Shown: piece after piece, positions 1 through 41,294 of the stretch
How the letters are laid out: each line of letters starts with the position of its first letter
How positions within the stretch are numbered: the stretch's first letter is position 1
The notes under the pieces: model-generated
What the model was told of the DNA's origin: nothing
Seen by the model: the letters and a program-made list of their open reading frames with translations, nothing else
Databases searched by the model: none
Translations under genes and position numbers: made by a program
From: a virus
Reading direction: 5' to 3' (one strand)
Virus record (IMG/VR): IMGVR_UViG_3300032331_000902
Span: 1-41,294 of that record
Length of the DNA stretch: 41,294 bases

Positions 1-42
1 CCTAGCGGCCACCCCATCAGCCACTCTACCCACGTTGGGTTC
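1..42. repeat. Terminal direct repeat, left copy (assembly overlap)
   Basis: These 42 bases are identical to positions 41253-41294. The repeat lies inside the cytosine methyltransferase reading frame, which continues in frame from one end of the window to the other. It is best read as the overlap left when a circular or circularly permuted genome was written linearly, and not as a biological terminal repeat. Confidence 0.93.
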
Positions 43-651
43 GGTGTTCCACCAAGACAATCTGCTAAATTGTGATTTTCCCCATGCCTTGCTCGGAATC
101 CAGTTCCACTCATTCCTTTGTAATCCCTGGTTGTTGGCGTTACATATTGCTTTAATCCATATTCTTTCTCTTTGATGTGGTGCGCCAACGTAATTTGCTC
201 CCAGCACTCCCCATCTTGCATCAAACCCCATCGAGGCCAAGTCTCCGAGAACTCGTCCAAGTCCTCTAGAAGTGAGCATTGGTGAGTTTTCCACGAACAC
301 GAATCGGGGTCGTACTTCGTGAATGATGCGCGCCATTTCTCTCCACATCCCGCTGCGTTCTCCGTCAATTCCTGCCCCTTTTCCTGCGGAACTGATGTCT
401 TGGCATGGAAATCCTCCCGAAACAACGTCAACAATTCCTCGCCACGGCTTTCCGTCAAAGGTTTGTACGTCATCCCAAATCGGGAAAGGCGGGAGAAAGC
501 CGTCATTTTGTCGGGCGCACAGTACGCTTGCTGGGTAAGGTTCCCACTCGACTGCACAGACTGTTCGCCATCCAAGGAGTTTGCCTCCAAGGATTCCACC
601 TCCTGCTCCAGCGAACAAAGCGAGTTCATTAAGGCTTGACTGATTATCCAT
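1..651 (-). CDS. dcm: DNA (cytosine-5)-methyltransferase, N-terminal 217 residues (gene crosses the window ends)
   Basis: The enzyme would transfer a methyl group from S-adenosylmethionine to C5 of cytosine in phage DNA, probably protecting it from host restriction. Translating leftward from ATG 651 gives the family motifs in order: FAGAGGG (13-19, SAM binding), GGFPCQDIS (79-87, catalytic Cys83), ENS (121-123) and QRERIW (160-165). Reading continues without a stop past base 1 into 41252-41172, which supplies the final GNGQVP motif. The whole protein is 243 residues, short for the family because the target-recognition stretch is only a few tens of residues. An in-frame ATG at 660 is an alternative start. 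The start overlaps the stop of the upstream gene by 8 bases. The target sequence cannot be read from the protein. Confidence 0.93.
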   Translation of the reverse strand, partial: MDNQSSLNELALFAGAGGGILGGKLLGWRTVCAVEWEPYPASVLCARQNDGFLPPFPIWDDVQTFDGKPWRGIVDVVSGGFPCQDISSAGKGAGIDGERSGMWREMARIIHEVRPRFVFVENSPMLTSRGLGRVLGDLASMGFDARWGVLGANYVGAPHQRERIWIKAICNANNQGLQRNEWNWIPSKAWGKSQFSRLSWWNTEPNVGRVADGVAAR

Positions 652-979
652 ACCATACATCCATCCATTTCGTTTCAAATCGTTCTTTTGCAGTCTGTAC
701 TGTTTGGCAAGCAATCACAGTAGTAGCACCATGCTTCTTACAAGCCTTTAAAAGGGCTTTTCCGCGACTTTCTGACTCAGTTGATATGTGGACCTGCGTT
801 CCTATTAAAAACCGCAAATCAAGGGTTTCTATCAGGTCACCAGAAACACATACATGAGGGAAGTCTCCGTGTTCCATCCAGTTCGTATTCGGAGAGGGAA
901 AGCTGTAGTCATCAATAAAGATAGCTTCAGGCATTAAACGTTTCTTACGCAAAACAATGATGTGTTCATGGCCTTTCAT
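644..979 (-). CDS. Conserved hypothetical protein, 111 aa
   Basis: I do not recognise the family. The protein is soluble and mixed alpha/beta, with a predicted strand-turn-helix alternation (VHISTESESRGKALLKACKKHG followed by TTVIACQTVQTAKER is split by a Gly, as in small Rossmann-like folds). Its ATG overlaps the stop of the DUF1376 gene as ATGA, and its own stop overlaps the methyltransferase start, so it is translated as part of the leftward replication operon. A role in replication or modification is inferred from position only. Confidence 0.75.
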   Translation of the reverse strand: MKGHEHIIVLRKKRLMPEAIFIDDYSFPSPNTNWMEHGDFPHVCVSGDLIETLDLRFLIGTQVHISTESESRGKALLKACKKHGATTVIACQTVQTAKERFETKWMDVWYG

Positions 980-1707
980 ACTAAACCTCTCATGTAGTCA
1001 GGAACGATAGAAACAACCTCATCCTGCCAACGTCCTTGGTTCAACCAGGTTGCTGGCATAGGAATAAACTGTCCGTTATCTTTTTTCCACTGGTCAGTGT
1101 TCTTTTGTTGGGCAATGGCTTTAAGCATTGATTGCAAAAGTTCGTTGTTTACTTTGCGTTTGGCAAAGGCGGCTCGAGCCAAGTCTTTGCCGGTCTTCTT
1201 GGGATAGGCTTTCCAAAACTCTTCAAAATTCTCATTAACCACTGGCTTTATGCTGGGTAGCGACTGGGTAGCCACTGGGATAGCATCTTGATAGCGGTCT
1301 GCTAGCATTTCGCTAGCGTTGTTTGGTTTATGGTTATTGTTTATTGGTTCTTGGTTATTGGTTGGTTGAACGTCTGTTGAACGTCCGTTGAACCGCCGTT
1401 CAGCAGATGCTTTGCCAGCCTTAGATGCTTTGTCAACTTTGTCTCTGAAATGATTGATTTCCTTGTTAACTCTTTCAGAAAACCAACCTTCGTTTCCATT
1501 GACAAAGAATTCTTGCAATACGATTTCAATGCTATCGGAATGCGAACGCATACGAATCAACCTTGAAATTTCATCAAAGTCTGCTGGCAATGGTTTTTCA
1601 TGGAGATAACACCAATCAAGCATTCGGCGATAAACCAAATCTTCTATATCTGAAAGGTGGGAGGTGTGTGACTGATAGTCACCAATGTTGAACTGGTAAT
1701 AGTACAT
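976..1707 (-). CDS. DUF1376 (YdaU-like) replication protein
   Basis: This is probably the replication initiator or helicase-loading protein of the phage. The N-terminal 90 residues fit DUF1376: MYYYQFNIGDY, then LSDIEDLVYRRMLDWCYLHE and a winged-helix-like segment. A low-complexity Asn/Pro/Thr linker follows (about 105-135). The C-terminal segment has EEFWKAYPKKTGKDLARAAF and a MPATWLNQGRW motif, the tail common to phage O-like replisome organisers. ATG 1707 has an AAAGG ribosome-binding site six bases upstream. The gene is followed by a hypothetical, the methyltransferase and a DnaB-like helicase, which fits a loader-helicase pair. DNA-binding activity is inferred from the family. Confidence 0.85.
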   Translation of the reverse strand: MYYYQFNIGDYQSHTSHLSDIEDLVYRRMLDWCYLHEKPLPADFDEISRLIRMRSHSDSIEIVLQEFFVNGNEGWFSERVNKEINHFRDKVDKASKAGKASAERRFNGRSTDVQPTNNQEPINNNHKPNNASEMLADRYQDAIPVATQSLPSIKPVVNENFEEFWKAYPKKTGKDLARAAFAKRKVNNELLQSMLKAIAQQKNTDQWKKDNGQFIPMPATWLNQGRWQDEVVSIVPDYMRGLV

Positions 1708-1716
1708 ATTTAACCT

Positions 1717-1765
1717 TTATCACGGTTGTTATCACTGAAAAGAAACATCGGCAGGACGGTGATAA
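1717..1765. promoter_or_regulatory. Candidate operator: three TTATCAC elements
   Basis: Upstream of the DUF1376 gene, TTATCAC occurs at 1717-1723 and 1729-1735 (same strand, 12 bp apart) and as its complement GTGATAA at 1759-1765. The outer pair forms an imperfect inverted repeat, TTATCACGG against CGGTGATAA. Spacing close to one helical turn and the position before an operon gene suggest a regulator or initiator binding site. The binding protein is unknown. Confidence 0.4.
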
Positions 1766-1804
1766 ATCGTCTTTTCCCCCGCTAAAGGTAGCCGTGCCTC
1801 AATT

Positions 1805-2020
1805 TTAATCACTTTTTTGGTTCTGGTAAAGATTTTTTATTCGTTTTAAATTTTGCTTTTTAGGTATTGCATGGCCTACATGGTAGAAGCCGCAATGCGG
1901 ACAACGAAACACATCAAAAGCCCCATCGTGATGTTTCCGTATGGAGCTTTGAGCCAGATTGTGTGTTGGGAAAGGGTGCTTACCAAGGCACTGAGACTCT
2001 GGTGATGCTAGATATGTCAT
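1805..2020 (-). CDS. Small zinc-ribbon-like protein, 71 aa
   Basis: The C-terminal half has CPHCGFYHVGH, a zinc knuckle of CxxC plus His type, and the N-terminal part has a further Cys and two His (CLGKHPFPTHNLA). Similar short Cys/His proteins are common in phage early regions. The metal ligand assignment is inference and no enzymatic function is claimed. The ATG overlaps the TGA of the preceding 58-residue gene (ATGA), so the two are translationally coupled. A gap of about 100 bp carrying the TTATCAC elements follows. Confidence 0.72.
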   Translation of the reverse strand: MTYLASPESQCLGKHPFPTHNLAQSSIRKHHDGAFDVFRCPHCGFYHVGHAIPKKQNLKRIKNLYQNQKSD

Positions 2021-2193
2021 TGGTACACCTGGTGAATGTTGATAACTTTACCGGCTGCAATCTCGAGCGCCCTGACTAGCAGAGCGATGACGGCAGCGTC
2101 TAGGTCATGGTCTTCAGAATAGGAACTAGCACAGTCAATAGCCTGTACAAGTAACTGTTCAGCAAACTCGGTTTCAAGGGCATTTAGGTTCAT
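2017..2193 (-). CDS. Small hypothetical protein, 58 aa
   Basis: ATG 2193 opens a 58-residue frame that ends in TGA overlapping the ATG of the zinc-ribbon gene. The protein is acidic and helical (MNLNALETEFAEQLLVQAI, then EDHDLDAAVIALLVRALEIA). It is the first recognisable gene of the leftward operon. An AGGA lies directly against the start, so initiation spacing is poor. The four-base overlap is the main argument that the frame is used. Function unknown. Confidence 0.6.
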   Translation of the reverse strand: MNLNALETEFAEQLLVQAIDCASSYSEDHDLDAAVIALLVRALEIAAGKVINIHQVYQ

Positions 2194-2313
2194 TCCTAGA
2201 CGTTAGCGCACCTTTTTTAATTTGTCTATTAGGGAAAACACCTAGTAAAAAACGTAGAAAACGTAGTAATATCACCCTTGTCAGCAAATTCGCTGTCTTA
2301 CCTGGAGCTTCTA

Positions 2314-2538
2314 ATGTCAACTCAACTACCTTTGTCAACTCTCGTAGAAATGCACGTTCAAGTTGAAAAACTGTTTGCCCAATGGGATGCACTTCCAAAG
2401 CCTTGGTCACCTGAACAATGGCAACTGCGTCACGATATGTGCGTAACTCGCAGCTATCTCAAAACCTATGTGACATTGGCTCTTGCCGGTGAAAGCATGG
2501 AAATCGTAAATACAGACGTTAAAACTACAGGGGAATAA
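2314..2538 (+). CDS. Small hypothetical protein, 74 aa
   Basis: This is the first gene of the rightward early block. ATG 2314 is chosen over an upstream in-frame TTG (2278) because GGAG lies eight bases upstream. The protein is mainly helical with a tryptophan/proline-rich middle (WDALPKPWSPEQWQLRHD). I do not recognise the family. The intergenic stretch before it (2194-2313) separates the divergent leftward and rightward early operons and must contain their control signals, but I see no convincing -35/-10 pair. Confidence 0.65.
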   Translation: MSTQLPLSTLVEMHVQVEKLFAQWDALPKPWSPEQWQLRHDMCVTRSYLKTYVTLALAGESMEIVNTDVKTTGE

Positions 2539-2540
2539 GC

Positions 2541-2738
2541 ATGGGAACTTGGACATACACAATGGATGGTGCAGAGTTTGAGATTGATTACGAGATCGAC
2601 TGGGTTGATGATCGTGAAACAACTCAGGCTTACATCACCTCTATCAAGCATAAAGGCGTTGAGTTTCTGGACTTGCTTTCCAAAGGAAATGTCGAGTATC
2701 TTTCTGAAAAACTAAACGAACACGTTGACTATGACTAA
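2541..2738 (+). CDS. Small hypothetical protein, 65 aa
   Basis: The frame starts two bases after the preceding stop, with GGGGAA upstream. The product is very acidic and predicted beta-rich (TWTYTMDGAEFEIDYEIDW), ending in a short helix. Its stop overlaps the start of the next gene by eight bases. Family not recognised. Confidence 0.65.
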   Translation: MGTWTYTMDGAEFEIDYEIDWVDDRETTQAYITSIKHKGVEFLDLLSKGNVEYLSEKLNEHVDYD

Positions 2739-2937
2739 ATACCAAACCGAAAAAGAAGCCCGTATTGCCTATCAAAATGCGTACAGGGTCCACCAAAAAG
2801 CCACTATGGACGCTTTGATTGATGCAGCCAAAGCCACTGTAGCCGGTGAAGATAACGCCAAATTGTTGGCAAAATCAGCCTTGGAGATGACTAAACGTGG
2901 GCAGACCAAGCTGGCTCTCGCAAAAGATAAGGGCTGA
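2731..2937 (+). CDS. Small helical hypothetical protein, 68 aa
   Basis: ATG 2731 overlaps the TAA of the upstream gene. The product is Ala/Lys-rich and entirely helical (KEARIAYQNAYRVHQKATMD). It could be a small DNA-associated or regulatory protein, but nothing in the sequence fixes this. Confidence 0.6.
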   Translation: MTKYQTEKEARIAYQNAYRVHQKATMDALIDAAKATVAGEDNAKLLAKSALEMTKRGQTKLALAKDKG

Positions 2938-3112
2938 TCTAGTTGGCCCCATCAAGCCGTGGGGTGGTGCTAGACCAGGTGCAGGAAGACCTCGGATTAA
3001 AGAACCGGTGGTTAACCTGCGTCTGAACAACATTCAACGTTTATCACTTAAAGAACTAGGCAATGGAGACATCCAGGCCGGTGTTCAGGCACTGATAGAC
3101 AAATACTTGTAG
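2897..3112 (+). CDS. Small basic protein, possible ribbon-helix-helix DNA-binding protein, 71 aa
   Basis: The frame has no ATG. GTG 2897 is preferred because GGAG lies ten bases upstream, which gives a 41-base overlap with the previous gene. The middle carries a GGARPGAGRP motif, a flexible basic arm frequent at the start of phage DNA-binding proteins. It is followed by a strand (VVNLRLN) and two helices (QRLSLKELG, IQAGVQALIDKYL), the order of ribbon-helix-helix domains. It may be the early-region regulator. DNA binding is inference. Confidence 0.55.
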   Translation: MGRPSWLSQKIRADLVGPIKPWGGARPGAGRPRIKEPVVNLRLNNIQRLSLKELGNGDIQAGVQALIDKYL

Positions 3113-3119
3113 GAATATC

Positions 3120-3440
3120 ATGGACATAGACCCAACACGAGCAGTAGAGTACATTCAAAAAAACGCAGAAGTATTTTCTGAAGCAAAATCAGAACGGGTA
3201 AGAATCGAATCGTATCTAAAGTACCTCAAGGCATCCTTGATGAACAAAAGTGACTCCACCAGCCTTGGCGCAAAAGAAACGTATGCTTACAGCCACCCTG
3301 AGTACCTAGAACAGATAAACGGATTAAAGGTAGCGGTGGAAACTGAAGAACGCATGAAATACATGATGGAAGCCGCAAGAATGAAAGTAGAGATTTGGAA
3401 AACACAAGAGTACACAAAACGTGTTGAAATGAAACTATGA
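3120..3440 (+). CDS. Conserved helical hypothetical protein, 106 aa
   Basis: The protein is charged and almost wholly helical, with coiled-coil character in both halves (KSERVRIESYLKYLKASLM and ETEERMKYMMEAARMKVEI). Proteins of this pattern often sit directly before DUF1364 genes in phages, as here, where the stop overlaps the next ATG by four bases. An accessory role in recombination is a guess from this context. Confidence 0.7.
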   Translation: MDIDPTRAVEYIQKNAEVFSEAKSERVRIESYLKYLKASLMNKSDSTSLGAKETYAYSHPEYLEQINGLKVAVETEERMKYMMEAARMKVEIWKTQEYTKRVEMKL

Positions 3441-3838
3441 AGATTTACAGAGACAAATCCCTGCTAAAACTGGCCCAAGGGGAAGAATGCCTTTTAAAGG
3501 TCCCAGAAATTTGCCAGGGGGGGACTGAAACAATTGTGGCCTGTCATAGCAATCACGGCTCGGACGGCAAAGGCATGGGCCAAAAAGCCTCAGATGCCGC
3601 TACAGTGTGGGGATGTGCAGCTTGCCACAAATGGCTAGACCAAGGGCCAGCCTCGCAGGAGGAAAAAGCCCAAGTATTTGATGATGCACTTACACTGCAA
3701 TACATCGAATGGATTAAAATAGCCCGAACACCTTCCCTGCGTCCCTGGAAGGTCACTGCCGCCAAAAACGTACTTAACCACCTAGGACTATCATGGACCC
3801 AATCGGCGACTTCATTCTTTCGATATTGCACACGATAA
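3437..3838 (+). CDS. DUF1364 HNH/zinc-like putative nuclease
   Basis: The N-terminal two thirds match DUF1364: DKSLLKLAQGEECLLKVPEIC, then ACHSNHG, DGKGMGQKASD, and a CAACHKWLD block. These place four Cys and several His as in HNH-type metal-binding folds. The family is found in lambdoid recombination regions and is usually called a nuclease-domain protein, though its activity is poorly established. The last 15 codons overlap the next gene in another frame. Confidence 0.78.
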   Translation: MKIYRDKSLLKLAQGEECLLKVPEICQGGTETIVACHSNHGSDGKGMGQKASDAATVWGCAACHKWLDQGPASQEEKAQVFDDALTLQYIEWIKIARTPSLRPWKVTAAKNVLNHLGLSWTQSATSFFRYCTR

Positions 3839-4152
3839 CGAACACCCACATTCTGCATTGGCAGACTAAATCGTTTTCTGAGCATACTGCCCTCGGCGAG
3901 TTCTACGATAGCCTACAGGACCTTGTAGATACCCTGGTGGAGTGTATGCAGGGCAAGTATGGAATGATCCTGCAATTCCCTGCCACCTATCACGCTCCAA
4001 GCCCAACCGGACTGGAAGAGTTGCAAGCATTCGGACAGTATTTTGCCCAGGGCCGTCAGCAATTGCCCCAGGACAGTGAGATACAAAATCTCTGTGATGA
4101 AATTGCCGCTTTAATTGACCAAACCACATACAAATTGACTTTCCTAAAATAA
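3793..4152 (+). CDS. Ferritin/Dps-like protein (DUF5856-type), 119 aa
   Basis: The segment LHTITNTHILHWQTKSFSEHTALGEF is split by a Gln/Thr turn and resembles the first helix of Dps-like four-helix proteins, where His-Trp begins the metal-site helix. DSLQDLVDTLVE follows, like the D-x-x-x-E helix. The protein is shorter than bacterial Dps (about 160 residues), but phage members annotated DUF5856 have this size. A role in iron or oxidant handling, or host-DNA binding, is inferred. ATG 3793 overlaps DUF1364 by 46 bases with AGGA upstream. It is the last gene of the rightward early block. Confidence 0.62.
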   Translation: MDPIGDFILSILHTITNTHILHWQTKSFSEHTALGEFYDSLQDLVDTLVECMQGKYGMILQFPATYHAPSPTGLEELQAFGQYFAQGRQQLPQDSEIQNLCDEIAALIDQTTYKLTFLK

Positions 4153-4154
4153 GA

Positions 4155-4190
4155 CCCTTAAATTTTTTGAGGGGGGGGTTTCGGTTTTTT
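4155..4190 (+). terminator. Candidate terminator of the rightward early operon
   Basis: CCCTTAAA (4155-4162) and TTTGAGGG (4166-4173) form an eight-pair stem with one T-G wobble and a three-base loop. A G-run and a T-rich tract (TTTCGGTTTTTT) follow. It starts three bases after the stop of the ferritin-like gene. The rest of 4190-4360 shows no convincing gene. Confidence 0.5.
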
Positions 4191-4360
4191 GGGGAAAATA
4201 GTCCAAAAATGCCTCAACAGAGGGGTCAAAAGTGGTCGGATTGACGAAAAACTCCAGAATTGATACGTTTTTTGGCAATGAATTACCCTAATTTTCACCC
4301 TGCTACTAGGCGCAAAATCAATCAGAGCGCAGTTAATGCGCCCCAATCAACGACAAAAAA

Positions 4361-4375
4361 CCCGCATATGGCGGG
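4361..4375 (-). terminator. Terminator of the leftward GP88 cassette
   Basis: The stem CCCGC / GCGGG has a five-base loop. Read leftward it is followed at once by TTTTTT (the complement of 4355-4360), the form of an intrinsic terminator. It lies directly downstream of the stop codon of the 59-residue gene. Read rightward it is followed by a weaker T-rich stretch, so it may work in both directions. Confidence 0.7.
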
Positions 4376-4555
4376 CTAATGTTTGTTTTTAATCAAATGG
4401 GGCAAAAATGTAGTGTCGCCCAATTGACGCAGTGCAACATAATGCAGCAAAACATGAGTTTTGCTCATGCCTTTAGATGGATGTTTTGCTGACCATGCAA
4501 TACTTGATGGTGGCATGAGTCTAATTAAATGACCCAAATATTCCGATCTTTTCAT
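4376..4555 (-). CDS. Hypothetical protein, 59 aa, third gene of the GP88 cassette
   Basis: ATG 4555 is selected because GGAG lies nine bases upstream, and it begins two bases after the stop of the membrane peptide. The product is basic and His-rich (about six His) with no obvious membrane segment (MKRSEYLGHLIRLMPPSSIA). The terminator stem begins at its stop codon. Family not recognised. It is probably co-expressed with the GP88 protein and the membrane peptide. Confidence 0.6.
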   Translation of the reverse strand: MKRSEYLGHLIRLMPPSSIAWSAKHPSKGMSKTHVLLHYVALRQLGDTTFLPHLIKNKH

Positions 4556-4557
4556 AA

Positions 4558-4647
4558 TTACATTCTCCAAAAATAAAGGACAAAAGGAAAAAACAACAGC
4601 GCAGCGAAAATCAATGCTTGGAATAGGTCAATCAGAAAAGTTTTCAT
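4558..4647 (-). CDS. 29-residue single-pass membrane peptide
   Basis: ATG 4647 overlaps the TGA of the GP88 gene (ATGA), and the frame ends with TAA two bases before the next ATG, so it fills the gap between two genes exactly. The peptide is MKTFLIDLFQ followed by a strongly hydrophobic stretch (residues about 11-26) and a WRM end. That gives one membrane helix with a short N-terminal tail and no signal peptidase site. Small phage membrane peptides can modulate host envelope enzymes or pores. No function is claimed here. Confidence 0.6.
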   Translation of the reverse strand: MKTFLIDLFQALIFAALLFFPFVLYFWRM

Positions 4648-5300
4648 TGTGCTGCCTTGATAGAGATTACTTTCATCATTTTGCGCCCGTGCGCTGGATA
4701 GCAAATCAGATCGATCTCTTTATTCCAGCAAGCCCTACAGCCACTGCATTTGCCATCGTGCTCATATGCTTGGCACAACGATGCACCAGGGAATGCCTGG
4801 AATGTCGCTGCATCCGGTCCGATAACGCTGCCATGCAATCCAGGCGTAAATGATCCATCGATGGAATCAGCAGAAAACCGCACGGAAACGTTTTCTAGTT
4901 GCTGCATTTGATCGAACACCATGCGAAATTTGGGGAATTTATGCATCCTGGTAGGCAACCAATGTTTGCACCATGGTGTCCGCTGCATTACCTCGAGCAC
5001 TTTTTCAGCCAATGCCAGGGAATATAGGTCCCCGCTATCCAGCCAGCGAAAATAGCGGTCGGTTTCCAGTGCTGTAACCATATCGTCGCACCATTCCACG
5101 CGCTGCCAATCCTGTTTGTTCTCTGCCCGTGGGGCCTTGACATTGGGGTAATTGTAATTCCCTGTAGTGGCGTAACAACCCTTACAGGCATCCACCAGCA
5201 CACCAGGACTCTCTACTGATCCTGGGCACGTTTCAATTGCCTGTAGTGACCAGGACCGGATTCCATCTAGTTTAGATGTAACAGAAATACGTATTGACAT
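4644..5300 (-). CDS. GP88-family Cys-rich protein, 218 aa
   Basis: The start at 5300 is supported by GGAG eight bases upstream; longer in-frame starts have no such site. The pattern matches the GP88 family first named in mycobacteriophages: TSKLDGIRSWSLQAIETCPG, CKGCYATTGNYNYPN, a WLDSGDLYS segment, PWCKHWLPTRMHKFPK, and a C-terminal CSGCRACW knuckle. The biochemical function of the family is not known to me. The many Cys suggest a metal or Fe-S site. It is the first gene of an isolated leftward three-gene cassette lying between two rightward blocks, which suggests an independently controlled accessory unit. Confidence 0.75.
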   Translation of the reverse strand: MSIRISVTSKLDGIRSWSLQAIETCPGSVESPGVLVDACKGCYATTGNYNYPNVKAPRAENKQDWQRVEWCDDMVTALETDRYFRWLDSGDLYSLALAEKVLEVMQRTPWCKHWLPTRMHKFPKFRMVFDQMQQLENVSVRFSADSIDGSFTPGLHGSVIGPDAATFQAFPGASLCQAYEHDGKCSGCRACWNKEIDLICYPAHGRKMMKVISIKAAQ

Positions 5301-5693
5301 TTGACAATCTCCAGTAGCAGTGCAATAGCGCACACACACAATATAACGCTAAATAAACGTTTCTAGCATAGGTATAAACCCTAAGTTGTACGATAGAAAA
5401 GTAATAACGTTAAGACAGAAACGTTTTAAGTGTTTGAATACTTAGGTTTTCAAATAGGCCGGAAAACTAGTCAATTACCCGACAGTCTGCATTGTGTGCA
5501 ATGTGACCATAAAACTACTGTCTGTCTGCATTATTTATAGGCAGTGCAATCCGCGCAAACCCTAGCACTTAGGCCGGTGTTTCATTGGAGAGGGTAAGAG
5601 AATGCCGTAGGGGAATACAACAATGATGGACTCTCACCGGATCGCTGCGCTCACCATGCCATCACGACAATAAACGTTACAAAAACGCTAAAC

Positions 5694-5810
5694 GATAGGG
5701 GCCCTCTCTCCGCACAAATCAGCGGCTTACCCCCTCCCCTCAAACATTTGCCCCGTACAATCAGCAGGGGGGGTAGGACTGGAACCGGTTCAGAAGAGGG
5801 GGGCCCTATC
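5694..5810. repeat. Nested inverted repeats upstream of the late operon
   Basis: The outer arms of 15 bases (5694-5708 and 5796-5810) pair with two mismatches, one of which is G-U in RNA. The inner arms TACCCCC and GGGGGTA (5728-5734, 5769-5775) are perfect. The structure ends some 60 bases before the first late gene. As RNA it would be a long branched stem; as DNA it could extrude a cruciform. No T-run follows, so it is not a typical terminator. Confidence 0.6.
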
Positions 5811-5847
5811 ACCCATTCCCAAAATTTCTATAAAAACTTTTTCAACG

Positions 5848-5853
5848 TATAAT
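5848..5853 (+). promoter_or_regulatory. Candidate late promoter -10 box (TATAAT)
   Basis: A perfect TATAAT lies 17 bases before ATG 5871. The matching -35 at a 17-base spacing (5825-5830, TTTCTA) is poor. Start of transcription would be near 5860, so the leader would be only about ten bases and barely include the AAGGA ribosome site at 5860-5864. The box may need an activator or be fortuitous. Confidence 0.35.
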
Positions 5854-5870
5854 TGCGAAAAGGAATCGCT

Positions 5871-6368
5871 ATGGAATGGACATTGGCTCACCCGTTAAGG
5901 GATGTGGAAGATATCGTAGAGATGGCTGACGAGTACTTTGTGGATACTGGGGAAGTACTACAGAAGAGCAAGGACTTGTTCCGTAAGAATGTGACTATGG
6001 TGTCTACCCTACAGTTGTTCGACAGGAGTAAGGAGTTTCTTGCGGTTTGTCGGGATGACAGGATGGTAGGGTACTGTTGGTTTGACAGGTATGGATATAC
6101 GACTTACTCTACGGAGGAGATATCCAATGCTAAATTCCACCATGTTGACCACAAATTAAGTCCTAGGGTTAAAATACGTTTAATAAACGAAATGATTGAC
6201 CAACATATACTATGGGCGTACAGTAATGGGGTTCCCGTTATTTGTTCAACTAGTATTCGTCCGGAGCATGATGTGTTTATGAAGATCCACAAGAAACGTG
6301 GGTTTATCGTGAATGGGTCTTATGCCTGGATACGGACTGAGGAAGGAATTAAATGCTTGACGAAATAA
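5871..6368 (+). CDS. GNAT-like N-acetyltransferase, 165 aa
   Basis: This is the first gene of the late block. ATG 5871 has AAGGA six bases upstream, while an in-frame TTG at 5853 lies inside the TATAAT box and is rejected. The sequence has the GNAT layout: N-terminal helices, EFLAVCRDDRMVGYCWFDRY as the strand 2-4 hairpin, then helices and a final KIHKKRGFIVNGSYAWI block like the C-terminal strand-helix-strand (motif B). The acetyl-CoA loop is not a clear Q/RxxGxG/A, so catalytic activity is uncertain. Such proteins often open packaging operons of podoviruses. The substrate is unknown. Confidence 0.6.
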   Translation: MEWTLAHPLRDVEDIVEMADEYFVDTGEVLQKSKDLFRKNVTMVSTLQLFDRSKEFLAVCRDDRMVGYCWFDRYGYTTYSTEEISNAKFHHVDHKLSPRVKIRLINEMIDQHILWAYSNGVPVICSTSIRPEHDVFMKIHKKRGFIVNGSYAWIRTEEGIKCLTK

Positions 6369-6811
6369 GACCAGAGGGTAGTCATGTGTCCTCTGAGGCT
6401 AAGAAGGCTGATAGTAGGGCTCGTGCTGCTAAGAAGAAGGCAGAGAAACGGGCAATGGGCTTGGCTACTGGCAAGGTAGAGCCTAGACAGAGTTTTAACC
6501 CTGCTGGACGGCCTAAGTCCATTGTTAACAGGGTGACGGAGTATGGGGCGTTGTTTAACCGCCTGAATGACGAACACGTTGCCAAAGGGTTCCCTCCCTT
6601 GAAGACGGCTATGGAGGTTTTGATTGAGGCCATGCAGTCTGACGAGTTGGACATCCAGCAGAAATCCAAGATTGCTGAGAAGCTGGCTACCTTTGAATCC
6701 TCCAGAGCGCCTATAATTTCCATAGAACACGTTCAGAATATCAATAAGGAAGACGAGATTGATGCTGACATGGCTCTAAATGACTTTATGGATTCTTTGA
6801 GGAAGGTATAA
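6353..6811 (+). CDS. Putative terminase small subunit, 152 aa
   Basis: The N-terminal third is highly basic (Lys/Arg/Ala-rich, residues 16-45) and is followed by a [13 protein letters not shown] motif seen in DNA-binding small terminases and related proteins. The remainder is helical. It overlaps the GNAT gene by 16 bases and is the only DNA-binding-like protein upstream of the large terminase. Assignment rests on position and composition, and it could be another DNA-binding protein. Confidence 0.45.
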
Positions 6812-6812
6812 A

Positions 6813-6959
6813 ATGCCACTGGTTAAATCGAAATCCAAAGAAGCGGTAGGTAAGAACATTGCTACTGAGATTAAGGCTGGAAAGCCAAAGGACCAGGCAG
6901 TGGCTATTGCGTACCAAATTAAACGTGACGCAGAAAATAAACGGAAAGGCTCAAAATGA
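6813..6959 (+). CDS. Small basic conserved phage protein, 48 aa
   Basis: The reading frame begins [16 protein letters not shown] and contains [19 protein letters not shown], a pattern I recognise as widespread in phage packaging regions without a known function. It is about 30 percent Lys/Arg and may bind nucleic acid. It starts one base after the preceding stop and ends with ATGA overlapping the next gene. Confidence 0.75.
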
Positions 6960-7234
6960 GTTATACATCTGGCAACAGCGCCCCTACACTGATGGCTCAA
7001 ATGCCTAATCGTGTTGGCAATAAATCCAACAAGCCGCCTAAAAGCAATGTTGGTGTTACCGCTATTACTAATCCCAAGGGTTCGGTAATGTATTGTGCAG
7101 ATCACCAAGGTCCTCCGTCTGCCGGTGGTTCAATTACTGGTCGCCATCAGAAGGTCCAGTTGAGCAAGCCTGAAGGTTATGCTGGCCTGATTAAGAATGA
7201 TGGCTACTTGAAAAACTCTTCTTTTTTGAAGTGA
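6956..7234 (+). CDS. Hypothetical protein, 92 aa
   Basis: The ATG overlaps the previous TGA (ATGA). The product is Ser/Gly/Asn-rich, basic and probably largely unfolded, with [21 protein letters not shown] in the middle split by Pro-Pro. No family recognised. Its place before the large terminase suggests a minor virion or packaging-associated protein. Confidence 0.6.
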
Positions 7235-7241
7235 GAATATT

Positions 7242-7463
7242 ATGTACGGAACAGTAATCTCTGGTGGTAAGCAAATGAGCAAGGGCTTGACCAAGGGTAT
7301 CAATGACAAACTCAAAGGACACGCTGGTGAAGATAGCCGCCGTGAAGCCGTTGCAGTTGCAGTCCGTGATGCCTTTAAGGTTCGTCACTTGTCTGACCAA
7401 ACAACCAATAACGTAAGTAAAGGCGGTAAATTCAAAACCCCGTCAGTCCCAGCAAAAGTATAG
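7242..7463 (+). CDS. Hypothetical protein, 73 aa
   Basis: A short basic protein with a helical centre (EDSRREAVAVAVRDAFKVRH) and flexible ends. It is preceded by GAGAATATT, a weak ribosome site. Its codon use and tight packing (7 bases after one gene, 12 before the next) support expression. Function unknown. Confidence 0.6.
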   Translation: MYGTVISGGKQMSKGLTKGINDKLKGHAGEDSRREAVAVAVRDAFKVRHLSDQTTNNVSKGGKFKTPSVPAKV

Positions 7464-7475
7464 AAAGGCAATAGT

Positions 7476-8117
7476 ATGGCAACGTATGACATCGCTTCTT
7501 TGAAAGCGGATTTACCCACGGCTAAAGAGTTATCTCAGTTCGTCTATGACAAAACTGGGGTTTCTCTTGACCTGGTTGGCAAACCTAAAGAAGACCAGTA
7601 CATGGTCGCCAAGACAACCTTGGAAGGAAAGAAAGTTCCTGCCGAGTTCTTGACGGACGAGAACCCTTATGTTGACAAAAAGGAATTGATTCCTGTTGAC
7701 GATATTCGGACTCTACCTTCTCGTAACAAGGATCTGCCACCTCCTGACTCACAGGTGCATTTCTTTGGGGCTACCAATATGCCCCACCCTCTTGATCCAC
7801 AGTCGGACAAGAAGGTACAGATTAACTTCCGCAAGTATGAGAACGATCTTATTACCTATCAGGTAATGGGTCCGTTGGAGCAGGTGTCTATCGGTACTCG
7901 TATGAACAAGTACGGACAGCCCACTCCAGAGCGTATTAGTTGGATTGATCCCCGTACTGAAGAACTAGTAATGCGCCGTCCTGACGGAACCTTTAGCGAA
8001 AAAGGCCGTGGTCTGTATACCTATTTGGTTGGAGAAAAAGGCGGCGGTATTTGGAATTTGATTGACAGAGACATCGTTAGTATTTCTCAGAAGAACATTG
8101 CTGATCCTTGGGCCTAA
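7476..8117 (+). CDS. Conserved hypothetical protein, 213 aa
   Basis: The start is preceded by GAAAGG. A helical N-terminus (LPTAKELSQFVYDKTG) with a Lys-rich ENPYVDKKELIPVDD segment is followed by a beta-rich C-terminal domain (VQINFRKYENDLITYQVMG). The TAA overlaps the next ATG as TAATG. Placed between the putative small and large terminases, it may be structural or packaging related. I do not recognise the family. Confidence 0.65.
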   Translation: MATYDIASLKADLPTAKELSQFVYDKTGVSLDLVGKPKEDQYMVAKTTLEGKKVPAEFLTDENPYVDKKELIPVDDIRTLPSRNKDLPPPDSQVHFFGATNMPHPLDPQSDKKVQINFRKYENDLITYQVMGPLEQVSIGTRMNKYGQPTPERISWIDPRTEELVMRRPDGTFSEKGRGLYTYLVGEKGGGIWNLIDRDIVSISQKNIADPWA

Positions 8118-8305
8118 TGGAAAACATCCATTTAGACTTCAATAAAAGGCTGTCCTCTCAGGCCGAGGTTTGTGCAAGAAAAAGTTTGGAGTGGATTCAA
8201 AAAGATCTCCAAGCCGCGCACAAACTTTCGCCAGAGGACATCTATTATTTGGCTCGTGCAGCACAAGTCTTTTTAGAAATAAGAGATCGTCATGGCAAAG
8301 AGTGA
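8117..8305 (+). CDS. Small helical protein, 62 aa
   Basis: ATG 8117 is part of a TAATG overlap with the previous stop. The protein is charged and helical with ARKSLEWIQKDLQAAHKLS and YYLARAAQVFLEIRDR. The end overlaps the large terminase start by 14 bases. This size and helical make-up directly before the large subunit would also suit a terminase small subunit, an alternative to the 6353-6811 gene. Confidence 0.6.
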   Translation: MENIHLDFNKRLSSQAEVCARKSLEWIQKDLQAAHKLSPEDIYYLARAAQVFLEIRDRHGKE

Positions 8306-9884
8306 AGCCAGTGATTACATCTTACCGGTCTACAAAAACCGAGCATTAAAGCACCTGGTTAAACTTGCTGGCGGCAAACAATACATTAAGTATTTGGATG
8401 CTGACCAGTTAAGGTCTATGCACGTTGCTAGGGACAAGATTGCCTATGATATGCAGTTCAATGCTATCAAGTGGTTTAAGCCCTTTGAATACCAAAAAAA
8501 GTTCTTTGAAACCGGTGCAAATTTTTCCCGCCGAGGAATGATTGCCGCTAATCGCGCCGGTAAAACCATTGCTTCTACTTACGAAACAGCTTACCACCTG
8601 ACCGGCAAATACCCTCCAGATTGGAAGGGTAAACGTTGGGACAAGCCAATTATTGCTATGGCGGCAGGAGAATCCTGGGAACAAGTTGCAAAAACGCTAC
8701 AGTCCAAATTGCTGGGTTGTGATGATATTAAGCAGTCTTACAAGTTAGGTTCAGGGTCAATTCCAAGGGATGCTATTGATGACAAATCTATACGAACGGA
8801 CGGAGCGAACGTGCTGGCTATTGAAGTCTGGCACATCTCTGGGGGAAAGTCCAAGCTCTATTTCTCCAACTACACCCAACAAGTCCGTCACTTACAAGGG
8901 TTCGAACTTGACCTCGTTGTCTTGGACGAACAACCACCAGACGAAACGTTTTCCGAGCTTGTTGTCCGGACGGCTGCTAGGGACGGGCAAGTCATTTGCT
9001 CATTTACCCCGCTTAAAGGGCTCTCAGGACTAGTCCGAAAGTTCTGGGACAACGTTGAAGGCTATTGCCATGTACGGGTAACCTGGGACGATATTCCCTA
9101 TCAAAATGAATGGGGTGAAGAATTCTTTTCCAAGAAAGAACGGGAACAGTTGGCCCGAGACTTTATGCCTTGGGAACGGGATTGCCGAATGAAGGGTATC
9201 CCTTTGGTAGGAAAAGGTGTAGTATTCCCACTGTTAAAATGGCCTACTTACAAATCTACCGACATTGAGTTGCGTGAAAACAACAAATTAGAACGATTGA
9301 TCTCTTTTGACTTGGGGATTAAAAATGATCCGACAGTTATTTCGTTTTTCTTCAGGGACCCTGTGGAGCAGATTATCTATTTGCACCGACAAGTTACTGT
9401 TGACAAAGGAGAAACTCCTGACGAGTATGTCCATTATTTACTGGATCGTGAATCTAGAAACGTTCCTATTGCTCTTCCCCACGATGCTGCTACTGCTGGT
9501 AGATATACCTTGACCGAGCAATCTGTCCGTGAAGTATTTGAAGATAGTTACAATTTGAACTGTATTGCTGGTGCTATTTTGAACCCGCCCAACGATCAGG
9601 GTAAGGTTACTAACCACAAAGCCTACGGAATAAACGTAATGCGAATGGGTATGGAACGGCAGACTTTTATGATTAACGAGTCCTGTGTTCAGTTCCTTGA
9701 TGAAGCCAGAAATTACGCTATTGACGAAAATGGAAAGTTTTCTGATCCAGACGATCACATTGATTCTGCCCGTATTGGTATACTCGCCTTAATTCAAGGT
9801 CATGGGGAATCTGTGGTAAGCAGATCTAACAACTTTACTGCCCGTAGGTTTACCCCGCTAGAAGGCAAGGCACAAAGGATTTAA
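8292..9884 (+). CDS. terL: Terminase large subunit
   Basis: This is the ATPase and nuclease motor that cuts and pumps phage DNA into the prohead. The N-terminal ATPase domain has a Walker A motif AANRAGKT (85-92) and a Walker B motif LVVLDEQ (208-214). The C-terminal RNase H-like nuclease has SFDLGIKNDP (Asp340), LPHDAATAG (Asp398) and DDHID (487-491) as the acidic metal ligands. At 530 residues it has the usual family length and appears intact. The portal gene follows after one base, so the two are co-translated. Confidence 0.95.
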   Translation: MAKSEASDYILPVYKNRALKHLVKLAGGKQYIKYLDADQLRSMHVARDKIAYDMQFNAIKWFKPFEYQKKFFETGANFSRRGMIAANRAGKTIASTYETAYHLTGKYPPDWKGKRWDKPIIAMAAGESWEQVAKTLQSKLLGCDDIKQSYKLGSGSIPRDAIDDKSIRTDGANVLAIEVWHISGGKSKLYFSNYTQQVRHLQGFELDLVVLDEQPPDETFSELVVRTAARDGQVICSFTPLKGLSGLVRKFWDNVEGYCHVRVTWDDIPYQNEWGEEFFSKKEREQLARDFMPWERDCRMKGIPLVGKGVVFPLLKWPTYKSTDIELRENNKLERLISFDLGIKNDPTVISFFFRDPVEQIIYLHRQVTVDKGETPDEYVHYLLDRESRNVPIALPHDAATAGRYTLTEQSVREVFEDSYNLNCIAGAILNPPNDQGKVTNHKAYGINVMRMGMERQTFMINESCVQFLDEARNYAIDENGKFSDPDDHIDSARIGILALIQGHGESVVSRSNNFTARRFTPLEGKAQRI

Positions 9885-9885
9885 A

Positions 9886-12057
9886 ATGCTGGACAAACAG
9901 AACCTGGTTATTGAGAGCCTAGAAAGCCCTACGGGTAATCGTGGAATGACGGAGCAAACTGTCCATGAAGTCTACGTCAAAATGGTCGATTATCTTCGGC
10001 TAACACAATCCAAAAACACCTTTAATCGTTTTAGTGATTACCACTATCTCAACATTCCTGTCTCAAACTCTACCGAGCCGGTACGAGGTATTGACTACAT
10101 CCACCCAGTAGTAACCCCAGGCATTGATTATGCAACTGCCATTATTACTAAATGTTTGATGCCCAACGGAAAAGTAAACTTTGAGTTTGAAAGGTTTGCG
10201 GAAAACGATAGTGACCAATCTCGACAAGCCACCGAGATGGTCAAATACATGATTAACAGCAAGAATGATTCGTATCAAATCATTCGTGATTGGGCTCAAG
10301 ATGCACTGCTGCACAAGAACGGAATTGTTATGCTTTCCCCTGTGCGTGAGCCAATTACTCAGTACAAGGAAGTTGAAGGAACTAAAGATCAATTGCGTAC
10401 ATTTGAGACTCTTGCCGGTGATAAGGGTCTTACTGCCAAGCGGCAGAATATGCGTAAGATTGACGTAAACCTGCAAGGCGCAATGCAGGAAATGATGACT
10501 CCTGACGAGCAAGAGACAGAACAAGAATCTCAAGGTGATGAGGTTTCGGAAGCAATCCGCAACAACAGCATATATCGTGCGAAATATAAACTAACCGGTT
10601 ATTCAACCAACATTAAGATTAAGCACGTTGCACAACATTACTTTGTTTGCAATCCGACAATCTCTAATATCCAAGATCAGGACTTCGTTGGTTTCTACGA
10701 TCCAATGACGATCCATGAGTGCAAAGCTCAATTTCCCTTTGTTGACCTTGAGAAACTAGCAGATCACGCTGCTTACGGACCCGCTGGAGCCTACCAAGCT
10801 GGCGCATTGGAAAACGATCTTGCTCTCCATGCTCGAGACTCCACCCCAGTGCCAGGACAAGGCGTTATTGCCTCTCAGGGTGCAGACCGGTACAGCCGAG
10901 TCATTATGTTGACCACCGCTTGGATTCGCAAGGACATTGATGGTGATGGCGAGGAAGAGATCATTGAGGCTTGCTTCTCCGGTTCGTACATCCTATACGT
11001 CAAAGAAGTAGACTTTATTCCCTTGGCGAATATGTGTCCCAAGCCTATTGTTGGCAACTTCTTTGGATACTCCCTTGGTGAGCGTTTAGTTCCCTTGCAG
11101 GAATACGCTACCGCTATTCGCAGGGCAGAGATGGCGTTTGCAATGCAATCGTCCACTCCACGGATTGGTGTCAACCCCGAGTTCTTGGATGCCGAGGAAA
11201 TCCAGCGTGGTGTAAGCGCCATGTTTATCTTGGACCGCAAATTTGACCCATCCAAGCACATCTTTGAATTCGCGCCTATGCAGGGCAATCTTGCTTACGT
11301 CCAATCCTCTATGGAGCGATTTGATTCTGACAAGATGGCAATGATTGGCATGACTAGCCCTGGTGACGTATTGAACCCAGAGGTTATGAAGGACGGCAAT
11401 AGCGGTTACAAGTTGCAACTGGCTATGGGTCCCAACCAATTGATCCAAGACGAAATGGTAAAGAACTGCGCCATTGGTCTGCGGGAAGTTATCTACATTA
11501 TGTGGAAAACGTTGGTTCAGTATTCCGACGATTACAACATCCAACAATTGGCTAACAACTGCTTAAAAGGACAACCCTTCCTAGACGCAAAATCCGTTGA
11601 AAACTTTGAGTTTATTGACCGCAAGCTGATTAACATTGATTTGGCTTTGGGCTTTATGTCTGACGAAAACCGCCTTACCCGCCAGCAAATGATTATCCAA
11701 GCGCAGCAGGGTTTTGCTCAATCCATGATGCAGATTGACCCTAGCGTACCGGAATTGTTTGTCAAGATTCGCCGTCCTTTTGAGGATACCCTGCGGGTTC
11801 TTGGAGTCAAGGATGTGGATGCTTACCTGCCCACAATGGATGAAGCGGCTAAGATGGCAAAAGCCAAATCAGATAAACCTCCAAGCCCAGAAGAACAGGA
11901 AATGAAATCCAAGGTTGATTTAAACAACGCCAAGGTTAGTGAAACTAATGCCAAGGCTGGATTGATTACAGCCCAAACCCAAGACATTGGAACGGACAAT
12001 ATGTTTGAAATGATGGCTGCAAAAGCAGGAAAATTAAAAGCTGTAGAAATAGATTAA
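9886..12057 (+). CDS. Portal protein (P22-like size), 723 aa
   Basis: This forms the ring at the capsid vertex through which DNA enters and the tail is attached. The identity is supported by its place directly after the large terminase, its length (P22-type portals are about 725 residues), YRFSDYHYLNIPVSN-like opening domains, a DIDGDGEEEIIEACFSG strand pair, and a long C-terminal helical barrel rich in Lys/Ala/Gln (about 640-715). A DMxxMxxxGP-like clip cannot be pinned down by eye. Confidence 0.85.
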   Translation: MLDKQNLVIESLESPTGNRGMTEQTVHEVYVKMVDYLRLTQSKNTFNRFSDYHYLNIPVSNSTEPVRGIDYIHPVVTPGIDYATAIITKCLMPNGKVNFEFERFAENDSDQSRQATEMVKYMINSKNDSYQIIRDWAQDALLHKNGIVMLSPVREPITQYKEVEGTKDQLRTFETLAGDKGLTAKRQNMRKIDVNLQGAMQEMMTPDEQETEQESQGDEVSEAIRNNSIYRAKYKLTGYSTNIKIKHVAQHYFVCNPTISNIQDQDFVGFYDPMTIHECKAQFPFVDLEKLADHAAYGPAGAYQAGALENDLALHARDSTPVPGQGVIASQGADRYSRVIMLTTAWIRKDIDGDGEEEIIEACFSGSYILYVKEVDFIPLANMCPKPIVGNFFGYSLGERLVPLQEYATAIRRAEMAFAMQSSTPRIGVNPEFLDAEEIQRGVSAMFILDRKFDPSKHIFEFAPMQGNLAYVQSSMERFDSDKMAMIGMTSPGDVLNPEVMKDGNSGYKLQLAMGPNQLIQDEMVKNCAIGLREVIYIMWKTLVQYSDDYNIQQLANNCLKGQPFLDAKSVENFEFIDRKLINIDLALGFMSDENRLTRQQMIIQAQQGFAQSMMQIDPSVPELFVKIRRPFEDTLRVLGVKDVDAYLPTMDEAAKMAKAKSDKPPSPEEQEMKSKVDLNNAKVSETNAKAGLITAQTQDIGTDNMFEMMAAKAGKLKAVEID

Positions 12058-12065
12058 GGATAGAA

Positions 12066-12386
12066 ATGAAAAGCTTAGTATCGAATATTCGTGCTTATTT
12101 TAATAAGCGCACCCGAGCAACTGATACACACAAGGAGGCAAGCGCAAGTCGAAAGGCTCTAATCATGGAAAACGGGGAATCAGCCTCCCGTTTACTTCGT
12201 AATGAAGATTTTGCATTAATGTTTAACCTTTACCGGTTTCACATACTGGAGCGTCTAGAGGAAAGTGAAGACGATTCACAAAGAATAGGCAACGCATATT
12301 ATGTTGCTGGAGCCCGAGATTTCATTGACTTCATTGAGAAAAATGAATATCTCGTCAAGATGGCTAATAAAAAAGCCGAAACTTAA
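12066..12386 (+). CDS. Hypothetical protein, 106 aa
   Basis: A helical, charged protein between portal and scaffold, preceded by AAGGATAGAA. The segment FALMFNLYRFHILERLEES and a second helix DFIDFIEKNEYLVKM are evident. No family recognised. Position suggests a head-assembly or minor head protein. Confidence 0.6.
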   Translation: MKSLVSNIRAYFNKRTRATDTHKEASASRKALIMENGESASRLLRNEDFALMFNLYRFHILERLEESEDDSQRIGNAYYVAGARDFIDFIEKNEYLVKMANKKAET

Positions 12387-12402
12387 CGAAATAGGATAAG
12401 AT

Positions 12403-13509
12403 ATGTCAGACGTAATTGCAAATGCAACCGCCCCTGAGCAAACTGGTAGTCAAGTAGATACTATTGCAGCGATGATTGCCGCCAACCGGCGTAACACTTC
12501 GCAGCCAGATGGTAGTACTCCTCCACCAGCGGGACAAGAAACGAAAGTTTCCCCCGAGGCGACACCTGAAGAAGGCGTTGAACCTGAAGGTAGTTCGACA
12601 GAGACTGAAGAAACTGCGGATGCAGAAGATTCTGGTGAGTCCTCCGATGGAGTAAACGATCCGGTTAATTTCCTGGAGTTTGCAGAGCAGAATCCCGACA
12701 TGATGTGGAGGATTCCCAATAAGGACGCAGAAGGCGGTTTTATTGAGATACCCGTATCAAAAGCGGCTGCTATCCTTGGTCAAGGTAGTGCTATCCATGA
12801 AAACGCTCGCAAACTGAAAGCAGAACGAGCCGATTTTGAAGAGTATGAGTCGAAACGCAAGTCTGAACTAGATGGATTGCAGATTGGTTTAGAGTTAACA
12901 GTTATTCCGCAGCTTCAAGGAGCAGCAGACGAACTGATAACCCTTCAGCAATATAACCAGCAATGGCGGCAAATCTACGACAGTGCGACTTCTGAAGTAC
13001 AACGTAGCGAGGCTGAAGCAGCAATGCGACAGAACGCTAAGTTAATTGAAGAAAAGTCGCAGTTCATTCAAGCAAATCGTCCGAAAATTGACTATTTTTA
13101 TAATCATAGAGGCCAACAGGTCAGGCAACAACTAGAAGCCGCCCGTCAAAACTTCTCTGATAAGGAATTAGCCAATAAAGCCAACTTTAACGAACTTCGT
13201 GAAAAGCTGGCAAAGGATTGGAAAGGTGCTAATGCTGGGTTTGTCCCTGGAGTTTCAAACATTGATTTGGTATCCAGTGATGAGTTTATTTTGGGGCTAC
13301 TCCGAGATGGAATGAAATTCCGTGAAGGACCCAAAGTACGAAATGTTGGAGGTTCGCTGGCTGCTGCTAGTAAACCAACATCACGGGCTAAGACTGCACC
13401 TGAAGATAAGACTACAGAACTTCAAAAGAAGGCTAATTCGGGCGACAAGGGCGCGGCTCGTGATCTTTTGGCAACAATGTTGGCGGCAAACAAAACACGC
13501 CGCCGTTAA
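12403..13509 (+). CDS. Scaffolding protein, 368 aa
   Basis: This probably directs prohead assembly and leaves before maturation. It lies directly upstream of the capsid gene and has the expected composition: a long unstructured Glu/Thr/Ser/Pro-rich N-terminus (about 10-85), a helical centre rich in Gln, Glu and Lys (about 125-260), and a short basic C-terminus (ANKTRRR) that could contact the capsid protein. No protease domain is visible. Confidence 0.75.
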   Translation: MSDVIANATAPEQTGSQVDTIAAMIAANRRNTSQPDGSTPPPAGQETKVSPEATPEEGVEPEGSSTETEETADAEDSGESSDGVNDPVNFLEFAEQNPDMMWRIPNKDAEGGFIEIPVSKAAAILGQGSAIHENARKLKAERADFEEYESKRKSELDGLQIGLELTVIPQLQGAADELITLQQYNQQWRQIYDSATSEVQRSEAEAAMRQNAKLIEEKSQFIQANRPKIDYFYNHRGQQVRQQLEAARQNFSDKELANKANFNELREKLAKDWKGANAGFVPGVSNIDLVSSDEFILGLLRDGMKFREGPKVRNVGGSLAAASKPTSRAKTAPEDKTTELQKKANSGDKGAARDLLATMLAANKTRRR

Positions 13510-13526
13510 TCTTTAGGAGTTTTATT

Positions 13527-14684
13527 ATGGCTACTATCACCTCTGCCGCACTAGGCAATGGCAATGGTTCGTACACAACGGACATCGTGGTTAAGGACTT
13601 GGACTTGACCGTTTCTAACTATGTTAAAGACCGCACTCCGGTTACTAACATGGCAATGAGCAAGAAGCGCAAAGTCAACTCGACTCTGCACATCTGGCCC
13701 AATGACTATTTCCGTGTTCCCGCTTTGAATGCAAAGTTGGAAGGTGCTTCGGTTGCTGCATCTGATGCCGCTTCCAACACCCGTTCTAACTTGGGCAACT
13801 ACACCCAGATTTTCACAACCACAATCGGTGCTACTGGTACTGCTCGTGCTGTGGAACAGGCTGGTGGTGATCCCCAGGCATATCAAGAAGTTAAGCAGTT
13901 GACTGAGATTATGTTTGACGTTGAACTCCAGATGCTTCGTGCTGACGGCGCTTCGATCAAATACTCTGGTCAATCCGCTTCGCAAGGCGCTTCGCCTAAC
14001 AATGGCCGCCGTTTCGGTTCGCTGTTTGCCTTTGCTGGAACTCGTTCCGGTAACGACACAGACGGCACTTCGATTCTGAACCTGGCTTCGTCTGATGGTA
14101 CTGACACCACAACCGCTACTGACACCAACACTCCGTTCAACGGCGTTTTGGCTAATGCCGGTTTGGGTTACTTTACCTTTAGCACTGGTGTGACGCTGCA
14201 ACAATTCAGCCCATACCTGTACAAGCAGTTGGTCACTGTTGCCGAGCAACGTTTCAATGCCAAGATCACCAACATGGTGGTCCCAACGTCGATGCGTACT
14301 CACATCAGCGACATGATGCCTACCAGCCGTTCGATCAATCGTTTTAACCCTGCTGACAAGGGCGACACGATTGGTACTTACGAGGGTGACTTCAACTACA
14401 CCTACCAGATTGACGATTCTTGGGTCATGGATCAAACCGGTTCGGATAACACCTCCGCTTTGTTTATGAACCCTGACGTTATCCAGTGGGGTTCGTTGCG
14501 TGAACTGGGACCAAACAATGAAGTCTTTAGCAATGCTGACGCTTCGTTGGATCAGTACATCATGGAAGGTACTTTGATTGTGCGTAACCCCGCAGGTGTG
14601 GGTGTTCTTGCTGCAATCAGCCCAACTGGTGCTGCTGTAACTGCTCCTCGTGCAAGCGCACAGGTCAAGCGTTACCTGGCATAA
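13527..14684 (+). CDS. Major capsid protein, SU10-type (DUF5309)
   Basis: This HK97-fold protein forms the head shell. The opening (TDIVVKDLDLTVSNYVKDRTP is split by Thr-Val) resembles the SU10/DUF5309 family, which begins with an N-arm and a NMAMSKKRKVNSTLHIWPND strand. The E-loop/P-domain region carries IGATGTARAVEQAG, and the terminal A-domain carries LGPNNEVFSNADASLDQYIMEG, split here by a turn. The length of 385 is slightly above the usual for the family. TAGGAG lies nine bases upstream. A hairpin directly at the stop may set the level of downstream genes. Confidence 0.88.
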   Translation: MATITSAALGNGNGSYTTDIVVKDLDLTVSNYVKDRTPVTNMAMSKKRKVNSTLHIWPNDYFRVPALNAKLEGASVAASDAASNTRSNLGNYTQIFTTTIGATGTARAVEQAGGDPQAYQEVKQLTEIMFDVELQMLRADGASIKYSGQSASQGASPNNGRRFGSLFAFAGTRSGNDTDGTSILNLASSDGTDTTTATDTNTPFNGVLANAGLGYFTFSTGVTLQQFSPYLYKQLVTVAEQRFNAKITNMVVPTSMRTHISDMMPTSRSINRFNPADKGDTIGTYEGDFNYTYQIDDSWVMDQTGSDNTSALFMNPDVIQWGSLRELGPNNEVFSNADASLDQYIMEGTLIVRNPAGVGVLAAISPTGAAVTAPRASAQVKRYLA

Positions 14685-14729
14685 ACCTCTTCGTAGGTTT
14701 TCTGAAGGGAATCTCAAAAGGGTTCCCTT
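14683..14729 (+). terminator. Two hairpins after the capsid gene (partial terminator or stabiliser)
   Basis: AAACCT (14683-14688) pairs with AGGTTT (14695-14700) around a CTTCGT loop and begins at the stop codon. The second stem, AAGGGAA (14705-14711) with TTCCCTT (14723-14729), follows. Only short T-runs trail them, so read-through or protection of the capsid mRNA 3' end is more likely than full termination. Confidence 0.5.
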
Positions 14730-14750
14730 TGGAAAGTCATGGAGCAAAGT

Positions 14751-15257
14751 ATGGAATTAAATCTAAACAATGAAGAAGCCAAAGTCAATGAGGACTATTA
14801 CCTCAAAGGCAACCTTGAGGCTGGCATTGAAGGTGCATTGTTAAAGAATGACAAGATGTTTAACGAGATCAAGTCTGGTACTTGGTCCCAAACCTTTAAC
14901 ACCAAAAATATTGACTACAAAATTGGCGCTGTTGATGGAGCCAGGTATGTTCAATATAGCCAAAAAAACGTTGAAGCAGTAAAACAGGCTTGCAAAGAAA
15001 AACGTGAGTTTTACAAAGAGCATGGTACGGATAACCCGTTCTTTGCTGGAACATTCCATGCGATGGAGTTGCCAAAGTGTTTTGTTCACGAGATTACATC
15101 CAAGTGGTTTAACAACCGCCCTTGGGAATTAATTAAGCAAGTAAAAAAGGACAAAATCTTGTTTTACGCTATTGTCAACGAATATTATTCTGACTTTGTA
15201 TGTCACCCTAGCGGTAAAATCCCTTTGCCCTATAATCCAGCTATTCCGACAAAGTAA
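14751..15257 (+). CDS. Hypothetical protein, 168 aa
   Basis: Two in-frame ATG codons exist. The second (14751) is chosen because GGAG lies six bases upstream, while the first (14739) has no well-placed site. The protein is basic and mixed in structure, with CKEKREFYKEHGTDNPFF and a C-terminal YNPAIPTK. It lies between capsid and adaptor genes, so a minor head or connector role is inferred. Family not recognised. Confidence 0.6.
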   Translation: MELNLNNEEAKVNEDYYLKGNLEAGIEGALLKNDKMFNEIKSGTWSQTFNTKNIDYKIGAVDGARYVQYSQKNVEAVKQACKEKREFYKEHGTDNPFFAGTFHAMELPKCFVHEITSKWFNNRPWELIKQVKKDKILFYAIVNEYYSDFVCHPSGKIPLPYNPAIPTK

Positions 15258-15266
15258 GGAACGAAC

Positions 15267-16250
15267 ATGGCCCTTTTCATCCAATCCGCTAACGCTTTGG
15301 TTAGCCGAGTAGCACAATGGGTAGGGGCCATTCCTTCCTCAATCGGCATTAACGCTACGGCGATTAATACTACTACTGGTGCTATCACCACCTCTGCTAC
15401 CGCTGTTGGAACAGTTCTTGTTGGTGACTTTATTGGCCCAACTGTTACAGGCCCGTATACCGCCGTAACCGCTGTAAACAGCACAACCATCACTGTCTAC
15501 GATCCGGACGGAATTTGGACCGGTGTAAGCCTTCCTACAGCCATTCTTAAACTGCCAACTCAATCTTGCATTGAAATTCTGGGTTGTATCCAGATGGCAG
15601 AGCTAAAAATGAGGACTTTGGAACTACCTTCGCTGCGTACCAATCCTTACGATCCGACAAACCCTTCTATCTTGACTGTCAATGCACAAGGCTTGGCTCC
15701 TATCCCTTCGGATATGAATATGCCAATTTTGTTCTTTCAAGAAACTTACAGCACAACATCCCCATCCACTACCGGCAATGTTGGCCCGTGGATTATGTAT
15801 GACCGAGTTGGTGACCGAGAAATTATTCGTCGCCGAATGATTGACCAGTTGTATGTCAAGCCATTTGGAGTTCCACGGGTTATTCGCGCATCGTTTTCTG
15901 AAGTTGGCCCCAATTATGTGTTTACGCCTAATCCTGGTGAAAATACGATTATTAAGGCTTATTATCAGCAAACATTCCCGTTTTTGTTTAGCCCAACCGC
16001 TGACACATTAAATCCTATTGTTCAGAATAACGCAGTATTGTCTTCGTTCCCTGAAGGTTACTTTTATGGTACTTTGTGGGCTTATTACGATAAGAACAAA
16101 AATACAGAAGAAGCACAGAAATGGATTGCAAGATTTGATGATGCGTATGGCCTGATTGAAGACCAAAACTTCAAAGGTAAATGGCGTGGTGGAGATCAGC
16201 ACTTAACAAGTGAATTCCAGCCCCGCAATTACCGCTATTCTTTTAAATAG
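15267..16250 (+). CDS. Putative head-tail adaptor protein, 327 aa
   Basis: The C-terminal segment FPEGYFYGTLWAYYDKNKNT followed by AQKWIARFDDAYGLIED resembles the closing helices of podoviral adaptor proteins (PxxLxYGxLxxAxxYxxD pattern). The N-terminal part is a beta-sandwich rich in Thr/Val (TTGAITTSATAVGTVLVGD) and may be an added domain. The gene lies after the capsid gene, where adaptors are encoded. It would join the portal to the tail and fibres. Confidence 0.55.
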   Translation: MALFIQSANALVSRVAQWVGAIPSSIGINATAINTTTGAITTSATAVGTVLVGDFIGPTVTGPYTAVTAVNSTTITVYDPDGIWTGVSLPTAILKLPTQSCIEILGCIQMAELKMRTLELPSLRTNPYDPTNPSILTVNAQGLAPIPSDMNMPILFFQETYSTTSPSTTGNVGPWIMYDRVGDREIIRRRMIDQLYVKPFGVPRVIRASFSEVGPNYVFTPNPGENTIIKAYYQQTFPFLFSPTADTLNPIVQNNAVLSSFPEGYFYGTLWAYYDKNKNTEEAQKWIARFDDAYGLIEDQNFKGKWRGGDQHLTSEFQPRNYRYSFK

Positions 16251-16258
16251 GAAGCAAT

Positions 16259-19200
16259 ATGGCTACTGGTGGTCTTTACGGCAGCACTTCTACCGGCACA
16301 GTTGCTCCACAGTCCGGTTCGGAGTCCGTTGGACTGTATGGAAACAATACAGTTTTTGGTGGAACCTATTTTGAATGGTTTATCTTCCAAGATGCGGCAA
16401 TCCAACCGGCTACTCCCACGGGGGGCTCTTGGAGCTTTACAACCAATGTTGGAACACCTCCTACTGGCTGGTCAAATACTCCTCCTGTAACCCCTGCTTA
16501 TAAAGTATGGGTTTCTATTTCACTTGTAAATTCTAAAGGCACTGGAACACAAACTTGGTCTATTCCTGGTCAGCTTGTAAGCCCTGCCGGTAGCGGAACA
16601 GTTACTAGTGTTGCTGCTCTTACCCTTGGGACCACAGGAACAGACGTTTCCTCTACTGTAGCCAACAGCACTACAACGCCGGTTATTACTCTTAACCTGC
16701 CAACTTCGTCAGCCACTAACAGAGGTCTGCTAAGTGCTGCGGATTGGACAACGTTTAATTCCAAGGGTTCTGGAACAGTAACCAGCGTAAGTGCTACTGC
16801 TCCTTTGGCTTCTTCTGGTGGAGCAACGCCCAATTTGACAATTACGGCTGCAAATACCACTACTAACGGATATTTGAGTAGTACGGATTGGAATACGTTT
16901 AACAACAAACAACCTGCTGGCTCTTATTTGGTGTCCGGTGGGGCTCTTGGAACTCCATCTTCTGGTACGTTGACCAACGTCACTGGATTGCCTCTTACTA
17001 CCGGCGTAACAGGACTGCTTCCAATAGCAAATGGCGGTACTGGAACCGCTACACCTGCATTGGTTGCTGGAACAAACATTACCATTAGTGGTACATGGCC
17101 TAACCAAACCATTAATTCCACTGCAAGCGGCAGCGGATCGGTTACTTCTGTAGCCACAGGCACGGGTTTGACGGGTGGTCCAATCACCACAAGCGGAACA
17201 ATATCTCTTGCAAACACAGCAGTAACTGCAGGTACTTACACCGCTGCAAACATCACTGTTGATGCACAAGGACGTATTACCGCTGCTGCCAATGGTTCGG
17301 GCGGTGGTGGTGGAACAGTTACTTCGGTGGCATTAAGCGCACCAGCATTCCTTACTGTAAGCGGAAGTCCTGTTACTACATCTGGAACCCTTACTCTTTC
17401 GTACTCAGGTACGGCTCTTCCAGTTGCCAATGGCGGTACTGGTGCAACCACTGCCGGTGCAGCCCTTACATCTTTGGGCGCAATAGGAAGTGTGGCTTCT
17501 GCCGATGGATCGGTTGCTGTTGTTCAAACTGGTACTGCAATTGATCTTTCTGTAGCAACCGCTGCATCAACAACCAATGTTCTTGTCCAAGTACGCAATA
17601 CAACAGGTGCAACGCTGACAAAAGGCACTGTTGTTTATATGTCTGGTGCTACCGGACAGATTCCTACTGTTTCAAAAGCACTCGCAACATCTGATGCAAC
17701 ATCAGCCCAAAGCCTGGGAATGATGACCACAGACTTGGCAAACAACTCTAATGGTTATGTAACTGTTATTGGTTTACTTTCTAATCTAAATACATCTGCT
17801 TTTACAGATGGAGCTCAACTATATTTAAGCTCAACAGTTGCTGGAGAATATACAGCAACCAAACAATACGCTCCTGCACATCTTGTTTACGTTGGTTTTG
17901 TTGAACACGCTCATCCAACTCAAGGCAAAATTTTTGTAAAAGTTCAAAATGGATATGAACTAGACGAACTGCACGATGTATCTGCAAGGTCACCAACTAC
18001 TGGTCAAACTATTGTTTACAACAGTGCAACTAGTCTTTGGGAAAAGAACACAGTTTCGTTGACTGTTGGTGTAAACGGAACATTGCCACTTGCAAATGGT
18101 GGTACTGGTGCAACCACAGCAGCCGCAGCAATCACTGCATTGGCTGGAACGCAAACCTCTGGTTATTACCTTCGTTCCAATGGTACAAATACGTTATTAG
18201 CCGCTATTCAAGCTGCTGATGTGCCTACACTCAATCAAAACACCACAGGAACTGCTGCAAATGTAACTGGCGTTGTTGGACTTGCAAATGGAGGTACTGG
18301 AACCACAACGGCGCAAAGTGCTATTGATATGTTGGTCGGTGGCGTAATAACCGCTGGATATTATTTGCGAGGAAATAATAGTCATGCTGTTATGTCGCAA
18401 ATTCAAGTTTCTGATATACCAACCTTAAATCAAAACACTACTGGAACTGCTGCCAACATTACGGCTACCAGTAATTCAACTTTAACAACTTTAAGTTCTT
18501 TGATTTTGCCTGGTTCACAAGTGATCGGCAACATTGGTGGAAGTGCTGCTAATGTAACTGGCACAGTAGCCATAGCAAATGGTGGAACAGGACAGACTAC
18601 AGCATCTGCTGCTTTTAATGCTCTTTCCCCAATTACTACTGCCGGTGATTTGATTATCGGTAACGGCACAAATAGCGCCACTCGACTGGGAATTGGAACA
18701 AACGGCTATGTTCTTACCTCTAACGGCACAACGGCTACATGGGCTGCTGCTGCAAGTGGATCGGGAACGGTTACTAGCGTCACTGCTGGCACAGGACTTA
18801 CTGGTGGAACAATCACCACTAGCGGCACGATTGCACTTGCTACTACTGCTGTAACGGCTGGAAGCTACACAAGCACAAACATTACAGTAGATGCTTATGG
18901 ACGCATTACTTCTGCTTCCAATGGTTCTGGCGGTGGAGGTGGTGGTACTACTTATGTACGCACTTCATTTACTGCTACTGCTGGACAAACCGCATTTGTT
19001 GTAAATTACACAGTTGGTGCTTTGCAAGTATTCCTAAATGGCGTATTGTTGGCAACATCTGATTACACAGCCACAAGCGGAACTGGATTTACATTAGCAG
19101 TTGCAGCAGGTGCAGGTGATATTGTTGAAGCTGCTGCGTTTAACTCTGGTGCTTACACCAGGACATCGTTCACAGCAACTTCTGGACAATCTGTATTTAC

Positions 19201-19408
19201 AGCAACGTATACAGTTGGCTACTTGCAAGTCTATGTAAACGGCGTATTCTTGTCTACAACAGACTATACAGCTACAGATGGTTCAACAGTTACTTTGGGT
19301 GTTGCTACTGTTGCAGGTGATACTGTAGACATCGTAAACATAACCACAACTGCTGGTGGCGTAACAACAGGTAAATCTATCGCTATGGCGATGATCTTTG
19401 GGTACTAA
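16259..19408 (+). CDS. Large tail fibre, 1049 aa
   Basis: This probably mediates host attachment. The N-terminus (GGLYGSTSTGTVAPQSGSES, then a beta domain with WFIFQDAA) looks like a virion-anchoring domain. The body is repetitive with LPLANGGTGATTAAAA and TLNQNTTGTAANVTG units, which build beta-helical shafts. A GTGLTGGxITTSGTIxLA...GRITxAxNGSGGGG module occurs at about 17128-17320 and again at 18762-18957. Two 67-residue units starting Y-x-RTSFTAT-x-GQ (residues 899 and 966) form the C-terminal part. The Gly-run linkers suggest modules joined by recombination. Confidence 0.85.
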   Translation: MATGGLYGSTSTGTVAPQSGSESVGLYGNNTVFGGTYFEWFIFQDAAIQPATPTGGSWSFTTNVGTPPTGWSNTPPVTPAYKVWVSISLVNSKGTGTQTWSIPGQLVSPAGSGTVTSVAALTLGTTGTDVSSTVANSTTTPVITLNLPTSSATNRGLLSAADWTTFNSKGSGTVTSVSATAPLASSGGATPNLTITAANTTTNGYLSSTDWNTFNNKQPAGSYLVSGGALGTPSSGTLTNVTGLPLTTGVTGLLPIANGGTGTATPALVAGTNITISGTWPNQTINSTASGSGSVTSVATGTGLTGGPITTSGTISLANTAVTAGTYTAANITVDAQGRITAAANGSGGGGGTVTSVALSAPAFLTVSGSPVTTSGTLTLSYSGTALPVANGGTGATTAGAALTSLGAIGSVASADGSVAVVQTGTAIDLSVATAASTTNVLVQVRNTTGATLTKGTVVYMSGATGQIPTVSKALATSDATSAQSLGMMTTDLANNSNGYVTVIGLLSNLNTSAFTDGAQLYLSSTVAGEYTATKQYAPAHLVYVGFVEHAHPTQGKIFVKVQNGYELDELHDVSARSPTTGQTIVYNSATSLWEKNTVSLTVGVNGTLPLANGGTGATTAAAAITALAGTQTSGYYLRSNGTNTLLAAIQAADVPTLNQNTTGTAANVTGVVGLANGGTGTTTAQSAIDMLVGGVITAGYYLRGNNSHAVMSQIQVSDIPTLNQNTTGTAANITATSNSTLTTLSSLILPGSQVIGNIGGSAANVTGTVAIANGGTGQTTASAAFNALSPITTAGDLIIGNGTNSATRLGIGTNGYVLTSNGTTATWAAAASGSGTVTSVTAGTGLTGGTITTSGTIALATTAVTAGSYTSTNITVDAYGRITSASNGSGGGGGGTTYVRTSFTATAGQTAFVVNYTVGALQVFLNGVLLATSDYTATSGTGFTLAVAAGAGDIVEAAAFNSGAYTRTSFTATSGQSVFTATYTVGYLQVYVNGVFLSTTDYTATDGSTVTLGVATVAGDTVDIVNITTTAGGVTTGKSIAMAMIFGY
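18953..19354 (+). repeat. Tandem 67-residue protein repeat at the C-terminus of the large fibre
   Basis: The units begin at 18953 and 19154. Shared residues include RTSFTAT, GQ, YTVG-x-LQV, NGV, DYTAT and AGD. The two are clearly homologous in protein and more divergent in DNA. Such domains often repeat at the receptor-facing end of fibres. Confidence 0.75.
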
Positions 19409-19417
19409 GGAAACAAC

Positions 19418-19789
19418 ATGGCAAATCCCAACATAGTCAACGTATCTTCTATTTATGGAAATACGTCATATCTGATTCCGTCTACAACGTCTGCAACAAC
19501 TTGGACTGCGCTTACTCCTGCGGCTGGTACAGTAAACAAGATTGACAACATTGTTGCAGCTAATGTGACTGGTTCACTTGCAACTGTAACTGTGTCAATT
19601 AATAGTGCAATTTCTGGCGGTGGTACGGCTTATCGTTTGATTTACCAGGTGCCAGTTCCCGCTAATGCGGCAATTGTTATTGCAGATAAAAGTACGGCGT
19701 TTTATCTTGGCGAGGCTCAATCCATTGTTGTAACTGTTGGAACAGCCTCTGCGATTGAACTTACCGCATCGTATGAGGCAATAACCTAA
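19418..19789 (+). CDS. Putative tail or fibre-associated beta protein, 123 aa
   Basis: A Thr/Ala/Val-rich all-beta protein (KIDNIVAANVTGSLATVTV, and YQVPVPANAAIVIADKSTAF), probably a virion component between fibre genes. AAGGAAACAAC precedes the ATG. The TAA overlaps the start of the next gene as TAATG. Family not recognised beyond this. Confidence 0.65.
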   Translation: MANPNIVNVSSIYGNTSYLIPSTTSATTWTALTPAAGTVNKIDNIVAANVTGSLATVTVSINSAISGGGTAYRLIYQVPVPANAAIVIADKSTAFYLGEAQSIVVTVGTASAIELTASYEAIT

Positions 19790-20721
19790 TGTCTACTAGA
19801 TACAAAGGCTCGTTAATGTCATCTACGGCGGCGACAACATCTACGTCTGCTGCGCTAGGAATTTGGCGTTCAAATGAAGTAATGCAAGCATTAAAAGCCC
19901 TTGCATGGCCTGGACTTGCTACGGCTCCATCTACTATTGAATATTTAGTAATTGCTGGAGGTGGTGGCGGTGGCGGAGGCGTTGCAAGCATATCTGTTGG
20001 CTCTGGTGGTGGTGCTGGGGGCTATAAAACTAATGCTTCATTTGCAGTTTCAACTGGAACTCCGATTACAGTAACAGTAGGAGGAGGAGGCACTGCAGGG
20101 TCTTCAACAGCAGGCGGTGATGGAAGTTCATCAATATTTTCAAGTATTACATCAAATGGTGGCGGTGGAGGTGTTACTGGGAATGGTGTATTTAATGGCG
20201 TTGCAGGCGGCTCTGGAAGTGGGGCTGCATACATAGGAACACCTGGCACAGGAATTAGCGGACAAGGTTTTGCAGGAGGAAGTGGAGCAACAACTCCAAA
20301 TTACGGATCAGGTGGCGGTGGCGGTGCAGGTGCAGTTGGTGGGAATGGAACTACAATAGTTGGCGGCGATGGAGGTATTGGGGTTACTTCTAGTATTAGT
20401 GGTTCTTCACTTAATTACGCTGGTGGTGGTGGAGGAGGTATTGGATATAGTGGCTCTGGAGGCGCTGCATCTTATGGTGGCGGGGCAGGAGCTTTTGGAA
20501 TAGCAACGGCTGCAACTGCTAATACTGGAGGTGGAGGAGGTGGTGGTGGTGGTGGAACATCATCGGCTGGAACCGGCGGCGCAGGAGGTTCTGGAATAGT
20601 AATTATTAGATATGCAGATACTTACACCGCAGCTGCATCCACTACAGGATCACCAACTGTTACAGTTACAGGTGGTTATCGTATTTACAAATGGACCGGT
20701 AACGGTTCAATCACGTTCTAA
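19789..20721 (+). CDS. Glycine-rich adhesin-like protein, 310 aa
   Basis: After a helical 45-residue N-terminus and an EYLVIAGGGGGGGG strand, the protein is about 40 percent Gly, arranged in runs of GGGGGAGA and separated by short Ser/Thr/Val strands. A GGAGGSGIVIIRYADTY motif and a YRIYKWTGNGSITF end close the domain. This layout is like the glycine-rich receptor-binding fold with polyglycine type II helices, as in T4-like gp38 adhesins. The N-terminus would attach to a fibre. Confidence 0.72.
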   Translation: MSTRYKGSLMSSTAATTSTSAALGIWRSNEVMQALKALAWPGLATAPSTIEYLVIAGGGGGGGGVASISVGSGGGAGGYKTNASFAVSTGTPITVTVGGGGTAGSSTAGGDGSSSIFSSITSNGGGGGVTGNGVFNGVAGGSGSGAAYIGTPGTGISGQGFAGGSGATTPNYGSGGGGGAGAVGGNGTTIVGGDGGIGVTSSISGSSLNYAGGGGGGIGYSGSGGAASYGGGAGAFGIATAATANTGGGGGGGGGGTSSAGTGGAGGSGIVIIRYADTYTAAASTTGSPTVTVTGGYRIYKWTGNGSITF

Positions 20722-20723
20722 TC

Positions 20724-21047
20724 ATGGCACATTTTGCAAAACTTGATGAAAACAACGTAGTGCTAGAAGTGCATTGCGTCCACAATAATGAATTGCTTGT
20801 TGATGGCGTTGAATACGAAATCAAAGGTATTGATTTCTTGATAACGTGGAGTGGCGGCTACACCAAGTGGAAACAGACTTCATACAACGGCAATATGCGT
20901 AAGAACTATGCTGGTGTGGGTTATACCTACGACTCAACCCGCGATGCGTTTATTCCCCCTAAACCTAATGGCAATTGGACGTTAAACGAAACTACTTGCC
21001 AATGGGAAAATAATGATATTGTCCAAGTTGGTACTACTGGAGCCTAA
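20724..21047 (+). CDS. Small fibre-region protein with C-terminal QVGTT motif, 107 aa
   Basis: The N-terminus (MAHFAKLDENNVVLEVHCV) and the middle (KQTSYNGNMRKNYAGVGYTY, PPKPNGNWTLNETTCQWE) match a pattern common beside fibre genes of aquatic phages. It ends with IVQVGTTGA. The 98-residue gene at 23541 has a related P-x-GNW-x-W...QW block and two copies of the same tail, so the two may be paralogues. A fibre-assembly or accessory role is inferred. Confidence 0.7.
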   Translation: MAHFAKLDENNVVLEVHCVHNNELLVDGVEYEIKGIDFLITWSGGYTKWKQTSYNGNMRKNYAGVGYTYDSTRDAFIPPKPNGNWTLNETTCQWENNDIVQVGTTGA

Positions 21048-21049
21048 AC

Positions 21050-21496
21050 ATGAGCCTTGCACGAAATCTATCCTTTTTGCCAGAGAACCTGGCTAGTACA
21101 GGTGCTACGTTAAGCATCCAAGAACTTGCTACAACGTCTGCTACGGCTGCTACGGGTACTGTTAACTTTGATGCAGTAACTCAATCGGTGCTGTATTACA
21201 CGACTAATGCTTCAGCTAACTGGACGCTTAATATCAGGGGTAATAGCACTACTACGTTGAATTCTGTAATGATTACGGGACAAAGCCTGACTATTGCTTT
21301 CTTGGTTACTCAGGGTTCAACGGCGTATTACAACAATGCCCTAACGATTGATGGAACATCGGTAACGCCTAAATACCAGGGTGGAACGGCTTATACAACA
21401 GGAAATGCTTCCGGTATTGATGCTTACACCTATACAATCATTAAAACTGGATCAGCCGCTTTTACAGTATTGGCAGCACAGACTCAGTTTAAGTAA
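21050..21496 (+). CDS. Putative fibre or structural protein, 148 aa
   Basis: An all-beta, Thr/Ser/Ala-rich protein (SLARNLSFLPENL, then VTQSVLYYTTNASANWTLN and GSAAFTVLAAQTQFK). It starts two bases after the previous stop. The LARNLS-like opening and compact jelly-roll-like pattern are typical of short fibre proteins in such clusters. No enzymatic motif. Confidence 0.65.
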   Translation: MSLARNLSFLPENLASTGATLSIQELATTSATAATGTVNFDAVTQSVLYYTTNASANWTLNIRGNSTTTLNSVMITGQSLTIAFLVTQGSTAYYNNALTIDGTSVTPKYQGGTAYTTGNASGIDAYTYTIIKTGSAAFTVLAAQTQFK

Positions 21497-21504
21497 GGAA
21501 TGGT

Positions 21505-23538
21505 ATGCCTTTGATTAGCCGAATTGGATCAGCAGCATCTAGAGGGTTTGGCCTTTTTGGTGCTATTGGAAAAGTCCTTGATCCTTACTTTAAGTACGTT
21601 ACCCTACTTCTACATGGTGACGGGACTAACGGCGCTCAAAACAATACTTTTCTTGATAGCAGCACAAACAACTTTACTATCACCCGCAACGGCAATACAA
21701 CGCAGGGTACGTTTACGCCGTATGGTGACAACTGGAGTAATTACTTTGATGGTTCTGGTGATTATCTTGAACTAGCTTCAAATTCCGCTTTTAACATGAA
21801 TACTTATTGCTGTTTAGAAGCATGGGTATGTTACACAACGATTGGAACAAGCACAAATATTGTATGTCGTGATTCTAGTTATTTGCTTGCCTACAATTTT
21901 ACTGCAATAGGTGGAACGGCAAACAAATTTGTTTTTACAATTAACAACGGAAGTTCTTGGCAAGCAGTTAGTTCAACAACAACGCCTGTGGTTGGTGTTT
22001 GGTATCACGTTGTTGGAATAAAAGACAACACAACTTTAAGAATTTACATTAACGGAACTCAAGAAAATACTGCAACATTTTCAGGAACGGCGGTTACAGG
22101 CTCAAATGTAATGGGTATTGGTGCAAATCAAAATACTCAAAACATGGCTGGATATGTATCAAATACTCGTCTTGTATTAGGTGCAAGTTCTGGTGTTTTA
22201 CCATACACATCTAATTTTACTTCTCCAACAACACCATTGACTGCGGTTTCTGGAACTGTATTGCTAACTTGTCAAAGCAATCGCTTTATTGACAATAGTT
22301 CAAACAATTTCACAATCACAAAATTTGGCGACACAAGCATCCAACGCTTTAGCCCATTTAGCCCATCTACTGCATACAGTACAAGTGTTATTGGTGGGTC
22401 AGGGTACTTTGATGGTAGTAGTTCTTTAAGTACATCTTCAAGCAATACTGCTTTACCTACTGGTACGCAAGACTTTTCTGTTGAACTATGGGTTTATTGG
22501 GCAACACAATCTGGTTCATATCCACAAATAATTGCAAACCCAACTACTAGCGGATTTCAAATTTATTATGATGTTGGTGCTGGTGCATTGTCAGTTGGCA
22601 TTTTTAATGTTGCCAACGTCATTACATATACTATTTCTCAAGCAACATTAAATAATACTTGGAATCACATTGCAGTTACTAGAAGTGGCAATACGTTTAG
22701 ATTATTTGTAAATGGTGTTTTGCGTTCTAATGGAACAAATGTTATTAGTTTTGCAGCATTAACTACGCAATACGTTGGTTCAGATGGTAGTAGACCTTAC
22801 ACAGGGTACATAACAGATGTTCGTACAGTATTAGGTTCTATCCCAACTGCATATCAAACAAGCAGCACCACTAATGGGACTTCAGTATTTACACCTTCTA
22901 CGACACCATTATCTACAGTTTCTGGAACGGCTTTACTGCTTAATTACACCAACGGCGGTATCTACGACAATGCTGAGATGAACGATTTGCAGACTGTTGG
23001 CAATGCACAGGTAAGTACAAGTGTTGTTAAGTTTGGCACAGGCTCAATGTATTTTGATGGGTCTGGTGATTATTTAACTGGTGTTCCTAGTCCAGTAAAC
23101 GCATTAGGAGGGGGAAATTTTACAGTTGAAGCATGGATATATTTACTTGGATACAACGGTGGATGGACAATTTATTCTCAACTGTATTCTTATACATCTC
23201 CAACAGCTGTTCTCTTTTATATAAATGGTAGCGGTAGTTTAAAACTTAACATAAATGGAAGCGAAACTGATTTTGGGTCTATATCGTTAAACACTTGGCA
23301 TCAAGTTGCTCTTGTAAGAAATGGCTCAACAATTACTGGATATGTTGATGGAACATCAGGTGGTTCAACTTCAAATAGCACTAATTTTTCTGACCAGTAT
23401 TTAGTTATTGGTAGAACTGCTTTTAATACTGCTTCCAATTATGCTTATGGTTACATAGATGATTTTCGTATAACCAAAGGCTACGCCCGATACACAACTA
23501 ACTATACTTTGCCAACAGCGGCATTCCCGAACAATTAA
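21505..23538 (+). CDS. LamG/concanavalin-like fibre protein with three repeated domains, 677 aa
   Basis: Three jelly-roll modules are visible, about residues 25-235, 262-455 and 475-675. Each opens with a variant of YFDGSGDYLE, has a VEAWVY strand, a W-x-x-V-A-x-x-R/K block followed by a VNG loop, and closes with GYIxDxRxxxG. This is the LamG (laminin G-like, PF13385-type) order, a carbohydrate-binding fold. The protein probably binds surface glycans at the tail. It has no signal peptide and no catalytic motif. An 83-codon shadow frame lies inside. Confidence 0.8.
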   Translation: MPLISRIGSAASRGFGLFGAIGKVLDPYFKYVTLLLHGDGTNGAQNNTFLDSSTNNFTITRNGNTTQGTFTPYGDNWSNYFDGSGDYLELASNSAFNMNTYCCLEAWVCYTTIGTSTNIVCRDSSYLLAYNFTAIGGTANKFVFTINNGSSWQAVSSTTTPVVGVWYHVVGIKDNTTLRIYINGTQENTATFSGTAVTGSNVMGIGANQNTQNMAGYVSNTRLVLGASSGVLPYTSNFTSPTTPLTAVSGTVLLTCQSNRFIDNSSNNFTITKFGDTSIQRFSPFSPSTAYSTSVIGGSGYFDGSSSLSTSSSNTALPTGTQDFSVELWVYWATQSGSYPQIIANPTTSGFQIYYDVGAGALSVGIFNVANVITYTISQATLNNTWNHIAVTRSGNTFRLFVNGVLRSNGTNVISFAALTTQYVGSDGSRPYTGYITDVRTVLGSIPTAYQTSSTTNGTSVFTPSTTPLSTVSGTALLLNYTNGGIYDNAEMNDLQTVGNAQVSTSVVKFGTGSMYFDGSGDYLTGVPSPVNALGGGNFTVEAWIYLLGYNGGWTIYSQLYSYTSPTAVLFYINGSGSLKLNINGSETDFGSISLNTWHQVALVRNGSTITGYVDGTSGGSTSNSTNFSDQYLVIGRTAFNTASNYAYGYIDDFRITKGYARYTTNYTLPTAAFPNN

Positions 23539-23540
23539 TC

Positions 23541-23837
23541 ATGCTTTACTCTAAACTTGGTTCTATTCCCAAACCTGAGACAGACGGCACAGAAGGCTGG
23601 ATTGAGGTATCTGATCCTCCTACTGCTGGTGAAGGACAAGAAGTGGTTTGGTGGTATCCACCAGGCTGGGTAGTTCGTCCTGTTAAACCCGAGGGTAATT
23701 GGTCTTGGAGCCAATCGACAGAGCAATGGGTTGAGTACATCATTGAAACTCTAGACGTTCAAACTACAAGCACCGATACAATCCAAGTCGGTACTACCAA
23801 TAATGACACAATCCAAGTTGGAACGACATTAACATGA
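23541..23837 (+). CDS. Small fibre-region protein with duplicated QVGTT tail, 98 aa
   Basis: The protein has LGSIPKPETDGTEGWIEVSD, a Pro/Trp-rich WYPPGWVVRP, and KPEGNWSWSQSTEQWVEY, the last resembling the 20724 gene product. It ends with DTIQVGTT twice, separated by NN. The terminal TGA overlaps the ATG of the nozzle gene as ATGA. The repeat looks like a short interaction tag, and the function is not known. Confidence 0.7.
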   Translation: MLYSKLGSIPKPETDGTEGWIEVSDPPTAGEGQEVVWWYPPGWVVRPVKPEGNWSWSQSTEQWVEYIIETLDVQTTSTDTIQVGTTNNDTIQVGTTLT

Positions 23838-25453
23838 CCGACTACACCAGACTTCGCACTCCGTTTGTGAACATGAGTTTCACACCGGATGTGCCGTCCA
23901 ATGCGCTTGGACCCAACGAATACAACAGCGGATTAAACGTTGAGGCAGATGTTCGTGGGATTAAGAAAGTGTCTGGTGAGCAAGAGATTTTGTCTACTAT
24001 TCCTGGAAACGTGGTTTTTATGGATGGTGGATTCCGTAACAACAATGCTTGGGTCTACATTGCCGCTACTCGTGAGGGTAAGTGGTATATGGTTACCTCT
24101 AGCGGGATTAGCAACATTACCCCTGGTGTTGGAGCCAATCCCAACGTAGCATTGTCTGGCTATTCTGATGATATCAATATCACCACCTCTTGGGTGGGTG
24201 AGGTGTTTTTCATCAACGATACGCTTCGGTCTCCAATGTATTTCCTGCCGACAGCAACGGAAATTTATTTGTACGATGCTGCTCCTGACAATTACATTTG
24301 GAATTACGATGTTGGAGTGTCTGCAACTCGTGCTGAATTTGTACGCAACTATTGCGCTCCAAATGTTGGCAACATTCTTATTGCTGGCAACATCACAAAA
24401 GACTACACAAGCAGCGGATTGACAGTCAACTACCCAACTACTGTTCGCTGGTCACAATCTTTTGCTAATACTGGTGTAGCAGCCTCTTGGATGCCTACTC
24501 TTACCAACGTAGCCAATGAACAAGAAATCCCTGTTCGTGGTCCTATTGTTGACGGCTTTTTCCTTGGTGGAAACTTCTACGTTTGTTCTTATTGGGATAC
24601 AGTAGTTTTCTCTCCTATTGCTTACCAAAACAGTACAGCCCCAGTTTTTGGTGTTCGTCTGTTTAACCAAGGCCGTGGACTGATTAACAACAATTGCTGG
24701 TCAAACACAGATGCAAACGTTTACGGCATTGATAGCAGGGACATTTGGATTTTTGATGGTTCTAACTTTAATCCTCTTGGCAACCAAAAAGTCCGTGATT
24801 ACTTTTTTGCCAATTTGAGTACAACGTATTCTGATCGTGTGTTTATGGTTAACAACACACAGAAGAACCAGATTGAGATTTATTACCCAGATCTAACGTC
24901 CACTGGCTGGTGCAACAAGATGCTGTCATGGAGATACGATCTGCAGGTCTGGAATGCCCCCAAAGACATAGCAAATGCCTGTAGCGGGTGTGAAGCCCCC
25001 AAGTTGGTTAGCGGAGCCTTTAAATACGCTTCTAGGACTGTTTCATACGCTCGTGGTGGTATTGCTAGTTCAAAGATAATTCAAACGGGTATTGGTAATT
25101 CCTTTATTAACAATGCTGCAATTCCTGCTTTGTTTGAAAGAAACAACGTTGTTCTTCAGACTCAAAATGGTCCAGTTCCGTACAGTTCTAAACTTTACGT
25201 TCACCGATTGCTGCCTGAGATTGCTGGTAGCGGTAATGTAAACATTACAACTGGTGGTGCTAACTCTACTGCCCAGGCTACTACTTATGGTCAAACAGGA
25301 ACGGTTTCTGTAGTAACAGATAATCCTTGGGTGACTACTCAACAAAACAATGTTAGAACAGTTTCCGTAAAAGTCGCATCTAATGATGCAACAGACACTT
25401 GGAATTTGACTGCAATTAATTGGCAAGCCACTGTTGTTGAGGATGCCTTCTAA
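23834..25453 (+). CDS. Putative tail nozzle/stabilisation protein, 539 aa
   Basis: A beta-propeller-like protein with repeated W/Y-rich blades (WVYIAATREGKWYMVTSSG, GEVFFINDTLRSPMYF, YGIDSRDIWIFDGSNF, RVFMVNNTQKNQIEIYYPD). This architecture and length resemble the P22 gp10/T7 gp12-type proteins that close the short tail. The placement near fibre and ejection genes agrees. It overlaps the preceding gene by four bases, and its TAA overlaps the next ATG (TAATG). Confidence 0.58.
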   Translation: MTDYTRLRTPFVNMSFTPDVPSNALGPNEYNSGLNVEADVRGIKKVSGEQEILSTIPGNVVFMDGGFRNNNAWVYIAATREGKWYMVTSSGISNITPGVGANPNVALSGYSDDINITTSWVGEVFFINDTLRSPMYFLPTATEIYLYDAAPDNYIWNYDVGVSATRAEFVRNYCAPNVGNILIAGNITKDYTSSGLTVNYPTTVRWSQSFANTGVAASWMPTLTNVANEQEIPVRGPIVDGFFLGGNFYVCSYWDTVVFSPIAYQNSTAPVFGVRLFNQGRGLINNNCWSNTDANVYGIDSRDIWIFDGSNFNPLGNQKVRDYFFANLSTTYSDRVFMVNNTQKNQIEIYYPDLTSTGWCNKMLSWRYDLQVWNAPKDIANACSGCEAPKLVSGAFKYASRTVSYARGGIASSKIIQTGIGNSFINNAAIPALFERNNVVLQTQNGPVPYSSKLYVHRLLPEIAGSGNVNITTGGANSTAQATTYGQTGTVSVVTDNPWVTTQQNNVRTVSVKVASNDATDTWNLTAINWQATVVEDAF

Positions 25454-28077
25454 TGCCGTATTTGCTTGATAGTAATCCGTCATCTTCAGAAATCTCTGAA
25501 GCACTAAACTATTTGCTTTGCAATTTTGACACTAGCATTAGTAGTGATGCAAACACTGGTGAAGTAAAAGGACCAACAGGTGGAATTGTTGGTTACTTGT
25601 ACAAGTACATGGCAATCAAGTATGCAGATTCTTTTGATGGCTCTGTAAACTTTAGCAATAGTCCTAGCGGAAGATCTTATTTTGGTATTAGAAACAGCAA
25701 TGATGCTGCTGAATCTTCCAATTACACGGATTACATTTGGAATAAAGTAACGGGTGGATTTGGTACTACAAAGTCTCTTTGGTACATAACCACTGGTGGA
25801 CGACAAATTCAGTTTTCCGTTTCTGTTGCTTCTCCTGGTACTGGTTGGGTTATGGATGCAGGAGCATCTATTGATCTAGATGTTGTAACGTCTGGAACGT
25901 CAACAACCATTGCTCAAGCATTTGTTTCTTACTTCTCTCCTAGTGTTCTGCAGGTTCCACGGACTGGATCTCCTTTAAATCCTGTTTTTACAGGAATAAC
26001 TCCTGCTTTGTATGCAACCAATGCCGGTGTTATTGTTCCGTTTACTGATGCACAAACAGACTCAAACGTTGCTTTTGTAAACAATTCATGGCGTATTGGT
26101 AATTCTTCTACCACCGGTAATGGAGACATTTCCTATACCAACATAACAATTGGTTCTCCTACTGATGCTGGTGACTATGCTCTTTGGCCTACTCCAACGG
26201 CAATGTCTTCTAGTCCTGCCTACATAACAGTACCCATTCGATTTAAAAACAGTACGGGTGTTGTTACCCAAGCATCTGTTTCTGGGATTCAATTAGTGTT
26301 TTCTGATCCTGGTGCACAAGGTTCTACAGGCGCTACAGGGGCCACAGGAGCCACGGGCGCAGAGGGAAGTAAAGCAATAACCATAAGTGCTTTTCAATGG
26401 GCTACTTCTGCTCCATCTGTACCAACACAGGCTTTTACTTATACATGGAGTTCTGGGGCTATTAGTGCCTATCCTTCAGGATGGACTTCTGCTGCTACAT
26501 CAGCACCTGGTACTGGATACGTTCTATATCAATTAAACGTAATTATTACTGCTCTTGCTTCTGCAACATCTACCGCAACCAACTGGAATGTTGGAACAAT
26601 TGGAAGCATTGGTTATCGTCAAGACGGAAGCATTGGTCCACAAGGAAATAATGCCCGTATTATGTACGGAAAAGTAACATCTGGTATTACATTTGCAGGG
26701 ACGGAAACAACTACAGGTTCTACCTCTTATCCAGATACAGGAAGTCACTTTGGTGTTTCGGGAGTAACTTGGCAAGCCTCTCCACCAACGTTATCTGTAA
26801 ATGAATCTTTGTTTCAATCAGACGGAATTTACACTACTGGTGGCAACACACTTTGGCAAACACCTTATCTTTCTAATTTAAAAGTAGGTTCGCTATCTGC
26901 TATTTCTGCCAATCTTGGTGTAGTCAACATTTCTACCGCTGGAAACCTTAATTCTGGCAAAACATCTTATGCTGATACAACGCCTGGTTTCTTTTTAGGC
27001 AATGATTCAGGCACATCTCGTTTATCAATAGGAAATTCAAGTAGTTCGTTTACTTGGGATGGTTCTGCTTTAGCGGTAAATGGTGGTTCTTTTACAAGCG
27101 GTATTTTGCAAACAGCAACAAGTGGCGCAAGGATTGTTATAAGTTATGTTGATAATTCAATAAAAATATATAACGCATCTGGTCTTGCTGCAACTTTGTA
27201 TGGTTCTGCTTCTGATGGGGTAATTTCTTCTGCTGCTAGTGGTAGTGTTGCTGCAATATTAGGTATTCAAACTAGTACTTATCCCGCAGTTTATGGTTAC
27301 ACCATTGGTACAAATTCTTCTCAAAATGCAATTTATGGAACTTCTTATGGAGTTGGCGTAAAAGGAGTAAGTAGCACTGGAGCAGAAGGTGTTTTTGGAA
27401 TTGCAAATGTTGCTGGTGGTGGAAATCACGGAGTTCGTGGACAAAATCTAAATGGTGCTGGAACAGGATTAGTAACTTCTGGAATTGTTGGTGTATCTAT
27501 TGGATACGATTTTTATGCTGATGGAGCAGGAACCAACTATGGCCCATTTACAGGTGCTCACGATGCGTTGTTACCTGTTGGACAAACAGTAGAATTTGGG
27601 GACATATTAGTAGACGTTAAATGCGTTATAAAAAAGAATCTGTCTAATACAGTTTTTGAAGTTGCCCAATCCACTCAACCGGAACAAGTTGGAGCAATTG
27701 GGGTTTTAGTGGTAAACAACGGATTACTGGCAAATTGCAAACCAGCTGCTTTTGTTGAACGTATTGATGTGTCAACATCAGGTAACCCACCACAATACTT
27801 AACAACCCAAGTTATGTATCCCGAATATGAATTGGTTAAAAATGATTACCAGTACATAGCCATGAACGCTGTTGGTGAAGGCCAAATAAACGTTTGTGGT
27901 GAAAATGGCAATATTTCGGTTGGAGACTTTATTTGTAGTTCTTCTATCCCAGGAAAAGGCATGAAACAAAATGCCTCAACTATAATGAACTACACAGTTG
28001 CAAGGGCAAGAGAACCAATTACTTTTGACAATCCAAATGAAGTGAAAATGGTTGCTTGTATATACGTTTCTGGTTAA
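25453..28077 (+). CDS. Large tail fibre with collagen-like segment, 874 aa
   Basis: The N-terminus (MPYLLDSNPSSSEISEALNY, about 1-100) could be the virion anchor. The middle carries a GAQGSTGATGATGATGA collagen-like stretch (about residues 287-303), which trimerises fibres, then a SAFQWATSAPSVPTQAFTYT domain. The end has VKNDYQYIAMNAVGEGQINV, FICSSSIPGKGMKQ and YTVARAREPITF, a C-terminal pattern common in aquatic phage fibres. It is likely a second receptor-binding fibre. Confidence 0.8.
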   Translation: MPYLLDSNPSSSEISEALNYLLCNFDTSISSDANTGEVKGPTGGIVGYLYKYMAIKYADSFDGSVNFSNSPSGRSYFGIRNSNDAAESSNYTDYIWNKVTGGFGTTKSLWYITTGGRQIQFSVSVASPGTGWVMDAGASIDLDVVTSGTSTTIAQAFVSYFSPSVLQVPRTGSPLNPVFTGITPALYATNAGVIVPFTDAQTDSNVAFVNNSWRIGNSSTTGNGDISYTNITIGSPTDAGDYALWPTPTAMSSSPAYITVPIRFKNSTGVVTQASVSGIQLVFSDPGAQGSTGATGATGATGAEGSKAITISAFQWATSAPSVPTQAFTYTWSSGAISAYPSGWTSAATSAPGTGYVLYQLNVIITALASATSTATNWNVGTIGSIGYRQDGSIGPQGNNARIMYGKVTSGITFAGTETTTGSTSYPDTGSHFGVSGVTWQASPPTLSVNESLFQSDGIYTTGGNTLWQTPYLSNLKVGSLSAISANLGVVNISTAGNLNSGKTSYADTTPGFFLGNDSGTSRLSIGNSSSSFTWDGSALAVNGGSFTSGILQTATSGARIVISYVDNSIKIYNASGLAATLYGSASDGVISSAASGSVAAILGIQTSTYPAVYGYTIGTNSSQNAIYGTSYGVGVKGVSSTGAEGVFGIANVAGGGNHGVRGQNLNGAGTGLVTSGIVGVSIGYDFYADGAGTNYGPFTGAHDALLPVGQTVEFGDILVDVKCVIKKNLSNTVFEVAQSTQPEQVGAIGVLVVNNGLLANCKPAAFVERIDVSTSGNPPQYLTTQVMYPEYELVKNDYQYIAMNAVGEGQINVCGENGNISVGDFICSSSIPGKGMKQNASTIMNYTVARAREPITFDNPNEVKMVACIYVSG

Positions 28078-28088
28078 AAGGATAAATC

Positions 28089-28724
28089 ATGGGCTCTCCC
28101 ACAATGTCAACACAATCTCCACAAACTGGAGGTAAGTCGGGTCAAGCACCAGTTCAAGCTGGTGGCAAAGGTTTTGGTGGTGGTGGTTTTCAACCAGAAA
28201 ACTCCAATCTTACGCAAGATATGCTGTCTAACCTTCAGCAGCCAAATAATCAACAAACAACACTTAGTGCTGATCCATCTATGCCTCAACCTATGAGTCA
28301 AGATATGTTGGGAAGTGCTTTGGGGCAATCAACCAATAATGCAAGACCTGTTGATGGTTTTAACCCAAACAATTTACCGCAATCAAGTATGACTGGGAAT
28401 CTTGGTGGTCTACAACAAAACAGCCTTCAACAGCCAATGGCTGGACAACAGCAAATGGGACTTGGTAAGCCTACTCAAGCTCCTGACAATCCAAATTCTG
28501 CTGGTGGCAAAGGAATGGCTGGACCAGCAATGAATGCTGCTACATCTGGAATGGGTCAAGGCAACGTAACTTATCCTAGTCAAAGTGGTCAACCAGTAAT
28601 GGGTATGCCAAACGCTTATTCAAACACTGTTGGACAACCAAACACTGCAATGACACCAACTAACTCTGGTGATGGTATGCCTGGTGGTAAGGGTTCTCAG
28701 CAAAACGGCAAAATGGGCCGTTAA
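28089..28724 (+). CDS. Low-complexity Gln/Gly/Asn/Pro-rich virion protein, 211 aa
   Basis: Almost the whole protein is disordered: Gln, Gly, Asn, Pro, Ser and Met make up the sequence (QQMGLGKPTQAPDNPNS, GQPVMGMPNAYSNTVGQ). No domain is visible. It begins the set of internal or ejection-protein genes, using the AGGATAAATC-ATG initiation sequence shared with 30191 and 30550. It may line or stabilise internal contents, but that is inference. Confidence 0.65.
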   Translation: MGSPTMSTQSPQTGGKSGQAPVQAGGKGFGGGGFQPENSNLTQDMLSNLQQPNNQQTTLSADPSMPQPMSQDMLGSALGQSTNNARPVDGFNPNNLPQSSMTGNLGGLQQNSLQQPMAGQQQMGLGKPTQAPDNPNSAGGKGMAGPAMNAATSGMGQGNVTYPSQSGQPVMGMPNAYSNTVGQPNTAMTPTNSGDGMPGGKGSQQNGKMGR

Positions 28725-28737
28725 TTAGGAGCAAATC

Positions 28738-30180
28738 ATGGGAATGGGTAAATCATCAGGTAATCAAACAACCACTGTTCAGATGACTCCTGAACAGCAG
28801 GAAACGCTTCGCATTCAAAATGCTGCGTTAAGAGATACTTTTCTTCCTGCTTACCAAAATACTGTTGGTGGGGCTCGAAACGTTTACAACCAAACCGCTG
28901 GAAATGTTGCAAATGCTGCAACTAATGCGGGTAATGTTGCTGGTGCAACTGGTGCACTACAAGGTGCTACTGGAGCATTAGGGCTTACTTCAGGAACTCT
29001 TGGTCAAACCGGACTTGCAGGTCAATTGCAAAATGCTGGTCAAAACATGAGTAATTTTGGTCAAGGAATGTCCGGTCAGATTGCTGGCGCACAAAACTTT
29101 GCCGGAACTAATATGCAAAACGTAGGCCAGGGTATGTCTGGTCAGATTGCAGGTGCACAGAATTATGCTGGCACTAATATGCAAAACGTTGGTCAAGGAA
29201 TGTCGGGACAGATAGCCGGTGCACAAAACTACGCCGGAACCAATATGCAGAATGTCGGGCAAGGAATGTCTGGACAAATAGCAGGAGCTCAAAACTTTGC
29301 TGGCACAAATATGCAAAATGTCGGACAGGGAATGTCCGGACAAATTGCTGGTGCACAAAATTATTTGGGTAATCAATATCAAAATGCTGGGGCTTCTGGT
29401 CTTGCAAGTTTATTTTCTCCGCAATACAAAAACGAACAAATTCAAGCATCATTGCAACCTGCTAGAGAAGAGATTCGTGAGCAATTAGGTGGTCAAAACG
29501 CCATGTATGGTGGTGCTGGTGGCCTAGGATCATCTCGTATGGCCTTGGCTAATCAAAACTTGTCTCAGCTTGGTCAACAACGTCTTCAATCTGCTGCCGC
29601 ACAAACTGCAGCTGCTGTGGAACAGCAACGTCAAAACGCTGCAAATACTTTGTTTGCCGGTGGTCAGAGTGCAATTGGACAAGCAAATACTGCTTCTCAA
29701 AACTTGTTAACCGGTGGTCAAAACGCTATTGGACAGGCAAATACAGCATCTGGAAACTTGCTTAACTACGGACAAAATGCTATTGGTCAGGCTAACACGG
29801 CATCCGGAAACTTGCTGAACTATGGTCAGAACGCCATTGGACAAGCAAACACTGCTGCTGGAAACCTGTTGACAGGTGGTGCTAATGCAGTAAACGCAGC
29901 AAATACAGCCTCTGGAAACTTGTTGAACTATGGACAAGGATCTTCTGGTCTTGCTGCTGGTTTGTATGGCAATCTTGCTAATCAAGGTGCTTCTAACCTT
30001 ACAGGTGCTAACCAGGCTGCTGCATCTCAAATTGGCTATGCTGGAGCCCCGCAGGACTTGTACTCTAGATATGCTGGTATTGTGTTTGGTACGCCTCAAG
30101 CATCTACTAACCCGAACTATGCTGGTACTCAAGGCGGTAGTTCTAGTGGTAGCAGCAAAAGCAGTGGCTTTAGACTTTAA
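28738..30180 (+). CDS. Repetitive Gln/Gly/Ala/Asn-rich virion protein, 480 aa
   Basis: Residues 108-217 are five copies of a 22-residue unit (GQGMSGQIAGAQNYAGTNMQ plus NV). Residues 309-398 are five copies of an 18-residue unit (GQNAIGQANTASGNLLNY) with a degenerate sixth. Between them is a charged helical linker (SLQPAREEIREQLGGQ). The spacing of hydrophobic positions (M, I, A; I, A, L) is compatible with amphipathic or solenoid structure. It is likely an internal virion or ejection protein. Unit copies differ mainly at silent sites. The C-terminus is Ser/Gly-rich. Confidence 0.72.
   Translation: MGMGKSSGNQTTTVQMTPEQQETLRIQNAALRDTFLPAYQNTVGGARNVYNQTAGNVANAATNAGNVAGATGALQGATGALGLTSGTLGQTGLAGQLQNAGQNMSNFGQGMSGQIAGAQNFAGTNMQNVGQGMSGQIAGAQNYAGTNMQNVGQGMSGQIAGAQNYAGTNMQNVGQGMSGQIAGAQNFAGTNMQNVGQGMSGQIAGAQNYLGNQYQNAGASGLASLFSPQYKNEQIQASLQPAREEIREQLGGQNAMYGGAGGLGSSRMALANQNLSQLGQQRLQSAAAQTAAAVEQQRQNAANTLFAGGQSAIGQANTASQNLLTGGQNAIGQANTASGNLLNYGQNAIGQANTASGNLLNYGQNAIGQANTAAGNLLTGGANAVNAANTASGNLLNYGQGSSGLAAGLYGNLANQGASNLTGANQAAASQIGYAGAPQDLYSRYAGIVFGTPQASTNPNYAGTQGGSSSGSSKSSGFRL
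29059..29388 (+). repeat. Five 66-bp (22-residue) tandem protein repeats
   Basis: The units begin at 29059, 29125, 29191, 29257 and 29323. Units 2 and 3 encode the same 22 residues but differ in 16 of 22 codons, all silently. Unit 5 is degenerate at its end. The repeat is therefore conserved as protein rather than as DNA. Confidence 0.95.
29662..29931 (+). repeat. Five 54-bp (18-residue) tandem protein repeats
   Basis: The units begin at 29662, 29716, 29770, 29824 and 29878. Units 2 and 3 are identical as protein and differ in 9 of 18 codons, all silently. A sixth, degenerate unit extends to about 29985. Confidence 0.92.
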
Positions 30181-30190
30181 AGGATAAATT

Positions 30191-30538
30191 ATGGCTACAA
30201 ATCCTTTTAGTGGCGTTGGTTTAGGTCAACTTGGTCAAGATCAAAGTTATACAACTGGAGGTGGTCCTTTAAGTAATGCTATTTCTGGTGTTAAAGATGT
30301 TTTAATGACCGGAGGAATTAAAGCCAGTGGACTTCAAGATTATTTAAATGGACTTGGCGGTAACACCGCTGTTCCACCACCTGCGTCTAATCCTGTTGCT
30401 CCAATGGCTCCTGCTGCTCCAATGGCTCCTCCTGTTGCTCCTGTTATGGATATGGGTGCTGCCGGTATGGGTACAGGTGCTATGGAGTCAATCCTTCATC
30501 CAGAAGTGGCAAGCACATTACTAACAGCGTTGTTCTAA
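30191..30538 (+). CDS. Small Pro/Ala/Met-rich virion protein, 115 aa
   Basis: The N-terminal half is Gly/Ser-rich. The middle is a proline/alanine stretch (NPVAPMAPAAPMAPPVAPVM), followed by a short helix (AMESILHPEVASTLLTALF) whose C-terminal hydrophobic face could insert in a membrane or bind a partner. It shares the AGGATAAAT-ATG initiation sequence. A minor internal protein is likely; function unknown. Confidence 0.6.
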   Translation: MATNPFSGVGLGQLGQDQSYTTGGGPLSNAISGVKDVLMTGGIKASGLQDYLNGLGGNTAVPPPASNPVAPMAPAAPMAPPVAPVMDMGAAGMGTGAMESILHPEVASTLLTALF

Positions 30539-30549
30539 TAGGATAAATC

Positions 30550-32097
30550 ATGGCAGAACCACTAATCCCACTAACCCCTGTTCAAGACAACTTTCCCGCT
30601 ATGGGACCAGGTGTTGTTGCCGATACTTCTGCACAATTTAGCCAAGCAGTAGACAATCGTGACACAAAAAAACTTCGACAAATTGCTGCTGACAATGATG
30701 GCACTCCTGTTGCTTCCGCTGCAAATCATGCTGCAGAAGTAGTGCATCGTGGAAATCAAGAATTTAACAACATTTTTGGTCCAATTGAAAAGGCCGGTGG
30801 TCCAGCAACTCCAGAAGGTCGAGTAAAAATTGCCGATACTTGGAAAAACAATAGTCAAAACCCAAAGTATGGAGATGCTTTAGTTGAATTTGTTCTTGGA
30901 AACAAAGATGGTGCTCGTAAACTAATTACTGGTGGCACTCTTAGCACCAAAATCACTTATGACAATGCTGGCAATCAACTACTAGAAAACGTTGACGAGG
31001 TTGGAGACAAGCATTCAGTAATTGATCTTGCAACAGGAAAACAAGTTCCTCCGCAAGAATATGCTATGCGTAGAGGTGGTCAAGACAAACTAGCTGACAC
31101 TCTCGGTTATCTTGCTGACAAGAAAAATCTTGAAACCAATGTTGCTGCAACAAATCAAACAATTGATAAAGCAAACAAAGCATTGGCTGCTGCTCCTGCT
31201 CAAGCACAAATGAATCAAGAATTTGGTGCATTGCTTTCTGATCTTAAAAACAGTGATTTGTCACCAGACGTATTGGCAAAAGTAGCTCAGTTTTCCAACA
31301 GTTCAATTGGCACTTCTCAAGCAAGAAGCCAAGCACTTACCAAACTTGGTCAATTGATTAAAAGTGGTAGTGTAAAAGAAGGCGATCAAGTAGATGCGGG
31401 TATTGCTGCTGGTCTTGGAATTGAAGGTGCTGCTCACTTCAATGGTAAAGGTGGCATTTCTCTTAGTAATGGCAAAAGCAAAAGTCTAAATGACCTTGCT
31501 CAAGATCAAAACAGCACAAATCTCAACAGTCAGATTGAACGCAATTATTCACAGAAGCAAGAAGACCTGGCTAAGTACCTTAAAACAGGTGCATTGGCAG
31601 ACAAGCCTGAACTGCAATTGAAGTTGAACAGGGCTCTTGAAGTGGCAAAAATGATTGCTCAAAAGCAAACAGAAGTGCCAGATCATCCGTTTAATGTTCC
31701 TACAGTGGGATTTGGTGTTACCGATGAATATGCTCGTGGACGTATTCAAGCGGAACAAGGGCTTCTCAATGCCAAAGCAAATGCTGCATTTGGACAATGG
31801 GCTGCTCAACAGCTTAAAAACTACCCCAAGGACTCTGCTCCAAGGCCATCAGAACTAGAAGCTGCTTTTGCAAAAACTCCTTTGTATCAATCATTGGTTG
31901 CAGAATACTCTACAAGAGCAGATGCAATTTTGAAAGAGCCTCGTACCTTTGCGAAAAATGTAAGCGCAGCAAACACTGGAATAGGAATGCCTGGTGGAGA
32001 AGCGGCTGTACCTCCTACTCCTGCTGCAAATACTTCGCAAAAGACTGTTGGCAAAAAACCTAGCCTTTCTGATTTGGCTTCTCAATTTAGGAAATAA
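30550..32097 (+). CDS. Putative internal/ejection protein, 515 aa
   Basis: A large, helical, Ala/Lys/Gln/Asn-rich protein without Cys or a signal peptide (TNQTIDKANKALAAAPAQAQ; RNYSQKQEDLAKYLKTGAL). It lies between the repetitive proteins and the membrane-segment protein at 32100, the region where podoviruses encode proteins that leave the capsid with the DNA. The C-terminus (KKPSLSDLASQFRK) is basic. The ejection role is inferred from composition and position. Confidence 0.6.
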   Translation: MAEPLIPLTPVQDNFPAMGPGVVADTSAQFSQAVDNRDTKKLRQIAADNDGTPVASAANHAAEVVHRGNQEFNNIFGPIEKAGGPATPEGRVKIADTWKNNSQNPKYGDALVEFVLGNKDGARKLITGGTLSTKITYDNAGNQLLENVDEVGDKHSVIDLATGKQVPPQEYAMRRGGQDKLADTLGYLADKKNLETNVAATNQTIDKANKALAAAPAQAQMNQEFGALLSDLKNSDLSPDVLAKVAQFSNSSIGTSQARSQALTKLGQLIKSGSVKEGDQVDAGIAAGLGIEGAAHFNGKGGISLSNGKSKSLNDLAQDQNSTNLNSQIERNYSQKQEDLAKYLKTGALADKPELQLKLNRALEVAKMIAQKQTEVPDHPFNVPTVGFGVTDEYARGRIQAEQGLLNAKANAAFGQWAAQQLKNYPKDSAPRPSELEAAFAKTPLYQSLVAEYSTRADAILKEPRTFAKNVSAANTGIGMPGGEAAVPPTPAANTSQKTVGKKPSLSDLASQFRK

Positions 32098-32099
32098 TC

Positions 32100-33467
32100 A
32101 TGGCTTTTGACGAACAAGGTTTTAGAAAAGCTGCTGCTTCTGCTGGTTACACGGCAGATGAGATTGAGTCTCATGTTGCTAAAGAAAAGCAAACCGCAGA
32201 ACCTACATTGCCTAAAGCAAATACTTATGAAGATTTTGCTAATAAGGAAATGCCAGCACAGCCTTCTGCTGCAAAACGTTTAGAGCAAAAAGCCACAGAA
32301 GTTAGCCCATCTATTCCTTATTTGGGTGCTGCTGGTGTTGGTGCTTTAGGTGCTGCTGCTGCAATAGGTGCAGGTAAGAAAATCTACAACTCTCTGACCG
32401 ACGAAATGGCAGCAGATGTTGAGGCCAAAAAAGTAGAAGCAAAACGTATTGAACCTGAATTTAACGTTTCTAATAGGCCCGTACCTGGTGAACCTGCGTT
32501 TGACTTGCCAAGTTACACACAGCCTCCAGCACCTCCAACAGCACCTGCTCCACAGCCCAAGCCTACTGTTGAGGAGCTAAAACAAAAACTAGGCGTTGCA
32601 CCTCCTGTTGTTCCGCAAGCACCCACTGCTCCTGTTGCACAACCTCCAGCACCACCTATTCCACAAGCGCCGGTTCCACAACCTCCAGCATTACCTGTTC
32701 AGCAAACCCCTGTGCAGCAAGCACCGGTTCAACAAGCACCTATACAACAACCCGTTGCCCAGGCTCCAGCAGCACCTGTTGAACCAATTAAAGCAGCAAT
32801 TCCTCCTCCTGTCCAAGAAATAAAAACAGGTACTAATAAACCTGCGTTTGTTGGTCAAGGACCAGAAAATCCTAAGAAATTTAAAACCAAATACGACAGT
32901 GTTAGTGATGTACCAAAAGGATACGCTTTTGTTCCTGGTGCAAACACAATTGATGTTGCAAGAAATAATCTTGGACAAGAAACATATACACAAGAATTTT
33001 CTAAAAGAGATTTTCCCGCAACCAACAAAGAATCAGAAGCTATAAGCACTGAAATTAATCGTAAATTGGGCCGTCCCACCAATCAAGAATTGCTTGACAT
33101 AGGCATTAAACCTCCAACGGGAACTCCTGGAATTACAAAACTTATTGCTGGTAAAAAGATTGTGCAAGTTGGCGGGGTATTTGGTGCATTGGTTGCATTA
33201 CCTGATCTTGCAAAAGCTGCTGAAGCCGGTGATCGTAATGCGCTTGGAGAGATGGCAATGGGTGCAATCCCTGGTGCTGGACCACAGGCTGGTTTGTACC
33301 ATTCTGCGTTGAATGCCAACGAACAAAATCAGTTAAATTACTTGCGTAGAATGCAAGCTGCAAAAGAACGTGGTCCTGGTAATCGTGGTCAAGCCTACGA
33401 TCCCCGCAAGTTTTATTCACCAATGGCAGGTTCACTAGATGTGCCTGGAATTGCTCCATATCGTTAG
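32100..33467 (+). CDS. Pro/Gln-rich putative ejection protein with two membrane segments, 455 aa
   Basis: The product has a helical N-terminus (FRKAAASAGYTADEIESHVA), a first hydrophobic segment (YLGAAGVGALGAAAAIGAG, about 75-94), a long Pro/Gln/Ala-rich linker (about 140-235), a folded KYDSVSDVPKGYAFVPGAN module and a second hydrophobic segment (VGGVFGALVALPDLAKAA). Membrane segments separated by a proline-rich stretch would suit a protein that spans the host envelope during DNA entry. Function is inferred. Confidence 0.62.
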   Translation: MAFDEQGFRKAAASAGYTADEIESHVAKEKQTAEPTLPKANTYEDFANKEMPAQPSAAKRLEQKATEVSPSIPYLGAAGVGALGAAAAIGAGKKIYNSLTDEMAADVEAKKVEAKRIEPEFNVSNRPVPGEPAFDLPSYTQPPAPPTAPAPQPKPTVEELKQKLGVAPPVVPQAPTAPVAQPPAPPIPQAPVPQPPALPVQQTPVQQAPVQQAPIQQPVAQAPAAPVEPIKAAIPPPVQEIKTGTNKPAFVGQGPENPKKFKTKYDSVSDVPKGYAFVPGANTIDVARNNLGQETYTQEFSKRDFPATNKESEAISTEINRKLGRPTNQELLDIGIKPPTGTPGITKLIAGKKIVQVGGVFGALVALPDLAKAAEAGDRNALGEMAMGAIPGAGPQAGLYHSALNANEQNQLNYLRRMQAAKERGPGNRGQAYDPRKFYSPMAGSLDVPGIAPYR

Positions 33468-33475
33468 GACTTAAT

Positions 33476-33712
33476 ATGAGCCCAGAAGAACGCACAGAAT
33501 TGATTACGGAGTTGATGGTTCAACTCAAGGCAGTTAATTCGTTGACGGACGATGAACAACGTTGGGTGCGTATGGCAATAGAACGTGAGGCTCAGTCTAT
33601 TACCCTTCGTAAAGCAATCATTGAAAAAACTTTGACTGCTTTAGTGTGGCTTTCAATATTGGGAATTTTGTCTATTTTTTGGGAATTTCTTAAAGATCAT
33701 GGATTTAAGTAA
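33476..33712 (+). CDS. Single-TM protein, possible holin or spanin-like component, 78 aa
   Basis: The N-terminal two thirds are charged and helical. Residues about 51-69 (TALVWLSILGILSIFWEFL) form one transmembrane helix with a short C-terminal tail ending in K. It sits first in the lysis-side cluster before a second TM protein, the 3-TM holin and the endolysin. It may be an accessory lysis protein. Confidence 0.6.
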   Translation: MSPEERTELITELMVQLKAVNSLTDDEQRWVRMAIEREAQSITLRKAIIEKTLTALVWLSILGILSIFWEFLKDHGFK

Positions 33713-33875
33713 CCAGATTGCTTCTGGTGAAAATCCCTGGCCCAACACTCAGCAAAAAATAGAACTGGTTTGTAAAGAATTAAAGCTTAATCAAAAGATT
33801 GGGATAAACGAATTTGTAAAGGATGGCAAACTTTGCCAATGGACACTGGTACTAAAAAATGAGCCTAAGAAGTGA
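33699..33875 (+). CDS. Small hypothetical protein, 58 aa
   Basis: ATG 33699 overlaps the end of the preceding gene by 14 bases, and the frame ends in TGA overlapping the GTG start of the following gene (GTGA). The protein is soluble and mixed (KIELVCKELKLNQKIGINEF, CQWTLVLKNEPKK). Both overlaps indicate translational coupling. Function unknown. Confidence 0.6.
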   Translation: MDLSNQIASGENPWPNTQQKIELVCKELKLNQKIGINEFVKDGKLCQWTLVLKNEPKK

Positions 33876-34366
33876 TAGACCCCATAAGCATTACAGTGGC
33901 GTTTGCTACGGCTCAAGCTGTGGTCAAGCACATCAAAGATGCCGTGGCCTTGGGCAAGGACGTAAAGTCGCTGTATGGGCAGTTCTCAGCCTTTTACACA
34001 GCAGCAGATCAGGTTCATTCGGCATCGACTAAAGCCCGAATAGCAGACCTACAAAAAACAGATGCACAAATAAACGCAGAATCTCTCAAGATAGCAATGG
34101 CCTCCAAAGCCTTGCGAGACTATGAGAGGGAGTTAAAGGATTTGCTGTTTATGACCGGCAATGCTCCAGTCTGGGAAGAGATGATGGCAGAGAGGGTCCG
34201 AATGCACAAAGAACGCTCTGAAATGGAGCGAGTAATGGCAGAGAAAAAGCAAAAGGATAAAGAGGCATTTGGCGAGGCAATAATGAATGCCTTACTATTT
34301 GTAGCTGGTATAGCGGTTTTAGTCCCTATGGGTGGTTTGGCATGGCAATTTTTGATTGAGAGGTAA
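33872..34366 (+). CDS. Membrane-anchored helical protein of the lysis region, 164 aa
   Basis: A GTG start is used because it overlaps the previous stop as GTGA. The first 120 residues are helical and charged (IKDAVALGKDVKSLYGQFSA, ERELKDLLFM, ERVMAEKKQKDKEA). Residues about 137-160 (ALLFVAGIAVLVPMGGLAWQFLI split by Gly) form a C-terminal TM helix. Proteins beginning MIDP near lysis genes are frequent in aquatic phages. The lysis link is positional. Confidence 0.65.
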   Translation: MIDPISITVAFATAQAVVKHIKDAVALGKDVKSLYGQFSAFYTAADQVHSASTKARIADLQKTDAQINAESLKIAMASKALRDYERELKDLLFMTGNAPVWEEMMAERVRMHKERSEMERVMAEKKQKDKEAFGEAIMNALLFVAGIAVLVPMGGLAWQFLIER

Positions 34367-34368
34367 CT

Positions 34369-34863
34369 ATGTTTGAGATACTTTCTGGCGGTATTTTTGG
34401 ATCTTTGTTGGGTGGCATATTTCGTTTAGCACCTGAAGTCCTGAAATGGATGGACAAAAAGGATGAACGAGCCCATGAGTTGTTAATGTTTGGTCAGCAA
34501 TGCCAACTGGAAACTCTTCGTGGTCAACAGAAGCTGGCAGAGATCGGAGCCCAACGGGAGGCTACTGTAGATGCAGGGGTGATGAATGCCTTCAATTCAG
34601 CAATAGAACAGCAAACAGAGATGGTTAAAGCTGCTGGTGGATGGGTAGCCAGCCTATCAGCTTCTGTGCGTCCTATCGTTACTTACTGGATTTTGTTTAT
34701 CTGGTCTTTTATCCACGTTTGGTTTGCGTGGAATTCCTGGTTGTTGGGTGATCCACCTGCCGTAGTGTTCAATTTGATGATGTCCGGAGACTTTGCTGCT
34801 CTGGTTTCCGGTACGTTGAACTACTGGTTCCTTGATCGTACATTGTCTAAACGTGGGCTATGA
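34369..34863 (+). CDS. Holin, 3-TM family (PF11351-type), 164 aa
   Basis: The holin forms the inner-membrane hole that lets endolysin reach the wall. The N-terminus (LSGGIFGSLLGGIFRLAPEV) is amphipathic, and a helical domain rich in Gln/Glu follows (about 30-95). The C-terminal third has hydrophobic segments around VRPIVTYWILFIWSFIHVWF and a final FAALVSGTLNYWFLDRTLSK, the closing signature of the 3TM holin family. It overlaps the endolysin gene by four bases. Confidence 0.8.
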   Translation: MFEILSGGIFGSLLGGIFRLAPEVLKWMDKKDERAHELLMFGQQCQLETLRGQQKLAEIGAQREATVDAGVMNAFNSAIEQQTEMVKAAGGWVASLSASVRPIVTYWILFIWSFIHVWFAWNSWLLGDPPAVVFNLMMSGDFAALVSGTLNYWFLDRTLSKRGL

Positions 34864-35300
34864 GACTAGATATAGCAGCAGCACTGTGTAAGCAGTTCGA
34901 GGGCTTCAAGTCGAGGGTTTACCTATGTCCAGCAGGTATACCCACGATAGGCTTTGGATCAACTTATTACGCAGATGGACGCAAAGTAACGCTATCTGAT
35001 GAGCCGATTAGTGAAACGATTGCTGAAGCATTACTGCTCCACGAACTGCAATTTACTTACCTTCCAGGGGTGTTGCGTAATTGCCCTATTTTGTTAACAG
35101 ATGAGCGTAAGTGTAATGCCATCATAGACTTCTGTTATAACCTCGGAGTTGGCAGACTCCAAACCAGTACATTGAAGCGAAAAATCAATGAGCAAGACTG
35201 GGAAGCCGCCAAGGAACAATTGTTATTGTGGAACAAAGGCGGCGGTAAAGTCCTTGCGGGATTAGACAAACGCCGAAAAGCAGAGGCCCTGCTTCTATAA
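34860..35300 (+). CDS. Endolysin, GH24 (T4-type) lysozyme, 146 aa
   Basis: This muramidase hydrolyses peptidoglycan glycan strands at lysis. The active-site segment reads FEGFKSRVYLCPAGIPTIGF: Glu14, eight residues, Cys23, five residues, Thr29. This matches the E-8aa-D/C-5aa-T triad of phage GH24 lysozymes, in the Cys variant. FCYNLGVG and WNKGGGKVLAGLDKRRKAE are further family blocks. No signal peptide or SAR segment is present, so export must depend on the holin. The ATGA overlap with the holin gene supports coupling. Confidence 0.92.
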   Translation: MRLDIAAALCKQFEGFKSRVYLCPAGIPTIGFGSTYYADGRKVTLSDEPISETIAEALLLHELQFTYLPGVLRNCPILLTDERKCNAIIDFCYNLGVGRLQTSTLKRKINEQDWEAAKEQLLLWNKGGGKVLAGLDKRRKAEALLL

Positions 35301-35308
35301 GGATTTGT

Positions 35309-36262
35309 ATGATCTCTGAAGAACAGTTTTTGAATACATGGAATAGGCTTAAATCGGCATCATTAGTAGCAAAAGAACTTGGTATTTCAGAGAGAGCAGT
35401 TTTTGCTAGACGTAGGCGAAAAGAGGAAAAACTCGGAACAGTACTTCCAGTTGAAGACCAACGTTGGCTTTATAGACAACACATTTTTCCAAATAAAATT
35501 GATTTGGGGATTGAAAATGGCACAATTATCGTTTTTTCGGACGCTCATTTTTGGCCTGGTATACGTTCGACGGCGTTTAAGGCGCTTCTATATGCGATTG
35601 AAACGTATTCCCCCAAAGCAGTTATTTGTAATGGTGATGCCTTTGATGGCGCTGCTATATCTCGTCACCCGCCTATGGGTTGGGAAAATCTTCCATCTGT
35701 AATACAAGAATTAAATACTTGTAAGGCAATGCTGTCGGAAGTGTCGGAAACTGCCAAAAAAGCCCGACGAAATGTAAAGCTAATCTGGACATTGGGTAAC
35801 CATGATGCGAGATTTTCTGCGAGATTGGCTTCTAATGCACCACAATACGTTCAAACCCCAGGGTTCAGGCTCGAGGACCACTTTGAAGAATGGAAGTTTG
35901 CCTGGTCTGCTTGGTTGACCCAAGATGTAATTGTTAAGCACCGCTACAAGGGTGGAGTCCATGCTACCCACAACAACACTGTAGGAGCCGGTACAAGCAT
36001 CGTTACAGGCCATTTGCACAGCCTGAAGGTCACTCCATATGCTGATTACAACGGAAACCGATTTGGGGTGGATACAGGCACTTTGGCAGACCCTTATGGT
36101 CCACAGTTCTCGTACTCAGAACACAATCCGCTAAACCATCGTTCGGGATTTGCATTACTTACGTTTAAAAATGGTCAATTGTTATGGCCTGAATTGTTTC
36201 ACGTTTGGGCCAAAGACCAGGTTGAGTTTAGAGGTGAGATCATAAAGGTAGGCGGTTATTAG
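35309..36262 (+). CDS. Calcineurin-like metallophosphoesterase with N-terminal HTH, 317 aa
   Basis: Residues 73-240 hold the metallophosphoesterase metal motifs in order: SDAH (77-80), NGDAFDG (108-114), GNHD (163-166) and GHLHS (234-238). Residues 15-36 (KSASLVAKELGISERAVFAR) form a helix-turn-helix, so the enzyme may act at a specific nucleic acid. The natural substrate is not evident; members act on nucleic acids, nucleotides or phosphoproteins. It is the last gene of the rightward block, nine bases after the endolysin stop. Confidence 0.85.
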   Translation: MISEEQFLNTWNRLKSASLVAKELGISERAVFARRRRKEEKLGTVLPVEDQRWLYRQHIFPNKIDLGIENGTIIVFSDAHFWPGIRSTAFKALLYAIETYSPKAVICNGDAFDGAAISRHPPMGWENLPSVIQELNTCKAMLSEVSETAKKARRNVKLIWTLGNHDARFSARLASNAPQYVQTPGFRLEDHFEEWKFAWSAWLTQDVIVKHRYKGGVHATHNNTVGAGTSIVTGHLHSLKVTPYADYNGNRFGVDTGTLADPYGPQFSYSEHNPLNHRSGFALLTFKNGQLLWPELFHVWAKDQVEFRGEIIKVGGY

Positions 36263-36267
36263 CCGCC
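36251..36267. terminator. Hairpin between convergent operons
   Basis: GGCGG (36251-36255) and CCGCC (36263-36267) form a GC stem spanning the stop of the phosphoesterase gene. A short T-rich tail follows on the plus strand. It separates the late rightward operon from the end of the leftward operon. The T-run is weak, so confidence is moderate. Confidence 0.5.
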
Positions 36268-36279
36268 CCCTTTATAAAA

Positions 36280-36486
36280 TCAATAACCTGAATCTTCCTC
36301 GCACTCGTACCAGTCATCCGACTCCTCGTCGTACCAGTACCACACATCATTTTCCTGGTCGCACCAATACGCCGTTCCATCTTCGTCGTACTCGTACTCT
36401 TCTTCGACTTCTTCGTCTTCAATGACTTCAAAGCCCATGAAGTCTAGCAACTCCTCAAAATCAAAAAAAATGGCAAACTTATACAT
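36280..36486 (-). CDS. Strongly acidic aromatic protein, 68 aa (possible DNA mimic)
   Basis: ATG 36486 is chosen because GGAG lies six bases upstream, while longer frames lack such a site. By my count about 28 of 68 residues are Asp or Glu against a single Lys. The C-terminal half repeats an acidic/aromatic pattern (AYWCDQENDVWYWYDEESDD, then WYECEEDSGY). Small acidic phage proteins of this kind can mimic DNA and block restriction or other DNA-binding enzymes. This is inference from composition. It is the last gene of the leftward operon. Confidence 0.65.
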   Translation of the reverse strand: MYKFAIFFDFEELLDFMGFEVIEDEEVEEEYEYDEDGTAYWCDQENDVWYWYDEESDDWYECEEDSGY

Positions 36487-36536
36487 AAAATACTCCAAAA
36501 TGTGGTTACAGCCAGTCGCTGCATCCACATCCTAGC

Positions 36537-36704
36537 CTATTCTTTTGCTGTTTCCGTGTCAGACAAGAGGTCCTTTAAGGCCAGCAACAATAGTTTTATA
36601 CGTTGCAATTCTTCCTGTTGTTCTTGCAATCGAATATACGAATCTTTGCAGAAATTAGCTAAGTTTTCGTTGGACCAAGCACCAAAGTTGGGCAAATCTG
36701 GCAT
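36537..36704 (-). CDS. Small conserved helical phage protein, 55 aa
   Basis: MPDLPNFGAWSNENLANFCK opens the frame, followed by a coiled-coil-like helix (LQEQQEELQRIKLLLLALKD). The ATG overlaps the stop of the upstream winged-helix gene (TAATG). I recognise the opening as a recurrent small phage protein, but no function is attached to it. Confidence 0.7.
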   Translation of the reverse strand: MPDLPNFGAWSNENLANFCKDSYIRLQEQQEELQRIKLLLLALKDLLSDTETAKE

Positions 36705-36946
36705 TACGTTTTCCTGTTTGGTTTAGGACAGTTCTCGGGTACGTTTATTACGCACCAAACTGCTTGTTCTCTTAATCCCTGTCGTGCTTCTAACCATCTG
36801 TCTATGTAAACATCAGGCATAGTATTTAATGCGTTTCTAATTGAATCCTTGTTAAGTTTAAGTAATTCGCCTATTTCATTTGCTGTCAGGCCATCTTCGT
36901 GCTGTTTAAGCACGTTTCTGATGTCTGGATGCCTCGATTTGCTCAA
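36704..36946 (-). CDS. Winged-helix DNA-binding protein, 80 aa
   Basis: The domain SRHPDIRNVLKQHEDGLTAN followed by EIGELLKLNKDSIRNALNTM is a winged helix-turn-helix of MarR/ArsR shape. There is no ATG. The TTG start at 36946 has AAGGA eight bases upstream, which supports it. It overlaps the previous gene by 41 bases. It could regulate early or middle genes; no operator is visible next to it. Confidence 0.62.
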   Translation of the reverse strand: MSKSRHPDIRNVLKQHEDGLTANEIGELLKLNKDSIRNALNTMPDVYIDRWLEARQGLREQAVWCVINVPENCPKPNRKT

Positions 36947-37130
36947 TTTGTAATTCCTTATCTTTATTTCTTTTGGGGAGGGGTAACCAGCCTAAGTAGA
37001 AAAAATCATTCCATGATCCAACAACACATACACCACCTTTGGTTAGCAGGATCACCTTATGATCCTCTGGTGGTCTAGGGTCCCCTGCTAAAGGGTAGTA
37101 AAACTCTTGTCCGTCTGCAAAGTAATTCAT
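36906..37130 (-). CDS. DUF551-like small protein, 74 aa
   Basis: The core GGVCVVGSWNDFFYLGWLPL followed by PKR resembles DUF551, with its W-x-PLP ending. DUF551 proteins are small, common in phages and of unknown function. It overlaps the 37127 gene by four bases (ATGA). Confidence 0.6.
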   Translation of the reverse strand: MNYFADGQEFYYPLAGDPRPPEDHKVILLTKGGVCVVGSWNDFFYLGWLPLPKRNKDKELQIEQIEASRHQKRA

Positions 37131-37327
37131 CGTCCTTTGATCCTTTTGTAGTCCAAAGCACCAGGACGAACGTATTCGTCTTTAGGCGGCTGATAGACTG
37201 GTTGTGCCCAAATGTTTATAGAGTTGGCTAAAGCCTCGTTTTGAACCCTTTGACGGCGTTTCCAGGGGGTAACTATGTTTAGCGTCTTACGGGCTGAATC
37301 TGATTCAATTTTTAGCGTAAAAGTCAC
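37127..37327 (-). CDS. Small basic hypothetical protein, 66 aa
   Basis: A basic protein with PWKRRQRVQNEALANSINIW followed by AQPVYQPPKDEYV. It overlaps neighbouring genes by four bases on each side (ATGA at both ends), which is the main evidence that it is expressed. Family not recognised. Confidence 0.6.
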   Translation of the reverse strand: MTFTLKIESDSARKTLNIVTPWKRRQRVQNEALANSINIWAQPVYQPPKDEYVRPGALDYKRIKGR

Positions 37328-37479
37328 AGCATTGCTTCTTCATGGTTGTTGGGATTAAATGGTAATTTACCTACGGGTTTTGTTGGACGTAATGCAACAG
37401 GAAAAGGCCATTGGATTGGTTTACGTTTTTCCATCAGCTTGTCTTGGGCTGCTGCTTTTTTGCTTTGGTAGCCTGTCAT
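37324..37479 (-). CDS. Small basic hypothetical protein, 51 aa
   Basis: ATG 37479 overlaps the TGA of the preceding membrane-protein gene (ATGA), which decides this start over an upstream GTG-type frame. The product (MTGYQSKKAAAQDKLMEKRK, then IQWPFPVALRPTKPVG) is basic and Pro-rich, probably extended. Function unknown. Confidence 0.58.
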   Translation of the reverse strand: MTGYQSKKAAAQDKLMEKRKPIQWPFPVALRPTKPVGKLPFNPNNHEEAML

Positions 37480-37631
37480 TTCACCAACACCGCTGCAACT
37501 AACATCCACACACCTACAACGATGGCTGCAAAGGCCAGGATGCCTTTAACTTGTTGAGCAACGAATTCCCAAGGGTCATGCTCCTCCTCGGGGATTTCGT
37601 AAGACATATACGCTTTGTCTGCTTCTGTCAT
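37476..37631 (-). CDS. Small single-TM protein, 51 aa
   Basis: ATG 37631 overlaps the stop of the coiled-coil gene (37628). The acidic N-terminus (YEIPEEEHDPWEFVAQQV) precedes a TM segment (GILAFAAIVVGVWMLVAAVL, about 29-49) and a short K tail. A host-membrane or lysis-control role is possible, but nothing specific is visible. Confidence 0.62.
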   Translation of the reverse strand: MTEADKAYMSYEIPEEEHDPWEFVAQQVKGILAFAAIVVGVWMLVAAVLVK

Positions 37632-37819
37632 TTGTATTCCTTTAAACGTGTTGTTAAACGCTCTATACGGGCCAAATTCAGGTCCAACACAGCAGATGCG
37701 TACTCACAAGCGTTTTCAGCTTCTAGTCGGTCCAGATGTGCTTGAGCAAGCTCTTGAGAAATCACCTCAATGGGTGTCATTTCACGCCAGAAGTCTTTAA
37801 AGTGTTTTAGGAATTTCAT
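37628..37819 (-). CDS. Small coiled-coil protein, 63 aa
   Basis: MTPIEVISQELAQAHLDRLE begins a long amphipathic helix (ENACEYASAVLDLNLARIERL) characteristic of a recurrent small phage protein. An upstream extension of 13 residues (MKFLKHFKDFWRE) starts at the ATGA overlap with MazG and is basic and amphipathic. Function unknown. Confidence 0.66.
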   Translation of the reverse strand: MKFLKHFKDFWREMTPIEVISQELAQAHLDRLEAENACEYASAVLDLNLARIERLTTRLKEYK

Positions 37820-38121
37820 GCTTTGACAAACACGCCGTTTTCACGGAGGGTCCCTTTGCGGTTTTTGATTGAATCGTAGGCAACTTCCATGCAGTCAACT
37901 AGGTTGATGTCTTGCAAGGCACAGTAAATGATGAGGCAAACCATCACGTCACCCACCGAATCAACAATGTCCTCGCGGTTGTCTTTAATGGTGGCATCGG
38001 CAAGTTCTCCCATTTCACTCATTGCTTTGAGTAATTGAGTGCCAGGCGTTGAGTTAGGGATAATCTTGCGGGCTTCCGCCCATCGAATGATCTCGATTTC
38101 TGTCATTGCGTAAGTAGTCAT
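37816..38121 (-). CDS. MazG-like nucleotide pyrophosphohydrolase, 101 aa
   Basis: Related enzymes hydrolyse NTPs or dNTPs to monophosphates and pyrophosphate. The metal-binding helices are visible: KAMSEMGELADATIKDNRED (ExxE type) followed by IVDSVGDVMVCLIIYC (ExxD type, using the Glu/Asp of NREDIVDSVGD). The C-terminal helix AYDSIKNRKG is also typical. It could trim aberrant nucleotides or adjust alarmone levels. An in-frame ATG at 38106 is an alternative start. Confidence 0.75.
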   Translation of the reverse strand: MTTYAMTEIEIIRWAEARKIIPNSTPGTQLLKAMSEMGELADATIKDNREDIVDSVGDVMVCLIIYCALQDINLVDCMEVAYDSIKNRKGTLRENGVFVKA

Positions 38122-38133
38122 ACAATTCTTTCT

Positions 38134-38155
38134 GGGGGGATTTAACCCCCCTTTT
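38134..38155 (+). terminator. Perfect GGGGGG/CCCCCC hairpin between leftward genes
   Basis: Six G (38134-38139) and six C (38146-38151) pair around ATTTAA, followed on the plus strand by TTTT. This has terminator form for rightward (antisense) transcription. In the leftward mRNA it becomes a stem just before the MazG gene and would not terminate well because no T-run follows. Confidence 0.55.
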
Positions 38156-38157
38156 AG

Positions 38158-38307
38158 TTACTCTTCTACAACCGGAGTTGCAATAACTTGTGGATTTGCT
38201 TGTTCTTGAATTTTCTCAATGAGAGTTTTGACTTGCTCATAAGGAAATTTAGACAATGCTCCAAGGATGGAGTTAACTTCATCAATCGAAAATACTAAAG
38301 TAATCAT
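38158..38307 (-). CDS. Small conserved protein (MITLxFxIxEVN type), 49 aa
   Basis: MITLVFSIDEVNSILGALSK followed by YEQVKTLIEKIQEQA is a pattern I recognise from many phages; its function is unknown. ATG 38307 is favoured by this homology, with an in-frame ATG at 38322 as an alternative. Either way the start lies inside the end of the preceding gene in another frame. No ribosome site is clear, so translation may depend on coupling. Confidence 0.65.
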   Translation of the reverse strand: MITLVFSIDEVNSILGALSKFPYEQVKTLIEKIQEQANPQVIATPVVEE

Positions 38308-38452
38308 TTTTTGGTTTTTCATTAAAAAGTGATGGGGGCTTATCGTCAAAAGCAGGATTTGTTTTTAACCATAGTGTTCCATTGGAAGACAACCAGGATG
38401 ATGGTGTCTCCACAATGATTTCACCGGTTTCGGGGTTAAGTAGTGTGTTCAT
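38282..38452 (-). CDS. Small hypothetical protein, 56 aa
   Basis: ATG 38452 overlaps the TGA of the SSB-like gene (TGATG). The product is MNTLLNPETGEIIVETPSSW followed by a Trp/Pro/Asn-rich tail (LWLKTNPAFDDKPPS). It overlaps the downstream gene by 26 or more bases. The tight overlap and phage-like sequence support expression. Function unknown. Confidence 0.55.
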   Translation of the reverse strand: MNTLLNPETGEIIVETPSSWLSSNGTLWLKTNPAFDDKPPSLFNEKPKNDYFSIFD

Positions 38453-38703
38453 CAGAAGGGCAGATCATCATCTGGTTTTGCTTTGCGTGTAGGTGCAGAA
38501 CTTTGGCGAGGGGAGTCTTGCTTTTCTTTGACTGACAAAGAGAAAAACTTGGTCCCATCTTTCTTCGATTCTTTGATCCAGGCATTTAGCCAGTACTCAG
38601 TACCCTCGACATTGATAGACCCGTTGTAATCGGGGTGTCGGTCTTCCTCTTTCTTTGTGTTTTTAAAGAGTGAACCTCGGTTCGTGTTGTCGTAATCAGC
38701 CAT
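38452..38703 (-). CDS. SSB-like OB-fold protein (DUF736-type), 83 aa
   Basis: ATG 38703 has GAGG seven bases upstream. The sequence MADYDNTNRGSLFKNTKKEE, then GSINVEGTEYWLNAWIKESK and KFFSLSVKEK, gives the strand pattern of a small OB domain. The C-terminus is basic then acidic, ending in DDDLPF. That resembles the tail with which SSB proteins recruit partners. Standing between the Sak3 annealase and small genes, it probably coats single-stranded DNA. No ssDNA binding is shown by sequence alone. Confidence 0.65.
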   Translation of the reverse strand: MADYDNTNRGSLFKNTKKEEDRHPDYNGSINVEGTEYWLNAWIKESKKDGTKFFSLSVKEKQDSPRQSSAPTRKAKPDDDLPF

Positions 38704-39271
38704 TTTTTTCCTCATCAAGTTTAGATTTGTACGCTTTGATAGCAGAGCGCACCTTACTGTCAATCTTTAGTGCTTCCCACACTGCAAGACGAACCTCGTT
38801 GTCGGAAATGGATTCCCATTCCCCGTACATTCCAGCTACATCACCTTTGGCGTGTAAACCTTTAATGGCCTCCACCACCTGGTCAATCAAGCCTGTATCC
38901 ATTTGCGGCAGGTCTTCACCGGCATAGATATATAGACCAAGACCATGCAACGACAGGGCTTTAGTCATGCAGCGCATGATTGCCGTGTTAACCGCAAAAG
39001 CATCAGGGTGCTGTATAGCCTTGTTCCGATGGTCCATGACCGGCAATTGGCAGGTTATAGGCTTGCTAAACAGGGTTACTGTTACCCAGACCATGTAAGT
39101 GCCATTAATGTCGATCCAGCACTTGTCGCCAAACATCTGCACTTGGAAGTGAGCATTTGGATCGGCCTTGAGTGCTTCAGCCCATGCCCAAGCCCATGAC
39201 AGATAGGTAAGGTTGCCCTTCTTTTCGGTATGCTCGTTTACGTTTAGCTTGAGCAGTGTATTAACGTCCAT
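38696..39271 (-). CDS. Single-strand annealing protein, Sak3/DUF1071 family, 191 aa
   Basis: This would anneal complementary single strands in phage recombination. The sequence fits DUF1071: LNVNEHTEKKGNLTYLSWAW at the N-terminus, then LPVMDHRNKAIQHPDAFAVN and TKALSLHGLGLYIYAGEDLP, the family signature. A charged helical C-terminus follows. The ATG at 39271 is chosen because AAGGA lies eight bases upstream. RusA and the SSB-like protein sit in the same operon, forming a recombination module. Confidence 0.88.
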   Translation of the reverse strand: MDVNTLLKLNVNEHTEKKGNLTYLSWAWAWAEALKADPNAHFQVQMFGDKCWIDINGTYMVWVTVTLFSKPITCQLPVMDHRNKAIQHPDAFAVNTAIMRCMTKALSLHGLGLYIYAGEDLPQMDTGLIDQVVEAIKGLHAKGDVAGMYGEWESISDNEVRLAVWEALKIDSKVRSAIKAYKSKLDEEKNG

Positions 39272-39479
39272 TGCGTTTTTCCTTTTGTTTAGCGGCAATT
39301 TCTGCCCACTGGATTTCTTCATTGATGATGTCCATCTGTTCGCTGGTTTCCAAGTCTTGGAACGGAACAAAATGGTTTTCTTGGCAGCAGTGGTATTTGT
39401 CGCCTTTGGGCTCGAGACAATAGCAGCAGTACTCTATGTCTTTGAACTCTTCCCGATACATTTCAAATGCCGATTTCAT
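39261..39479 (-). CDS. Small Cys-rich putative zinc-binding protein, 72 aa
   Basis: The motif IEYCCYCLEPKGDKYHCCQE gives Cys and His pairs (CCxC, HCC) likely to bind zinc, between charged helices (EMYREEFKD and IINEEIQWAEIAAKQ). AGGAG lies seven bases before the start. The 94 bases upstream, to the RusA stop, contain a small TCCTC/GAGGA stem and the dyad AGGTGTTTACACCT (39562-39575). No promoter is evident. Confidence 0.68.
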   Translation of the reverse strand: MKSAFEMYREEFKDIEYCCYCLEPKGDKYHCCQENHFVPFQDLETSEQMDIINEEIQWAEIAAKQKEKRNGR

Positions 39480-39561
39480 ATTTAACTCCTATACAAATAT
39501 TTAAACCTGAGTTCCTCGGGTGAGGAGCCTGTATCCTAACGTAACTTTTCGTTTTTTTTCT

Positions 39562-39575
39562 AGGTGTTTACACCT
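39562..39575. promoter_or_regulatory. Perfect dyad AGGTGTTTACACCT (candidate operator)
   Basis: AGGTGT (39562-39567) and ACACCT (39570-39575) form a perfect inverted repeat around TT, just at the end of the RusA gene and upstream of the Cys-rich gene. An eight-T tract adjoins it on the plus strand. It could be an operator or a leader structure. No regulator is identified. Confidence 0.4.
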
Positions 39576-39999
39576 ATGGAATAATTTCGTGAACTGTGAT
39601 ATGGACACCAGGCTCAATGCTGTACTTCTTGTAGACATGGAGTCGGATCACTTGGACATCGTCCTTGTATACAATCCCGTTCATTGCATCCAAGAATGCT
39701 TTGGCAATATTGTCTATGTCGGGCTTCTTTGTAGGCCATTCCTCGCCTGTTAGACAAGCCGTAGTACGTTTTTTGGAGTAGGACAGTGGTACTCCAACGT
39801 GGACAATCAGGGTGATGCTCAAAGCCGTTTCTAAGGGTTCTTTTGGGAACATATGCAGTCTGGCAGCACTGGCTATGCTTTCCTCGTACATCTTGGTCTT
39901 GGCATCTGTGTAGGTCTTGGTGAACTTCCCCACCCTAGAAAACCTTGGCCTTCCCTTGCCCTTGGGATCACCTAGCACTTTGAAGTAAATTTCAGTCAT
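39574..39999 (-). CDS. rusA: RusA-type Holliday junction resolvase, 141 aa
   Basis: The enzyme cuts four-way junctions during recombination or before packaging. The RusA pattern is present: VLGDPKGKGRPRFSR at the N-terminus, KPDIDNIAKAFLDAMNG (Asp94, Asp96) and VYKDDVQV (Asp113, Asp114), the metal-binding acidic residues. The length is near that of other RusA proteins. No Shine-Dalgarno is visible before ATG 39999, and the preceding gene stops 14 bases upstream. Confidence 0.92.
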   Translation of the reverse strand: MTEIYFKVLGDPKGKGRPRFSRVGKFTKTYTDAKTKMYEESIASAARLHMFPKEPLETALSITLIVHVGVPLSYSKKRTTACLTGEEWPTKKPDIDNIAKAFLDAMNGIVYKDDVQVIRLHVYKKYSIEPGVHITVHEIIP

Positions 40000-40013
40000 T
40001 GAGTAATTTTATT

Positions 40014-40223
40014 TTAGTCATTGAGCAACTCCTGTTCGTCTATTTGTCGCATAAAGCCCCTGACTCGTCTATCAAAGTCAAAGCCGTAATGACGTTGAAT
40101 GATTCTTATTCGCTTTGTCAATCTTTCTGCTGCTTCTGCTTTGCCAACCTTTTCAACGTTGTTGTAGTAGAAGGGCAGAAGTTCTCTGGCCTCTGCCTTT
40201 TCTAAGATATCTCTGTCACTCAT
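40014..40223 (-). CDS. Small conserved protein, 69 aa
   Basis: ATG 40223 is chosen over an upstream TTG. The start overlaps the helicase stop. The protein is charged and helical (MSDRDILEKAEARELLPFYY) with GKAEAAERLTKRIRIIQRHY and FDFDRRVRGFMRQIDEQE, which could be a small helix-turn-helix. Family not recognised. It lies between the helicase and RusA, so a replication accessory role is possible. Confidence 0.65.
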   Translation of the reverse strand: MSDRDILEKAEARELLPFYYNNVEKVGKAEAAERLTKRIRIIQRHYGFDFDRRVRGFMRQIDEQELLND

Positions 40224-41172
40224 AGTCAAACACCGGATCGTTGGGGCTGCCTAGGAACTGTCCTGAGTCTTTATGCAGCCAAAGGGCAATAGAGGGCTCA
40301 CCATCACCAGAACCTTCGTAGTGACGTTGTTTACAGCACTTCAACACTGCATCAAATTCACCAGCCTTGGTCCCAAACTTTCCGTTGTTTCGTATATCGT
40401 CCTCTTTTGCTTTGTTCCGGAAGACAGTAAACACGTTGTCCACTTGGTCAGAGATCGAACCACTACCCTTTAAATCGTATTTGTCAGGGATAACGTGTTC
40501 GTTTTGTGGCTTTCTAACGTGGTGGATCAAGTGGATGTGGATTTGGTAGTCCTTCGCAATTGAAAACAATTCGCTGACCAGCATCTTCTGTCCGGTCATA
40601 TCCTCTTCAGATCCAACCACTTTCATCAAAGAATCAATAAACAAATGGTTTACTTTTAATTCCTTTGCACAGTACCTAGCAACACCAATCACAGTCTCAG
40701 GGTTGGTTGTACCGGTCTGATCGTAGATCCACAGGTTTTTGGACCAAGCACCAAACTTGTCGAACAGTGCATCAAGTACTTCAAACCCTTCATCGTTCTG
40801 GTATTCCTCTGTAAACGGATTTGTACCGATGTACATACGAGACATTAAACGTATTGTTTCAATAGGTTTCATCTCAAACGATGCCATGCAGACCTTCTCA
40901 CCCTGCTTCATCAGGGACATTGCTATTTGAGCAGTGACTTGAGACTTACCATGCCCATTCATTCCTGCCCATACAGTGACCTCACCAGGACGGAAGTAGA
41001 AGGAGTCATTTGCTTTCTCCCAAGGTGTCCAAACCTTTCTTTCCTTCCCAATGTTACGCATCCTCTCTTTGATGTGAGGAATGTACATGGAAGCAGACTT
41101 TACGTTTGTTACGTTTTCTGTTTCTTTCAGATATTGACTAAAGTCAATGTTGTCTTCAATAAAGTTAGCCAT
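40216..41172 (-). CDS. Replicative DnaB-like helicase (RecA-type ATPase), 318 aa
   Basis: This would unwind DNA at the phage fork. A short N-terminus precedes a RecA-like domain with Walker A GMNGHGKS (70-77), FEMKPIETIRLMSRMYIG, a Walker B strand LFIDSL and GSGSISDQVDNVFTVFRN, typical of DnaB/gp4-like C-domains. No primase domain is present. ATG 41172 is chosen because GGAGG lies six bases upstream and the start overlaps the methyltransferase stop (TAATG). A longer frame to 41196 is less likely. It acts with the DUF1376 protein, the likely loader. Confidence 0.87.
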   Translation of the reverse strand: MANFIEDNIDFSQYLKETENVTNVKSASMYIPHIKERMRNIGKERKVWTPWEKANDSFYFRPGEVTVWAGMNGHGKSQVTAQIAMSLMKQGEKVCMASFEMKPIETIRLMSRMYIGTNPFTEEYQNDEGFEVLDALFDKFGAWSKNLWIYDQTGTTNPETVIGVARYCAKELKVNHLFIDSLMKVVGSEEDMTGQKMLVSELFSIAKDYQIHIHLIHHVRKPQNEHVIPDKYDLKGSGSISDQVDNVFTVFRNKAKEDDIRNNGKFGTKAGEFDAVLKCCKQRHYEGSGDGEPSIALWLHKDSGQFLGSPNDPVFDYE

Positions 41173-41294
41173 TATTCGCCTCCAAGGATTCGCCAAGCAG
41201 TTGCTGCACAGAGAGGGACTTGTCCATTGCCAATGGCTTTAAGTCTGTCCACCCTAGCGGCCACCCCATCAGCCACTCTACCCACGTTGGGTTC
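41172..41294 (-). CDS. dcm: DNA (cytosine-5)-methyltransferase, C-terminal part (continues from base 1)
   Basis: Read leftward, this encodes NTEPNVGRVADGVAARVDRL and then KAIGNGQVPLCAATAWRILG plus GE before TAA at 41174-41172. GNGQVP is the family's last motif (X). Bases 41253-41294 duplicate 1-42, so only 41252-41172 (26 residues and the stop) are new. The frame joins exactly to the 217 residues encoded at 1-651. The stop overlaps the helicase ATG. Confidence 0.92.
   Translation of the reverse strand, partial: EPNVGRVADGVAARVDRLKAIGNGQVPLCAATAWRILGGE
41253..41294. repeat. Terminal direct repeat, right copy (assembly overlap)
   Basis: Identical over all 42 bases to positions 1-42. See the left copy. 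The non-redundant genome length is therefore 41,252 bases if this is an assembly overlap. Confidence 0.93.

Follow-up and report, generated by a model that had tools for sequence, protein, structure and literature searches.

The GP88 family (PF17338) and DUF7227 (PF23872) are known protein families that span phages of very different hosts, GP88 being also found in archaeal viruses. The two families are homologous (hhalign 99.9%, E 1e-31) and differ by the cysteine spacing of their N-terminal site. The literature searched provides no function for DUF7227, and neither a function nor a membrane-peptide partner for the GP88 family. The locus described here belongs to an uncultivated phage record from IMG/VR, analysed over its 41,294 bases (hereafter, the window). 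It encodes a protein that shares with GP88/phrog_1392 the profile and the cysteine and DSGD-type motifs, and whose predicted fold matches members from phages and from archaeal viruses (Nitrosopumilus spindle-shaped virus, Halogranum tailed virus 1).

More distant systems also bear comparison. DUF5131, or phage Gp37/Gp68 (PF07505), has the CxxCYA motif and the order of predicted elements in common with GP88; the CxxCYA, LPTR and VRFSSD segments align whereas the middle DSGD segment does not, and the match is not conclusive (hhalign 60%, E 8e-5 over 100 columns with a broad alignment; 0.04% with a narrow one). The radical SAM enzymes, whose cluster motif is CX3CX2C although non-canonical variants exist, display alternating helices and strands like those predicted for GP88, which lacks the canonical motif. 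The CX14CX2C spacing of QueE (PMC4389238) is close to the CX13CX2C of GP88. As regards small membrane proteins, a screen of mycobacteriophage Amelie identified growth-inhibiting ones, including gp43, toxic on over-production (PMC11797047); these proteins associate a single helix and a small accessory gene, as here, a likeness of general form.

The present analysis indicates that short genes encoding one-helix membrane peptides recur beside GP88 genes and, judging from gene neighbourhoods, that this pairing reaches DUF7227 and several peptide subfamilies. The pairing appears undescribed in the databases and literature searched. Having a membrane peptide as a recurrent neighbour offers a concrete indication of the site at which GP88 and DUF7227 act and of what they act with; more largely, phage peptides whose length approaches or falls below the usual limit of gene calling can be conserved genes under selection.

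Organization of the leftward cassette

In the window, a GP88 gene, a gene for a 29-residue membrane peptide and a 59-residue ORF (ORF3) are coupled on the leftward strand and followed by a terminator-like hairpin (Table 1). The TGA of GP88 (4646-4644) and the ATG of the peptide (4647-4645) overlap as ATGA, and ORF3 starts at position 4555, after a two-base gap, with a GGAG located 9 nt upstream, within the 3' end of the peptide gene. This is the arrangement that had been described in the original prediction, as are the His-rich character of the third protein (6 His among 59 residues), the opposition of the unit to the blocks on either side (3437-4152 and 5871-6811, both rightward) and the presence of its own upstream non-coding region, no convincing leftward gene being found in 5301-5870. 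The hairpin alone is not strong evidence, as the region contains four hairpin-type sites versus a mean of 2.6 in shuffles. A promoter scan gave nothing above chance. Elsewhere, the window encodes a terminase (8292-9884) and an SU10-type portal (9886-12057).

Table 1. Features of the leftward cassette and of its upstream region
Feature	Position	Strand	Basis
GP88-family (PF17338) protein, 218 aa	4644..5300	-	Pfam match, homologue alignments, AlphaFold2, dN/dS
One-helix membrane peptide, 29 aa, MKTFLIDLFQALIFAALLFFPFVLYFWRM	4558..4647	-	Stop at 4558-4560; orthologue in L003
ORF3, 59 aa	4376..4555	-	Homologues in other loci, dN/dS
Terminator-like hairpin closing the leftward unit, AGCCCGCCATATGCGGGTT-TTTT	4377-4359	-	Sequence
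Non-coding leader 5' of GP88, RBS CTGGAG	5301..5766	-	Comparison with L003, L004
Conserved non-coding element, upstream edge of the cassette	5767..5843	not assigned	Alignable in other loci

The rightward pair at 3437-4152, beside the hairpin, encodes a YbcO/HNH-type nuclease (PF07102, phrog_131) and a DUF5856 protein (phrog_858, a group labelled as starvation-inducible transcriptional regulator).

The 29-residue peptide

An intact orthologue of the peptide lying directly downstream of GP88 is found in only one other locus, L003, whose GP88 is 96% identical. The two peptides share 25 of their 29 residues: 15 base differences lead to only four residue changes and the frame is intact. The corresponding rates (NG86: dN 0.076, dS 0.993, dN/dS 0.077) and a randomised placement of the base changes, in which 0.027% of 200,000 trials do equally well (P=0.0003), confirm from the substitution pattern that the 29-codon frame is a real coding gene under purifying selection; frame disruption in close relatives, which would have refuted the original prediction, did not occur. 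The Shine-Dalgarno sequence of the peptide gene is weak (AAGG, 7 nt before the ATG), and its translation therefore probably leans on the ATGA coupling.

Homologues of the peptide are encoded upstream of GP88 in L004, L032, L034, L037, L019/L021, L040 and L050. Neither the peptides nor ORF3 match a known family at a meaningful E-value in Pfam, PHROGs, NCBIfam or PADLOC, and a tblastn search of cultured phages with the peptide consensus gave no match. The description of the peptide as unannotated is correct in general, but short peptides near GP88 are already annotated as CDS in two records (UOF77740.1, 32 aa, in MW202484; UOF82033.1, 30 aa, in MW202796). The 'yvrj' label of a similar 32-aa peptide of MW202484 received no Pfam support in this analysis.

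One-helix peptides beside GP88 and DUF7227 genes

The relatives of GP88 collected from IMG/VR correspond to 136 non-redundant loci, 117 of which have enough flanking sequence. In these, we looked for same-strand ORFs of 20-45 residues starting with ATG, preceded by a Shine-Dalgarno-like motif, encoding one strongly hydrophobic segment and located at most 600 nt from GP88; genes lying over 3 kb from GP88 in those contigs served as controls. Such a one-helix ORF was found within 600 nt in 48 of the 117 GP88 loci versus 17 of the 478 control genes; by the same criteria, about 59% of the GP88 loci have none within this distance. The cultured phages Seuss and HTVC027P likewise show none.

In the 500 nt upstream of GP88, membrane-type short ORFs have a density of 1.23 per kb of non-coding sequence versus 0.02-0.03 further upstream, whereas those of non-membrane type show no enrichment in that interval (0.39 versus 0.32-0.59). 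Membrane-type ORFs thus account for 76% of the short ORFs in these 500 nt versus 3-8% beyond 1 kb upstream, with the caution that this fraction climbs again 3-10 kb downstream of GP88 (10/27). The hydrophobic neighbour that had been expected downstream of GP88 in related phages therefore does recur, but not always on that side, since in most relatives it lies upstream. The check for GP88 homologues on plasmids that the original prediction had suggested found none.

A second type of one-helix peptide, ending with D-x(3)-WR (for example MSFFDRHELLILSVVGALALFVVGMDVFFWRAV), is encoded near GP88 in L055, L056, L058, L060-L063, L066-L068, L076 and L077; it resembles the LAYFDVLTK type (see below) in shape, but has no clear relationship with it.

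As the 29-aa peptide alone is too short for a search of relatives, IMG/VR was also scanned with a DNA pattern for the LAYFDVLTK tail of one peptide subfamily, without any use of GP88. The matches listed comprise 80 loci, most of them encoding one-helix peptides of 27-46 aa. Among these matches, 57 of the 80 loci have, within 1 kb of the peptide and on its strand, a gene of the GP88 superfamily, whose start is often about 10 nt beyond the peptide; 18 have no detectable gene of this superfamily and 5 end too soon to judge. According to Pfam, the partners comprise GP88 itself, two divergent types of GP88 (PF17338 at 4.7e-35 and 4.5e-19) and DUF7227 (5.5e-81), so that DUF7227 genes are accompanied by the same LAYFDVLTK peptides as GP88; a further partner, S2, is a DUF7227 relative (hhalign 96% to DUF7227). 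Outside the search motif, the wider peptide family shows a median dN/dS of 0.22, with 95 of 99 pairs below 0.5, the pairs not being independent. The subfamily of the window peptide matches the LAYFDVLTK family at 90.6% over 26 columns (hhalign), and the window peptide outscores all 200 composition shuffles, with a weak E of 0.1. These comparisons give moderate support, short of proof, to a common origin of the diverse peptide subfamilies, including that of the window.

Variable gene order and the place of ORF3

The idea of a fixed three-gene operon was rejected because gene order and content differ among relatives. In L003, a different sequence follows the peptide and ORF3 is not adjacent. In L004 (GP88 93% identical), a terminator-like hairpin comes right after GP88, and a homologue of the 29-aa peptide, 55% identical, lies upstream of GP88 behind a similar leader. 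Within one close group, the peptide gene is thus downstream of GP88 in the window and L003 but upstream in L004. In L006 and L007 (GP88 87% identical), the hairpin that follows GP88 is itself followed by a different one-helix peptide and then by a homologue of ORF3.

ORF3 is rare, with homologues in seven other loci (L006, L007, L008 and L087-L090), and is coding (dN/dS about 0.13 versus L087-L090). Its homologues usually touch a one-helix peptide and also occur without a nearby GP88. Thus, in L087, L088 and L090, a one-helix peptide of 45-47 aa is encoded within a few bases after the ORF3 homologue with no GP88 nearby, and in L088 and L090 a DUF7227 relative lies upstream of it instead of GP88. 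These neighbourhoods suggest that ORF3 is an optional third member, which tends to travel with the one-helix peptide rather than with GP88, in a free gene order.

Other small genes are found in the same region. A 75-aa Cys-rich ORF without Pfam match (MIKSM.AKYPG.C...GARINPGD...APCCGCCTI) lies near GP88 or DUF7227 genes in 47 of the 288 collected loci (L088:2710-2934; also L193, L199, L216, L233, L254 and others). A 67-aa ORF (MYFDRFDICEAYF...HCHGGQWSREYARLC) is upstream of GP88 in L004 (about 2776-2979), but lies on its other, downstream side in L033 and L001, which again illustrates the free gene order in the cassette. Anti-restriction genes are located near ORF3 in L087 (1902-2669, ArdC N-terminal domain) and just downstream of GP88 in L083 (3698-4546, annotated in MW202796); as each case was seen once, a link between the cassette and ArdC-type genes is not general among the collected loci and was not retained.

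Motifs and predicted fold of the GP88 protein

The GP88 protein of the window matches PF17338 with 103.7 bits (cut-off 24.4; E 1.8e-29), matches phrog_1392 too and is under purifying selection (dN/dS 0.04 versus L003). It scores 25.4 bits against DUF7227, below the cut-off of 27; the two families are homologous but separate. Its motifs are a Cys25-X13-Cys39-X2-Cys42 loop, FRWxDSGD and a C-terminal Cys176-X8-Cys185-X2-Cys188-X2-Cys191; R85, DSGD 88-91, T117, R141 and S143 show no variation in at least one of two alignments (48 and 60 homologues). The AlphaFold2 model (pLDDT 89.2, pTM 0.88) alternates helices and strands (alpha/beta), Cys25, Cys39 and Cys42 coming after an early strand and the four C-terminal cysteines forming a second group. 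Given these cysteine motifs, a metal site is likely; that GP88 is an enzyme is possible.

The model has no fold match in the PDB at E<=0.001, and a sequence search of solved structures gave nothing. Among the viral models of BFVD, it matches named GP88 proteins with E-values down to 8e-9; apart from these, the significant matches that bear a name are one DUF7227 and one Gp37/Gp68-like protein. The model of DUF7227 is too weak to rely on (pLDDT 65) and its neighbours in the PDB, mostly TIM barrels, are without significance. PADLOC gave no match to known anti-phage defence.

Membership of the radical SAM enzymes was considered and found unsupported: besides the negative PDB search, GP88 matches Radical_SAM viral models only at E 0.07 or worse, and hhalign gives 0.2% with Radical_SAM and 1% with QueE, whereas the positive control, QueE with Radical_SAM, matches at 97%.

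Proposed role of the pair and alternative readings

We lean, with about even confidence, towards the view that the GP88-superfamily protein and the one-helix peptide work as a pair bound to the membrane, whose target is a membrane process of the host. The presence of the peptides beside this family, far above chance, points to a probable partnership at the host membrane, and the occurrence of one peptide family beside both GP88 and DUF7227 looks as if either protein fills the same slot. The cassette would be an accessory phage operon, opposite to its neighbours and probably early, whose core would be the GP88-superfamily protein with a one-helix inner-membrane peptide as its partner. Most likely, the peptide would anchor GP88 at the membrane or offer it to a host membrane target, and the pair would thereby change a host membrane process in infection. 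We infer here physical contact, membrane location, early expression and a benefit for the phage. The host takeover or exclusion proposed originally is a possible outcome of this pair model, in view of the position of the cassette and the membrane character of the peptide.

The chief rival, which we regard as unlikely but quite conceivable, is that GP88 and the peptides are independent accessory genes of a hypervariable small-gene region, the peptide being a stand-alone host-interfering or exclusion peptide. Such a region is a variable small-gene array in which genes can reside together without contact: order and content around GP88 vary freely even among loci with 93-96% identical GP88, neither the order nor the spacing of the peptide relative to GP88 is fixed, and other small genes, such as the 75-aa Cys-rich ORF, recur. 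The peptide loci devoid of a detectable superfamily gene, among the matches listed, fit this explanation as well. However, independent genes would not readily account for an enrichment upstream of GP88 that concerns only membrane-type short ORFs and not short ORFs generally, or for one peptide family that precedes GP88 and DUF7227 alike, often directly.

A broader proposal, that GP88 and DUF7227 constitute a superfamily of small phage metalloenzymes, possibly radical-SAM-like, paired with dedicated one-helix peptides as anchor or substrate, seems doubtful to us; if true, it would reveal an undescribed enzyme-peptide system across many tailed phages. In another reading, which we judge rather improbable, GP88 would be a small iron-sulfur enzyme, radical-SAM-like or of another kind, acting on the peptide beside it as substrate, on the model of the PqqA/PqqE-type pairs of enzyme and peptide precursor. 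A short ORF next to a Cys-rich alpha/beta protein whose C-terminal part bears another Cys cluster would suit this reading, as would the QueE-like cysteine spacing (PMC4389238), the moderate DUF5131 profile match and the aromatic-Asp tail that recurs on many peptides; the missing Radical_SAM and QueE profile matches and significant PDB fold match, and the fact that the peptides are mostly membrane helix, argue against it.

It is very unlikely that the peptide is of a lysis type (holin-like) or a general membrane-depolarising peptide. It does consist of a single strongly hydrophobic helix, and some single-helix phage proteins, such as Amelie gp43 (PMC11797047), are toxic if over-produced, but its gene is joined to GP88 in a unit that runs leftward, flanked by rightward blocks, and the neighbours covered by the scan include no recognised lysis gene, the phage's own lysis cassette not being located. 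Finally, it is most improbable that the 29 codons form an open frame within the gap by chance, to which their short length and weak Shine-Dalgarno sequence might point, as this is contradicted by the substitution pattern (dN/dS 0.077, P 0.0003) and by homologues at other positions near GP88.

Genome position, leader and conserved upstream element

The window and the related MW202796 are alike in that the terminase block and the GP88 cassette diverge, and four cultured phages (jiawei, S2B, CRP-403 and Superchunk) carry DUF7227-like genes near their genome ends. This position of the cassette fits early expression without proving it.

The whole 5301-5870 stretch is 80% identical to that of L003, and the GP88-proximal part of the leader is similar to the leader found in L004, whose cassette begins with another gene. 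Searches of the window for Rfam families and tRNAs gave nothing. At the upstream edge of the cassette, a 75-nt element (AGGGGGGTAGgaCTGGAAC-N(10-12)-AGGGGGGCCCactcacCCATTCCCAAAATTTctacAAAAACTTTTc) is conserved within intergenic DNA that cannot otherwise be aligned. It is shared with 21 other distinct phage loci, where it mostly precedes a GP88-superfamily gene by 0.85-2.1 kb; it may possibly be a packaging or terminus site.
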